This document shows positions 1-64,000 of a stretch of 64,000 nucleotides of DNA, one piece after another (position 1 is the first letter of the stretch; every line of letters begins with the position of its first letter). This stretch comes from Dactylorhiza incarnata. Lineage: Eukaryota; Streptophyta; Magnoliopsida; Asparagales; Orchidaceae. A model generated the notes under the pieces. The model did no database searches and had not been told where the DNA came from. It saw nothing but the letters and a program-made list of their open reading frames with translations. Position numbers and translations under genes: made by a program. The stretch spans positions 558,001 to 622,000 of the forward strand of contig JAWHQI010000262.1 in NCBI GenBank assembly GCA_033032865.1. Direction: 5' to 3'.

Positions 1-1130
1 CCCATCAATGTCTCGCTTGGTAGGATTTTTATCCTTTGATAACCAACCAATCTATCTTGATGCTTCCTTTTCAATATACATAATGCAAGAAGTTACAACC
101 ACATCATCATAATGCTTGTATGAGAAGAATGAAAAATATAAGTATTCAAGAAAAGAAACGCTTGAGATCATCTTCGCTCCAAGTATCCAAAAATTCCTCT
201 CCTTCATAAGTCTGGAGATGATAAGCACCATTCTTGAGTACTTCTTTGATAATGAATGGCCCAATCCAGTTTGGATTAAGCTTTCAACTTAGCCAGATCT
301 TGCTGCTGCATCTTACTTTTTAAGGATGAGATCACCAACAACAAACTCTTTCACGATAACATTCTTGTCAAAATACTTGGTCATTCTTCTCTTTACTTCC
401 TCTTGTCTAATTGTTGTTGTGTCTCTCAATTCTTCAATGAGGTCGAGGCTGCATTTTAGCTCTTCATCATTTTCTTCCATTCAGCTATCCTGATTCTGCT
501 GAGATAATATTACTCTTAGACTCCTCACTTCAAACTCAACTGGAATAAGAGCTTCTGAACCATGAGATAACTTTAAAGGAGTGTCTCCAATTGCTGAGGT
601 TGAAGTTGTTCTTAAAGCCCACAACACTGAAGGTAATTGTTCTGCCCAATTGCCTTTGTGATTTTCCACTTTCTTCTTCAAGAGATTCATTAACAACTTA
701 TTGGCAGCTTCTACATGTCATTACTTCTAGGATGATGTACATAAGCGAACTGCAGCATGGTGCCAATTTGATCACATTAATTTATCAAACTGGAGTTGTT
801 GAATTGAGGAACATTATCTGTAATAATCTCCATAGGAATTCCTTGCATGCACACAATCTCTCCCCAGATGAAATTCTTCACAATTTGGGTAGTGATTTTT
901 GCTAATGCCTTTGTCTCGATCCATTTGGTGAAATAATCGACCAAAACAAAAACAAAATGATTTTGTCTGCTAGCTAAAGGAAAAGGCCCGATCAAAACCA
1001 TTCCCCAGACTGCAAATAACCAGGGAGTTGCTATTGAAATGAGATGCTGAGTTGGTTGGTGCTGAAGTGGGGCGAAATTTTGATGTTGGATACACCTCTT
1101 TGAAAACTTCTCTGCGTCTTTCCTCATTTG
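1..1130 (-). pseudogene. Tat integrase remnant
   Basis: The integrase core can be followed from about 1127 to 777 and continues after frame changes at 696-481 and in short pieces down to about 260. Recognisable landmarks are the pre-core segment with paired cysteine/histidine positions, a DYFTKW stretch, an ITDN..QF block and a later block around LWALRTTSTSAIGDTPL, which is typical of gypsy integrase C-terminal to the core. The first catalytic Asp, expected in a WGMD.VGP context, reads WGMVLIGP. The second block reads TDNVPQF where TDNG.QF is expected. The enzyme would insert element DNA into the chromosome, but this copy cannot be functional. Confidence 0.85.
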
Positions 1131-1409
1131 GGGCCAGAAATATCCTGTATCAGAATCATCTTCTCTAAAGTTCTAGCTCCTGAATGACTGCCACATTCTC
1201 CATAATGAACCTCCCGAAGAACAACTGGAATTTCATCCTCAGAGAAACACCTTGCCAACGGTGAGAGAAAACTTTTCCTATAGAGCTAACACTCCTGCAA
1301 AAAGGTAATAATAGGCAGCTATTGGCTTAAATATTTTCCTATCCTTTACCATTGGATGGAACTCTCCAGTTGTGATGTAGAGAATGAAAGGATCCATCCA
1401 AGATGGTCG

Positions 1410-1757
1410 TTAGTCTATTTGCATGTCTCCCTCCTCGATAGCTGGATGAAACAGCTCTGAGGTGGTTCCTCCCGAAAGGAGACCAAACTTAGCTAACTCA
1501 TCAGATTCCACATTATCCTCTCTTAGAATATGCTGAATAGTGAAGCTTTTGAATCTGCCCATCTCACTCTTTACCAGAGCTTGATATTGCTTCAAAATGT
1601 TGTCTCTTGTCTCGAAGAATCCGTTCACATGAGATGCCATTACCAGGGAGTTAGTTTTTACTTGGACATCTTCAATCCCAAGCTCTCTTGCGAATCTAAG
1701 ACCAGCGAGTAAGGCTTCAAACATCGCTTGGTTGTTTGTTGTTGGAAAATAAAACAT
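1410..1757 (-). pseudogene. Archaeal-type RNase H (second RNase H) of Tat element
   Basis: This 115-residue open frame contains the NNQAMFEALLAGLRFARELG segment followed by a VKTNSLVMASHVNG block and an IQHILREDNVESDELAKFG block. These match the order of the archaeal-type RNase H that Tat elements acquired in addition to their own RNase H. In intact relatives the second block carries a catalytic Asp (DSQLV context). Here it reads TNSLV, so that acidic residue is lost. The frame lies between RNase H (ending about 1960) and integrase (starting about 1130), as expected for Tat. This domain is the main evidence for the lineage call. Confidence 0.85.
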
Positions 1758-1959
1758 TAGAGCCTGATCTAGTCTAACCCCATTTAGGTTAATTAATACA
1801 ACTCCTGCTCCTGATGAATTCCTTCTTGAAGATCCATCGATAAAGATTGTCCAAGCAAGAGTTGTTCCAACCTATTTCTCTGAGCTAACTCCTTTTGCAT
1901 CGATCATGATGTATGTTAGCACCTACGCTTTGATCGCCATTCTAGGAATGTAAGAGATA

Positions 1960-2420
1960 TCGAACTCACTAAGTTCTATTGCCCACTTTGCCAATCTTCC
2001 CGAGTGCTCTTGTTTCTCTAGCATATATACTCTTTAATGGGAGATCGGTAACGACTTGAATTGAATGATCTTGTAAATAGGGTCTTAGTCTTCGTGCTAA
2101 GGTCATGAGCATTAAGGATAGCTTCTCAGGTATCGGATACTGGATTTCTGCATCCTTCAAGATCTTGTTCATATAATAAACTAGAATCTGCCTTTTCTTT
2201 TCTCCCTTGACTAACACTGAACTGATAGAATCAGAGCCAACTCCAACATAGAAGAATAGGTCTTATCCTTCTCTTGTAATTTGGAGCAAAGGAGTTGATG
2301 TTAGCTACTTTTTGAGCTGATTGAATGCTTTGCCACACTCTTTAGTTCATTCAAACATAGCTCCTCCATGGAGAGTCTTGAAGAAAGGAGCACATATATC
2401 TCCTAAGCGAGAGATAAAAT
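1960..2420 (-). pseudogene. RNase H remnant of Tat pol
   Basis: The frame 2217-1969 holds the block ILVYYMNKILKDAEIQYP followed by EKLSLMLMTLARRLRPYLQDHSIQVVTDLPL, the typical gypsy RNase H sequence with the internal Asp in the VVTDLPL context retained. Upstream sequence to about 2420 (minus strand) carries the RT-RNase H connection, including a PAKSS..V stretch and FKTLHGGAMFE-like coding, broken by stops. It would degrade the RNA strand of the RNA:DNA hybrid during reverse transcription. The copy is inactive because neighbouring frames are disrupted. Confidence 0.8.
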
Positions 2421-2439
2421 GACTTAAGACTGCCATCCT

Positions 2440-3365
2440 CCCTCCTAGCTGCTAAACATCCTTGGAGGACTTGGCAGGTGACATCTCTAAGATGGCCTTT
2501 ACCTTATCTGAATTTGGTTCCAAACCATCCGTAGTGTGGAGATGGCCAAGAAACTTCTCTTTGCTAGCTCTGAAGAAATATTTCAACGGATTTAATCTCA
2601 TGTTGATGTTCCGAAGGATCGCAAACGTTTCCATTAGATCATTAAGGTGAGTAAAAATGGATTTTCTTTTTATCAAGATGTCATCGACATTGACCTCTAG
2701 ATTTCTTCATTTTTTACTTTTAAGGATGGTGTCGATCATTTTCTGATAGGTAACACCGGCGTTCTTTAGCACGAAAGGCATTACAAGATAGCAAAAACAA
2801 CTGCCAATCATGATGAATGAGGTGTAAGGAATATTTGGCTTATGCATTCTAATTTGGTGATAACCAGAGAATGCATCTAAAAAACTCATGCAAAAATACC
2901 CAAGTGCGGAATCAACTAAAGAATCTATCTGAGGCAAGGGGTAACAATCTTTTGGGAAAGTATTATTGAGTTTTCTAAAATCAACACACATTCTCCATTT
3001 ACTACCAGCCTTCTTACCATTACAACAATTGACACCCAATCGGGATATTGAATTTCACTGACAAATTTGGCTTTGAGGAGTATTTCAACCTCCTCTCTGA
3101 TGGACTGAGCTAGGGTCACCGCCACTGCTCTTTTCTTTTGCTTGATTGGGATGAAGATGGGATCAACATTGAGGTGGTGGCAGGCGACATTCGGATTGAC
3201 TCCTGGAATATCATCTACTGACCAGGTGAACACATCTAGGTTCTTTATAAGGCAGGAGATGAGATGATTTTTATCAGCTTCATGCAGCTCGACATTGATT
3301 GAGAGCTTTTTGCTTTCATCTCCTTTGTTGATTGGCATGACTTGAATTTCTTGGGCAGGTTCCAA
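2440..3365 (-). pseudogene. Reverse transcriptase remnant of Tat pol
   Basis: Two overlapping frames cover RT: 3365-2925 (INKGDE... ILLKAKFVSEIQYPDW) and 3039-2707 (GSKWRMCVDFRKLNNTFPKDCYPLP, then FLDAFSGYHQIRMH and the VMPFVLKNAGVTYQ block). A frameshift near 3030 separates them. The active-site block around 2680 reads NVDDIL, so the usual aromatic residue before V-D-D is replaced by Asn while both Asp residues remain. The thumb side (LNPLKYFFRASKEKFLGHL...) continues to about 2452. The order and sequence are standard for gypsy RT. Confidence 0.88.
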
Positions 3366-3429
3366 GCGAGCTCCATCTCTAGCTTCTTCTTCTACGACCT
3401 CTTCTGCAACATCAGCTGTATTGGGGACT

Positions 3430-4133
3430 TAGGGAGCTGAAGAGGTCTCAGCTACCTGAGGATGAAAAAATTTGGTTATATTGACTGTCTTGATATAGCA
3501 TTCCCGGGATTTCTTCGGATCACTCCTGATCCGATACAGTTTGCCATGCAGGGCAAACTTCACAGCCAGGTGGTAGGTAGAGACCACCGCTTAATATTTG
3601 TTCAAGATTGGCCTTCTGAAGATTGTGTTGTAGCTAATCGGAGCTTCAACGACTATAAACTTCACAAGCTTTTTTATTCCTTTGAGGGTCACCGAGAGGG
3701 TGACATTTCCTTCTACCTATTTGTTCTCCCCAGAGAAGCCATAAAGAGTCCCTTCAATTAAAAGGAGAGTCTTTCCAGTCTCCAGGGCTTCAAAAGCAGG
3801 CTTAAAGAAGAGGATGACAGAGCTTCCAATATTGATCAAAATATTCTCAACAGTATAATTTTTGATGACCGCCTTAATAATGACTGCATCATTAAAAGGG
3901 TTGGCGGTCGAAGGAAGATCTTCTTGTCTGAAGGTAACTATCCCTCGGACTGGAGGACAAGATGAAGTAGCAGTGACCTCAGATCTAAAGACTCTAGCGA
4001 GACTTGATTTCTTCAAGGATTCGAGATCTGCAACTCTATGGATGCAGAAGAGGTAGCCCAAATCTCCCTCATCATTTGCATCCACACACTCCCTTATGTA
4101 TCCTACGTTGCCAAGGGGGCCAAGGTCATCCAC
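3430..4133 (-). pseudogene. Retroviral-type aspartic protease remnant
   Basis: The frame 4133-3717 contains ITFRQEDLPS..PFNDAVIIKAVI followed by VENILINIGSSVILFF. In relatives this last block carries the catalytic Asp of the D-S/T-G triad followed by SS. Here the Asp is replaced by Asn (NIGSS), which would abolish activity. After a stop near 3716 the same coding continues to about 3430 with VTLSVTLKGIKKLVKFIVVEAPISYN and a degraded flap/GRP block that reads RRP. The protease would process the Gag-Pol polyprotein. It sits between gag and RT as expected. Confidence 0.82.
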
Positions 4134-4229
4134 ATCATCGGACTCCCAATGGACCTCTGCAAACTCCTTGCTCTTGAAGGTCGAGGCCTAGGAGTGACCC
4201 TTATGGACCAGATCCTATAACTTTCCTTC

Positions 4230-5750
4230 TTTAGGAGCTTCTCCACCAGCGTGCGGAGAGCTCTGCAATTCTCATTCAGGTGACCCCTCTACATGTGAAA
4301 CTCACAGTATAGGGAGAGGTTTCTGGTCTTTGGGTCAGATTGCAAGGGAGCAGGCCTTTTGAATAAAGGTTACTTCTGCAGAATCTGAAACACCTCGCTC
4401 ATTGAAACATTGATCTCAGTGAATGACTCTTGACAGTCATTGAATGCGAGATAAGAAGAAGGCGAAAGAGGTGGCTGGACAAAAATAACTTTGTGGACGT
4501 GTGTTGGATGCTGTGCTGGAGTGATTTGAGCTGGCAGTAGAGGCACATTAGCCTGAAACTATTGGTGCCCATGGTATGGACGGTGGTGTCAAAAGTTCCT
4601 TTCTCTCTGAGCTGGAGGTTAAAACTCTTGTCGTAGAGGCTTTGCTGACGGAGGGGCCGGAAGAAAACTTGCAGAGCCTTTCTGGATGGCTTTGCTTGTC
4701 AGATTGGAAACATAGTTGGGATTGTTAATTTCCCCTTATATGAATCTATTCGCAACGCTGATTAGCTCTTGATTAGAGCTCGACTCTCTTGTGGTGACCT
4801 CAAACTTAAGAGGGCCTTCCTTCAGGCCATTCATCAGGGCCACCATATAAATCAAGGAATCTACATCCCTGATCTCAATAATTGCCCTTTAAAAATGATC
4901 AATAAAGTGAGTCGTCATCTCGCTCTCTCCTTGCTTGATCTTGAAGAGGGCTACAGGGCCACTTATCCTCTTCTTTGAGGTAGCAAACCTCAGAAAAAGT
5001 TCTTGTCCTAGGATGGTGAAGCAGGAGATGGACTGGGGAGGTAGTTTATAAAACCACTCCCATTCCTTCCCATCAAAAGAGGTGAACAATAACTTGCACC
5101 TCAACGCGTCTGAGAGAGTCCTTAGAGCGACTCCAGACTCGAAAGCCTGAAGATGAGAGCTAAGATCTCTCTCTCCGATGAACATAGGCAATCATGGCTC
5201 TCTAAAGTGATGGGTAGTTGTCTCCCAATAGATTCTATCATAAAAAGGGAAGGTTCCTCCACTTCAAAATCACCGGAAGGAGTGGGAGGTGCAGCATCAG
5301 AAGCTGGAGGATAAACATAGTCCTCTTAGAAATTTCAGGCTTGAGCCAGAGATCCCTGAGCTGCTCCGCTGAAGAAGGCTTGGAGAGTAGCGAGCTCCTC
5401 CCCTTGAGACCGCAGGGGAGCAGCAGGCTAGAGGGTCGTGCGGTCAGGAACGTGAATGCCGGCCAGAGGATCAGGAGTCTCCACCTGATCGGCTTGAGGC
5501 AATAATCTCTGCGAGAGCGTGGATAGCATCAGGTTCATGGATTCGAACTGTCGAGTGGTTTCCTGACGGTCTTGGGCAGTCTCCTAGTGAGCCTGAGCAG
5601 CCTCTCAGTGAGCTTGCGCGAGATGGAGCTATACGTGAAGCTTTAGGGATTCCAAGGAGTTTGCGCCACCTGAAGGTTGACCGTTGGTGAGCTGACTGGC
5701 CGCGAGTTTGTTCTGTTGGCACAAAAAATGTACCTCCAAAACTCACACTA
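4230..5750 (-). pseudogene. Tat gag remnant
   Basis: The capsid part is readable at 5191-4889 (YERDLSSHLQAFES-like start, then DALRCKLLFTSFDGKEWEWFYKLPPQSI and KQGESEMTTHFIDHF), which is typical of plant gypsy Gag. Upstream, 5750-5250 in minus orientation, a coiled-coil-like N-terminal segment (QETTRQFESMNLMLSTLSQRL) is broken by several stops. Near 4312-4250 a short zinc-binding-like block, YCEFHM followed by a stop and RGHLNENCRAL, marks the C-terminal part. The N-terminal region begins with SFGGTFFVPTEQTRGQ around 5746, close to where the leader should end. Gag would form the virus-like particle. Confidence 0.8.
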
Positions 5751-6240
5751 AAAAATAGATGGGCGTAAGACTGCGGAATGCGTGCTACTTGAGACAGAAA
5801 GAACCAGAGAGGAGATCTCTGAGGAAAGAGCTGCTCCGATTGATCTTAAAAAGGTTATAAGAGGGGGTCTATAACAGGTATGGATGAGAGGTAAAAAAAG
5901 ATAAATTTTGAGGCCGCTTGCACAGGTCGCAAGTTGAAGGCTCGAAGTAAATGTCCTTTTTCAGGTACATCTACCCCTCTATTTATAGACGTGGAGGCTA
6001 CCCAAATGGGAAGATCAAAAATTATGGGTTGCCCGGGGTACGGGAGAACCGGGGCAGAGATAGGGGGCGCAAATAACAAAAATGGAGACAAAACCTCAGA
6101 CTATGCAATCTGGCAGTCTCCCAAGATCTTGGCCTACTTTCCCATGGATGAAAAGCTGGAGATGATGCAGGCGGTATGGACGGTCTCCAAGAATGGAGAC
6201 CGCTAGAACTGACCATTCTGACTGAAAAGGAGAGGTCGCA
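5751..6240 (-). other. LTR/leader region of Tat element, with promoter
   Basis: There is no coding sequence here. On the minus strand the stretch runs from the end of the 70-bp repeat array through a TATA box (5980-5987) to a short leader before gag, as expected for the U3/R/U5 part of a 5' LTR. The second LTR is outside the window, so I cannot place the LTR edges. I also could not identify a convincing primer-binding site; the sequence near 5725-5735 (minus TTTTTTGTGCCAACAG) is only suggestive. Confidence 0.6.
5980..5987 (-). promoter_or_regulatory. TATA box of Tat element LTR
   Basis: The minus strand reads CTATAAATAGAG here, a near-perfect plant TATA box. It lies between the 70-bp tandem array (upstream) and the start of gag about 240 bp downstream, so it is the likely LTR promoter. 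Confidence 0.7.
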
Positions 6241-7220
6241 GGCTTCGGGGCAAACACTCAGCATGCACAACCAAAGCACAAGCCAAGGCACCGTCAAAAT
6301 GCTCCTGACTGCCATTATCAAAGACATTTGGCCTGCACAACCAAAGCACAAGAAAAGGCGCAGTAAAAATGCTCCTCAGTGACCTTACCGAAAATATTTG
6401 GCCTGCACAACCAATGCACAAACCAAGGAACGATCAAAATGCTCTTGACCGCCCTTACTGAAAACATTCAGCCTACACAAACAAAGCACATGCCAAGGCA
6501 CGGTCAAAATGCTCTTGACAGCCCTTACCGAAAACATTTGGCCTGCACAACCAAAGCCCAAGCCAAGGCGCAGTAAAAATACTCCCGAGCGCCCTTACCA
6601 AAAACATTTAGCCTACACAAACATAACACAAGCTAAGGCACGATTAAAATGCTAGGACCACCCTTAACGGAAACATTCGGCCTGTACAACCAAAGCACAA
6701 GCCAAGGCATATTTAAAATTCTCCTCACCGCCCTTATCGAAAACATTCGGCCTGCGCAACTAACGCACAAGCCAAGGCGCCGTCAAAATGCTCCAAACCT
6801 CCCTTACTGAAAACATTCGGCCTGCACAACCAAAACACAAGCCAAGACACGGTCAAAATGCGCCTGACCGCCCTTACCAAAAATATTCGGCCTGGACTAC
6901 CAAAGAACAAGCCAAGGCACAGTAAAAATGCTCCTGACTTCCTTACCGAAAACTTTCGGCCTACACAACCAAAGCACAATCCAAGGAACAGTCAAAATGC
7001 TCCTAATTATCCATACCAAAAACATTCAGGCGGCACAACCAAAGCAAAAGCCAAGCCGTGGTCAAAATTCTCCTTACCGCCCTTACCGAAAATATTCAGC
7101 CTGCACAACCAAAGAACAAGCCAAAGAGCGGTGAAAATGCTCCTGACCATCCTCACCGAAAACATGTGGCATGCACAACCAAAGCACAAGCCAAGGAACG
7201 ATCGCTCCTGACTGCCATTA
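6241..7220. repeat. 70-bp tandem repeat array, about 14 copies
   Basis: The anchor AAAATGCTC recurs at about 6301, 6371, 6441, 6511, 6581, 6651, 6720, 6790, 6860, 6930, 6999, 7069 and 7139, so the period is 70 bp with two 69-bp units. Each unit carries versions of CCAAAGCACAAGCCAAGGCA and GACCGCCCTTACCGAAAACA. Units differ by scattered substitutions, so the array is not freshly amplified. It lies upstream of the minus-strand TATA box at 5980, in the U3 position of the Tat LTR. It ends abruptly at 7220 where element A starts. Open frames inside it are period artefacts (70 is not a multiple of 3). Confidence 0.92.
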
Positions 7221-8361
7221 TGAAAGGAGAGTTTTAGTTCTTATTCTTTATTAAAACTCTTATTTAACTTTGTTTTAAAGTAAGTGATATATATAAATAT
7301 ATATGTGTGTTTGCTGATTGAGTAATAAACACAAACAGTGAAGTGCAAAGTAATAAACAGCACAAATAAAACAATAAAATAAAGCACACATCCAGACGAC
7401 ACAAGATATATAGTAGTTCCCCAAAACTGGGTACATCTACTCTTCTACCCACTGGTAGGAATCCACTAGGAGAGTTAATCAAGTGCCCTCACAACAAGGT
7501 GTTTTTGATCGGGTGTCCACACACCAATGGAGGTTTGATCAGGTGCCCAATTCACCTATAAGCTTTTGACCAGGTGCTTATTAACCAACTAGATTTTTTG
7601 TTCAGGTGTCTTGCCACCAACAGGTAAACTTTTGAAGGGAGTTTTAACCCTGTACAAGATGCGGAAGGAGAAAGGGAAAAGATTAGTTGTTCTTCTCTTT
7701 GTGCTGAGAAGACTCTTGATGAAATCCTGATTGGTAGTTGTGTTTGGATCTTGATGATGATGTTGAAGAGCTCCCATTGTCTGATATAATTGTTGACAGT
7801 TTGTGGAGGCCTCTTCTCTTGATTGTACAAACTCCTTTCTTCTTATGCAGTAATGATCCTGAGCAAGTGATTGTGATTGGTGTCTCAGGATATATGATCT
7901 GCAAGAAAAAGGGTTAGCAAAAAGAAGATAAATAATGGAAGATCTGCTTCTTCTTTTTGCTCCTGTATTTCTCTTCCTGTTCTTTTCCTGTACATCAATA
8001 TTGATATATTCTATTCTATGTCTTTCTTATTCTGTCGAGAGATAACAGCTATATATATGTGATATATATTCTGCTGTAATATATTCTACTGTATTGTATA
8101 TCTATTTGAATCAAAGAGGAAAGCATTAATATAGCTTTCATTTCCCAGAACCTTGAGAACATCTCTTGCCGTCAATAGCTTGCTGCAACGGCTAGAACAT
8201 TTATTATTTCTGTTGCCAATGGCTATATTAATAAATGCTTCAACAGTTGTATTGTTAAATCAACAATATATATATATATATAGCAATATATAAAATAGAA
8301 TAAATAAATATTGCTTTAAATAATTCTGACAGCAAAATATCTATTTTAGTCAAGCTAAATA

Positions 8362-8369
8362 CTTATAAT
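8362..8369 (-). promoter_or_regulatory. Possible TATA box in element A LTR
   Basis: The minus strand reads CATTATAAGTATTT, about 20 bp downstream of the TTCGTCGA cluster. The other LTR has a similar TTTATAATTA at the same place. Assigned by position and composition only. Confidence 0.4.
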
Positions 8370-8380
8370 GTATTCCTATC

Positions 8381-8660
8381 AAAAATTCGTCGAGCTGAGC
8401 TCTACGTTCGTCGAGATCATCATTTCATTCGTCGACCAGATCATGTGATTTACTGTTTCTGAACATCTGCTGAAATTCGTCGACCGTTGTTCGTCATTCG
8501 TCGACCGTTGTTCCACGTTCGTCGACCGCAGCTTCCCTTGCTGTAATCTGTCGAGCGCTGCTGCAATACAAACTTTTTGCCGAGCGCTGTCCGACGAATG
8601 CCGAGCGCCATTCGACAAATGCCGAGCGTCGTCGAACGACGTTCGTTGAACGCCAGTGAA
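8381..8660. repeat. Cluster of TTCGTCGA and GCCGAGCGC motifs in element A LTR
   Basis: Six exact TTCGTCGA copies occur between about 8385 and 8525, often extended to TTCGTCGACCG. They are followed by CTGTCGAGCGCTG, GCCGAGCGCTG, GCCGAGCGCC and GCCGAGCGTC. A short inverted repeat CGAACG-A-CGTTCG lies near 8634-8646. The 5' LTR (about 11488-11695) has the same arrangement. The region lies in the U3 part on the minus strand. The in-frame serine-threonine-asparagine repeats it would encode are a by-product of the motif. Confidence 0.85.
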
Positions 8661-8826
8661 CTATATGAAATATATTCATTTCTCTTATATTTTCTGCCTT
8701 ATTAAATATATTTATATTTTAGCTTTCTTTCTCAATGATAATTAATCTAAGTTATAATATGAGTTATGATATAAACTTAGACACTTAAGGTGGATCCTAA
8801 CTCAAATCAAAACTAAGGCTCCAACA

Positions 8827-8890
8827 ATCTCCCCCTATTTGAGTTGGGATCCTAATCCAAATTAACTAAGTTCTAACAATCTCCCCCTAT
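8827..8890 (-). other. Polypurine tract of element A, duplicated
   Basis: Next to the 3' LTR the minus strand reads AAATAGGGGGAGAT, a classic polypurine tract for plus-strand priming. The same tract with its flanking AACA recurs 52 bp further into the element (about 8875-8892), so the LTR-edge/tract unit is present twice. Confidence 0.75.
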
Positions 8891-8892
8891 TT

Positions 8893-9620
8893 GGTTTAGG
8901 ATTCCTAAGCATAAAAAGTCTTGAGTTGCTTAAGGGTTAGAGATTATTTTTAAATTTCTTTTATAACTAAGCAATTTGTAATTTCCTGAATTTTGATTTA
9001 AATAGGATTTTTAAATGAAATGAATTGCTAGCTGTTAACAGATTCTAAGAATTTCTATAATCAGAAAGACAATATCTGATAGCTTCTTTCTATAGAATCC
9101 CCTTAATCAGAAGATACTCGCACTCAGAGCTCTGATCATTTCTGATCCATGCTACTTGAGTAGAATGCTCAAACTGATTTTGGAGAAAAAAATCTGTAAG
9201 AAGATGAAGTCTATCTGACTTGTTTTTAAGATAGAAAATTCAAAGAAACCAAAAACTGTTGTTTAATTTAATTTAAGTAAAAATATTAAAAGTTTTAAAA
9301 TTTGCCTTATAGATAAATATTTTGGCCTTTTTATCTCATTAAAGTACAATTTTGAAAGTTTATTTTTATTTTGCTGAACATAAGAAATTTCTTTTTCTTT
9401 AAAATTCCGTTTAAATTTATTTGCCATAATTAACTTGTTTTCTAAACAGATAATTTGTTTTTCTGATGTTTTCAAATTTTCTTTAATTTTATCAAAAATT
9501 ACTTTGTTTATTATTAGCTTTTACTGATTCTGTTTTCAGAGATTTTTATACCTGCACAAGGTGATGTGAAAACAGATCTGAATGGATCAGTGGTAAAGTT
9601 AGGAATAGAATTTACCTCAG
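8893..9620 (-). other. Internal spacer of element A with small lysine-rich frame
   Basis: The stretch is AT-rich. The only notable frame is 9475-9263 (70 residues, rich in Lys, Asn and Leu, with spaced Leu/Ile residues that could form a coiled coil). Some large copia Gag proteins have a C-terminal coiled-coil region, so this may be a gag tail, but I cannot identify it by motif. No zinc knuckle or pol domain is visible. Confidence 0.45.
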
Positions 9621-10085
9621 TTACCTTTTCTGTTTCAGATTCAGCATCTGATTTGTATTTTTAGCCATATATTGCCAACATGCAGAAGTTCTGGCTTTTT
9701 GTTCTTCCTTGTCTTCTTCTTCAGTTAGAGTAACAAATGGTTCTGCATCAAAAATGATGTTAGTGGAAGAAGTAGGAATAGATTTATTTACCATCCTAGA
9801 GAGGGAGTGCCAGATGCTCTTTGCTGAAGTACAATCAGCCACTTTTAGAAGAATGTCATTTGACATTTATTTAGCCAATATCTCCATTGCTATGGCATCA
9901 GCACTGGTCAACTTTTCTTGATCATCTGTTGAAGAAGAGGAAGATGAAGTTCCTGTCAAAATAGATTTGTAAATACTTTCATCTATTGCATTCATATAAA
10001 ATCTGATTCTAACTTGCCATAAATCAATACTATCCAAATTACATAAAAGTGGATCTGAAAAAGAGAAATCTGATAGTGCCATCAA
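9621..10085 (-). pseudogene. Copia-type gag of element A
   Basis: Two nearly contiguous frames, 10085-9867 and 9866-9621, read as one Gag N-terminal half. It starts MMALSDFSFSDPLLCN, then LWQVRIRFYMNAIDESIYKSIL, DAIAMEILAKMSNDILLKVADCTSAKSIWHSL and later an acidic EEEDKEEQ segment. The W...MN.I......I and A..IW..L pattern is that of the plant copia Gag domain (UBN2/DUF4219 type). The start at 10085 lies about 240 bp after the primer-binding site. No zinc knuckle follows, so the protein is truncated relative to autonomous elements. There is serine-rich low complexity (SSSSSS) in the middle. Confidence 0.75.
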
Positions 10086-10180
10086 ATTTTAAAAAAATAC
10101 TTTTTACAACAAAACAAAATAAGAACTAAGTGTTCTTTGTGATTTCAGGTGTTAGCCTGTATGAAAAATCAACTTCCTCT

Positions 10181-10327
10181 AATACCAATTGAAAGGGGTT
10201 CAATTGAGCATCAGGTGCAAGAAATTGAAAAAAATAAAATCAGTCTCCTCTGATACCAATTGAAAAGGACAATTAATATCCTCTGATGAGGGTGATTGAT
10301 AAAATCAACCTGCTTTGATACCAATTG
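10181..10327 (-). other. tRNA-Met primer-binding site of element A, present three times
   Basis: On the minus strand CAATTGGTATCAAAGCAGG lies directly after the 5' LTR (10317-10327). Two further copies of CAATTGGTAT(C/T)AGAGGA lie at about 10251-10262 and 10181-10192, spaced 65 and 71 bp, each followed by a TTGATTTT-like stretch. TGGTATCAGAG is the complement of the initiator tRNA-Met 3' end. Only the first abuts the LTR. Confidence 0.8.
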
Positions 10328-11698
10328 AAAGGAGAGTTTTAGTTCTTATTCTTATTATTAAAACTCTTGTTTAACTTTGTTTTAAAGTAAGTGATATATA
10401 TAAATATATATGTGTGTTTGTTGATTGAGTAATAAACACAAACAGTGAAAGTGCAAAGTAATAAACAGCACAAATAAAATAATAAAACAAAGCACACATC
10501 CAGACGACACAAGATATATAGTAGTTCCCCAAAACTGGGTACATCTACTCTTCTACCCACTGGTAGGAATCCACTAGGAGAGTTGATCAGGTGCCCTCAC
10601 ACCAAGGTGTTTTTGATCAGGTGTCCACACACCAATGGAGGTTTGATCAGGTGCCTAATTCAACTATAAGCTTTTGACCAGGTGCTTATAAACCAACTAG
10701 ATTTTTTGTTAAGGTGTCTTGCCACAAACAGGTAAACTTTTGAAGGGAGATTTAACACTGTACAAGTGGGGAAGGAGAAAGGCAAAAGATTAGTTGTTCT
10801 TCTCTTTGTGCTGAGAAGACTCTTGATGAAGATCCTGATTGGTAGTTGTGTATGGATCTTGATGACGAGGTTGAAGAGCTCCCCCTGTCTGATATAATTG
10901 TTGACAGTTTATGGAGTCCTCTTCTCTTGATTGTACAAACTCCTTTCTTCTTATGCAGTAATGATCCTGAGCAAGTGATTGTGATTGGTGTCTCAGGATA
11001 TATGATTTGCAAGAAAAAGGGTTAGCAAAAAGAAGATAAATAATGGAAGATCTGCTTCTTCTTTTTGCTCCTGTATTTCTCTTCCTGTTCTTTTCATGTA
11101 CAGCAATATTGATATGTTCTGTTCTATGTCTTTCTTATTCTGTTGAGAGATAACAGCTATATATATATATGATATATATTCTGCTGTAATATATTCTGTT
11201 GTATTGTATATCTATTTGAATCAAAGAGGAAAGCATTAATATAGCTTTCATTTCCCAGAACCTTGAGAACATCTCTTGCCGTGAATAGCTTGCTGCAACA
11301 GCTACAACATTTATTATTTCTGCTGCCAACGGCTATATTAATAAATGCTTCAACAGCTGTATTGTTAAATCAACAATATATATATGTAGCAATATATAAA
11401 ATAGAATAAATAAATATTGCTTTAAATAAATCTAACAGCAAAATATCTATTTTAGTCAAGCTAAATAATTATAAAGTATTCCTGTCAGAAATTCGTCGAG
11501 CTGAGCTCTATGTTCGTCGAGCTCATCATTTCATTCGTCGACCAGATCATGTGATTTACTGTTTCTGAACATCTGCTGAAATTCGTCGACCGCTGTTCGT
11601 CATTCATCGACCGCAGTTCCACATTCGTCGACCGCAGCTTCCCTTGTTGTAATCTGTCGAGCACTGCTGTAATACAAACTTTTCGCCGAGCGCTAGTT
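10326..11698 (-). repeat. 5' LTR of element A, truncated by element B
   Basis: It begins TGAAAGGAG and follows the sequence of the 7221-8826 LTR to GCCGAGCGCT at about 11694, where the match stops and element B's LTR begins. Differences from the other LTR are scattered substitutions and small indels, so the element is not recent. Confidence 0.85.
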
Positions 11699-12144
11699 TG
11701 TAAGACCCCATTTTCTTTCTACAAAACTGGGTCTTATGCCCAGAATCGGCGCTTTGCGGTGACACCAACATTAGGGAAGGTGACCACTACAAAACGCTGA
11801 TCATGCCGGCCATATCTATCATAGAAGAAGAAAAGTACAACTGAACCAACAATAAGTTCAAGTCCACATCACATAATATATAAATCATAATGAAAGATGT
11901 CCACAGATAATCACTGAACAAAAGAGGTAGCAATAAAAGGGGCTCCTTCCCAGTACATTAAGCCTCACTATAAAATCTCTCATGGAAGCAAATCTACTAA
12001 TAATCACTCACTGATCTTGAAACTAGTGCTCCTATGCTAGACTGGCCCGCCTCCATCTCCACTGGACTCTGGTGGTGCTGCATCTCCTCGGTCCCCTAAG
12101 ATGATATGGTCCACCGACCGTTAGTAAAAAAGACTAAGCCTTGT

Positions 12145-12159
12145 CCCCCCCCCCCCCCC
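12145..12159 (+). repeat. Poly-C tract in element B LTR
   Basis: Fifteen C in a row. The other LTR copy has 19 C at 19407-19425. The tract is ancestral to the LTR, and its length is likely to vary and be error-prone in sequencing. Confidence 0.9.
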
Positions 12160-13094
12160 TCACCCATTCCCCAATGGTTCCTAGGCACCGTGCAGGAGGG
12201 ATGAAGCGAATGACAGCCAAGGTTATATATCAAGCAGATGACATGGCCTAGCTTCAAGAATATCTTCCACTACACAGGTGTATATATATAATTGAAGCAG
12301 TGAACAAGTAAGGGTAAAGTACTAATAAAGAAAGGTAAGTAAAGACAAGTATAGAATATAAAAGTAACATTTGATTTATAGGAATGCCCACACAAACCTA
12401 TAGACTAAGGGTTGTTTAGCAAGACCTATCATATAAAAGTCAAATACCAATTTATACGATAGGGGTAGGGGTTGAAATACAATGCTTTTGTTATGACATG
12501 CAGAGTTATGTTGATTAATGTTATGATCATACAAATATAACACAGACACCCGACTCTATGCGCACAGACCTTTAGCTCCCCCTTTTTGGAGCTAGCAAAA
12601 CTCCCAGGATACCCCCGTAGTGGCAAACGAAAGCAGTGGGTTGGGCCTCGCCCACCTCTAGGTTGGCATTCACACTAACTAACTTACACCTATCGTATGC
12701 CTCAACACAAAGAACATAACAACGGAGCACATGTGTACTCTTGCAGGTTGGCCCACCAGTCTTTCCTTTGCCAAGTGCGAAACCACACTTGCCGAGTCAG
12801 CCTATTGACATCGGTGTGAACGACTATCCAATACCCAAGATTCACCACCTTTATACACATGCAATTATGATTACTACATCTCAGAGCCATAAGCACCCCC
12901 GGGCTTACCTTCCCGTCACCATAACCTTCCAAGCCATCGGCTCGCCGGACTAACCCGTCCATACCTTCAACCACCGAGCCTACCGATTGTAAAGCCAAAC
13001 CAACTAACCACCCATAGCAACGGGGTGTGGGGGAGTGTATTGTTGAGTTAACTTTGCATAACAAATTATTCGTACGGTTTTGAGTTAACCATGG

Positions 13095-13180
13095 ACTTTC
13101 CGAGGACTACCCTGTGAGGGGCTCGCAGCGGTACTAGGAGCTATGATGGGCTGAACCCGAAGGCTTCCTTTTCAAGGCAC
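13095..13180. other. Conserved block shared with unrelated element D
   Basis: The block centred on CTACCCTGTGAGGGG and GGTACTAGGAG is also at 27437-27524 (other LTR of B) and, in diverged form, at 33204-33290 in the Athila-type element D. All copies have the same orientation relative to their element. Its function is not known to me. Confidence 0.6.
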
Positions 13181-15769
13181 TTATTCTTATTGGTGTCTAC
13201 CATTGACTCGACCGCTATTAATGTTACACTTACTAACACTAGGTGTGTTTTACTTCACTCCAAGGGAATGACAATCTTTCATCAACCCCAAGAACACTCT
13301 TGCCTCCTAGTCAACCAGACATCTTACTCCTACTTTCCCATGGTGGAAGGCCCCTTCCTAACCCAATCAGTCTGGGTTCACTAACTTCTTTAACTCCCCA
13401 TGTAAGACCTACATGCTTATCTTAATTCAGTGTTTTCACTATACGCATACCACTTGAACTATATGAGGTGCATAAGAGGAGGTACTCCAAATAATCATCT
13501 AAATGACCCAAGATTATTACTGGGGGTGTGTTATGACATTGTAAGACTATCTGTAGAAATTCATAATCTATCTAATTTATTTGGCATTTATTATAATTTC
13601 CTCAAAATCAGGGAACCTATGACTTTGAACACCAAGTACGGTATTCTGATAAGTTATGGCCTTACAAAAATTTGTACGACTATATATCCTCACAATAATA
13701 GCCATATATGAAGTTCATAAATTTCCAGAATGATTTTGACCTCCAAATAAAATGTTGACTAACTAATCAAAATCAAAGGTTAACAAAGAAAGTACCAAAA
13801 TCCAAAGATTTCAAGAAAATTAACAGGTGTCTAAGGTGATCAGAAATGTTCACTGCTTGAATTCCATAATTTTCCAAATTCATTTGACAATATAAAACCT
13901 TTATTTAAATAAACTAATCGTAGGGCACTTTGTGAAGAGAACCATATAACAACTCCTCCAAAAAATTATACTAAAATTTATAGATCATATTCTTGCCCTA
14001 AAAAGTACTTTGACCAAGTTTCATGATTTACCAGTGAGTATTAAGTCCATAATTAATTTTCTTGCCACTAGGGAAAATATTTGGGGTTATGAATGAGGTA
14101 CTATATATATCAACACAGAATTCATTGCAATATTATTAGAGAATATTATCATCAATATAAAGACACTGGCAAAGTTTCATAATCATCCAAGGTTATATAA
14201 ACATGTAAATTCCTCTTATAAGGAAACGTCCTAATCAGTTCTTAATTAATTCAAAGGGGACAAATGTTCCTGAAAATTCCAGATAAATTATCCAGAGCAT
14301 ATTACATCCCTACGAACCTCTCTACAAAGTTTCATGTCAACCCGATGACATATGACCCTATGTCCTTCAATAGGTTCAATAATCAACCATAGGGTTTGAT
14401 ATAGGGTTCTAGGGCACATCCACCCCAAACAACCCAAAACCACTTGTGGGGTTGTTTCATATGATGTTAAATCAGTGGACAAGGTTTCACCACATTTGGA
14501 TGAGGGTTGACCCCTCAAATCCATCAAGTGCACCTTTGTCCTAATATCCCCTAGTTTGACCAAATTTGGGTTACTTAATTACCCAACCAAATCAATACCA
14601 AATGGGATGAAATTTATACCAGAGTCATGTAATGACCCTATGGACCACCCACCAAAATTTGGTTGGGTTTGGAGGTCTCTAGATCCTACAATTAATTCAT
14701 ACATAGTTTATTAAATTTCTACAAAAACTATAGAAAAATGTCGTCCAAAAATTCCCATTTTTGGATATGTTGCGGGTAACGGTTAATCTAGCATATGCTC
14801 CAAATTTCAAAGCATTTGGGTTAGTATATTAGTGGGAGCACTCATCTTAATTTCTGGTCAACCTTATGACACATTTCACCAAACTGAGTGTTGCAGTCAA
14901 ACTAGTGGGCCAAATCGGCTCAAATTAATTTTAAATAAAACTAGACACATAGATCTACAACCTTTTTCTCTGGACATTTTTTCTGAAACGAAATCTAAGG
15001 GGTTCAATTTTCAGTTTCAAACACATGCATTTCTACGAGAAATTATGGCGTTAAATAATCATAAAATTGTATAATCTGTCTAAATAAAATGGAGGGCATC
15101 AGTTCATCTTCTCCAATCAGCCAACGACCATGATTGTCCCGAACTATACCGACTTGGGAGGTGATTTTCCGGCCACCTTGACCCTCTCCCGGTGGGCCAA
15201 TGCCACCACCACCTGCATTGAGGTAGTGGTTGGCGAAGGATGGTGGTTAGCCGGCCGGAGGTGGCCGAAATCGAAGATTTAAGCAAGAAAAGTAAAGCTT
15301 GACCCCAAGCTTTCGTCCATGCCGATCCAAGGCCAATTGGACCCAAACCTTGCGGTCAACATGATAAGATTAATCCACTAAGAGAGAGGAGGAGGGGAGG
15401 ACCTGTGTGGTGGCATGAAGCCGCGTCGATCGCCGGTCCGCCATTGTTGACTGTGGAGCTTTGGGTGCCATGCCGATATGAGTTTGGAGGCAAGATTTCT
15501 TCTGGAAAGTGGGGGAACTCCTTCCCTTCACCCCATGAGGCTTTTTAAGGAGCCAATTTGGGGAGGGGAAGAGGCAAAGATTGTGATTCCACCATTAACA
15601 CCGTTAATGGTGAAATTACGGCAATCCCTAAATACACATAGATTCAACCTCTTAAACTACTCCTAATTGATAGGGGGAATGAATCTTTATCAATTGGGAA
15701 GGCTTTTGGCTTCCCTTGGCCATGATTTACTACACCAAAATGGATCCCGACCGCATTCCGTCAGTTCTG

Positions 15770-16110
15770 CTACCGTTGGTGCCAGCGCTGGAACAAGCGC
15801 TGGTGCCAGCGCTACCCCAGCGCTAGCGTATCGACGACATAAAATTCGTCGGTTCGGCCACTACTGCCAGCACTAGTGCCTGCACTAGCGCTTGCACTAG
15901 CGCCCGAGCTAGCTTCTCGACGTCATAGAGATCATCTCGATGATATGGATCTCATCTCAGTGGTCCGTCGAGACAATCGCTAGCGCTAGTGCCAGCGCTA
16001 ATGTCTCGAAGACATATAGATCATCTCAGCGGTTTAGAGCTCATCTCAGTTGTTTGTCTAGTCAACCGATATCGCCCGTGTTACCCCTACAGCCGGCGCT
16101 AGCTCAATAT
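15770..16110. repeat. Cluster of GCGCTAGC/CAGCGCTGG palindromes in element B LTR
   Basis: About ten copies of AGCGCTRG or its variants (GCACTAGCGC) occur here, including the perfect palindrome CCAGCGCTGG at 15782-15791 and AGCGCTGG-TG-CCAGCGCT at 15796-15813. Repeats of ATCATCTC(A/G) are interspersed. A shorter version is at about 30085-30260 in the other LTR. On the minus strand it lies near the start of the LTR (U3). Confidence 0.8.
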
Positions 16111-16322
16111 TCAAATTGCTTTTATTTCTACGATCAGATAATTGGGTGTTACAAAAAGACCCCCCTTAATGGATTAGACATGTTATGGTGGGGTCATGGT
16201 GACGCCCTAAAGCCATCCCTAGATTGGATAATTGGAATGCACTATTTGCAGGCCAGTGTGGTCTTCACCTATTTCCCAAGGTCTTACCATCCTAGGGGTC
16301 TAGTTGTTGGAGGAATGATACA

Positions 16323-16760
16323 AATCCCAATAAACAAAAAATAATTTTGTCCCTGAAATTCAGGTTAGGCTTGCATGGTTTCTACCACAAGTGATTGTAT
16401 GTAACATCCCCTTAAGAAATTAATTATACCTGACGCAAAGAGCTCCGGATACTTCTGATGCATCAAGTCCAGTGGCTCCCAGGTGTGCTCCTCCTATCCT
16501 TGATTTCTCCACAGGACCTTGACCAGCAGAACCTTCCTGCGCTGCAAGCTCGCACTGTCGTATCGTCTATCTGAACCGGCTCCAGGTGAACTGAACGATC
16601 AGTAGCAACTGGCCCATTTGCAATAGATATCTGATGTTCCAGCCGTAGTATAGTTCTCCTAAGGGAGGAGACATGGAAGACGTCGTGCAATCCCGCTAAC
16701 ACCGGCGGCATCTCCAGTCTATAAGCCAGCATGCCGATCGACTCCAGGATCATGTAGAGC
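16323..16760 (-). pseudogene. Tekay-type integrase C-terminus/chromodomain remnant
   Basis: The frame 16753-16463 reads LESIGMLAYRLEMPPVLAGLHDVFHVSSLRR, the hallmark GPY/F-to-chromodomain linker of Tekay/Del chromoviruses (consensus AYRLELP..L...H.VFHVS.LR). In other frames it continues with VKVLWRNQG.EEHTWEP and ELFASGI, a degraded chromodomain and protein end. Just before the LTR, minus-strand TGAATTTCAGGGACAAAATT resembles the segment that precedes the 3' LTR in this lineage. The copy is broken by frameshifts and stops. Confidence 0.8.
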
Positions 16761-17700
16761 CCAATTTATCTCGGACTGAGCTTCTTTCGCCCACGTACCC
16801 ATGAGATTCCATGCATTGGGCGTATCTTCAGGAACACCCGGTCTCAAACATGGAACTCTACCCGATGATGCCACGCATCGTAAGAACTGGCCTGGCTGCT
16901 CTAGGCCTCCAGCATCCTAAGTCGAATCAATCACACTTGGGCATCTATGTCCTCCACAAATTCTGAGCAGAGTGCATTTAAATACTCATCCTGGATCCAA
17001 GATAGTGCAGTCCTACGCCTCCATCCCTCTGAGGGTGGATAGTTATGCTGAACGTCAACCAAGAGCCCAGATAAGCCTGGACTGATCTTCACTTGTTAGA
17101 CGTGACCCGTCCATCCCACTCCAATATGATCTTCCTGGGCACACCACGGAAATGGACAAATAGCTCAACAAATCCATTCAAACACCAACGGGAGCATCCT
17201 TCAGGCCCGGGGTTACCCTATCTACCTTGGTCAATCTATCCTCTATGTTCTAAATAAACTTATGCCCGGAGTGGGGATGTGGTAACCTATGTATGAAATC
17301 CATAATTATATCCTCAAGCTTCCACTCTATCACGGGGAGTGACTATGGTAGTTCCCCAAAGACTCTTACACTTGGCCTTCACTAGTCGGCATACCTCACC
17401 GTGCATCACAAAACCTATGACATCTTTCTTTATTCCGGGGAAATACACGCTCAGGAATACCCCATTTTTCTGGTAAATAAAGCTCTTGTTTGTATGGGTA
17501 GACAACGTCTCTATAAATTTTTCTCTACACATTGAGATTCTTATTCCTTCACGTACGTCTGAGTAATCAATCAACTCAACTCTACAACTTATCCAGTTCT
17601 TACCATTGATAGAACTGATCAGATTATCAAGCGTCCCAACTATCCTCAAAATTTAGAGGGGGTGTGCTCATGAACTTTTATGACTATATGTTAACTAATC
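16761..17700 (-). pseudogene. Integrase remnant of element B
   Basis: The frame 17649-17314 ends with YFPGIKKDVIGFVMHGEVCRLVKAKCKSL, the zinc-finger/pre-core segment of gypsy integrase (consensus W.PGMK.DV..FV..C..CQ.VKA). It is followed in another frame by WKLEDIIMDFIHRLP, where the first catalytic Asp context (MDF..GLP) is still visible. The rest of the core between about 17300 and 16760 is badly degraded, with many stops. N-terminal residues of the frame (GKNWISCRVELIDYSDVREG) probably match the end of RNase H and the spacer. Confidence 0.7.
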
Positions 17701-18944
17701 ATTATTATTGTAGTTAAAATTTTCTACCATGACAAGGCGTGATTTTTAACTAATCATAAGTTAATCACTTCTGAAAGCCCCAAACCACAAGAAGTTTCAA
17801 ATATAACTATAGCTTGCAAGCCCTAATTTCAGAGCCCAACTTATAGAAGGGCATCTGCATCCCTAAGTGACTAAACCTGACAACTTTACATTTCTAATGC
17901 CTCAACTAAGGTCAAGTCATTATTCGATCAACGATGTCTATCCATTGTCCTGGTAATACTACAGGTCACTATTCCAAATGTGCTTTTACAGAATCCCATC
18001 TTCGCCCAGGTAACATTGAATAAGATAGACTTTAAAATCACTATGTTCACGATGCAACACTCTCTAAATTAAATCCAAGGGAAACCCAAGTCTGTAACTA
18101 ATTTGCCCAATAAACAAAAGGTAAGCCTCAATAAACTAAAGATAAGCCACTATCTATTTTGGGTTAAGTACCTTCGATATAACCATGTTATATTCATCCT
18201 AAGTATGCAAATAATCCTTAGGGCACACAACCTTAGACTTGGGGTTCTATCTTGAGACTTGTTGGTACACTCCATACTTTAGACTCTTTAAGGTACCCCC
18301 TACGAAAACCTTATCAGGGTCAACATGTGACCCAATCCCAAATGGGTCTCTTCTGAACATGAATTCTTATCCGACCCTCGGTGTTTGTCATGGTGGTTGT
18401 CCCAATGTAAGCATGTCACCGGTACTAGGGTTGAGTCTATGAGTCCCCTACCAATCCTCTTACATGTCAATCTCCTTAAGACAGTCCTAACAGTTTGGAT
18501 AATCCTCGGTATATGAAGTAGGGACATCAGAGTTTATGGCTTTGGTGGTTGTTCTCGCATTAAACTCCTCCTCTAACCTCTTTGGGTATCCTCATACCTT
18601 AATCAAATTTATATCTACGGTCTATTTCAGACTAGGGCATGGTGTAAATTGTAATTATAAGTCATGTGTCCTAGTGGGGTTGAGTCTAACTCCTTGATTA
18701 GAGGATTATCTAAAGAGACCTTTGCAGTCGAAGGTATTCCCTGCTGAGGGGCAGAGTCCGCAGGCTACAAAAGAAAATTTGTCACACGTAAGGAGATTTG
18801 GCTAAAAAGATTCAATTAACAGTGGACTTTTTCATGTGATTCCCGATATGATCACACCATTGCTTTCGCTACTTAGTTTGTCCGCAAACTAAACTCGTGC
18901 GGGATGTCTAAGGGTTTGTGGACTTCTTTTGTTTGGATCGAGGT
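17701..18944 (-). other. Non-coding internal remnant of element B
   Basis: This lies between the integrase remnant and the primer-binding site, where leader, gag, protease and RT should be. I see no recognisable gag, protease or RT motif on either strand, only short frames without family features. A large internal deletion is the simplest explanation. Confidence 0.5.
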
Positions 18945-18962
18945 TTCGCTCGGATACTAGTT
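18945..18962 (-). other. Primer-binding site of element B (degraded tRNA-Met type)
   Basis: Directly after the 5' LTR the minus strand reads CTAGTATCCGAGCGAAAC, close to the TGGTATCAGAGC complement of tRNA-Met with a few mismatches. Position next to the LTR edge is the main support. Confidence 0.55.
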
Positions 18963-19886
18963 TGTAAGACCCCATTTTTTCTACAAAATTAGGTCTTATG
19001 CCCAGAACCTCCGCTTCGCGATGACACCAACACTCGGGAAGGTCGCCACTTTAAAATGCCGATCTTGTTGGCCAAATCGATCACAGAAGAAGAAAAGTAC
19101 AACTGAACGAAAAATAAGTTCAAGTCCACATCACATAATATATAAATCATAATGAAAGATGTCCACAAATAATCACTGAACAAAAGAGGTAGCAATAAAA
19201 GGGGCTCCTGCCCAGTACATCAAGCCTTACTACAAAATCTCTCGCGGATGCAAATCTACTAATAATCACTCTCTGATCCTGAAACTAGTGCTCCTGTGCT
19301 AGACTGGCCCGCCTCCATCTCCACCGGCCTCTGGTGGTGTTGCATCTCCTCGGTCCCCTAAAATGATATGGTACACCGACCGTTAGTCAAAAATGCTAAG
19401 CCTCGTCCCCCCCCCCCCCCCCCCCACCCCACCCCACCCATCCCCCAGTAACTCCTAGGTGTCGTGTGGGAGGGATGAAGTAAAGTACAGCCAAGGGTAT
19501 ATATCAAGCAGATGACATGGCCTAGCCACAGGAATATCTTCCACTATATAGGTGTATATATATAATTGAAGCAGTGAATAAGTAAGAGTGAAGAACACGT
19601 AAAGAAAGGTTAGTAAAGATAAGTATAAAATAGAAAAGTAACCTTTGATTTATAGGAATGCCCATACAAACCTATTGACCAATGGGTCATTTAGAAAGGC
19701 CTATCGTATAAAATGTCCCATACCAATTTATACAATAAGGGTAGGGTTGAAATGCAATGCTTATGTTATGACATGCAGAGTTATGCTGATTAATGTTATC
19801 ATCACACAAGTGCAACACACACACCCAACTCTATGCACACAGACATTTAGTTCCCCCTTCTTGGAGCTAGCAAAACACCCAGGATC
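18963..19886 (-). repeat. 5' LTR of element B, left part
   Basis: It begins TGTAAGACCCC and follows the 11699 LTR up to CCCAGGATC, where element C has inserted. The remainder of this LTR resumes at 26955 after C. A 19-base poly-C tract is at 19407-19425. Confidence 0.85.
19882..19886. other. Target-site duplication of element C (left)
   Basis: GGATC here is repeated at 26955-26959 on the other side of element C. The uninterrupted LTR of B has a single GGATA at this point, confirming that the 5 bp were duplicated on insertion. Confidence 0.85.
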
Positions 19887-20922
19887 TAATGTCGCGGCCC
19901 CTCCTCCACTACTTGATGATGATCCAATTGCCGAGGCCCAACAATATAAAGATTTTAGGTGCCATGATGATGCTAACGGAAGACTGTGTTACAACCTCCG
20001 CCCGCGATGTGCTAAGCCCACTTGAAGAATAATTTTCATAATTATTATGTTCTTTTAATTTATAATGGTGAATATAAAATTATTCAATGTTTGGGTAATA
20101 ATTTTATATTCATATAAGCATTTGAACTCCTTATTTCCTGCACTTTTAATATTTGGTGTGTATTTAACCGCTCGGATGGTTGAGATTACATCCCCATCTT
20201 GGATGGTTGTGTGTCGCTTGTAACTCCTATATAAGGAGGCTTTGATGAGGATTAATTAGAAAAGATTTTAACCCTAATCCCTCTTAAAAATTTCGGCCAA
20301 AGAGGACTCCTCCTTTCCGCTGCCCCCTCTTGGTGTGAAGCCACCCTTTGCTCCCTCCACCCCTCATCAGTGCGACTCCGACGTGGATTCCTTCGGTGGG
20401 ACTCTAAGGAAAAGGTTGCAGCCCCATTCGGTGTGACGTCGGTGGATCCGTGGAGAGAGTGATTCTCCCACTAATCTCGTGTGATTATTGAATCCAGGTT
20501 GGGTAACTTCTCCCCATCATCTTTGTGTTTTCTTGCATTAGAATTTGTGGAGGTTGAGCATCTGTTTTATCCGCGATTTTAAATACTCCGCTTATAATTT
20601 CTACAATTGATTTTGTTGTTATCGAACCTCTTTTATTCCGGATCGAGTAGGTCCAATTTGCTTGAGCGGATCTTAGCCTATAGCTTTAGTTTTGCCTTCC
20701 AAAAGGATTGGGTACCTTTGTGTTAATTTGGGGAATAATCTGACTCTCTTCCGATCATTATTTTATAGTCGATCATTCCTCCCTTGTGGTGTATGTGCTG
20801 TGTTAGATGCGAAACGTATTGCGACGATAGAGGCTTGTGTAGGTGCGGTAGATCTAGGTGTGAAAGGCGTCGTGAGTCTTCTTGTTCGTGTCAATCTCCA
20901 AATCATGGAAACCCCTACATCA
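19887..20922 (+). repeat. 5' LTR of element C
   Basis: It aligns end to end with 25919-26954 and has the same 1036-bp length. It runs from TAATGTCGCGG to CCTACATCA. The first 140 bp correspond to the end of the integrase reading frame in the 3' LTR but with codon changes here. Confidence 0.9.
20228..20234 (+). promoter_or_regulatory. TATA box in 5' LTR of element C
   Basis: TATATAA lies in the context CTCCTATATAAGGAGG, itself a 6-bp inverted repeat around the box. The 3' LTR has TTTATAAG at the same place. It lies about 340 bp into the LTR, a plausible U3/R boundary. Confidence 0.7.
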
Positions 20923-20925
20923 ATT

Positions 20926-20938
20926 TGGTATCAGAGGC
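20926..20938 (+). other. Primer-binding site of element C
   Basis: TGGTATCAGAGGC lies four bases after the 5' LTR end and matches the initiator tRNA-Met complement. Confidence 0.85.
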
Positions 20939-21187
20939 GGTCATATCAGTTTCTCAATTGATACAACCTCTATGCTCATTTCCGTGGGGCAAACTAATCA
21001 AATAAAATAAAACAAAAAATTTGGTAGTCTGCGAATAGCGGGTAAAATCTTAGTTTTTCGTGAAAAATTAAAAAAAAAAATTCTGGAAGTTCTCACTGTT
21101 AATCACATCCCGAAAATATTTTTCTGCCAAAACTTTGATTTTTAATCTGCACTACAAAAATTCACTCATTATTTTGTCCAAAACTAC

Positions 21188-22095
21188 ATGCGCACTAGAC
21201 TAGGAACGGAGTATAACACACCTTCATCGTCTAGGATGGCTGCGAATGAGCAAGGGGATCGTAACGCTGATGCCATAGAGGGGCTACGTAATGAGATGAC
21301 TGAACTTAGGACAATGTTAGCCCAAATTCTTCTGAATCAAGGAGGGCCGCCACCACCACCCGTTAATGTTGGGCAGCCCAACCGGCACCAACAGGTCCAT
21401 GATTTGGATTCTGATGGGAACTCTCCCCGAGTGCCCCCTCGAGAACACCGCCACGAGCGTGGTTTCGATATTACTAGGGCCGTTAAGATTGACGCCCCCA
21501 CTTACGATGGTTTGGGAGATCCCTAGGTCTTCCTTACTTAGGTAGTGGATATGGAATGCTACTACGATTGGCCCAACCTTACGGACCCCCAAAAGGTCCA
21601 AGTTGTCAGGATGAAGCTGATGGGTCATGCGAAGACTTATTGGTTGAATGGGAACGAAGATTAGGAGACGGGTAAGGAGTGCAACTTATAGGTTAGCCAG
21701 TTATGAAGAACTTGCTGACCGATCAGTACGTCCCAGTGTACCACCAAACAAAGATGTTCGATGAGCTTGCCACCCTATGCCAGGGCTCAAATTCGGTAGC
21801 TGAATATATGGGAGAGCTGAAGGACCTTATGGTGCGTTGTGATCTTAGGGAAATTCCCGAGGTCACCCTATCTAAATTTCGTAAGGGGCTTCAACCCGAT
21901 ATTCAGAGGAAGCTCCTGCGCTATGGTCATATGGACCTGAACACGACTTTCAATGCCGCCCTTGACATTGAAAAGCATCTAGACTGAAAGGCCCACTCTC
22001 ATTATTCCCACACGAAGAACAAGTCCACTGTTGGAGCGTCTTCCTCTACGTATCCGGATAAGGGAAAGTTTAGGTCTTCCGAGTCGAAGTCTGTA
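21188..22095 (+). pseudogene. gag of element C (matrix/capsid part)
   Basis: The first frame, 21188-21526, starts MRTRLGTEY, then NADAIEGLRNEMTELRTMLAQILLNQ, a coiled-coil-like helix, a proline run and AVKIDAPTYDGLGDP, which leads into the capsid domain in chromovirus Gag. A TAG follows directly. The same protein continues through two more stops (VVDMECYYDWPNLTDPQKVQVVRMKLMGHAKTYW) and then in the frame 21703-21987 (TKMFDELATLCQGSNSVAEYMGELKDLMVRCDL...FRKGLQPDIQRKL), typical of gypsy capsid. Start chosen at the first ATG after the leader, about 250 bp after the primer site. Nonsense mutations make it non-functional. Confidence 0.85.
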
Positions 22096-22755
22096 GTGAT
22101 CACTGCTAGAAACAATAGGAATCCCACGAGTGAGCATGTCCCCATAGGGAAGTGTATCAAGGCCAATACTACATGTTATTCTTGCGGCATTCAAGGTCAC
22201 TATGCCTTCGAATTCCCAACGAAGACTAAGGCCATAGCCCTTTTAGATTCGACCACCGACCCTGCTGATTACGTATATGAGGCTGAAGAGGAGAGCGACC
22301 CAGATGGGGTCCCAAGTAATTTAGAGGATGATCACCACCTTATGGTGATGCGTTATATCTTGACCACTCCTCGTCCGTTAGATGATTGGAAGAGGATGAG
22401 CATATTTTCCCTGATCTTTAAGAGTGGTGAGAAGCTTTGCAAGCTGATTATTGATAGTGGTAGCTGTGTGAATGTCATTTCTGAGAGTTCCATAACATGT
22501 ATGTCCCTGACCACGGAACCGCACCCGACCCCCTATCAAGTATCCTGGATCAGCAAGGTTACCGTCCCGGTTACCAAGCGGTGCCTGGTTTCCCTCTCAT
22601 TGAAATCTTATACTGATGAGGTTTGGTGTGATGTCCTATCGATGGATGCTGGCCACGTGTTACTAGGCCGCCCTTGGCTCTATGACCGTGATGTGATGCA
22701 TTTTGGTAGAGCCAACACGTATGAATTTAAATTCAATGGCAAAACATCACATTGA
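22096..22755 (+). pseudogene. gag zinc-finger region and protease of element C
   Basis: This 219-residue frame holds the zinc-knuckle region near residue 27 (CYSCGIQGHYAFEF). The pattern C-X2-C-X4-H-X4-C is complete except that the last Cys is Phe, so zinc binding should be impaired. From about residue 113 it reads KLCKLIIDSGSCVNVIS, where D120-S-G is the catalytic triad of the aspartic protease, and later LLGRPWLYDRDVMH, the conserved C-terminal motif of chromovirus proteases. The frame begins mid-protein; upstream gag is separated by stops. Confidence 0.85.
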
Positions 22756-23960
22756 GACCGGCCATCCCTAAGGAGCCAGTAGTTTTGGCTAAGGACACCA
22801 CCGTCCCAATGGAGAGGAAAGCGTTGAGTCTAGTTGGTATAAAAGAGTTTGCGAAGGAATCATTTCTTGATGGAGTGATGTATGCACTAGTACTTATGAG
22901 TGTGAAGCCTGATTTTAGTGTTTTGGATGATTTTCCCAGAGAGTTACGGGTACTGTTGGAAGATTATAGGGACGTGTACCCGGAGGAGTTGTCGTGATCA
23001 TTACCCCCGCTTAGGGATATTCAGCATGCGATAGATCCTGTCCCGAGCTCCCCTTTGCCCAACCAGCCCCATTATCGACTCCATCCTGCTACCCATAAGG
23101 AGTTACATGCCGAAATTGAGGACCTGTTGAAGAAGGGGTTCATTAGGAATAGCATGAGTCCATGTGCGGTACCAGCTTTGCTTGCCCCCAAGAAGGATTG
23201 TACATGGAGGATGTGTGTTGATAGCTGTGCTATCAACAAGATTACCATCAAGTATAGGTTTCCTATTCCACCATTAGATGTCCTCTTAGATGTCTTATCT
23301 GGCATCACCATCTTTTCAAAGTTAGATTTACGGAGTGGCTATCACCAGATTAGGATCCGTGAGAGAGACGAATGGAAGACTGCGTTTAAGTCTAAGGATG
23401 GGTTGTACGAGTGGCTTGTGATGCCCTTTGGGCTATCCAATGCCCCCAGCACCTTTTCGCGGATGATGACCCACGTCTTTCGGTCGTTCATGGGTAGGTT
23501 TGTGGTAGTCTACTTTGACGACATATTGATTTATAGCACCACCACTGCCGAGCACACCTCCCACATGAGGGCGATTCTTTCCACCCTGCAGAAGGAAACA
23601 TTATTTCTTAACCTTAAGAAGTGCACTTTCTATGTCCCTGAAGTGGAGTTTTTAGGCTACATAGTCAGATCAGAGGGCATTAGAGTTGACCCTAGCAAGG
23701 TCAAAGTCATTAAGGACTGGCCCGAGCCGACCACATTATGAGAGGTGCGTAGTTTCCATGGGTAAGCTACATTTTACCGCCGTTTTATATGGGACTTTAG
23801 TAGCATCATGGCCCCCATTACCGATTGCATGATGAAGGGCGAGTTCACATGGACGAAGTCCGCCACCTATGCATTCCAACGCATTAAGAAGCTTATGTCT
23901 AAGGCACCTGTCTTACGTCTACCTGACTTCACCAAAGTCTTTGAGCTTACTTGTGACGCT
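22752..23960 (+). pseudogene. Reverse transcriptase of element C
   Basis: The linker frame 22752-22997 ends with VLEDYRDVYPEEL, the conserved segment before RT. The main RT frame, 23055-23741, has [73 protein letters not shown] and the active-site YFDDILIYS (Asp 155 and 156). The thumb ([18 protein letters not shown]) is intact to a TGA at 23739. The RT palm itself is uninterrupted and catalytically complete. Stops before (22995) and after it separate it from protease and RNase H. Confidence 0.9.
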
Positions 23961-24518
23961 TCTGGTGTGGGAATATGAGGTGTTTTGATTCAGGAAGGGC
24001 ACCCTGTGAGTTACTTTAGTGAGAAGTTATCTGGCGCTAAGTTAAATTACTCGAACTACGATAGGGAGTTTTATGCGTTTGTACGGTGTTTGCACCATTG
24101 GAGGCACTATCTCCTCTCCAAGGAGTTTGTGATCTTCTCCGACCACGAAGCATTGTGGTTCATCAATGGCCAGCATAAAATCAGCCCGCGTCACGCTAAG
24201 TGGGTAGCTTTTCTACAAGGTTACACGTTTAATCTTAAGCACCTTAAGGGAGCTGACAACCGAGTCACGGACGCTCTTAGTCGCCTTACTCTTTTACAAT
24301 CCACTATGGAGATTAATGTTGTAGGATTTGAGCACATTAAGGATGAGTACGCTACCTGCCCAGATTTTTAGGATTTATATTTATCTGCCATGGATAGTTC
24401 TCCCGCGACTATATCTGCATTTGTTATTAAGAATGTCTATCTATTTAGGCATGGGAAGTTGTGTATCCCGCAGTCATCTTTGCATCTCCATATCATCTAG
24501 GAGCTGTATAGCGGAGGG
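23961..24518 (+). pseudogene. RNase H of element C
   Basis: The frame 23985-24371 covers most of RNase H: HPVSYFSEKLSGAKLNYSNYDREFYAF, LLSKEFVIFSDHEALW, then KWVAFLQGYTFNLKHLKGADNRVTDALSR. The Asp in FSDHEAL and the closing ADALSR-like block (VTDALSR) are present. The N-terminal catalytic Asp region ([10 protein letters not shown]) is just upstream, before an in-frame TGA at about 23976. A TAG near 24369 and another near 24498 separate it from integrase. Confidence 0.85.
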
Positions 24519-26057
24519 TTGAGTGGCCATTTCGGTAGGTATAAGACCGTTACGCTAGTTGAGGAAATGTTTTATTGGCCAAAACTTAAGACGATGGTGT
24601 TAATGGTAGTGAGTAGTTGTCGTACCTGTCAGGTATCTAAGGGCACCAAAACAAACATCGGATTATATACACCCTTGCCTATCCCTTCCACACCATGGGA
24701 AGACATGAGTATGGACTTTGTTTTAGGCCTACCCACCACTTTACGCCGTCACGATTCTATTTTAGTAGTTGTGGATAGGTTCTCAAAAATGGCATTTATT
24801 ATTCTGTGCACTAGGACCAACGATGCATCTCATGTAGCAAAATTACATTTTAAAGAGGTCATTAGCCATCGCGGAGTGCTGAAGACAATTGTCTCGGATA
24901 GGGATGTAAAGTTCACTAGCTATTTTTGGAAGACCTTATGGATTTTAATGGGAACGAAGTTACTATTCTCCGATGCTTATTACCCACAAACCGATGGGCA
25001 AACGGAGGTGGTCAATCGGAGTTTGGGAAACCTTCTTCGGTGTCTTGTGAGTGATCACAAAGGCACGTGGGATCTACTTCTTCCCCATGCCCAATTGGCG
25101 TACAATAACTCTAAGAATAGGTCCACGGGTTTGTCACCTAACGAGATTGTTCACGGGTATAAGGCTCCGGTGCCCCTTGACTTGGTCCCATTACCACCAA
25201 CATATAAAAAAAATCAATTTGCACAATCCTTCGCCCAACACATTCATGATCTACATGCACGTATACGGGCTACCTTGACTTCTCAATACGAGTCCTATCA
25301 AGCGCATGCTAATCTACATAGGAGAATGTCACACTTTAAATTCGGCGATCTGGTTTTAGTTCGGTTAGTTCCCGAACGATTGCCATCTGGCACCGTTAAA
25401 AAGTTAGCACCAAAGCGCGCCGGCCCTTTTCGTATTATAAAGAAGCTAGGTGACAATGCTTTCATTTTGGATTTCCCTGCTGATAGGGGTATCTCCCCCA
25501 TTTTTAATGTCTCGAATTTAACGCCATTTGTTTCGCCTCCACAAAAGTTGAATTCTTTGTCGTCTTCTCCCTCCACTAAAATTTCTAATGGGTTAGGGAG
25601 TGGTAGTTCAGATGATATCTCTCTTTCGGTCCCCAAAGGTATATCATCAGATGGTGAGTTGCATTCTTTTCCTCCTACTACTGACATGTTTCCCAGGTTT
25701 CTGAAGACATTTCTCACTCCAAATATAATACTTGTTGCTGAGCCACTTGCTACTGCTAATGTTGATACCTACCGCTTCCTCATCCGTTGGCGTGACCGCC
25801 CACCTTTGGACGACTCATGGGTACTCGAGACGGAGCTTCGACGCTTGGATGCCTCTCTGCTCCACCGCTACCTCTCAAACCACGCATCAGAGATACGAGA
25901 TTTTGAGCGGGGTAGGATTAAAGCTGCGGCCCCTCCTCCACTACTTGATGATGATCTGATTGCCGAGGCCCAACAATATAAAGATTTTAGGTGCCGTGAT
26001 GACGCTAACGGAAGACTGCGATACAACCTCCGCCCGCGGGGTGCTAAGCCCACTTGA
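24519..26057 (+). CDS. Integrase with chromodomain-like C-terminus, extending into the 3' LTR
   Basis: This 512-residue frame is the longest intact part of element C. It begins inside the zinc finger (SGHFGRYKT, then CRTCQ; the first His lies upstream of a stop). The core has D66 (MDFVLGLP), D127 (VSDRDV) and E163 (GQTEVVN), giving the D-60-D-35-E catalytic triad of integrases. A GPY/F module follows (KRAGPFRIIKKLGDNAFILDFP), then FNVSNLTPF and a chromodomain-like segment (YRFLIRWRDRPPLDDSWVLETELRRLD). The last 46 codons (from about 25919) lie within the 3' LTR and end NLRPRGAKPT. The protein would insert element cDNA and may target chromatin. ATG start is nominal, as it would be part of a polyprotein. 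Confidence 0.88.
   Translation: MSGHFGRYKTVTLVEEMFYWPKLKTMVLMVVSSCRTCQVSKGTKTNIGLYTPLPIPSTPWEDMSMDFVLGLPTTLRRHDSILVVVDRFSKMAFIILCTRTNDASHVAKLHFKEVISHRGVLKTIVSDRDVKFTSYFWKTLWILMGTKLLFSDAYYPQTDGQTEVVNRSLGNLLRCLVSDHKGTWDLLLPHAQLAYNNSKNRSTGLSPNEIVHGYKAPVPLDLVPLPPTYKKNQFAQSFAQHIHDLHARIRATLTSQYESYQAHANLHRRMSHFKFGDLVLVRLVPERLPSGTVKKLAPKRAGPFRIIKKLGDNAFILDFPADRGISPIFNVSNLTPFVSPPQKLNSLSSSPSTKISNGLGSGSSDDISLSVPKGISSDGELHSFPPTTDMFPRFLKTFLTPNIILVAEPLATANVDTYRFLIRWRDRPPLDDSWVLETELRRLDASLLHRYLSNHASEIRDFERGRIKAAAPPPLLDDDLIAEAQQYKDFRCRDDANGRLRYNLRPRGAKPT
25906..25918 (+). other. Polypurine tract of element C, inside the integrase frame
   Basis: GAGCGGGGTAGGA lies immediately before the 3' LTR. It is purine-rich and in the position for plus-strand priming, although it is also coding sequence (ERGRI). 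Confidence 0.6.
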
Positions 26058-26954
26058 AGAATAATTTTCTTAATTATTATGTTCATTTATTTTATATTGG
26101 TGAATATAAAATTATTCCATGTTTGGGTAATAATTTTATATTCATATAAGCATTTGAAGTCTTTATTTCCTGCACTTTTAATATTTGGTGTGTATTTAAC
26201 CGCCCGGATGGTTGAGATTACATCCCCATCTTGGACGGTTGTGTATCGCTTGTAACTCCTTTATAAGGAGGATTTGATGAGGATTAATTAGAAAAGATTT
26301 TAACCCTAATCCCTCTTAAAAATTTCGGCCAAAGAGGACTCCTTCTTACCGCCGCCCCCTTGTGGTGTGAAGCCACCCTTTGCTCCCTCCACCCCTCATC
26401 AGTGCGACTACGGCGTGGATTTCTTCGGTGCGACTCCAAGGAAAAGGTTTCAGCCCCATTCGATGTGACGCTGGTGGATCCGTGGAGAGAGTGATTCTCC
26501 CACTTATCTCGTGTGATTATTGAATCCGGGTTGGGTAACTTCTCCCCCTCATCTTTGTGTTTTCTTGCTTTAGAATTTGTGGAGGTTGAGCATCCATTTT
26601 ATCCGCAATTTTAAATACTCCGCTTGCAATTTCTGAAATTGATTTTGTTGTTATCGAACCTCTTTTATTCCGGATCGGGTAGGTCCAATTTGCTTGAGCG
26701 GATCTTGGCCTATAGCCTTGGTTTTGCTCTCCAAAAGGATTGGCAACCTTTGTGTTAATTTGGGGAATAATTTGACTCTCTTCCGATCGTTATTTTAGAG
26801 TCGGTCATTCCTCCCTTGTGGTGTATGTGCTGCGTTAGATGCAAAACGTATTGCGACAATAGATGCTTGTGTAGGTGCGGTAAATCTAGGTGTGAAAGGC
26901 GTCATGAGTCTTCTTGTTCGTGTCAATCTCCAAATCACGGTAACCCCTACATCA
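25919..26954 (+). repeat. 3' LTR of element C
   Basis: It is the same 1036-bp length as the 5' LTR and ends CCTACATCA at the GGATC duplication. The first 139 bases encode the end of the integrase. Confidence 0.9.
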
Positions 26955-29900
26955 GGATCCCCCATAGTGGCAAATGGATGTGGTGGGTTGGGCCTCGCAC
27001 ACATCTAGGTTAGTATTGACACAACCTAACTTAGATATATCGTACACCTCAACGCAAAGAACACAACCGCGGAGCACCTGCGTAATCTTGCTGGTTGGCC
27101 CACCAGTCTTTCCTTGGCCAAGTGCGAAACCATACTTGCTGAGTTAGCGTATCGACGTCGGTGTGAACGATTGTAAAAAACTGAAGACCCACCACCTTTA
27201 TGCACATGCAATTATGATTACTACAACTCCGGGCCATAAGCTCCCTGGGCTAACCTTCCCGTCAATATAACCTTCCGAGCCACCGGCTCGCCGCACTAAC
27301 ACGTTCGTACCTACAACCACTGAGCCTACCGCTTGCAAAGCCAAACCAACTAACCACCCGTAGCAACGGGGTGTGGGGGAGTGTATTATTGAGTTAATCT
27401 TGCATAACAACTTATTCCTATGGTTTTTGGTTAACCATGGACTTCCCGAGGACTACCCTGTGGGGGCTAACAGTGGTACTAGGAGCTATGATGGGCTGAA
27501 CCCCAAGGCTCCCTTTCCAAGGCACTTATTCTTATTGGTGTCTACCCTTGAACCGACCGCTATTAATGTTACACTTACTAACACTAGGTGTATTTTACTT
27601 CACTCCAAGGGAATGACAATCTTTCGTCAACCCCAAGCACACTCTTGCCTTCTAGTCAACCAGACATCTTACTCCTACTTTCCCTTGGTGACCCCTTCCA
27701 AACCCAATCAGTCCGGGTGACCAACTTCTTTAACTCCCTATGTAAGACCTACATACTTATCTTAATTCAATGGTTTCACTATACGCATACCGCTTAAACT
27801 CTATGAGGTCCATGAGAGGAGGAACTTCAAATAATCATCCAAATGACACAATATTATTATTAGTGTTGTGTCATGACATTTTAAGGCTATCTCCGGAAAT
27901 TCATAATCTTTCTAATTAATTTGGCATTTTTTATAATATCCTCAAAATCCAGGAACCTTTGACTTTGAACACCAAGTATGGTTTTCTGATAAGCTATGAC
28001 CTTACAAAAATGTGTACAACTATATATCCTCAAAATAATAGCCATATATGAAGTTCATAAATTTCCAGAAAGGTTTTGACCTCCATATAAAATATTGTCA
28101 AACTTATCAAAATCAAGGGTTAACAAAGTAAGTACAAAAAATACTCATCCAAGGATTTCAAGAAAATTAACAGGTGTCTAAGATGATTAGAAATGTTCAC
28201 TGCTTGAGTTCCATAATTTTCCAAATTCATTTGACAATATAAATCCTTTAATTAAATACACAAATCATAGGGCACTTGGTGAAGAGAACCATATAACAAC
28301 TCCAAAAAATTATAAATTTACAAATCTTATTCTTTCCCTAAAAAGTCCTCTGACCAAGTTTCATGATTTTCCAATGAGTATTAAGTCCATAATTAATTTT
28401 CTTGCCACTTGGGAAAATATTGGGGGTTATGAATGAGGTACTGTATATATCGACCCAAAATTCATTGCAAAATTATCAGAGAATATTATCATCAATATAA
28501 ACTCACCGGCAACATTTCATAATTATCCAAAGTTATATAAACATGTAAATTCCTCTTATAAGGAAATGCCCTAATCGGTTCTTTATTAATTCAGAGGGGA
28601 TAAATGTTCCTAAAAATTCCAGATAAATTATCCAGGGCCTCCCTATGAACCTCTCTACCAAGTTTCAAGTCAACCCGATGACATATGACCTTCATAGGGT
28701 TCTAGGGCACATCCACCCCAAACCACCCAAAACCACTTGTGGGGGTGTTTCACATGATTAAATCAATGGCCAAGGGTTCACAACATTTGGATGAGGGTTG
28801 ACCCCACAAATCAATGAAGTGCACCATTGTCCTAATATCCCCTAGTTTGACCAAATTTGGGTTACTTAATTACCCAACCAAATCAATATCAAATGGGATG
28901 AAATGTTTACCAGAGTCATGTCATGGCCCTAAGGACCACCCACCAAAATTTGGTAGGTTTGGAGGTCTATAGAGTCTGCAATTAATTCATACATGGTTTA
29001 TTAAATTTCTACCAAAACTATGGAAAATGGTCCTCCAAAAATTCCCAATTTTGGATATGTTGGGGGTAAGGGTAAATCTAGCATATGCTCCAAATTTCAA
29101 AGAATTTGGGTGAGTAGTTTAACAGAAGCACCCATTTTAATTTCTGGTCAACCTTATGACACCTTGCACCAAACTAAGAGCTGCAGTCAAACCAGTGGGT
29201 CAGATCGGATCAAATTAATTTTAAATTAAGCTAGACACAATGATCTACAAATTTGTCTCTGGCTACTTTTCTAAAACAACTTTTAGGGGTTCAATTTTTA
29301 GTTTCAAAAACATGCATTTCTAGGAGAAATTATGACGTTAAATAATCATAAAATTGTATAATCTGTCTAAATAAAATGGAGGGCATCGGTTCATCTTCTC
29401 CAATCAGCCAATGACCATGATTGGCCAGACCTGTACTAACTTGGGAGGTAATTTCCCGGCCACCTGGACCCTCTCCCGGTCGGCCAATTCCACTACCACC
29501 TCTGTTGATGTGGTGGCCGACGATGAACGGTGGTTGGCCGACCGGATGCGGCCGAAATTGGGGATTTAAGCAAGAAAAGTAAAGCTCGAACCCAAGCTTT
29601 CAGCCATGCCGATCCAAGGACAATTGGCCCCAAACCTTGCGGCCAACATGATAAGATCTATCTACTAAGAGATAGGAGGAGGGGAGAACCTGTGTGGTGG
29701 CATGAAGCCGCGCCGATCGCCGGTCCGCCATTATTGGCCGTGGAGCTTTTGGTGTCATGCCGATATGAGTTTAGAGGCTCGATTTCTTCTAGAAAGTGGG
29801 GGAAACTCCTTTCCTTCACCCCGTGAGGCTTTTTAAGGTGCCAATTTGGGTAGGTGAAGAGGCAATGCTTGGGATTTCACCATTAACACCATTAATGGTG

Positions 29901-30417
29901 AAATTTCAGCCATCCCTAAATACACCTAGATTCATCCCCCATGTGAGTTGGAAAACCTCTTAAACTTCTAACTGATAGGGGGAATGAATCCCCATTAATT
30001 AGGAAGGCCTTTGACCTCCCTTGTCCATGATTTACTCCACCAAAATGGATCCCTTCCGCATTCCGTCAGTTCAGCCACCGTAGGTGCTAGAGCTCTTGCC
30101 AGCGCTAGCGTCTCGGCATCATATCATTCGTCGGTTCAGCCACTACAACTAATGCTAGTGCTAGCGCTAGTGCCCGCACTAGCATCTCGATGGAATAGAG
30201 CTCGTCTCGACAATATGGATCACATCTCAGCAGTCTGTTGAGACAACCGCTAGTGCCCCAACCCTTGATTGGATAATTGGAATGCTCTGTTCACATACCA
30301 GTGTGGTCTTCACATATTTGCCAAGGTCTTATTATCTCTTTGTGCTTCCTAGATTTTTATCATGACCAACTCATGACAAAAACATCTTAGGGTTCAAGTT
30401 GCTGGAAGGATGTTACA
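26955..30417 (-). repeat. 5' LTR of element B, right part
   Basis: It resumes with GGATCCCCC, the second copy of element C's target duplication. It follows the 11699 LTR from about 12607 onward to the terminal GTTACA, and on the minus strand starts TGTAACATCC. It holds the second copies of the block at 27437-27524 and the GCGCTAGC-rich cluster (about 30085-30260). Confidence 0.82.
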
Positions 30418-31493
30418 CCAACCTCTAGTGGAGTAGAGCTACTCTTCCCCTCTCCCATGCCAAATCGTTTCACGATCCATTCCTGATGGACAGAACTATA
30501 TCCGCAAATAACAACAACAAGTGTACCGTATCAAAATTAGTATTGTTTTGTGAAAACCAAGGTCGTATAAAAATCTTGGAGAGTTGAATACTTTTACTTC
30601 CAGATAATCTATATTATTCTATCAATTAAAACATGGAGTGGTTTGTTTAAAAGAAAAGTACGGTGAATTAAAATGATGATTAAGCAATGGGTAAAAAAGG
30701 CTAGCACTCTATCTTCGAATCACCTCGAAATGAAAATAATAGTAGAAGAACCAAGAAATCTAATTCCCTTATGAAAATCACTTCGATCGTGGAGGTTCCC
30801 GAATTCTAAAGGCACCTCTCTCGAGGATACATTCAATTGAGTTTAGATTGATCTATCGAACTATCGTTCTAGAATCGAAACCCCTAAAACTCGCTTTATC
30901 GTAGTGAACCCCTCTATTGGATTTGACTCTAATCCGGGAGATTTATGTCATCCTATCTCAAGGGTTGCATACAACTCTCTTTATCCTTGACTGATCGATT
31001 CATCTTACGAGCTTGTTCGGCTAACAAAAGAATGAAAACAAGATTAAGAATTATATATCGATAATATAATCTCATGTCATTAAATTCAAGGATAAGTCTT
31101 AAGTAATCTAAAGAGGATAAAGAGATATTCTACATTAATTCGCAAACAATATTATTCCTTGGATCATCTCGATCGAGAACTAGTAGAAATTTAGTTGCTC
31201 ATGGAGATGGAGGAATCAACAAACATGAAAGAGTTCATGGTGAAATTAAGAAGAGATTAAGAAGAGGAACAACTAATTTTTATAGATTTTTGCAAAAGAG
31301 AATACAAACTAATGGAATTTAAATTGCAAGCTATTGGAACGAAAGTTACAATTGCAAAAAGAAAAGTACACGAATTGAAAACTATAATTGTAATAGAAAG
31401 GAAAATACAAGAATTGCTTAAAACATGAAAACAAAGCAAGAAATGAAGGGTTGAACTCCCAAAATTCGTCTCCTAAGTTATAGAGGAGCTGGC

Positions 31494-31501
31494 TTTAAAT
31501 A
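31494..31501 (-). promoter_or_regulatory. TATA-like box of element D LTR
   Basis: The minus strand reads GCCTATTTAAAGCC. It lies about 26 bp downstream of the inverted-repeat cluster at 31527-31970. Confidence 0.6.
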
Positions 31502-31526
31502 GGCTGAAAATTCAGGTTACAAGCCC

Positions 31527-31970
31527 TCGGTCATGCCCATGACCAAGGGAATATAAGAGGCGTGATCGAAGCTGGTGTGGAGAGGTTGCCTTTTGGCTTC
31601 AATGCAGGTGTTACGTACGCGTCACGCCCTAGGTCACGCCCATGACCTAGGGCGTGCAATCTTTAAAACTACGTCTGGCGGGAAGTCTTCGACAGGAAAA
31701 TGGCGCGGGAGAGATCATGCCAGTGAACTTAATGCCATGCCCCCTGGTCACGCCCATGACCTGGGGCGTGTAACTTTAATTGACGTGTCAGGCTGATCTG
31801 GTTATTGGAGGTTGGTCGCGGCCGTGTCCTGGGTCATGCCCTTGGTCACGCCCGTGACCTTGGGCGTGTACTTGGCGAATCTTCACAGAATGAGCCCAGG
31901 GTGGCGGCAGCAAGTCTGGAACACATCTTAGGTTGTCACACCCTTGTCACGCCGTGACCTTGGGCGTGTA
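31527..31970. repeat. Cluster of GGTCACGCCCATGACC inverted repeats in element D LTR
   Basis: Five copies of a GGTCAYGCC(C)RTGACC unit, four of them followed by GGGCGTG, occur at about 31529, 31632, 31747, 31844 and 31948. The best is a perfect 14-bp inverted repeat: CACGCCCTAGGTCA at 31623-31636, loop CGCCCA, complement at 31643-31656. The copy at 31529-31544 is GGTCATG-CC-CATGACC. It lies in U3 directly upstream of the minus-strand TATA-like box. Confidence 0.9.
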
Positions 31971-32133
31971 CTTGCAAATTTCGCTCAAAGTGTCTAGAAT
32001 ACCTGAAATTATAAAATAAGCTTAGGTTAGTTAATAGAATTGAAAAGTAATAATTTAAATAAGGAAAAATATATAAATTATATAATTTTATATTAAAACT
32101 ATACTAAAAGATGAGTATATAAACTAGTCATCA

Positions 32134-33550
32134 AACACCCCCATACTTGAGTTTTTGTAATTCCAGAACAAATGAATGAGAGATAATCTACAAGATATTA
32201 ACACTAGTTCCATCTAACTAAAATTTCATTAAATCAAGAGTAGGTTAAAGACAAATTCTAGAAATTCAAGAATTAAGTCGCAAATTATGGTGTTAATTTA
32301 AAAAGAGAGATGTGTTTAGAGAAGAAGACTTCTCAAGATAACTATTTAGCACACGAAATTGTAGAAATTATCATACAAAGTTAGATTGAAATTATGGAAA
32401 CTCTAACAAAAAAGAAGCTTAAGGAAAAGACACCTACCAAAATATTGCTCTCTTAATAATTTTATTTAGAACTAGAACCAATGAAATTGGCTAAGGATGG
32501 GTTTTAATCAAACTGGGAAAAATGAAGAGATATTAAAATAAAGGTGATGAACTTAATCCTCTCACCATATAAGAATAAGAATATGTATATGTTTTGGAAA
32601 ATAATGAATTTTATCCTCTTATTTTCCATGCCATGTAATCTTTTAAAATTTCTCTTCAATCAATAACCCAAAATGTATATGTTTAGAAGTAATGAATTTT
32701 ATCCTCTTTCTTCATGACAAATAATCTTTTAAATTATTTTGGGTCATATGTTTAGGGGATAATGAATTTTATCCTCTAATTCCCATGTCATATGATCTTT
32801 TACTACATTTTTTATTTGCCAAAAAGGGGTGGGGGATAAAGAAATAATTCTAGTTTTTTAATTAAACTATTTTGAGAGCAACTATTTAGTGGAATGAAAT
32901 TTCCTGAGGTCTTGAAAGTTAGTAGAGAATATAATAAAAATCCAAGGTTGTTTAGCCAATTTACTATAAAGTGGAGCCATTTAAAATCAAAAGGAGAAGT
33001 GGTGCTAAATAAGATCTCTAATTGAATTAAAACATAAAGTGTTTCTTAAAACTAAATTACTTCAAATTAAAATCTAACAAATTCTGATAAAACAAAACAT
33101 TTGCTAGAAAACAATAAAAATTCTTATATTTACTTCTCAAACTAGATTTCTAAGAATAGTAAAAACATAAAGTAAGGGCGAATATTTCTATTTTTTTATT
33201 CTTATATTTCCCGGGGTCTACCCTGTGAAGGGTTCGCAAGGTACTAGGAGGTGCGAAGGGATGACAAGCCCAAACCTCGCGTTCCAAGAAATGAGGTTGT
33301 TTTTATAATAATTTAAAAAAAAATTGTTTCATTTTATAAATCGAAAAGAAAGCCTAGAAAGCTACACCATCATACTTAAAGTTAAACATTGTCCCTAATT
33401 TATAAAACTAAGTATGAAGTACCAACATGAAAATAAAAAATGTAGGAAATGAGTTTTTAAATGAAAAAGTCAAAATATTGATGAGAGCAGAGGAGAAAAG
33501 GGCTTCCCTAGTTGGTTTGTTGGGTTGCCAAAACAAAAACCTGCAAAATA
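32134..33550 (-). other. AT-rich non-coding internal region of element D, with polypurine tract
   Basis: Next to the LTR the minus strand reads AAGTATGGGGGTGTT, a polypurine tract. The rest is AT-rich, with short tandemly similar segments (TAATGAATTTTATCCTCT recurs at about 32606, 32691 and 32760) but no recognisable pol sequence. It replaces the RT, RNase H and integrase of a full Athila element. The block at 33204-33290 resembles one in the LTRs of element B. Confidence 0.65.
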
Positions 33551-33552
33551 AG

Positions 33553-33813
33553 TTAAAACAAACAGCACAAAAGAACAAGAAAGAAGATGACATTGGGGTG
33601 CCTCCCAAGAGCGCTTTGTTTACCGCCGTGTAGCTTGACTATGGCTTGGCAGTGATTATTAAATTTTATTATTAATTCGGAAATTTCTGAATCATTTAGC
33701 GCAGATGAAATAATCACGGCCAATTTTGAATCTTTTTCTAAATATATATATTTTAAAGTTTCCGACAATTGTTTTATTTTAAAACTCGGCGGCTCCTCGT
33801 AAGATATTCTCAC
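33553..33813 (-). pseudogene. Fragment of pol N-terminal to RT (element D)
   Basis: The minus strand encodes PPSFKIKQLSETLKYIYLEK and KLAVIISSALNDSEISELIIKF, matching the segment between protease and RT in Athila elements (L..LKY.YLG.....PVIIS..L). The similarity stops near 33640, before any RT motif, so pol was deleted from here. Confidence 0.7.
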
Positions 33814-34038
33814 TTATTAATTATTCAATTTTAATTAATCAAATTTAAGCGACCGAGTTATTTCTTTTAAACAACATAAATTTTCAATATCCGATTTTCA
33901 AACAAAGGAGGGGCAATTTTATAAATTGACATTTTTTTCTTCTTCATAATTTGTTTCTACGATAAAATAAGAGCCGTCGTTAGAAAATGAGTTTTTCATG
34001 GAAGAGTCGATACTAAATGTAACTTCTTCATCCCCTAC

Positions 34039-34380
34039 TCATATGAGAAGCTTCCCATTACTTGTGTCTATTATTGCCCTAGAGGTGGCAAGGAAGGGGC
34101 GACCGAGTATAAAGGGCACTTTGGCGTCTTCCTCAGTGTCGAGAATGACAAAGTCTACTGGGAAGATAAACCTGTCTATTTTAACTAGTACATCCTCTAT
34201 GACCCCCATTGGGTATTTTATTGACCCATCCACTAGTTGGATGCTTATTTTAGTTGGAGTTAGGGTGCCCAACCCAAGTTTTTTGAATAGAGAAAATGAC
34301 ATCAAATTTATACTAGCCCCTAAATCGGCTAATACATGCTCAATTAGATAATTGCCGAAAAAAAACAGGATCGAGAATCA
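34039..34380 (-). pseudogene. Aspartic protease of element D (Athila type)
   Basis: From 34362 the minus strand reads IEHVLADLGASINLMSFSLFKKLGL, where D-L-G is the protease catalytic motif in the form used by Athila elements. It continues with TKISIQLVDGSIKYPMGVIEDVLVKIDRFIFPVDFVILD and VPFILGRPFLATSRAIID, the flap and LGRPFL motif. The domain is nearly intact, apart from a disturbed frame near 34365. It would process Gag-Pol. Confidence 0.85.
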
Positions 34381-34399
34381 TCCCGGATCATTTAATTTT

Positions 34400-34924
34400 T
34401 TCGGTAGTTTGTTTAAACCAACTGCCAAGCTCTCTGTATTTGGAGAAACACACGAAACATTTTCAAACTTCTTTTTATTAGTTAACAAATCTTTTAAATA
34501 TTTTGCGTACTTAGGCATTTGAGAAAGTGCTCAATTTTTTGTATTGCTCCTCATTACGCTCATTTTGAATTTTAGATGGATAAGGAATAGAAGAGGTTTG
34601 AATATTGCACGGGCCTAAATTAGAACAAATTAAGTGCGGAGAAGGGGTTGAAACGTTTACCTCAGGCTTGGCCAGATTTGAGATTTTACCTCCATTCACT
34701 ACGAAGGGTTATTGCGTTCACGCTCTCCAGGGGGTTGGGCTCAGTATTGCCCAGTAGAGCACCTTGCTGGCATTTGGAGAACATTTTGGCAAGCTATCCT
34801 ATCTGATTTTCCAAGCTTTTAATGGATCCAGATATATTCTGGATGTTGGACTCATTAGAGTCAACGTATTTAGTGAAGACCTCTTCAAGTGAAGAGAGAG
34901 AACGACGCTAAAATATCAACTCAT
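34400..34924 (-). pseudogene. gag C-terminal remnant of element D
   Basis: After the primer site the minus strand encodes SLEEVFTKYVDSNESNIQNISGSIKSLENQIG, a stop, then LAKMFSKCQQGALLGNTEPNPLESVNAITLRS. This matches the helical segment and N-PKE..AITLRSG-type motif at the end of Athila Gag, before the protease. The capsid part is missing, so the element cannot make its own particle. A small frame at 34699-34511 covers the low-complexity linker. Confidence 0.7.
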
Positions 34925-34949
34925 ATTCCCCTGTAATGACGCCAAAAAC
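34925..34949 (-). other. Primer-binding site of element D (tRNA-Asp type)
   Basis: The minus strand reads TTTTTGGCGTCATTACAGGG two bases after the LTR end GCATCA. It resembles the TGGCGCCGTTGCCGGGG complement of tRNA-Asp used by Athila elements, with some decay. Confidence 0.75.
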
Positions 34950-34950
34950 T

Positions 34951-35642
34951 TGATGCTGCAAAGTTATGCCTGCAATCGATAACGACAAGTGTACCGTAAC
35001 GAAAGTAGTATAGGTTTGTGAAAACCAAGGTCATATAAAAATCCGGGAGAGTTGAAAACTTTTACTTCCGGAAAATATCAATTATTCTATCAGTTAAAAC
35101 TTGGAGTGGTTTGTTTATAAGAAAAGTACGGTGAATTAAAATGATGATTAAGCAATGGGTAAAAAAGGCTACCACTCGATCTTTGAATCACCTCGGAATG
35201 AAAATAATAGTAGAAGAACCAAGATAACTAATTCCCTTAAGAATTCACTTTAACCGTGGAGGTTCCTGAATTTTAAATGCACCTCTCTCGAGGATACATT
35301 CAACTGAGTTTAGGTTGATCAATTGAACTTTCATTCTAGAATCGAAACCCCTAAAAGTCATTTTAGCATAGTGAACCCCTCTATTGGATTTGACTCCAAT
35401 CCGAGAGATTTATGTCATCCTCTCTCGAGGGTTGCATACAACTCTCTTTATACTTGAATGATTGATTCATCTTACAAGCTTGTTCGGCTAACTAAAGAGC
35501 GAAAACAAGAATGAGAATTATATATCAAAAATATAATCTCACGTCATTAAAATCAAGGATAAATCTTAAGTAATCTAAAGAAGTGAAAGAAAGATTCTAC
35601 ATTAATTCGCAAACTATATTATTCCTTGGATTATCTCGATCG
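34951..35642 (-). repeat. 5' LTR of element D, truncated by element E
   Basis: It begins TGATGCTGCA and follows the 30484 LTR to CTCGATCGAG, where the match ends about 10 bp before element E. Confidence 0.85.
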
Positions 35643-35742
35643 AGTACATATTGTATTTGATAAAATCTATTTTGTCTCAAGGTTTGTACAGGGAGATGAT
35701 ATTCCATACAATGGAATAGGTTCAAAGGTGTGCTGATTAATC

Positions 35743-35955
35743 AGCTGAGAAAGTTTCCCTGTCTCAGCTGAACCGCTGAGACAAGGACAAGTGCCGCTGA
35801 GAAGCAACATATCTCTACTGAGCTGCAGATAGACAGAATCCGCTGAGAAGAGAAACTGTCTAAGCCGATCTACTGGGACGACAGCTACTCAACCGCTGAG
35901 ACTAAAAGCTGTCTCAGCCCCACCACTGAGACAGATTCAAATATTGAAGAGAACA
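35743..35955. repeat. Cluster of CCGCTGAGAC / GTCTCAGC motifs in element E LTR
   Basis: About eight copies of YYGCTGAGA occur in both orientations. AGCTGAGA (35743-35750) pairs with TCTCAGCT (35762-35769), and GCTGAGAC (35895-35902) pairs with GTCTCAGC (35911-35918). The cluster lies about 110 bp upstream of the TATA box at 36066. Confidence 0.85.
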
Positions 35956-36065
35956 AGTGGCGTGACACGCCTTTGGCGCAAACAGCTGTAAAGGGAGATT
36001 AGAGCCAACCATCTGTTCCGAAGGTGTCAGAGCTTTCCCTTGATTTCCGTTGGAGATGTGCAGAG

Positions 36066-36073
36066 TATAAAAG
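36066..36073 (+). promoter_or_regulatory. TATA box of element E LTR
   Basis: TATAAAAG in the context AGAGTATAAAAGAAGG, 415 bp into the LTR. The reverse-oriented E2 LTR has the same TATAAAAG at 46762-46769. Confidence 0.7.
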
Positions 36074-36765
36074 AAGGAGTTAGGGCACTTTTGAAGACAG
36101 TGGTCAAGTTCTAAACAAATTTGCTACTGTTCCATTGATGGCCCTGAACTTCTCATTCTCCTCCTGCTCACTGAATAAGGAAGAAGAGACTGAGTGATAA
36201 AGATTGCTCTTCTACAAGAAGGAGCAAGGGGATCCTTCATAGTTCAACTGAAGAGGAAGATCAGATAGTAGCTGGCTCACAAATCATCATCCAGTCAAGC
36301 TAATAGAAAGCATAAGCTGTGCTAGAACTACAGAAGACACCTTCTCTGTGTTGTCTGTTGTAGTAAGCATAAACACTCTTTTACTGTAGGGCTATTTGGC
36401 CTGAGTTGTAGGGCTGTTAGGCCTGAGATTGTAGGGATATTTGGCCTGAGTTTGTAGGGCAGTTAGGCCTGAGGTTGTAGGACGAGGAGGTGGTCTGAGT
36501 TGTAGGAGGTGGATTCCTCTGAGGTAGGGCTGTTGTGCCTGAGGTAGGGTTTAGGAAAACCTGAAAGATCCTATGGGATCTGTGCTGTAGGCTCTTGGAG
36601 CTGAGATTGGAGAAGTTGGCCTTGTCTAACACTCTGTTAGAAAGGTGAGGGGGGAAAGTGGACTACCCATAGACACACTGTCTTGGGGAACCACTATAAA
36701 CACTTGAGTGTTTTCTGGGTTTGCTTGATTACTAGCTTAGAATAGTTTTAACTATCTATATCAAC

Positions 36766-36777
36766 TGGTATCAAAGG
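36766..36777 (+). other. Primer-binding site of element E
   Basis: TGGTATCAAAGG matches the tRNA-Met complement with one common variation and follows the LTR end by two bases. Confidence 0.8.
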
Positions 36778-36844
36778 GAGGTTGTTCATAAAGGGCTAAA
36801 CTGTCTGACCAGATCCTATGTAGGTATTGTTATTTCTGAATCCA

Positions 36845-38207
36845 ATGGCTTCTAATGGAGTTCAGAAGGAAATGGGTTCCATGAAGCTTCCTATATGAAA
36901 AAAGGAAACCTTTGGCATTTGGAAACAAAGGGTTAGGCTGTACATGGAAGCTTCAGACCCTAGGATCTATATCACTGTTCAGGAAGGCCCCTTCCTTATC
37001 ACAAAGCCCTCCACCATTGTTCCAACTAGGCAGGTAGGCATGTCTTACAATGAAATGACAAGGGATGAGATAGCATTGGCTGCAATGGAGAAAAGGGCTC
37101 AAAATATTATAGTCAATGCTATTGATGATTCAACATTCCAAAACTTGGTGCACTGTGAGACTGCAAAGGATATGTGGGATACATTGATTTTTTATATGGA
37201 AGGGACTGAAGAAGTGAGGAATGATAGGAAATCCCTCCTCAATCAGGAGTATGAAGCTTTTAGGCAACAAAACCAGGAATGCATAGCTGACTGCTATGAA
37301 AGATTCTTTAAAATAGTAAATGAGTTGAGGACCTATGAAAAGACCTTCACTCATTATGAGTTAAATGATAAATTCCTAAGATCTCTAACTAGAGACTGGG
37401 ATACCAAAATCTGTGCCATCAGGGAAGTGGCAAAGCTGAGTGAAACTCCTCCTCACACTCTTTTTGGAAAGTTGCTCTCATATGAGATGCAACTATCTGC
37501 TAGAAAGGAAGAGGACACCTCCTCCAGGTCTCATGCTAGTGAGAAGTATGTGGCCCTCAAGGCTAAAGGGTCCAAGAAGAGAAAGACAAGAATTCCTACC
37601 CCTCCAAGAAGGGGTGCTGACTCAGAATACTCTAAACACTGCTCATCTGATAACATATCTTTTGATGAGGAATTTGCTGCCTTCTCAAGGCAATTCAAAA
37701 AGATGATGAGAAGGAAGCAGTGGAAGAATAAGCCTTCCTCCTCCTCACATCCTAGGAAGGATTCAAACAGGGCTGACAAGCAGCACCCCAAAGGGGACAG
37801 GTATGATTCTAAACGTGTTATACATGGTTTAGCTAATGTGATTTGTTATTGCTGCAGTAAGCCTTGACATGTCATTGCTGACTATTCAGTCAAAAGAAAG
37901 GATAAGGGTGACAATAAGCCTTATCACCAGAAGGGAAGAAAGGGTGAGAAATCCTTCCTAGCCAAGAAGGACAGAAGCTGGAGTGAATCTGAGTCATCAT
38001 CCTCAGATTTAGATGATGAAGAATATGCCTATATTGGGCTATTTGCAGCTGAGGAAGATGAGGACTTTCCTGCAGCAAAGGTGGGCATCAGGGCCACTCT
38101 ATCACATTCAGACAGTGATATGGAGGTGGATGAATATTTTAAAGAATATCTTGGCCTAATGGCCATAACATCAGATGATGAAGATTGTCAGGACACACCT
38201 GACCAGG
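36845..38207 (+). pseudogene. Copia-type gag of element E
   Basis: Start at the ATG at 36845 (MASNGVQKEMGSMKLP), then one TGA at about 36894, after which the same frame continues as GIWKQRVRLYMEASDP and the long frame 36944-37867. Domain features are ALAAMEKRAQNIIVNAIDDSTFQNLVHCETAKDMWDTL and the helical LLNQEYEAFRQQ.QECIADCYERFFKIVNEL, as in the plant copia Gag (UBN2/DUF4219). A basic, serine-rich tail follows. The zinc knuckle is destroyed: it reads CYCCSKP, a TGA in place of Gly, then HVIADY with the last Cys changed to Tyr. Beyond it an acidic, serine-rich stretch (WSESESSSSDLDDEEYAYIG) runs to 38207, where element F interrupts it. Confidence 0.82.
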
Positions 38208-38588
38208 TGTAACGCCCCTGATTTTCGTTAATTATTTTTGAGTAGTCGCTGTGATGTAATTTTAGCATAACGGCATTACGTCAGCTCGTCAGGGTTAGTT
38301 TTGGGCCTTAGCTTAGTTAAAGTATGTATTTTGGATCAAGCGTGCAAAATTTCGTGACGTTTCGGGTTAAAGAGATTAGTTTGGGTAGTTATCAAGATTT
38401 TAACTTCGGGAAGCTTTATCCCGAGGTTGGCTCATCGGAATTTAATTCTGACTTAGCTGTTGGATTCATAGCACCGATTTTTCAGTTGGGGTGCAAATTT
38501 CATAGAAATACGAGGTGATCTAGTCACCATCGCAGTTTAAGTGAAGGGAGTATTATTTAATTAACTAAATATTAAATTAGGTTTTTAT

Positions 38589-38595
38589 TATAAAA
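38589..38595 (+). promoter_or_regulatory. TATA box of element F LTR
   Basis: TATAAAA is followed about 25 bp later by a pyrimidine-rich CTCTCCCTATTCTTC stretch, a likely start region. Element G has TATAAATA and the same kind of CT-rich start at the matching place (53309-53316). Confidence 0.65.
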
Positions 38596-39084
38596 CCCAA
38601 AATTCTCTCCCTATTCTTCTTCTTCCTTCATCGATCAAAACTAGCCGCCGAGCAAGAGAGCGAGAGCGAAGCATCGTGGAGCTTCCGGCCGGCGATTCCT
38701 AGGGCTGTTGTAGTCAGAATCACATTTGGAGAGTAGATTTGGAAAGCTCTCGGCGAGATCTTCGTTCTAGAGGTGTGCTTTTCCCGTTTCGTGGAATTTT
38801 TGGAGTTAAGGTAGTGACCTAACTCCTCCTTTTTTATCCGAAAAGCTTCAGGTTTTCGTGCTCGAGTATTTCCTTGGCTTTTGGAGCGGAGAAATTCAAG
38901 TTTTCGCAAGGTTAAGGCAAGTGGCATATCCTCCTTCTCTCTTGTCATTGAAGTATTGTTTTCTTGCTTTGAGGTCTTGTCGTGTTGTTTAGCCCTTGAT
39001 TTGAGCGTTTTACTTTGCTAATTAAACTCGTGAAATCCTTGATCTTCCCCTCAAGGTCTAAATTTTTTTCCTTAGATAATTTTC

Positions 39085-39535
39085 TGCAGTTTCTCGAGAA
39101 AACCTTCCTTATTTCTCGAGAAGTGTCCGACTGCCGCCCCTTCTAGTTCTCGAGAAAGACCAGCGTTCTCGAGAAAAGTCAAGTCCAGTTCTCAAGAAGG
39201 ACCGGCCTTCTCGAGAAATTTTGAGCCTAGTTCTCGAGAAGGACCAGCCTTCTCGAGAAATTTTTTCAGCCTAGTTCTCGAGAAGGACCAGCCTTCTTGA
39301 GAAGTTGTTTCAGCCTAGTTCTCGAGAAGGACCAGCCTTCTCGAGAAATTTGTTTCATCTTAGTTCTTGAGAAGGTCTATCCTTCTCGAGAAGCCTGAGC
39401 TTAGTTCTCGAGAAGGACCAGCCTTCTTGAGAAATCTCAGACTGGTTCTCGAGAAACCCTATACTTCTCGAGAATTTCCTAGCTTCTCTCTCTCCTAGTT
39501 GTTTCTCAAGAAATCATATCCTCCTCGAGAAATCC
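39085..39535. repeat. Array of TTCTCGAGAA hairpins in element F LTR
   Basis: Twenty copies of the perfect palindrome TTCTCGAGAA or close variants occur in 450 bp: 14 are exact, three read TTCTTGAGAA, two TTCTCAAGAA and one starts CCTCGAGAA. Many pairs form a larger hairpin, for example TTCTCGAGAAGG (39231-39242), loop ACCAG, complement at 39248-39259. The array lies about 500-950 bp downstream of the TATA box, in the transcribed part of the LTR. Confidence 0.95.
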
Positions 39536-40276
39536 TAGGTCCTAGTTCCAAATCCTTGACCTATGCCTTGGACTCCTCCTCCCTCATGAAACCTTGTGTC
39601 TTATAAAGTGTATAGGGATGTTTCCAATGTCTGTACTGTGCCCTTGATCATGATTACCTCCTGTCTGAGTTTTTATATCTGCTATGGTTATGCAAAGTTC
39701 TGGGTTTCCCTTATGAATCGTCTTGAGCGGTGTTTACTTCATTTGTGACCCTATCCTTAGGGTATCATGGTGATTGTTTTCTCGGGCTTCGTCCCGTGCC
39801 TTAATTAAAGAAATTAATTAAAATGGACCATTGCCTTTAGCCTTGCGCGGTGGGCCGTGTTTGGGGGGGGGGGGGGGGGGGTAGTGGGGATTTGTTGTAG
39901 CCTTGCACGGTGGCCATTTTAGAGGTGAACCGCGAGCTTGGACTATGGTCCCGAGGACCTTGTTTGGGTGGTTGGGGATAGAGAAACCCCCACCCGTTTT
40001 GGGATTTGGGTGGCAGAGGATAAAGGACCGCCACCCGCTTAACCTGAGTTGATCAGTCTCTTTAAATAGAATTTAGAAGATAAATGAACCATGCTTGCTC
40101 CTCTATTTGGTATTTGGTGCACTTGGTGCATTGTTTAGTTCTTTGCTTGGAGTTTCCTTTTCTGTAAGTGTTGGGCTTGGGTTGGTATCCCTTATGCCTT
40201 GTTTACTTTGTTTTTCTTTGTTTTCTGCCACTTGTAATTCCCTTGCTGAGGCGTTCTTTGTTTTATTGAATGCCTC

Positions 40277-40278
40277 AG
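40277..40278 (+). other. Possible 3' splice site in element F LTR
   Basis: TTATTGAATGCCTCAG|GTTC has a pyrimidine-biased run followed by CAG|G, and element G has the same sequence at 50675-50676 (minus). It would end an intron in the leader transcript that includes the TTCTCGAGAA array. The matching donor in G is GTAAGTAT at 53128-53121; in F the donor is less clear. Confidence 0.4.
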
Positions 40279-40962
40279 GTTCTAAGATGTAGCGTCTAGC
40301 AGTGTAGCCTGGAGTCTTCGGGAGCGTTAGTTGTTGTTTTACTGCGCTGTTGTGAGGTAGTTGTTGTTAGTTTTGTTCTTGTGTTCAGACATGCGAGTTT
40401 GGAGCTAATGGGTTAGCGTCAGGTTGTTGACGCCCATTGTGCCCTTTTTATACCTTACATCTTACTTGCTAGTTAAATGCCACTACTTTTAGATCTTGTG
40501 TATCTTGCTCTCTGGGAATGATTTATGTCTAGGTGCATTATAGTTATAAAATGGCTTTTCTTTCATCCTCATTGCATTCTTTTTAACTGAAATCCTTATC
40601 TTTAAAGTCGTTTAAAGGTATTTTCTATACTTATACTATGCCTAGATATGTGCATATCATTTACTTTATGTCCTGTCATACATTTAGGACCTTAAGTGAA
40701 CTAAATCAAGTATTTTCCGCTGCAATTACATATATTTTCTCGGTGGACTAGTTGATCCATGAACTGAGAGACACGGTTCTTACCCCAAACACTAATAAAT
40801 GATTTCAAATGATGACCTATCATGTAAACATGTTTTGATTAAATAAGTAATAGGTTCCCGCCTGAGCGTCTGCAGTTGTCTCCTGCATGTTGTGGCTTCA
40901 TGACGCGTATTTTCTCTTACTCTGATATTCCCAAATTCGGAGAAAATACGGCTTGTGACAAT

Positions 40963-40973
40963 TGGTATCAGAG
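40963..40973 (+). other. Primer-binding site of element F
   Basis: TGGTATCAGAG lies two bases after the LTR end and matches the initiator tRNA-Met complement exactly. Confidence 0.85.
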
Positions 40974-41120
40974 AGAGGTTTGTTCGACAAGTTGGTCAAG
41001 CGACTAATTCTGATATAGTTTAGGTATTTGGTTTCATTGCATACACACACCGATGTGTCATTAGTATGTCTTGGATGAAGCATGAACACTACACTCATAG
41101 CATGATAAGAAGTATATGGG

Positions 41121-41300
41121 GCATATTATGTAGTATGGGATGCATAATATGTGTTTGTATATGGATCCACCATAGGTGACAACATGTGACGATTATGTAG
41201 TATGGGATGCATAATCATCATCACATGGATGCCCATTAACACGTTTTTCCTTTTCGTTATATGCAATATTATGTAGTATGGGATGCATAATATTTCATGT
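41121..41300 (+). ncRNA. Three leader hairpins with identical loop (element F)
   Basis: Three stem-loops share the 12-nt loop TAGTATGGGATG (41131-41142, 41198-41209, 41274-41285). Stem 1 is CATATTATG/CATAATATG. Stem 2 is GATTATG/CATAATC, extended by CATGTGA (41183-41189) with TCACATG (41221-41227). Stem 3 is AATATTATG/CATAATATT, extended after one mismatch. Element G has the same three in the same order and spacing, with compensatory stem changes. They lie between primer site and gag start, so they would be in the untranslated leader of genomic RNA. A packaging, dimerisation or translation role is possible; none is shown. Confidence 0.75.
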
Positions 41301-41643
41301 ATACGCCGCTCATAACATGCATTAAGGCCTTTATTACAATGCAAAGCATAACATACATTAAATAGCATTGCATAAGCACACGTGCAAAGCTAAAGACTTA
41401 TATTATGACACACGTACACCCATGATTTCAAAACGAACACAAGAAAATTCATGCATTCATGACCCTTGCACAAGAGTCAAGAGGGATGATGTAGTATCAT
41501 CCCCAAATTTAGCATAGCATCATGAAAATCCCAGAGCAAGGTGGTAACATTGGCAAGTATTTGTACATGTATGTTCTGAACCAGGCATAGTAGCATTAGT
41601 GTAAGGTTAAGTTTTGATTATAGGTTAATGCATTTAAGCAGAA

Positions 41644-42875
41644 ATGGTGCGTAAGAGAGTCGCGACTAGATATACTCCTCAGTCAGAGGGTGAGTCGTCT
41701 GTAGCGCAGAGTGAAACTTTGATCGAGAGTCTGCGCCAGAGCAATGAGTCTCTGACGAGGAAAATGGTTGCGATGCAATCGCAAGTTGAGGTGTTGTTGT
41801 CTGCCGGTGCAAGGCAGCAAGCCGCGGTGCAGGCCCCCATAGTAGAGCAATCCTTACCTACCCCTCCTACTCCCCTGGTACCCCCAGTAGCGATACCGCC
41901 AGAAATGAACTTCATTTCGCACTTTCAGAGATTGGGACCTCCATCGTATGACGGTCGAGCCGACTTCGTGGCCTTAGATGATTGGCTTATAGACATTGAG
42001 GAGATGTTCTCGTATTCAGGAATCACCGTGGATCAGAAGGTTATGGTTGTCGCATACCAGCTTAAGGGTCTCGCTAAGAGTTGGTGGTTGAGGGAGAAGG
42101 AAGGCCTTTACGAAGGATGTTCGTGGGAAACCTTCAATGGAATATTGTTAAGAAAGATTCTGCCATCGGTAGAGCAAGATCGATTGATGAATGATTTCCT
42201 GCATCTGAAGCAGAGGCAGCTCTCAGTGAGTGAGTATGAAATAGAGTTTGGCAAGTTGAGCAGGTTTGCTCCGGCCTTAGTAGCCTCGGAAGAAGGTAGG
42301 GTGAAGAGATTTCTGGGTGTTCTCCGCAGCGACATCCAGCAGCTGGCCAGCTCGTAGAGGTCGGAGAAGTACGCCGAGGTAGTAGAGGCAACACTGAAGG
42401 TTTGGGCAATTGATAATGCCAAGAATCGAGGATCAATAATGAAGAAGGGAAAGAGAAAGGTCGTAGATAAAGGGAATTCTGGTGCACCTGGCTTAGTATT
42501 GAAGAAAGGAGGTGGTGAGGTCTGCAGTTTCTGTGGCCGCCCTAGCCATCCGTTTGAAAAGTGTTTCAAGAGGAAAGGAGTTCAAAAGCAACAGCGAGTG
42601 ATGGCAATTCAGGGTGCTCCGAAGGGAGAGGTGCTCTTTCCGTTGTGCAAGCAAAAGGGGCATGATGCGACCTAGTGTTGTACCAAGGAGAAAGTCTGCT
42701 TCCAGTGCGGACAGAAAGGGCACATGAAGTTTCAATGCCCGCGAGCTCAACCCCCATTGCAGCCAGTTCTGCTTCGAGCCTTACCGTCGCCGCAGCATCA
42801 GGATAAAGGAAGAGGAAAGCTGAATGTGATAACCCAGGAGCAAGCGCAGTCTTCGACCCAAGTGATCGCAGGTTA
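41644..42875 (+). pseudogene. gag of element F with three zinc knuckles
   Basis: The frame starts MVRKRVATRYTPQ at 41644 and runs to a TAG at 42355-42357: a helical N-terminus (SLRQSNESLTRKMVAMQSQVEVLL), a proline-rich linker, then capsid (FQRLGPPSYDGRADFVALDDWLIDIEEMFSY ... WWLREKEG ... EYEIEFGKLSRFAP). The same frame continues to a second TAG at 42673 and on to about 42873. Knuckle 1 is CSFCGRPSHPFEKC and knuckle 3 is CFQCGQKGHMKFQC, both complete C-X2-C-X4-H-X4-C. The middle one (FPLCKQKGHDAT, stop, CC) has lost its first Cys and holds the stop. Two nonsense mutations inactivate it. Confidence 0.87.
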
Positions 42876-42949
42876 GACCTTAAGCCAGCTGTTAAGTCTT
42901 GATTCCTTGTAGTTTCACTGTATTAGACTAGTTTCTTTTCGCGCTTATA

Positions 42950-43540
42950 GGGAGATTTAAGGTAAAGAATCGTTGGGCGTGTGTTCTTTTCGATTCGAGT
43001 GCTACCCATTAGTTCGTGGCAAGGACATTCGTCGAGCGTCACCGTTTGACCCCTGAGCTGGGCAAGGATTCGTTTCTCATTAAGTTTCCTTCTCGTGATT
43101 TGGTATCCTCAAACTAGTGCGTCTGAAGTTGCCCCGTTCTCTTAGGAGATTTCTTAGCTATTGCTGATCTCAAGGTGTTGGACCTAGAAGACTTTGACGT
43201 GATTTTGGGTATGGACTGGTTGTCCAGTTATGTTGTTATCATCCGATGCAAGGAAAAGTGTCTGGACTTTGTGATGGACGACGGTCATCCCATGAGCATT
43301 TTTGGATCTCCGTGCCAGAGTTCCCCGATTATTTTTGTGGTATGTGTTCGGAAACTATTAAATTTTGGTTGCTTGGCTTATCTTGTTTCGGTGTTAGAAA
43401 CTGTTAGTGGTTCGCCGTTTATCGAGGGTGTTCCGGTGGTGCGAGAGTTTCCTGATGTCTCCCTGTTAGTCTTCCTAGTTTTCCGCCTGATAGAGATGTG
43501 GAGTTCATTATTGATCTTGAGCCTCGTACTCGTCCTATCG
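42950..43540 (+). pseudogene. Aspartic protease of element F
   Basis: From about 42955: FKVKNRWACVLFDSSATH, a stop, FVARTFVERH. The catalytic D-S-G triad reads D-S-S, which should impair the enzyme. After several stops the frame 43175-43576 gives LDLEDFDVILGMDWLSSYVVII, the diagnostic Tekay/Del motif downstream of the protease. The region up to RT (about 43540, FIRPSSSP) contains frameshifts. Confidence 0.82.
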
Positions 43541-44366
43541 CTAAGGCACCGTACCGTATGGCCCCGCGTGAGCTAGAAGAGTTGCGGACTCAGTTAGATG
43601 AGATATTGAAGTGTGGATTCATTAGACCAAGTTCTTCGCCCTAGGGTGCTCCAGTGTTGTTTGTGAAAAGAAGGATGGTTCTATGAGGTTGTGCATAGAT
43701 TATGGGGAGTTAAACAACGTGACCATCAAGAACAGGTATCCGTTGCCGAGGATAGATGATCTGTTTGATCAGTTGCGTAGTAGTTCGGTGTTTTTGAAGA
43801 TTGACCTTCGATCAGGCTACCATCAGTTGAGGATCCATGAGTCAGACGTCCCTCGAACTGCATTTCGTTCCCGTTATGGTCATTTTGAGTTTCTAGTTAT
43901 GTCTTTTGGTTTGACGAATGCACCCTCTACGTTTTTGGACTTGATGAACCAAGTGTTCAGAGATTTTCTGGATCATTTTGTAGTGGTATTCATCTATGAT
44001 GTGTTGCTATACTCCAGAAATGCTGAGGAGCATGCTACGCATTTGCGTTTAGTATTGTCTACTCTTAGAGAGCACAAGTCGTATGCAATGCTGAGTAAGT
44101 GCAAGTTCTGGCTTCCTCAGGTGTCCTTCCTGGGTCATGTAGTGAACAAGGACGGAATTACTGTAGACCCAACTAAGATTTCTGCGGTGTTAGATTGGAA
44201 GACGCCTTCAACGACTAAGGAGATAAGGAGTTTCTTAGGGTTGGCAGGGTACTACAGGAGATTTCTTCAAGGATTCTCGGTGCTGTCGACACCTTTAACT
44301 AAGCTTACCCAGAAGAATACCGCTTTTGTTTGGAGCGATGAGTGCGAAGAAGCCTTTCGGAATTAA
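43541..44366 (+). pseudogene. Reverse transcriptase of element F
   Basis: The frame 43683-44366 has [63 protein letters not shown] and, at the active site, [11 protein letters not shown]. Intact relatives have F-I-D-D, so the first catalytic Asp is replaced by Tyr and the enzyme is dead. The thumb and connection ([29 protein letters not shown], then [19 protein letters not shown]) are well preserved. A frameshift near 43675 separates it from the RT N-terminus ([15 protein letters not shown]). Confidence 0.88.
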
Positions 44367-44884
44367 AGAGGTGGTTGTGGAGTGCTCCTGTGTTGGCCTT
44401 GCCGATCGAAGGAATAGAGTATGATGTTTATGTGGACGCATCTCACATTGGTCTAGGATGTGTTTTGATGCAAGAAGGAAAAGTGATTGCTTATGGGTCT
44501 AGACTATTGAAAGTTCATGAAAAAAGTTACCCTACGCCTGACTTAGAATTTGCTGCAGTAATTTATGCCCTAAAGCTCTGGAGACATATGTTATATAGAG
44601 TGTCATGCAAGATTTTCACGGATCGTAAGAGCCTGAAGTACGTTTTCACCCAGAAGGAGTTGAATTTGCACCAGCGCAGGTGGTTGGAGTATGTTGCGGA
44701 TTATGAAGTTGATATCCTGTATCATCCGGGTAAGGCTAATGTGGTGGTCGATGCCCTGAGCAGAAAGACCGCGCATGTCTTCAATCTCTCTGTGCAGTCC
44801 TTAGTGGAGGAGTTTATGCTGATGGATATCTCAGTCGGTAGTAGTACCGCACCTTCGAGTCTTGAAGCTGAAGAGCCTTCTTGA
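44342..44884 (+). pseudogene. RNase H of element F
   Basis: The frame contains VYVDASHIGLGCVLMQEGKVIAYGSRLLKVHEKSYPTPDLEFAAVIYALKLWRHMLYR, then FTDRKSLKYVFTQKELNLHQRRWLEYVADYEVDILYHPGKANVVVDALSRK. The catalytic residues are present in VDAS, the Glu of LEFAAV, FTDRKSL and VDALSRK. It is in a different frame from RT (a shift near 44350) and ends with a stop at 44882 in the spacer before integrase. Confidence 0.87.
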
Positions 44885-44919
44885 ACGACCCTTACAAGAC
44901 TGCATCAGAAGGAAGATCA

Positions 44920-45928
44920 AGACTTGCAGCATCTTCAGAGTAGGACTGAGAAAGGGGAACTGCCAGACTTTTCAATCGATGATAAATATACCCTGATGTA
45001 TCGAGGTAGATATTGCATTCCCGCATCGGAAGATAATGGAGCGAAGATCTGTAGTGAAGTGCATGACTCAAGTGTTTCCTATCATCCTGGTTCCAAGAAA
45101 ATGTACAAAGACCTGAAGTAGATCGTTTGGTGGTCAGGTATGAAGAATGATATAGCCAGATATATTTCTAAATATTTTACCTGCCAGCGCGTTAAGGCAA
45201 ATCATAAGAGGCCTTGAGGTAAACTGAACCCTTTGGATATTCCAAGATGGAAGTGGGAGAGTATTTCAATGGTCTTCATTACTGGTTTACCGAGATCCCC
45301 TGGAGGACACGATTCGGTATGGGTCATAGTTGACAGATTGACAAAGTGTGCTCACTTGGTGCCTTTTAAGATCGGCTACTCTATGGAGAAAATAACATAA
45401 CTTTATTTGAATGAAGTCATTAGATTGCATAGTATGCCTGTGAGCATTGTATCGGATCGGGATTCCAGATATATGTCCCACTTCTGGAGGAGTTTGCAGG
45501 GAGCTTTGGGTACTGACCTTAGATACTCTACCACTTACCACCCACAGACCAATGGTCAGACGGAGAGAGTGAATCAAATTTTGGAAGATATGATCAGGTG
45601 CTATATTTTGGATCATGGAGGAGCGTGGGATAAGCGTCTTGGGTTGATGGAATTTGCCTACAATAATAGTTATCAGGAAAGCTTACAAATGGCCCCCTTT
45701 GAGGCTCTGTATGGGAGGCATTGTCGAACTCCCTTGTTTTGGGCCGAGGTTGGTGAGTGTTTGTTGTTAGGCCTAGAGTCTTTGGAAGAGATGAGCGTTG
45801 TCGTGACTCATATCCGCGAGAAGCTTCGTATTGCTCAGGAGCGGTATGAGAAGTATGCCAATCAGAGAAGGGTGGATCTAGAGTTTATCGTCGGAGACTT
45901 AGTGTTCTTGAAAGTTTGTCCGATGCCG
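44920..45928 (+). pseudogene. Integrase of element F, truncated
   Basis: The zinc-finger region is at 44924-45121 (EVHDSSVSYHPGSKKMYKDLK) and after a stop continues WWSGMKNDIARYISKYFTCQRVKANHKRP. The first catalytic Asp context (MDFITGLP) reads MVFITGLP, so Asp is replaced by Val. The second Asp (VSDRDSRY) and the Glu (NGQTERVNQ) remain in the frame 45407-45958, which continues ALYGRHCRTPLFWAEVG and QERYEKYANQRRVDLEFIVGDLVFLKV. The protein breaks off at PMPG near 45928, before the GPY/F module and chromodomain. Confidence 0.87.
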
Positions 45929-45940
45929 GGTGAAATATTA

Positions 45941-46010
45941 TATAGGTATATGATCTAATTCACCTAGAGGGGGGGGGGGGGGTGAATAGGTCTTTTGATA
46001 TTTACTTATT
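45941..46010. repeat. Junction with poly-G tract
   Basis: This is a short stretch between the broken integrase of F and the E2 LTR. It contains 14 G in a row (45969-45982) in the context CACCTAGAGG...GTGAATAGGTC. No coding sequence is seen. Confidence 0.6.
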
Positions 46011-47152
46011 TGATTTAGATGTTTAAAGTTATTCTAAGCAAGTAATCAAGCACACCCAAAAAACGCACAAGTGTTTATAGTGGTTCCCCAAGATAGTGTG
46101 TCTATGGGTAGTCCACTTTCCACCTTCACCCTTCTAACAGTGTGTTAGACAGGGCCAACTCCTCCATACTCAGCTCCAAGAGCTTACAACACAGATCCCT
46201 CAGGATCTCTCAGGTTTTCCCCAAACCCTACCTCAGGCACAGCAGCCCTACCTCAGAGGAAAACACCTCCTACAGCTTAGACCACCTTCAGGTCCTACCT
46301 CAAGCTGATTTCTCAGCTCTACAACTCAAGCTATTCAGTCCTACCTCAGATCTCATAGATCCTACGTCAGAGGACTCCTCCTCCTACAGCTCAGACCACC
46401 TCCTGGTCCTACAACCTCAGGCCAAATGGCCCTACAAACTCAGGAAAATAGCCTTATAGTAAAAGAGTATTTGAAGCTTACTACAACAGACAACAGAGAG
46501 AAGAAGTCTCATGTATTTCCTGCACAGCTTGTGCTTTCTTGTAGCTGGAGATGATGATGGAAGCTACAAACAGATCTTCCTCTTCAGTTGAAGTATGGAA
46601 GATCACCTTGCTCCTTCTTGTAGAGGAGCTTTCTTTATCTCTCAGATTCTTCTTTCTTGTTCAGTGAGCAGGAGGAGAAAGACGAGAACGGGGGCCATCA
46701 ATGGAATAGTGAATTTGTTTTAGCACTCGACCAGCAAACATCCAAAGTGCCCTAACTTCTTCTTTTATACATCCCTGATCTTCAACGGCTCTCAGCCGTC
46801 CTTCTGATAGATATGGGAGTGGTTGGTGAATCCCACAATACCTTTCTTCAGCTTACGCCAAAAGCAGAACCCGCCATGTCACGTTTGAACTGTCTCAGCG
46901 GTTGGGATGAGATGGCTTCTTCTTCTCAGCGGATTCTATCGATCTGCAAAGAAGATCCTGCGTTTGACGAACTGCAATCTGCATTCGACGAACTCGCCAT
47001 ACTGCGTTCGACAAACTCGCCAAACCTGCATGACAAACTCGACAAACTCGCCCAAGGCTGGTATTTGAACTAACCTGCATGATGGAATTTAATTACCCTT
47101 AGGAACCCAATTGATTTTGGGTCCTAGGTACTTGTTAGTCTGATAAGATAAC
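46011..47152 (-). repeat. E2: LTR related to element E, opposite orientation
   Basis: Read on the minus strand it matches element E's LTR in its 3' half: the AACACTTG...CACTATAAACAC segment, the repeated GTAGG..CTGAGG units (46200-46460) and TATAAAAG at 46762-46769. It is diverged. The part upstream of TATA differs: besides two CTCAGCGG motifs it has CGACGAACTCGCC-type repeats at 46965-47055 not seen in E. No internal coding sequence accompanies it, so it may be a solo LTR or a fragment. Its upstream edge is uncertain; element H starts at 47153. Confidence 0.65.
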
Positions 47153-47642
47153 TGTTGAAAATGTTGAAGTGAGAGTTTTGTGAAGTTGGCGGTCTGGGGG
47201 GAGACCACGCGGTTTGGTTTAACCGTACGGTGTTGCGGTCTCCTTTGGTGGTTTGACCTCTTTGGTCTAGCCGCGGGCTACTCGGCGTGATCGCCATTCT
47301 TCTGTCCAAGGGTGCCTAGGTGAGGCCGCGCGGTCTGGTTGTCTGACCGCGTGGCGGAGCAGGTTTCTACCTGGTAAGGGAGGCGCGCGGTCTGGTGCTT
47401 GTGACCGCGTGGTGTGGGCAGCCAGTCTGAAGGCTGTCCGGGTTCTTTGTGGTGCGCGCGGACTAAGATCGTCTTAGTCACGCGGTCTCCGGGTTGTGTT
47501 CGCATGGCTGGTCCTTCAGCGATCAGCTGACATTTGCGGTCACAGGTGTTTGATCAACTTGGCGGGTTGTGCCCTAGTCGGTCCGGTGTGTTCGCGGTCT
47601 CTAAAGGAGGTCGGGTGGCGAACACAGGTGGTGAGCGACATG
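47153..47642 (+). repeat. 5' LTR of element H, left part, with GCGCGGTCTGG motif cluster
   Basis: It starts TGTTGAAAATG and matches 58658-59142. It is rich in short inverted repeats built on CGCGGTC/GACCGCG, for example CGCGGTC at 47386-47392 pairing with GACCGCG at 47403-47409, and GACTAAGA-TCG-TCTTAGTC at 47461-47479. Element G interrupts it after GCGACATG. Confidence 0.88.
47638..47642. other. Target-site duplication of element G (left)
   Basis: ACATG is repeated at 53786-53790 on the other side of element G. The sequence on both sides belongs to the LTR of element H. Confidence 0.85.
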
Positions 47643-48344
47643 TGTCACAACCCGCATTTTCTCAATATTTAAAATATATCAGAGTGAGAGAAAATACGCG
47701 CCATGATGCCACGCCGTGCAGGGGACAACTGCAGACGCTCAGGCAAACTCCTAAATCTAATGCTCTTTTATGAAAACACATGCTAGTATGATAAAACAAG
47801 ATTTAAGTTTAAGTTGAGAACCATGTCCCGCGGTCCAGTGGATCAACTAGTCCACGAGTAAAAGTATATGCTGTCGCAGAGGAGAAATACTTGATTCAAT
47901 TCTTTTATGGTCCTATATGAGCCCGAAGACCTAACATACAGCTAATGTTATGCATGACTCTAGATTTATTATATGTAATAAAAAGTATTATAACGTTCAA
48001 AATATTGTGGCTTTCATTTAAAGATATGCGATGAATCTAAGTTAAATGCAGTCTTTTTATATTTAAAGTAACTAACATGCATCCTAATATAAAATCCTTC
48101 CCAGAGAGCAAGAGTAAGAGCTAACAGTAGATAACAGCAGTGAACACTAGCAAGTAGTCTAACATCCAAGACAAAACACTATGGGCGTCAACAAACAGAC
48201 ACAAACCCATAGGAGAAAATCTAGTCAGAAAAGACAAAACTACCTCACAGAAGGAGGTGAAACAAACGCTGCCACTACCTGCAGCACAGAAACCTCGAGC
48301 TCTACCAGACGAACCTGCTACTGCTCTGAACCTGCCACTACCTG
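47643..48344 (-). repeat. LTR end copy of element G (left)
   Basis: It matches 49987-50677 nearly base for base, from TGTCA.AACCC to GCTCTGAACCTG. The match ends exactly where the minus strand reads CAG|GTTCAGAGC, a possible splice acceptor. Confidence 0.85.
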
Positions 48345-49330
48345 CATGACAAACAAAAGCACAAACTTTCACCACAGGCTCACGTGAAACACCTCGTGAG
48401 AACCAGGGAAAGAAGCAGGCAAACACAGCCTAACAGCAGACACTCTGATGCACTCACTCTGGCATCAGAGAAACTATCTAGAAAACCATGCCCCCAACTA
48501 CGAGCTCTAAATTAGCACTCTGCCAATTGCAAATTTCTCCTAACGCTTCTGAGCCTACAGTAGCTCCTCATGGATAAGCGAAACAGCGACACTCAAATCC
48601 ACCAAAGCTTCCAAAATCTGCCTCAAATCGCTCACAGGCACCACATTCGGATACAAACCTTGCTACACTATTTTGTACTTCCAAGCATCAAACCATTTTC
48701 CTCAGATCACGATACATTTCTTTTTGAAATCAAAATGGTAGGCAACGCTAGAACTTCACGCTTTGCCACAAATCCTTGTCCGAATATTTTCAATAGCGGG
48801 AATACAATATTTACTTCTAAAATTCTACATGATCAATTTTTTTCTCAAAGAGTCCAGAAAATCTTTGCATTAGACTTAACCCCGAACGCAATTCCAATTT
48901 ATAAAAGGCTCGCCCAACACTAAGCTGGTCAACAGTAATATTGCATCCAACAGTTCCTAATGAAATTCTCTCTGCCAGCTACTACACTAAAACACTAATG
49001 ATGAGTGTAGGGTAATTCTTCCTATAAAATTTCAAATTCCATGAACCATTCGCAAGCACAATCCCTGTCTACGTTAGAACAGAACACCAAAACCATGATC
49101 AAAATTCACGACAAGGTCTTCTAAATCCAACACTTCCAAATCAACCTAAGCGATAAAAACCATTTAGAAGGGAATAAAGCACTAAGGGGATCAACTAAAC
49201 GATCGAAAATCTAACGATGATCGGCCACGAAACTGAATCGGGAAGAACGCTCTGAAGTCATCTTCTGCGATTACGAACGGACATCTCATCTATACCTAGC
49301 TTACTACCTCAACTAGGAAACTAGAATCAT
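48345..49330 (-). other. Unidentified sequence in element G
   Basis: It does not match the corresponding part of G's right LTR or F's LTR. On the minus strand it is a moderately AT-rich sequence with no long frame and no gag or pol motif. It ends (minus direction) in TTTGTTTGTCATGCAG|GTAGTGG, close to a splice-acceptor consensus. It could be leader/internal sequence, a divergent LTR part or captured foreign sequence. Confidence 0.5.
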
Positions 49331-49968
49331 CTAACTCAAATAGATCAGAAATGTATAGACACTTGCACATGCTGTTACCTTGGTCTGGGATTTCATAAAT
49401 GACGTTATGCTCTAATACTTGGGATGATGCTCTGTCATCCCTTTTGAATCTTGTGCCTATGATATGAATGCATGTTTTCTTTATTCTCTTTTGAAATCAT
49501 ATGTGTACATATGTCATCTGGTATGTCTTTAACTTGGCACGCGTGCTTATGCGATGATATGAATGTATGCAGTGCTATTCATTCTAGAAAGAGGCCTTAA
49601 TGCATGTTATGAGCGGCGTAAACATGTAATGTTATGCATCCCATACTACATAACATTACATGTAACGAAAAAAGAAAACATGCTAATGGGCATCCATGTA
49701 ATGGTGGTTATGCATCCCATACTACATAACCATCACATGTTGCCACCAATGGTGGATCCATATACAAACACATATTATGCATCCCATACTACATAATATG
49801 CCCCGTATACTTCTTATCATGCTATGAGTGTTGTGTCCATGCTTCAGTCAAGACATATTGATGACATATCGGTGTGTGTATACAATGAAATGGTCTTATG
49901 AGGTTCTACTTAGGATAGCGGTTGTTTGGCTCACACGCCAAAACCACCCAACTACCTTTTTCACAGAA
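49331..49968 (-). other. Leader of element G
   Basis: The minus strand matches the leader of element F (about 40975-41600) in order: the ACACACCGAT(A/G)TGTCAT segment, the three hairpins, the segment before gag and the GAAATCCCAGA.CAAGG block. The region ends where F's gag would start, and no gag follows here. Confidence 0.75.
49622..49800 (-). ncRNA. Three leader hairpins with identical loop (element G)
   Basis: On the minus strand three loops TAGTATGGGATG (plus positions 49780-49791, 49713-49724, 49637-49648) are enclosed by stems CATATTATG/CATAATATG, TGGTTATG/CATAACCA (extended by CATGTGA with TTACATG) and ACATGTAATGTTATG/CATAACATTACATGT. The last is a perfect 15-bp stem. Order and loop spacing (67 and 76) equal those in element F. 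Relative to F, stems 2 and 3 each show an A-T to G-C change on both sides. Confidence 0.75.
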
Positions 49969-49986
49969 CCTCCCTCTGATACCAAC
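49969..49986 (-). other. Primer-binding site of element G
   Basis: The minus strand reads GTTGGTATCAGAGGGAGG directly after the LTR terminus, an exact TGGTATCAGAG tRNA-Met complement. Confidence 0.85.
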
Positions 49987-50965
49987 TGTCATAACCCAAA
50001 TTTTCTCAATATTTAAAATATATCAGAGTGAGAGAAAATACGCGCCGTGATGCCACGCCGTGCATGGGACAACTGCAGACGCTCAGGCAAACTCCTAAAT
50101 CTAATGCTCTTTTATGAAAACACATGCTAGTATGATAAAACAAGATTTAAGTTTAAGTTGAGAACCGTGTCCCTCGGTCCAGTGGATCAACTAGTCCACG
50201 AGTAAACGTATATGCGGTCGCAGCGGAGAAATACTTGATTCAATTCTTTTATGGTCCTATATGAGCCCGAAGACCTAACATACAGCTAATGTTATGCATG
50301 ACTCTAGATTTATTATAAGTAATAAAAAGTATTATAACGTTCAAAATATGGTGGCTTTCAGTTAAAGATATGCGATAAATCTAAGTTAAATGCAGCCTTT
50401 TTATATTTAAAGTAACTAACATGCATCCTAACATAAATCCTTCCCGGAGAGCAAGAGTAAGAGCTAATAGTAGGTAACAGCAGTGAACACTAGCAAGTAG
50501 TCTAACATCCAAGACAAAACACTATGGGCGTCAACAAACAGACACAAACCCATAGGAGCACATCTAGTCAGAAAAGACAAAATTACCTCACAGAAGGAGG
50601 TGAAACAAACGCTGCCACTACCTACAGCACAGAAACCTCGAGCTCTACCAGACGAACCTGCTACTGCTCTGAACCTGAGGCATTCAAAAGAAGAACACCT
50701 CAGAAAAAAGTTGCAAGTGGTGCAAGAGAGCAAAAAGTGCTAAACAAACCTCCAAGTAAACGGGAGGTATACCAACAGCCTGCAACAGATGTCAGTACTA
50801 GAGTGCAGAAACAGGGAAGAGAAACCAGCTAAATAGCTAAAATCAAGAGAGTTCACTAACAGAAGCAAAAGAAGTGCATAGCTATATATATATACATATA
50901 TTTACCAGATTTCAAATTCATATTCATATTCAAAATCATAAGAGACTGATCTGCTCATCCAAAAT

Positions 50966-51250
50966 AAGAGCACCGCACGGGGAGCAAAAACCACACCGCG
51001 TACGACCTCCCATTCAAAAGCTTAAGATAACACCGCACCGGGGGCAAAAACCACAACGCGTATGGCCTCCCAATCAAAGCTTAAAAGAACCCCGCACCGG
51101 GGGCAAAAACCACACCGCGTACGGCCTCCAACACAAAAGCTTAAAAGAACACCGCACCGGGGGAAAAAACCACACCGCGTACGACCTCCAACACATTTAG
51201 GTTACGGTTAGGAAGCATCATGCCGGGGGTAAAAACCACACCGCGCACAA
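50966..51250. repeat. 60-bp tandem repeat in element G LTR, about five copies
   Basis: Units begin CACCGCACCGGGGGCAAAAA and continue CCACACCGCGTACGGCCTCC, starting at about 50971, 51031, 51090, 51150 and, more diverged, 51219. They lie in the putative leader intron. The matching part of F's LTR (39840-39920) has related GCCTTGCGCGGTGG segments. Confidence 0.85.
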
Positions 51251-52419
51251 CCCTCAATATAGCATTTTATTATGACGGTTCTGAACTACGAAGTCGACGA
51301 AGAACTTAGGCCAAACTGAATATACGGTCGACGTAACTACACAGACCATACATGCACAAGTCCAAGACCCTAACAACACATATCTCCAAAATAAATGGGG
51401 AAAAACTAGCCATCTGACGGTGTTCCGATACCGAGATAATTGGGTTAAATCATTCCGCCTAACGAGGCGACGATCCAAATGACGTGACGACCAAGTTGAC
51501 ACGACAACTAGAAGCACATTGTTCAAAGCTCAACTCCTAGGCTAACATTCTACTTAAGCGAGTTGAAGATTTCAGCAAGACGACGCCATACAAGACTTGG
51601 CGTCGGAACACTACAAGAGAAAGACACAAGAAGGCAAAAGTCAAAAATACTCAAACGTTGAATATTCCTAAAAGGACATGGCCACTGCAAACGCTACCGA
51701 AATATAAGCAAACGATCGATAACCGGTACTGTCCTGACCGATAAGCATCCGACAAAGGCTTTAGATTATACAAAAGGCAAGGATCAGGACCAAACAGTCG
51801 ATGAAAGAAGTACAAATGGAGCTTTGCAATTAGAAATCTTACGCATGCAATTACCAGCGCACTAGTTGTGCAGGACCCTCATGCAGTCATCACGGAACAA
51901 AACATCTTCATGCAGGCAGTCGACCCCAAAGAAACTTACTTTGCACATTCAGTCGACATGACATTTGCCAATCAAACAATACAGTCAAATTTTAGGAATA
52001 GGTCATTCGGACGGCATGAAGCGTCAAATTATGCAGTTCATATGTAGAATGCAAGTAGCAAACATTTAAATCATTCAAAGGTGATCAAGCGACTTGATAA
52101 AGGGACTCGGACCAGTTTATGAAGCACACATCCATACGGTCGATGAAAGAGAATACAGTCGGCAAGGGACTATGCAAAGTAGATGCAGTCAATATGAAAT
52201 TTAAAACTACCAGGTGCAAAGATCCACAAAAATAGGCACTGCTACGACGGTATGATCCGCTAACCCTCGCAGTCCAAAATTTATCTTTCCTAATTTATCA
52301 TTAAGATTTCCAAAATTATTCAAAACCCGATAGGATTCACCAAAACCATACCAAGGGAACTCCTAAGTCCACCAGGACTGGACTCTAGGCAAACTAGCCC
52401 AACACTGGAAACGAGAGCT

Positions 52420-52760
52420 ACCGTCGGCGGTAGCTAGCTAGCGTCGGGCGGTATCATCTCGACGCATTTTTCCACTATTCGACGCATCACAACCTATCGA
52501 CGCAACTCCTTGTCGACGCAACCTCCACCACTCGACGCGAGCTATCGCCGGGCAGTAGCTAACTAGCTCCGGAGTTAGCTATCGACGTTTCCCTTCCACT
52601 ATTCGATGCATCACCTCCTATCGATGAAACTCCTTGTTGACGCAAGTCGACGCAAGTCCGGGTTCTCGACGCAATGGCTACCGCCGGCGGTAGCTATCTA
52701 CCACCGGGCGGTAACAACTCGATGCGACTACCTCCTTTCTCAACGCATTTCCCAACCCAC
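52420..52760. repeat. Cluster of TCGACGCA and GCTACCGCCGG motifs in element G LTR
   Basis: TCGACGCA or one-base variants recur about nine times, with GGCGGTAGC/ACCGCCGG units between them. GCTACCGCCGGCGGTAGC at 52677-52694 is a perfect 18-bp palindrome. On the minus strand the cluster lies about 550-900 bp downstream of the TATA box, the same relative place as the unrelated TTCTCGAGAA array in element F. Confidence 0.85.
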
Positions 52761-53308
52761 AGCAGAATCAAGTATTTCCAGGAAGGTTAAAACGCAGAAA
52801 TACTCATATAGTTAGGGGTAACCATTTATTTGAAAAAAACCATGGATTATCAACTCACAAACTAGGGAAAACCAAGATCGTAAAGGAGATTCTAAGAGAT
52901 TAACAAAGCAATAGGCAATCTATATCAGAAGCATAAGGGCATCAAACAAGGGAATCAAGAAAACACCACTTGCCTCTAATCCTCGAAAAAAAATGCCCCC
53001 TTCGCTCCAATCTTCAAGGACCGGACACAAGAACACCTAGGGAGTAATTCCTGAAACTTTTCAAGTCGAAACGGGGGATTAGGGCACAACCTAAACCTCC
53101 AAAAATCCACGAAATTTGACATACTTACCACGAGTGCAAAGCCCTTGGCGAGAGCTTTCTGAATCTACCTTCCGTTAGCGATTTCGACCACTGTAGCTCT
53201 CGGATTGATGATCGGAAGGTTCACGATAAGGGTTTCGCCGTCGCCCACATCTCTCGGTCAAAAACAGCGGAGGAAGAAGATGAATAGGGGCTTAGGGTTT
53301 TAAGAGGG

Positions 53309-53316
53309 TATTTATA
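53309..53316 (-). promoter_or_regulatory. TATA box of element G LTR
   Basis: The minus strand reads AATATAAATACCC and is followed by a CT-rich ATTCATCTTCTTCCTCC stretch as in element F. Confidence 0.65.
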
Positions 53317-53790
53317 TTATTTCATATCTATTATTATATTTCTATTTAGTAATGGATCTTATTAAAGCGAAAAGCGTGGTCATACCACCTCGGATTTCAA
53401 CAAAATTCGCACCGAAACTAAATGTCGGTGCTACGAATCTAACGACGAAGTCAAAACCAAATTCCGATGTTCCGTTCTCGAGATATAAATCTCCAAAGTT
53501 TACGCTAGACGTAAACCATACAAAACTTCAAACGCGCGCCGAGACTCCAAAAATGATCGGATTGCGATGAAACTTGACGGGGATTTCTAAAATTAAACAA
53601 CTTAATTTCCTATCGTAAAATTATCCAATTTCGGTAACTTTCAAAATTTTGTCGGCTTGACCAAACGGACACGCGAACGCATTAACAGCGATGCATCGTT
53701 AACTCTGTAATAGCGTAACGCCCTTACCTCATTATTACGACAATTAAAATAATTAAAATAATAGTCGAAAATCAGGGGCGTTACAACATG

Positions 53791-54503
53791 ACCGGGCGTG
53801 TTGTCATGGTCGCGCGGCTTCTATTGAAGTCGGAGAGCTCACTAAGCAGGAGGTTCTTTTGCTGGTTGCGCGGGTTGACTGGTCTGGTCGCACGATCAAG
53901 GGGTGGTGATAATATCTCATAGGGTGGTGACTGGATCGGGTCACCTGCCTATAAATAGGAGCCACTATAGCAGCAAACATTATAGCACCAAGTGTAAGGT
54001 GAGCTCGCGACCTTTTCTTGCGGTCTGTTTTTGTAACCGGCCGGCTAGCTGATCAAACTTGTTTTGTGCATCTTCTGCGAATTGTGCGGGTAGCAGCGGT
54101 CACCTCCTCTTCTGAAGGTGTTCGGGCGGTCTCGCGGCTTGCAGTGCAAATTGCTGAAGTTCGGGAGGATCAGTTGAGTTCGGGAGTTCGCGTGGTTCTC
54201 AGTTGGTGTTGTTCAAGGCACAGGCAGGCAGTTCGGGCGATCTGGTTTTCTAGTCGGGTGGACTGTCAGGTCGGGCGGTTAGGCGGTCTCAAGTTGGCAG
54301 ACCGCTGGTTTTCCTTTCTGCTTCTTTTCTCTTCTATTTTTGTGTACTGGCGAAATCATGTCTCGCCATGTATACCTCGCCCTGTAATGAATAATTTTGC
54401 TTATCAATAAACATTGTATTTGCTTCATGTTCTTCTGGTTGTTTGTCTTGAACTTTTAATAATACAATTCCTGCTCACTCCTAGATCTACGGAAAATTTC
54501 ACA
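53791..54503 (+). repeat. 5' LTR of element H, right part
   Basis: It continues the H LTR after the ACATG duplication (53786-53790) to TTTCACA at 54503, right before the primer site. It starts with more GCGCGG/GGTCGCGCG motifs and then a TATA box. Confidence 0.82.
53950..53957 (+). promoter_or_regulatory. TATA box of element H LTR
   Basis: TATAAATA in the context GCCTATAAATAGGAG, directly downstream of the GCGCGG motif cluster. Confidence 0.75.
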
Positions 54504-54519
54504 TGGTATCAAAGGTAGG
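54504..54519 (+). other. Primer-binding site of element H
   Basis: TGGTATCAAAGGTAGG follows the LTR end CACA without a gap and matches the tRNA-Met complement with the AAAG variation common in copia elements. Confidence 0.85.
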
Positions 54520-54591
54520 TTGGAGTGGATAGAGCAGTGAATAACTAAAAGTTGCCATCGCCTTTGTGAAGAAGGAACCAGTGATAGAGCC

Positions 54592-55470
54592 ATGGAAGCA
54601 AGGGGTCTTAGAATTGAGATGCTTACATCGACTAACTTTAAGAAGTGGAAGTCGTGTATGCAAAGCTATCTTCTAGGTGAGGACCTCTGGGAGGTAGTTG
54701 GAGGAGAGAGCACGGAGCAAGTTATCCTGATTGGGACAATGGTCACGAGGTGAGGAACTGGAGGCGGATTAATGCCAAAGCGGAGTTCGCCCTGAAGAGG
54801 GCAATATCACCTGACCTGTTTGATCACATCTTGGGGTGTCGATCAGCTGCATAGATTTGGAGAGCCCTGGATGGGCTGTTTAATAAGAAGAATGTGGCAA
54901 GACTTCAATTCCTAGAGAATAAGCTGGCCAGATCGGCTCAAGGTGATCTTTCTATCTCTACGTTCTTCTTGAAGATGAAGAACTTGTGCACCGAGATTTC
55001 AGCGCTGGATCCTGATGAGCTAATTTCTGAGGCGAAGCTGAAGAGGCACATCATTCATGTCTTGCGGAAGGAATATGTTGCCTTTGTGACGTCGGTGCAG
55101 GGTTGGGCAAATCAGCCGTCTCTGCTGGAGCTAGAAAATCTGCTTGCTTCGCAGGAGAGTCTGGCAAGGCAGATGGCGGGGGTGTCAGCATCTGGGGGAG
55201 ATGGCGAAGTTCTCTTCACGGGGAAGAAGAAGAAGTGGGATAAGAAGAAGACCGCTGGAGGAGGCCATGGGCCTTCAACTTCTGGACAGCAGGAGAGGGG
55301 CTATGCTCCTAAGGTTGAAGGGAAGAAGAAGGGAGAAGGTCCCAAGTGCTTCAGGTGCGGAAAGGTTGGTCACATCATGAAGGATTGCTGGGTGAATATT
55401 CAGCCAGGGCATGCTGTTACAGGAAAGGAGGAAGCTGAGGTCAGACAGACTGATGGAGGATGGGGAGGAG
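54592..55470 (+). pseudogene. gag of element H
   Basis: Start at ATG 54592 (MEARGLRIEML, then FKKWKSCMQSYLLGEDLWEVV), the N-terminal pattern of copia Gag. A frameshift near 54730 moves the protein to the frame RNWRRINAKAEFALKRAI, and a TAG lies at 54852. From 54894 the frame is open: RLQFLENKLARSAQGDLSISTFFLKMKNLCTEIS, then a basic linker and a complete zinc knuckle near residue 151, CFRCGKVGHIMKDC (C-X2-C-X4-H-X4-C). Gag forms the particle and binds RNA. Three lesions inactivate it. Confidence 0.88.
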
Positions 55471-55690
55471 CCTTCTCGGCTTCTGTTGAAGCTGCGACCT
55501 TTATCAACTATCAGGAAGACAGGATCGTGGACTCGGGGTGTGGTCATCACCTCACCGGGGATGAGTCAAAGCTTTCTTCAGCTCAGCCGTACTCAGGTAA
55601 TGAAGCCATTATTACTGCTGATAATACTGTGCATGCTGTCGAGAAGGTGGGGGTTATTTCCTTAGGCAGTGATAGGGGCCGCTTACGTTG
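55471..55690 (+). pseudogene. Aspartic protease of element H
   Basis: It is in the same frame as the zinc knuckle. QEDRIVDSGCGHHLTGD contains the catalytic D-S-G followed by the H-H-.TGD pattern typical of copia proteases. It continues YSGNEAIITADNTVHAVEKVGVISLG. A frameshift in the GGGGCCGC run at about 55677-55681 moves the end of the domain (TLRSVYHVPSMRKNLFSV) to the next frame. Confidence 0.88.
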
Positions 55691-57154
55691 AGAAGTGTCT
55701 ATCATGTGCCTAGTATGAGGAAAAACCTCTTCTCCGTGGCCAACGCTGTAGACGCTGGGTATCATGTTCTGTTTGGCCCAACAGAAGTGAGGTTTCTTCA
55801 GAATGTTGAAGCTTTGAAGGCGGAGGTCGTTCATGTGGGGAGGAAAGCTAAAAACTTGTTCGTTTTATCGACAAGTTTTTATGTTGACAAGATGCGGACG
55901 AATGATAGTGCTGTCATATGGCACGAGAGGATGGGGCACGTAGGGATGGATAAGCTGAAAGCTATGGCAGTGAAAGGTCTGGTCAAGGGACTGCCTAGTC
56001 TATCTTCCTACGGAAACGTTCATGTTTGCGCAGGATGTCAGTTTAGCAAGTCTCATCGACTACCATTTGACAAGTCGCAGACAAGGAGTATTGTGCCATT
56101 GGAGTGCATCCTTGGTGACTTGATGGGACCGACTGCTACCCCAAGCCTCGGAGGCAGCAGATATATGCTGGTGCTGATCGATGATTACACCAGATATGTC
56201 TGGGTATATTTCTTGAAGGATAAGGCGGAGGCTTTTGCCAAGTTTGTGGAGTTCAAGGAGCTTGTGGAGGGTCGGCTTGCCCTGCGGGTTAAGAAGCTGA
56301 GAACTGACAACGGAGGGGAGTTCACCTCTGGTGAGTTCTCTACTTTTTGCAGGAATGCAGGCATCCGGAGGGAGCTTACTTGTGCACATAGTCCACAACA
56401 AAATGGAGTTGCAGAGCAGAAAATCCATCATTTGACGGAGAGCTGCAAGTGTTGGCTGCATGCCAAGAGTATCCCAAAGTCCTTCTGGGCGGAAGGAATG
56501 TCTTATGTTGCCTACGTCATCAACAAGATGCCTCTTAGTCCCATCAATATGAAGACACCGCATGAATGGATGTTCAAGGAAAAGCCAAGCGTGGCACACC
56601 TTCGGGTGTTTGGTTCCACCTGCTATGTGCACATTCCAGATGTGCTTCGGACGAAGCTAGATGCGAAAGCAAGGAAGCTAGTCTTCATAGGTTATGATGA
56701 TCGAAAGAAGGGCTGGAAGTGCATGGACCCGAAAATGCGGAGATTTGTTGTATCTCGCGATGTCGTGTTCGACGAGGTGACATCTTACAAGGGAAGTTCT
56801 GGTGTTGAGCTACCAGAAAGTAGGGTGAAGGAGCAGGAGAAAGTTGTGGAAAATCTTCAGGTGGAGCTGCCTGTATCGCCAGGTGGTCCATCAATTTCTA
56901 GTTCTGAGGCGGAGGCTTCTCGATCAGGATGCAGGGGGAGCGATACTCCAAGTATGTCTAGAAGGGGAGCTAGAGAAGAAGCAGCTGAAGATACTGTGAG
57001 TCAGGGGAAGGTATTGCGGAGATCGAAGCGAACTATCATTGCCCCTGATCGCTATACAGGAGGAAACATGGTGAGCTTCATCTCATGTTTCTTTGCTGGT
57101 CCCTTGGATGAGAGGGAGCCGTCGAGCTTCGAGAAGGACAAAGGCGTGGAATAG
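55688..57154 (+). pseudogene. Integrase of element H
   Basis: The frame begins with the protease end (VYHVPSMRKNLFSVANAV), then the pre-integrase zinc region WHERMGHVGMDKLKAM and CAGCQFSKSHRLPF. The core has D144 (GDLMGP), D207 (RTDNGGEF) and E243 (QNGVAEQK), a full D-D-35-E set. The C-terminal part has LRVFGSTCYVHIP, then RKLVFIGYDDRKKGWKCMDP and VVSRDVVFDE, typical of copia. A serine-rich linker and RSKRTIIAPDRYTGGN follow. The frame closes at TAG 57152-57154, which is a single nonsense change because RT continues in the same frame. Confidence 0.92.
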
Positions 57155-58663
57155 TGGGATTCAGCTATGCAGGAAGAGAAGAGTGCTCTTGAGAAGAATG
57201 AGACTTGGTCTCTGGTGCACAAGCCCAAGGGTATCACCCCTGTGACATGCAAGTGGGTCTACAAGCTCAAGAAGAAGGCTGGCGGCAGTATCGAGCGATA
57301 CAAGGCTCGCCTTGTGGCTCGGGGGTTCTCGCAGCAATACGGTGAAGACCATGAAGAGACCTTCAGTCCGGTGGCAAAAATGACTTCAGTTCGGGTTGTG
57401 ATTGCCTTGGCGGCGTGTTGGGGGTGGGAGATTTGGCAGCTCGACGTAAAGAATGCGTTCTTGTACGGCGAGATTGACAAGGACATCTTCATGGTCCAGC
57501 CGCTAGGCTTCATATTTGAAGATTTTCTGGAGTATGTCTGCATGTTGAAGAAGGCCCTGTATGGGTTGAAGCAAGCGCCGAGGGCGTGGTATGGAAAGAT
57601 AGCAGAGTATCTCTTATTCTGCGGGTTTGGTGCTTCAGACTCAGACTCAAGCTTGTTCGTCAAGAAGAGCGGGGAGCTTCAAGTCATGGTGCTGCTTTAC
57701 GTCGACGATATAATCGTGACGGGGAATTCAAAGGAGGAAGTAGCAAGGCTTCTAGCTGATCTATCTATCAGGTTCGAGATGAAGGACTTAGGTGAGCTTC
57801 ACCATTTCCTTGGACTCGAGGTACAGAGGAAGGAATGTGGAGAGCTGGTGTCCCAGGCTGGATATGCGGAGCGAATCGTGGAGCGATTCGGCATGAATGA
57901 AGGGAAGTGCATTTCCACACCTCTGGAGATGGCCACGAAACTTCGCAAGGATGAGGGGAGGATTCTGGAAGATCCGTTGGTGTTCCGGGCTTTGGTTGGG
58001 AGCTTAATCTATCTAACGATTACCAGGCCGGATATTTCATATGCAGTTGGCAGGGTGAGCCGTTATATGGCGGAACCACGGATGCCTTATTTTCTAGCGG
58101 CCAAGAATATACTGAAGTATGTCAAGGCAACTTCGGATATTGGTCTCCTGTACAGAAGGGATGCGGGCTTCGAGGTGCATAGATACATGGATTCCGATTA
58201 CGGGGGAGATTTGTATGATCGGAAGTCGACGCCTGGATACGTCTTCATGGCGGGCCGAACATCTTTATCATGGTGCAGTAAGAAGCAGTATTCCGTGTCT
58301 GTCTCAACCACGGAAGCAGAATACAAGGCTTCGGCCTTGGCAGCTCAAGAAGCCATCTGGCTTAGGAGGTTGGTTGGAGACGTCCATAAGGAGGTTCGAG
58401 GTCCGACTCTGCTCCGCGGCGACAATGAGAGTGCTCTCAAACTGGTTACTAATCTAGTTTGTCACACGAGGACCAAGCATATCGTGATCGAGCATCATTT
58501 CAATCGTGAGAAGGTGCTGGAGGGGTCTCTTTCGGTCGAGCATGTTCGGAGTCAGGACAACATTGCTGACATCTTCACAAAGGCGCTGGCAAAGGGGCCA
58601 TTTACTCGGCTAAGGAGATTACTTGGACTGTTTTCAACGTCCCACTTCAAGGGGGAGTGTTGA
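57155..58663 (+). CDS. Reverse transcriptase and RNase H of element H
   Basis: It is in the same frame as the integrase after the TAG; the first ATG is at 57167, but this is part of a polyprotein. RT landmarks are LEKNETWSLVHKPKGITPVTCKWVYK, YKARLVARGFSQQYGEDHEETFSPVAKMTSVR, WQLDVKNAFLYGEIDKDIFM, LKKALYGLKQAPRAWY and the active site YVDD at residues 178-181 (counting from 57167). RNase H follows with DSDYGGDLYDRKSTPGYVF, SVSTTEAEYKASALAAQEAIWL, LLRGDNESALKL and the closing DIFTKAL block. All catalytic positions appear present. It ends TGA at 58661-58663, three codons into the 3' LTR region edge. Confidence 0.93.
   Translation, partial: WDSAMQEEKSALEKNETWSLVHKPKGITPVTCKWVYKLKKKAGGSIERYKARLVARGFSQQYGEDHEETFSPVAKMTSVRVVIALAACWGWEIWQLDVKNAFLYGEIDKDIFMVQPLGFIFEDFLEYVCMLKKALYGLKQAPRAWYGKIAEYLLFCGFGASDSDSSLFVKKSGELQVMVLLYVDDIIVTGNSKEEVARLLADLSIRFEMKDLGELHHFLGLEVQRKECGELVSQAGYAERIVERFGMNEGKCISTPLEMATKLRKDEGRILEDPLVFRALVGSLIYLTITRPDISYAVGRVSRYMAEPRMPYFLAAKNILKYVKATSDIGLLYRRDAGFEVHRYMDSDYGGDLYDRKSTPGYVFMAGRTSLSWCSKKQYSVSVSTTEAEYKASALAAQEAIWLRRLVGDVHKEVRGPTLLRGDNESALKLVTNLVCHTRTKHIVIEHHFNREKVLEGSLSVEHVRSQDNIADIFTKALAKGPFTRLRRLLGLFSTSHFKGEC
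58646..58657 (+). other. Polypurine tract of element H
   Basis: TTCAAGGGGGAG lies directly before TGTTGAAAATG, the 3' LTR start. Confidence 0.8.
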
Positions 58664-59142
58664 AAATGTTGAAGTGGGAGTTTTGTGAAGTTGGCGGTCT
58701 GGGGGAGACCGCGCGGTTTGGTCTAACCGCATGATCTTGCGGTCTCCTCTGGCGGTTTAACCTCTTTGGTCTAGCCACGGGCTACTCGGCGTGATCACCA
58801 TTCTTCTGTCCAAGGGTGCCGAGGTGAGGCCGCGCGGTCTAGTTGTCTGACCGCATTGCGGAGCAGGTTTCTACCGTGTAAGGGAGGTGCGCGGTCTGGT
58901 ACTTATGACCGCGTGGTGCGGGCAGCCGGTCTGGAGGCTGTCCGGGTTCTTTGTGGTGCGTGCGGACAAAGATCGTCTTAGTCGCGCGGTCTCCGGGTGG
59001 TGTTCGCATGGCTGGTCCTTCGGCGATCAGCTGGAATTTGCGGTCATAGGTGTTTGATCGACTTGGCTGGCTGTGCCCTAGTCGGTCTCGGGTGTTCGCG
59101 GTCTCTGGAGGAGGTCGGGTGGCGAACACAGATGGTGAGTGA
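58658..59142 (+). repeat. 3' LTR of element H, truncated by element I
   Basis: It matches 47153-47640 with few differences (for example one G fewer in the GGGGGAG run and TCTCCTCTGG for TCTCCTTTGG) and stops at GGTGAGTGA, where element I begins. The missing part would correspond to 53791-54503. Confidence 0.88.
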
Positions 59143-59389
59143 TGAGTCCTGATCATATACATATATTTGGACTCATCTAGGCCAGTTTTCTAGTCGTTTC
59201 ACTGCACTTTAGCCCTGTTTCAGCTCATATTTGTCTTTCTATGCTAGGTGCACTTCTTGGCCTAATTTGGTGTGTTTTATGCTTATTCCCTTTTGATAGC
59301 CTTATCATTTTGTTGAGTGCCACTTTCAGTGGCCTGATTAGCATTTCTGTAGAAACAGGAGTCGTGCAGGTGTTCCTGGTAAAATTTTG

Positions 59390-59850
59390 TACAGGAACAC
59401 TGCGCACGATCACTGGTTCTATAGCGCACGACCACTGGTCATGCGCCGCTGATCGTGTGCACTTAACCCTTTTTCTGAGTTCTGTCTCGGACAGTGCGCA
59501 CGACCACCTACGATAGTGCGCACGACCACCAGTCGTGCGCCACTGTTCGTGCGTACTTAACATCAATTTCATGAGTTCTGTCTCGGACAGTGCGCACGAC
59601 CACCTACGATAGTGCGCACGACCACTGGTCGTGCTCCACTGTTCGTGCGCACTTAACATCAATTTCATGAGTTCTGTTTCGACCAGTGCGCACGACCACC
59701 TGCGATAGTGCGCACGACCACCGGTCGTGCGCCACTGGTCGTGCGAACATGGTATTTTATAAATTTCTTACTTTGCAGGCTCCACCCAGGTAGGCGCACG
59801 ATCACAGAACTCCAGCGCGCATGACCACTGGTCGTGCGCCAATGACCGTG
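59390..59850. repeat. Cluster of GTGCGCACGACC hairpins and 96-bp tandem repeat in element I LTR
   Basis: TGAGTTCTGT starts repeats at 59476, 59572 and 59668, giving three 96-bp units. Each holds AGTGCGCACGACC copies and their complements. GCGCACGACC at 59710-59719, loop ACC, and its complement at 59723-59732 form a perfect 10-bp hairpin. Similar motifs flank the tandem part. The cluster ends about 20 bp upstream of the TATA box. Confidence 0.92.
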
Positions 59851-59871
59851 CACAGTATTCTCGCCAGCGCC

Positions 59872-59879
59872 TATATAAT
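59872..59879 (+). promoter_or_regulatory. TATA box of element I LTR
   Basis: TATATAAT in the context GCGCCTATATAATG, directly downstream of the GTGCGCACGACC cluster. Confidence 0.75.
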
Positions 59880-60763
59880 GTTCTGATCCGCAAAATTAGG
59901 TATCGAGAGGTTCCGGGAGCGCGATTTGCCGTCCGTACGCCGCCGTTTTCCACTTCCAGCCACCTCCACCTCATCTTCTCTGCAAGGGGAAGTCATCTCC
60001 AGCCATTCTAAGCAATCCTCCATCGTCCGGGAGCATTCTCCGCCCTCCGCAAGAACTCAAGCAAGCTATCTCCAGTTCGGTCCGGTGAAAAGAATAGTCA
60101 TCCCGAGGTAGAAGACGACGGAAGCACGTGGAGAGGTCGTGACAGTCTCTCAATGCCGGAAGCACAGTCCGCCCGAGTCCGGAGGTAGCTTGACAAACTA
60201 CCATTCCGGCCGTGAACGGCCGCTAGTCTTCGTCCATTGGTTGATTTCTTCCTCCCCTTGTTGTACTCCTTCGAATCATTTAAACTTGAATATCATGATG
60301 TTTAGTTTAAATGCAATGGTTGTTTCTTATCCGTTCTTCAGTATTTGCTTGTGATACGTCTCACCTTCACTCACTCACTCACGCACTCATCGTGTTCGAC
60401 TCGCGTTAGCAAGAGCTAACGGCGAGTTACGAAGAGGTGTTTGCGACCCTCACTCCCCGCACTAGTGATCACTTCATTCGCACGCGCACCATCCATCCGC
60501 CTCACGAAGCTCGGCATCGCGGCCGTTGCATCCATCTCACCTTGTGAAGCGGTGATTTCGACCCGCATTTCTTTTATTGTTGTTAACGGTAGGAAACCAA
60601 ATCAAACCCCGACTTTCTGTGATTGTTCCCGCTTGTGTAACAATTGTCACACAACGCAATTCGTTCACCCAACCTGCATTCCTCAAGAGACCGACACTCA
60701 GGGATCCTATTCCCAACATTTATTACTTGCGCGACCGGTGCACTTGCCGAACATCGCATCAAG

Positions 60764-60783
60764 TTTTTGGCGTTGTTGTCAGG
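60764..60783 (+). other. Primer-binding site of element I (tRNA-Asp type)
   Basis: TTTTTGGCGTTGTTGTCAGG follows the LTR by two bases. It corresponds to the TGGCGCCGTTGCCGGGG tRNA-Asp complement with changes and is the usual Athila type. Confidence 0.75.
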
Positions 60784-60800
60784 GAATGCAGACGTGATGA

Positions 60801-63800
60801 ATTCGTCTGCGTGAAGAATCGTTGCACGAGGAACTATTCTCTTTTATTATTTCTCTTTGTTTACCTCTGTTGTCTTTGTTTTTTTTTACGCACACTAATT
60901 ACCTTCCTTCGTCTCATCGTGCGCTGATCTTTTGGTTTTCAAGTATTCCTAGCATAACCTCCATTCAGGAATACATCTATCAAGGAAGTTTAAGTGATTT
61001 AAAGGTTCAAGCACAAAGGAATGATCACGACTTCGGGATTTCCTCCGACATCATTGAGTATATGACTGGGAATTGCAAGTTCAGTGGGAATAAGCATGAA
61101 GATGCGGTACAACACGTGCAGGACTTCTTAGAAATTTATTATATATGTATATTCAGTGGAGTTGAAAACGACCTGCAAAAAATCCTGGCATTCTCATTTT
61201 CCCTACATAATAAAGCCAAAAGTTGGTACTGGGATATCCGGAAAAGAGAGGCGACCACATGGAAGCAGCTCGAAGGGAGATTTTTGCATGAGTTTCAACA
61301 CCGTACTCGAGTTTTGGACAAGTACAGGGAACTCATAACCTTCGGTCAGGGACAGGAGGAGACGTTAGTGGATGCCTGGGAGCATTTTCAATCCCTGCAT
61401 AAGGGATGCTACCGTGAAGACCTATCAGAAGTCTTTTTGATTCAGATTTTTTATTTCGGCGTGCTGGACAAATTCCGTCTGTTATTCGATATGGCAGCCG
61501 GAGGGGCCCTGTTTAATAAATCGGGGAAGGACGCGTGGGAAGTGGTCGTGAATATAGTTCACACCAGCCAGCATTGGAGTCATGTCATTCTTCCCCCCAG
61601 TACTGCTGAAGTTAATGCAGTGACATTCAATAGGGCAGCGGATCATGTGCCGTCAGGGCAAACGGAACAGTTAGCAACCTTGGTGGTCGGGATGCTGAAT
61701 AAAATGAATGACCAATCAGCAGCAATTCAACAGCTTCACTCTACTATAGGGACTCTTACCAATGTCGTTTCTGGGCTTGCAAGTCAGCATCCGGAGTCTG
61801 TGAATACCATGCGATTGAGAAGCGGTAGAGGTGTTGACAATCTTCCTCGACAGGAACCACTTGTGAGCTCCACTGACAAGTGCAATGCAGACATAGCCGA
61901 GAAGCAGACTCAGATTCATATTGAGCCGGACCCCATGAGCGAGGCACAACCCTCGAGAAGTGTTGTTCACCCCCCATTCCCCCACAGGTTGCGAAACGAG
62001 AAATCCGAGAAGCAATTCCGCAAATTCTTGGAAATAATGAAAGGAGTGCAAGTGAGCATCCCAATGATTGAAGCCATTTTTCAAATGCCGGGCTACTCCA
62101 AGTTCTTGAAAGACTTGATTTCGAAGCGGAAACTGTTGGAGCATCTCAAGACTATCGATCTCACTGAGGAGTGCTCCGCCATCGTCTCCAATATGCCCAC
62201 GAAGTGCAAAGATCCGGGCAACTTTACTATTCCTTGCATGATCGGTCATCACCGTTTCAGCCACGCGCTCTGTGATTTGGGAGCATCAATCAACTTGATG
62301 CCGCTCTCTATCTTTCGTGAACTAGGTGCAGGGACCTTGAAGCCAACGCAGGTAATGCTACAGCTAGCTGATCGGTCGATCAAAAAACCGTCAGGAATTG
62401 TCGAGGACCTCACAATAGTAGTAAACGGTCTCGCTTTTCCAGCCGATTTTGTCATCCTCGACATGAAGGTTGATACTAAAGTACCCATTATTTTGGGGCG
62501 GCCCTTTTTCGCTACAGCTCGTGCTATCATTAATGTGGAGCAGGGGGAGCTCACGCTCAGATTGGGGGAGGACGCTATATCCTTCAACGTCCACAACCCG
62601 TCGCAACTCTTCGAAATCACGGAATGCGAACCAGCAGAGCCGCTTGAAGAATTCGACGGCCAGATCGATGCGGGTTTGGATGACAGCGAGATGTGTTGGC
62701 AGCGCGAGGACGTGGGAAATGACAGTGCACATTTGGACCAGCCCGATGTTTCGCATTCAATTGGAGAGCCATCCAGTGTTTCTGCTGATCCAAACATTCA
62801 TCCGGCTCTCAAACAACTACCGGATTCTCTAAAGTACGTTTTTCTTGGAGAAAATGCCACGCATCCAGTGATTATTTCCGCAGCTCTTTCCGCCGCCAAC
62901 GAAACTGCATTGGTGGGTGTGCTGAGAAGGTACCATAAAGTCTTCGGACGCTCTCTTGCAGACATTAAGGGAATCAGCCCCACGGTCTGCATGCATAAGA
63001 TCCTCCTTGAAGATCAGTACAAACCCACAGCACAGCCCCTAAGGCGTTTGAACCCGAAAATGCAAGAGGTAGTGAAGGCAGAAGTGATAAAGCTCTTAGA
63101 CGCTGGCATCATTTACCCAATCAGCGACAGCAAATGGGTCAGCCCAGTTCAGGTGGTAACGAAAAAGGGAGGGATCACCGTTGTTGCCAATGAAAAGAAC
63201 GAGTTGCTACCTACCCGAATGATCACCGGGTGGAGAGTATGCATCGATTACCGCAAGCTGAATGATGCTACACGCAAGGACCATTTCCCACTCCCCTTCA
63301 TTGACCAGATGTTAGAAAAGTTAGCGGGGCAGGACTACTACTATTTCTTGGATGGGTACTCAGGTTACAATCAAATCTTAATAGACCCGTCTGATCAAGA
63401 CAAAACAACATTTACATGTCCTTCCGGTACCTTCGTGTTCAAGAGAATGCCATTCGGACTGTGTAAAGCCCCTGCAACTTTCCAGCGCTGTATGCTCGCT
63501 ATTTTCGCTGACATGGTGGGAGACTTCCTCGAAGTTTTAATGGATGACTTTACTTTGTTTGGCAGCAGCTTCGATACTTGCCTTGCGAATTTGGCCAAGA
63601 CTCTGAAGCGGTGTGAGGACACCAATCTTGTCTTGAACTGGGAGAAATGCCACTTTATGGTGCGCGAAGTAATTGTGTTGGGGCATAAGGTTTCCTACCA
63701 AGGGCTCGAGGTGGATCAAGCAAAGGTAAGTGTTATCAGAAACCTCCCTCCACCTACGTCAGTGAAAGGTATCCGAAGTTTTCTTGGTCATGTGGGATTC

Positions 63801-64000
63801 TATCGAAGGTTTATTAAGGACTTTTCATCCATTTCAAAGCCTTTATCTCGCTTGCTTGTTAAGGACGTCCCCTTCCACTTCGACGATGCATGCATGCAGG
63901 CCTTTGAAACTTTACGGGGACAACTCATCTCAGCTCCAATTTTGGTGGCACCTGACTGGAATTTACCCTTTATTATCATGTGTGACGCAAGTGATGTGGC
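60801..64000 (+). CDS. gag-pol of element I, partial: Gag, protease, RT, start of RNase H
   Basis: One frame with no stop runs from 60801 to the window end. The first in-frame ATG is 61062 (MTGNCKFSGNKHEDAV), but Gag similarity appears to begin upstream near 60950, so the true start is uncertain. Counting from 61062: capsid at about 1-190 (LHNKAKSWYWDI, TWKQLEGRFLHEF, ETLVDAWEHFQSL); an MRLRSGRG motif near 250, where Athila Gag has its TLRSG motif; aspartic protease with D405-L-G-A-S-INLM and LGRPFF; the pre-RT LKYVFLGEN..PVIISAAL; RT with WRVCIDYRKLND, FLDGYSGYNQI (Asp 764) and LMDDFTLFG (Asp 828-829); and RNase H beginning CDASDVA at the edge. No inactivating change is visible, and I saw no zinc knuckle. 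Confidence 0.92.
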   Translation, partial: MRLREESLHEELFSFIISLCLPLLSLFFFTHTNYLPSSHRALIFWFSSIPSITSIQEYIYQGSLSDLKVQAQRNDHDFGISSDIIEYMTGNCKFSGNKHEDAVQHVQDFLEIYYICIFSGVENDLQKILAFSFSLHNKAKSWYWDIRKREATTWKQLEGRFLHEFQHRTRVLDKYRELITFGQGQEETLVDAWEHFQSLHKGCYREDLSEVFLIQIFYFGVLDKFRLLFDMAAGGALFNKSGKDAWEVVVNIVHTSQHWSHVILPPSTAEVNAVTFNRAADHVPSGQTEQLATLVVGMLNKMNDQSAAIQQLHSTIGTLTNVVSGLASQHPESVNTMRLRSGRGVDNLPRQEPLVSSTDKCNADIAEKQTQIHIEPDPMSEAQPSRSVVHPPFPHRLRNEKSEKQFRKFLEIMKGVQVSIPMIEAIFQMPGYSKFLKDLISKRKLLEHLKTIDLTEECSAIVSNMPTKCKDPGNFTIPCMIGHHRFSHALCDLGASINLMPLSIFRELGAGTLKPTQVMLQLADRSIKKPSGIVEDLTIVVNGLAFPADFVILDMKVDTKVPIILGRPFFATARAIINVEQGELTLRLGEDAISFNVHNPSQLFEITECEPAEPLEEFDGQIDAGLDDSEMCWQREDVGNDSAHLDQPDVSHSIGEPSSVSADPNIHPALKQLPDSLKYVFLGENATHPVIISAALSAANETALVGVLRRYHKVFGRSLADIKGISPTVCMHKILLEDQYKPTAQPLRRLNPKMQEVVKAEVIKLLDAGIIYPISDSKWVSPVQVVTKKGGITVVANEKNELLPTRMITGWRVCIDYRKLNDATRKDHFPLPFIDQMLEKLAGQDYYYFLDGYSGYNQILIDPSDQDKTTFTCPSGTFVFKRMPFGLCKAPATFQRCMLAIFADMVGDFLEVLMDDFTLFGSSFDTCLANLAKTLKRCEDTNLVLNWEKCHFMVREVIVLGHKVSYQGLEVDQAKVSVIRNLPPPTSVKGIRSFLGHVGFYRRFIKDFSSISKPLSRLLVKDVPFHFDDACMQAFETLRGQLISAPILVAPDWNLPFIIMCDASDV

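Follow-up and report, generated by a model that had tools for sequence, protein, structure and literature searches.

Two elements with a shared leader array

The window analysed here is a stretch of 64,000 nt from the 3.27-Gb assembly of the host, Dactylorhiza incarnata, and two LTR elements within it, F on the plus strand and G on the minus strand, carry the leader hairpins described below. The 5′ LTR of F ends near position 40960 and is followed by a primer binding site (PBS; 40963-40980) that complements the 3′ terminus of the host's initiator tRNA-Met (tRNA-iMet), with one mismatch to the commonest 18-mer. Downstream lies the gag open frame (41644-42357), which matches Retrotrans_gag and Ty3_capsid. 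Separate pieces of F have Pfam matches to gag, protease, reverse transcriptase (RT) and RNase H of Ty3 type, and these domains assign F to the Ty3/gypsy LTR retrotransposons; Tekay is the label that it was given in the initial annotation. The piece at 45401-45955, examined with regard to an integrase chromodomain, has no Pfam match. The named Gag relatives come from orchids (Platanthera), with 64-82% identity across 24-99% of the query.

G is bounded by LTR repeats at 49987-50677 and 47643-48334 (minus strand) that differ at 23 of 691 aligned positions. Its PBS (49967-49984, minus strand) is an exact complement, over 18 nt, of the tRNA-iMet 3′ end with CCA (genes such as L121 and L126). The interior 3′ of the G leader (48335-49400, minus strand) holds no sense frame longer than 53 amino acids. 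When it is compared with the F proteins, short matches appear in colinear order: protease at E 0.013, RT at E 0.024 and the zinc region of integrase at E 3e-8, the last alone reaching significance.

Three hairpins lie between the PBS and gag in F, at 41121-41152, 41183-41227 (an inner stem with an outer helix) and 41259-41300, with the 12-mer TAGTATGGGATG at 41131-41142, 41198-41209 and 41274-41285. Their counterparts in G, on the minus strand, lie at 49770-49801, 49695-49739 and 49622-49663, the third bearing the double changes of the G family. Counted downstream from the PBS start, the array begins after about 158 nt in F and 183 nt in G. As had been claimed from the sequence of the window, the 12-mer is unchanged in all six hairpins: it has exactly six exact matches in the window (plus strand 41131, 41198 and 41274; minus strand 49780, 49713 and 49637, lower coordinates), and the loop-to-loop spacing is 67 and 76 nt in both elements. 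At up to two mismatches, the window holds nine matches against 5.0 expected, which is not beyond chance, and the signal is the six exact, equally spaced copies, not a mismatch-tolerant count. The differences between the F and G stems named in the initial annotation are likewise present in both leaders.

Against 200 shuffles, the G leader folded with z -4.15 (0/200 as good) and the F leader with z -1.84 (6/200 as good); folding energy alone is only moderate evidence for the predicted structure, and by energy F is unremarkable. The 12 nt, invariant in the six copies, had been described as the loop; its unpaired length is shorter, as two bases at either end are paired in the RNAfold structures, leaving a loop of 8 nt, GUAUGGGA, in both elements.

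An Rfam scan of the window gave no match at gathering score, and the window element with a TGGTATCAGAG site near 20926, read by eye, has no such hairpins. Elsewhere in the window, self comparison revealed a repeat block at 6252-7225 with a period of about 70 nt and copies about 77-81% identical. At 8589-10325, two repeats of about 1.37 kb, 95% identical, flank a stretch that ends in three plus-strand ATACCAATTGAAA-like repeats and is possibly a minus-strand element.

Copies across the host genome and changes in the stems

An exact 21-nt core of the hairpin occurs 9,498 times in the host genome (4,687 + 4,811), and the same core read backwards has no match there. To avoid selecting leaders by their hairpins, we gathered them through the F gag protein or through the non-coding interior of G. 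The gag search was scored for the best 150 of 37,410 candidates, and 49 loci (L032-L080) were fetched; the G-interior search was scored for 40 of 841 candidates, and 20 of those 40 (L081-L100) were fetched. An array passed if all three hairpins had at least 14/20 core matches. By this measure 45 of the 49 gag-found loci carry the array, three being short in at least one hairpin and one being devoid of hairpins, as do all 20 G-found loci. Together with F, G, 24 copies found by exact core (23 passing) and 20 variant-loop stretches (19 used), these loci gave 115 arrays, of which 109 were used. Those dropped were L060 (no hairpin), L115 (wrong coordinates) and L014, L043, L051 and L075 (at least one hairpin below 14/20); L001 and L002 (unrelated), L004, L008, L009 and L010 (overlaps) and L031 (identical to F) were left out of the counts. 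The divergent leader at L014:1325-1704 has a second hairpin with another stem, GTTAAG/CTTAAC, and the loop AAAUGGG. Two IMG/VR loci matching the 18-mer were set aside as unrelated, each a single copy with no PBS motif on either strand.

The 40 main matches of the G-interior search are at least 90% identical to G over about 740-800 non-coding nt, so the family has multiplied without coding capacity; two further pieces of 51 nt match at 86-88% identity. From this copy number and the missing coding capacity, we infer that G would be mobilised in trans. All 20 fetched G copies retain the array together with compensations of their own. The G compensation likely arose after the loss of coding, though an unsampled coding partner could share it.

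We counted base pairs at 45 positions set by fixed offset from the loop; an RNAalifold consensus of 26 leaders had misplaced hairpin 2, probably through alignment gaps, and was set aside for offset counting. Across the 109 arrays, 4,696 of 4,905 pair cells (95.7%) hold standard pairs, and when partners were slid by one to three places only 16-63% paired, with 2-26 two-sided cells. Two-sided changes occur at 12 of the 45 pairs and in 181 cells, against 45.2 cells in 500 column shuffles (sd 6.6, maximum 61). The number of changed pairs is less telling than this cell count, as 19 of 500 shuffles reached 12 pairs; the observed number of pair types was reached by 2 of 500. Column shuffles ignore the relatedness of copies, a tree built from the flanks has little resolution, with no support for 80 of its 99 inner branches, and sister-pair sign tests on that tree gave no significance, with too few independent changes. 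We therefore rested the case on changes at the level of clades.

Several such changes are found. Hairpin 3 pair (5,5) is A-U in 45/45 gag-found arrays and G-C (17) or G.U (3) in the 20 G-found arrays; pair (9,9) of the same hairpin is U-A in 20/20 G-found arrays and non-standard in 44/45 gag-found ones. A clade of 20 copies, here T, has replaced A-U by U.G at the loop-adjacent pair of hairpins 1 and 2 (with U-A in hairpin 2 of one copy), G-C by A-U at hairpin 3 pair (10,10) and A-U by G-C at hairpin 2 pair (8,11). Ten copies of a group S have C-G for U-A at hairpin 2 pair (10,13). The helices are imperfect: clade T is mismatched at hairpin 2 pair (10,13), and 32 S and T copies at hairpin 3 pairs (4,4) and (5,5). 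G.U occupies 233 stem cells and A.C 44, many of the G.U cells being shared by descent.

The initial annotation had read the F/G differences in stems 2 and 3 as paired substitutions kept by selection on base pairing. For stem 3 the reading stands, as a compensation at the level of families. The stem-2 difference is, in this sample, private to F: 105 of the 109 arrays have G-C there, two have G.T, one has A.C and F alone has A-T, which is therefore a single double change. The larger sample, with its clade-level compensations, supports selection on pairing and the reading of the hairpins as an RNA element.

Recent copying of hairpins from one position to another, which the initial annotation had named as a refuting finding, is not borne out by the arms, as these differ between the hairpins and compensate in each of them separately. 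In one clade, however, hairpins 1 and 2 share a changed loop, so gene conversion of the cores is possible. A changed core, TTGTATGGGCGG, stands jointly in hairpins 1 and 2 of L013 and of L101-L120 without L115, whereas their hairpin 3 still has TAGTATGGGATG or differs from it by one base. Genome-wide, TTGTATGGGCGG has 63 exact matches, forming 30 pairs 67 nt apart and three singles, from about 33 elements. The joint change reflects either conversion or shared recognition.

The loop and initiator tRNA-Met

Across the genome, the loop is less constant than in the window. TATGGG is found in 266 of 327 hairpins, TATGAG in 35, TATGTG in 13 and other sequences in 13. At least one hairpin has an intact UAUGGG in 107 of 109 arrays, and all three do in 65. 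The first and last bases of the 8-nt loop are G.A in 278 of the 327 hairpins, G-C in 39, U.G in two and other combinations in eight. Because this closing pair varies around a kept hexamer, the natural variants suggest a hexaloop, UAUGGG, closed by a variable G.A, G-C or U.G pair. Hairpins 1, 2 and 3 lie within the minimum-free-energy structure of 95, 101 and 92 of the 109 leaders, with the hexaloop mostly unpaired, and the hairpins are 66-67 and 72-79 nt apart in the first 90 arrays of the sample.

In 195 hairpins not selected by core, loop positions 1-8 show 6, 1, 4, 1, 4, 38, 3 and 2 changes; for comparison, columns in the flank of hairpin 1 average 5.8 changes (of 65). Position 6, the base that follows the loop AUG (Kozak +4), is thus the one clearly variable position, and positions 1 and 8, like the inner stem TATG/CATA, hardly vary.

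Most plant chromoviruses have a PBS to tRNA-Met (PMC6317226), and such a PBS is also found in the array-bearing elements. Of the 88 arrays with a PBS, 45 fit a single host iMet 18-mer at every one of its 18 nt; further common PBS types, with 12, 5, 4 and 4 copies, are at most one position away from a fetched tRNA gene. The PBSs of L045, L054, L005, L006, L014 and L062 are complements of different host tRNA-iMet genes, those of L045 and L054, single copies, matching rarer iMet genes exactly. Such differences possibly record which tRNA gene product primed each lineage, or possibly arose by mutation. The rarer PBSs of L045 and L054 would fit rewriting from the primer; single mutations of the commoner types could explain them as well.

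Host iMet genes were searched with a pattern that fixes C-N-CATAA and leaves position 33 open, and 28 of the 29 matches read GGG-CCCATAA-CCC. ARAGORN called tRNA-Met in six of seven fetched genes; some of the seven may be pseudogenes, given their imperfect acceptor stems. The hexamer UAUGGG is complementary to CCCAUA, nt 32-37 in the anticodon loop of this tRNA. This apparent pairing partner is absent from the initial annotation and is new here. Only 12 of 20,000 random 8-mers were predicted to bind CCCAUAA as well as the loop does, and 22 of 20,000 random 7-nt loops were bound equally well. The leader also has other 6-nt matches to tRNA-iMet, so a match somewhere on the tRNA is not rare, and the complementarity of loop and anticodon loop, noticed after the fact, is suggestive and not proof.

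Loop position 6 lies at the centre of the predicted duplex, opposite tRNA nt 33, and changing it weakens the duplex from -8.4 to -2.2 kcal/mol; its variability speaks against a strict 6-bp duplex with the tRNA. Nucleotide 33 is the turn of the anticodon loop, and facing it may excuse the tolerance at position 6. The constancy of G7, G1 and A8 is not so excused, nor does anticodon pairing explain the near-invariance of positions 1 and 8 and of the inner stem.

Possible roles of the array

We suggest, with confidence a little short of even, that the array serves this abundant Ty3/gypsy family as a cis-acting RNA signal in replication, most likely one for primer-tRNA capture by loop kissing and probably coupled to packaging by Gag. 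Each of the three stems would hold out a hexaloop UAUGGG in the leader RNA, and the loops would kiss nt 32-37 (CCCAUA) in the anticodon loop of the initiator tRNA. The kissed tRNA would be the one that matches the PBS about 170 nt upstream, and the genomic RNA would thereby capture its primer, probably together with Gag, during packaging. Transcription of the leader, its folding, the kissing and the effect of the kissing are all steps that we infer. More tentatively, the triple anticodon-kissing array may capture the primer as part of packaging, perhaps diverting initiator tRNA from translation, and non-autonomous relatives may keep it as a ticket into particles.

The foremost alternative, possible although we rather doubt it, is a classical packaging signal in which Gag zinc knuckles bind the hairpins and the loop is read by protein, not by tRNA. 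Its psi-like features are the site of the array between PBS and gag and its retention by elements presumably needing mobilisation in trans, such as the non-coding G family, which would need the Gag of another element. The loop is G-rich, and an invariant inner stem with one tolerant loop position would suit reading by a protein. Of 28 Gag loci, 8 have three CCHC knuckles, 14 have two, two have one and four have none. What such a signal leaves to chance is the match between hexaloop and anticodon loop, at about 0.1% for that loop and more if any part of the tRNA counts. We favour primer capture over a packaging signal read by protein alone. The maximum number of CCHC knuckles in the Gag of L032-L059, three, equals the number of hairpins, which may be coincidence.

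The initial annotation had also listed translation control and dimerisation as candidates. Under the former, gag translation would be tuned by upstream AUGs or AUG-UAG start-stop units displayed on the hairpins, and the 679-nt F leader does contain 34 upstream AUGs; the AUG-UAG unit and frames of 10-12 codons from the GGGAUG start are kept in most F, G and S copies. Yet G, with no protein to translate, keeps and compensates its stems, which makes translation an unlikely purpose of the array. Clade T no longer has the GGGAUG start or the start-stop unit in its first two hairpins (that ATG is missing from 20/20 copies), yet pairing and UAUGGG persist, and the variable loop base sits at Kozak +4. 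We consider translation control unlikely.

A dimerisation signal, or a site for a host RNA-binding protein, would suit repeated exposed loops in a retroelement leader, but GUAUGGGA lacks self-complementarity, on which ground we rejected dimerisation by the loop, and nothing specific to either was found; such a reading seems quite improbable. Least probable of all, to the point of being slight, is a DNA-level feature without RNA function, in which short palindromes multiplied through duplication or gene conversion, or which is bound as double-stranded DNA: one core does stand at three places, and hairpins 1 and 2 did change together in clade T (60 of the 63 changed-core matches being paired), but the arms differ between hairpins and compensate separately, and G.U is far commoner than A.C, as expected of RNA, though many G.U are shared by descent.

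To our knowledge, little is known of how the LTR retrotransposons of plants choose the RNA and the primer for reverse transcription. Thousands of natural copies, covariation, a non-autonomous family and a candidate RNA partner make the question directly testable here. Our searches of open-licence papers brought up no account of a comparable array for retrotransposons of plants; the literal loop sequence appeared in that literature only in an HIV methylation paper.

Primer capture by the array would have both likenesses to known systems and differences from them. Retroviral Psi consists of repeated stem-loops between PBS and gag. The array resembles it in having stem-loop repeats at that site, and differs in its loop sequence, its tRNA match and its host lineage.

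Ty3 and Ty1 are LTR retrotransposons that bind a tRNA-iMet primer in a bipartite manner, with contacts beyond its 3′ end (PMC5371799), as is proposed for the orchid elements. The Ty3 contacts given there are with the acceptor stem, the TΨC arm and the D arm, whereas those proposed here are with the anticodon loop, through hairpins. The half-tRNA priming of Ty5 and copia (PMC10886601, PMC5371799) also uses sequence complementary to the anticodon region of iMet. There, however, the anticodon match is the PBS itself; the orchid PBS pairs with the mature 3′ end, and its anticodon match lies in separate hairpins.

A further likeness is to HIV-1. The match between its A-rich loop and the anticodon of the primer tRNA affects primer use (PMC1785369), and abolishing it lowered infectivity and reverse-transcription products and raised primer extension in vitro (PMC7793103); the interaction is reported to bear on infectivity, RNA integrity and the choice of primer (PMC1785369, PMC7793103). 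As with the A-loop, a leader loop in the orchid elements is complementary to the anticodon of the tRNA that matches the PBS, here by sequence only. Unlike the A-loop, which lies upstream of the PBS (PMC1785369), the orchid array lies downstream, starting about 158-183 nt after the PBS start, and it consists of three covarying hairpins in a plant Ty3/gypsy family that appears to use tRNA-iMet. If the proposal is true, primer recognition through the anticodon loop, as in HIV-1, would have arisen in a distant retroelement by another architecture.
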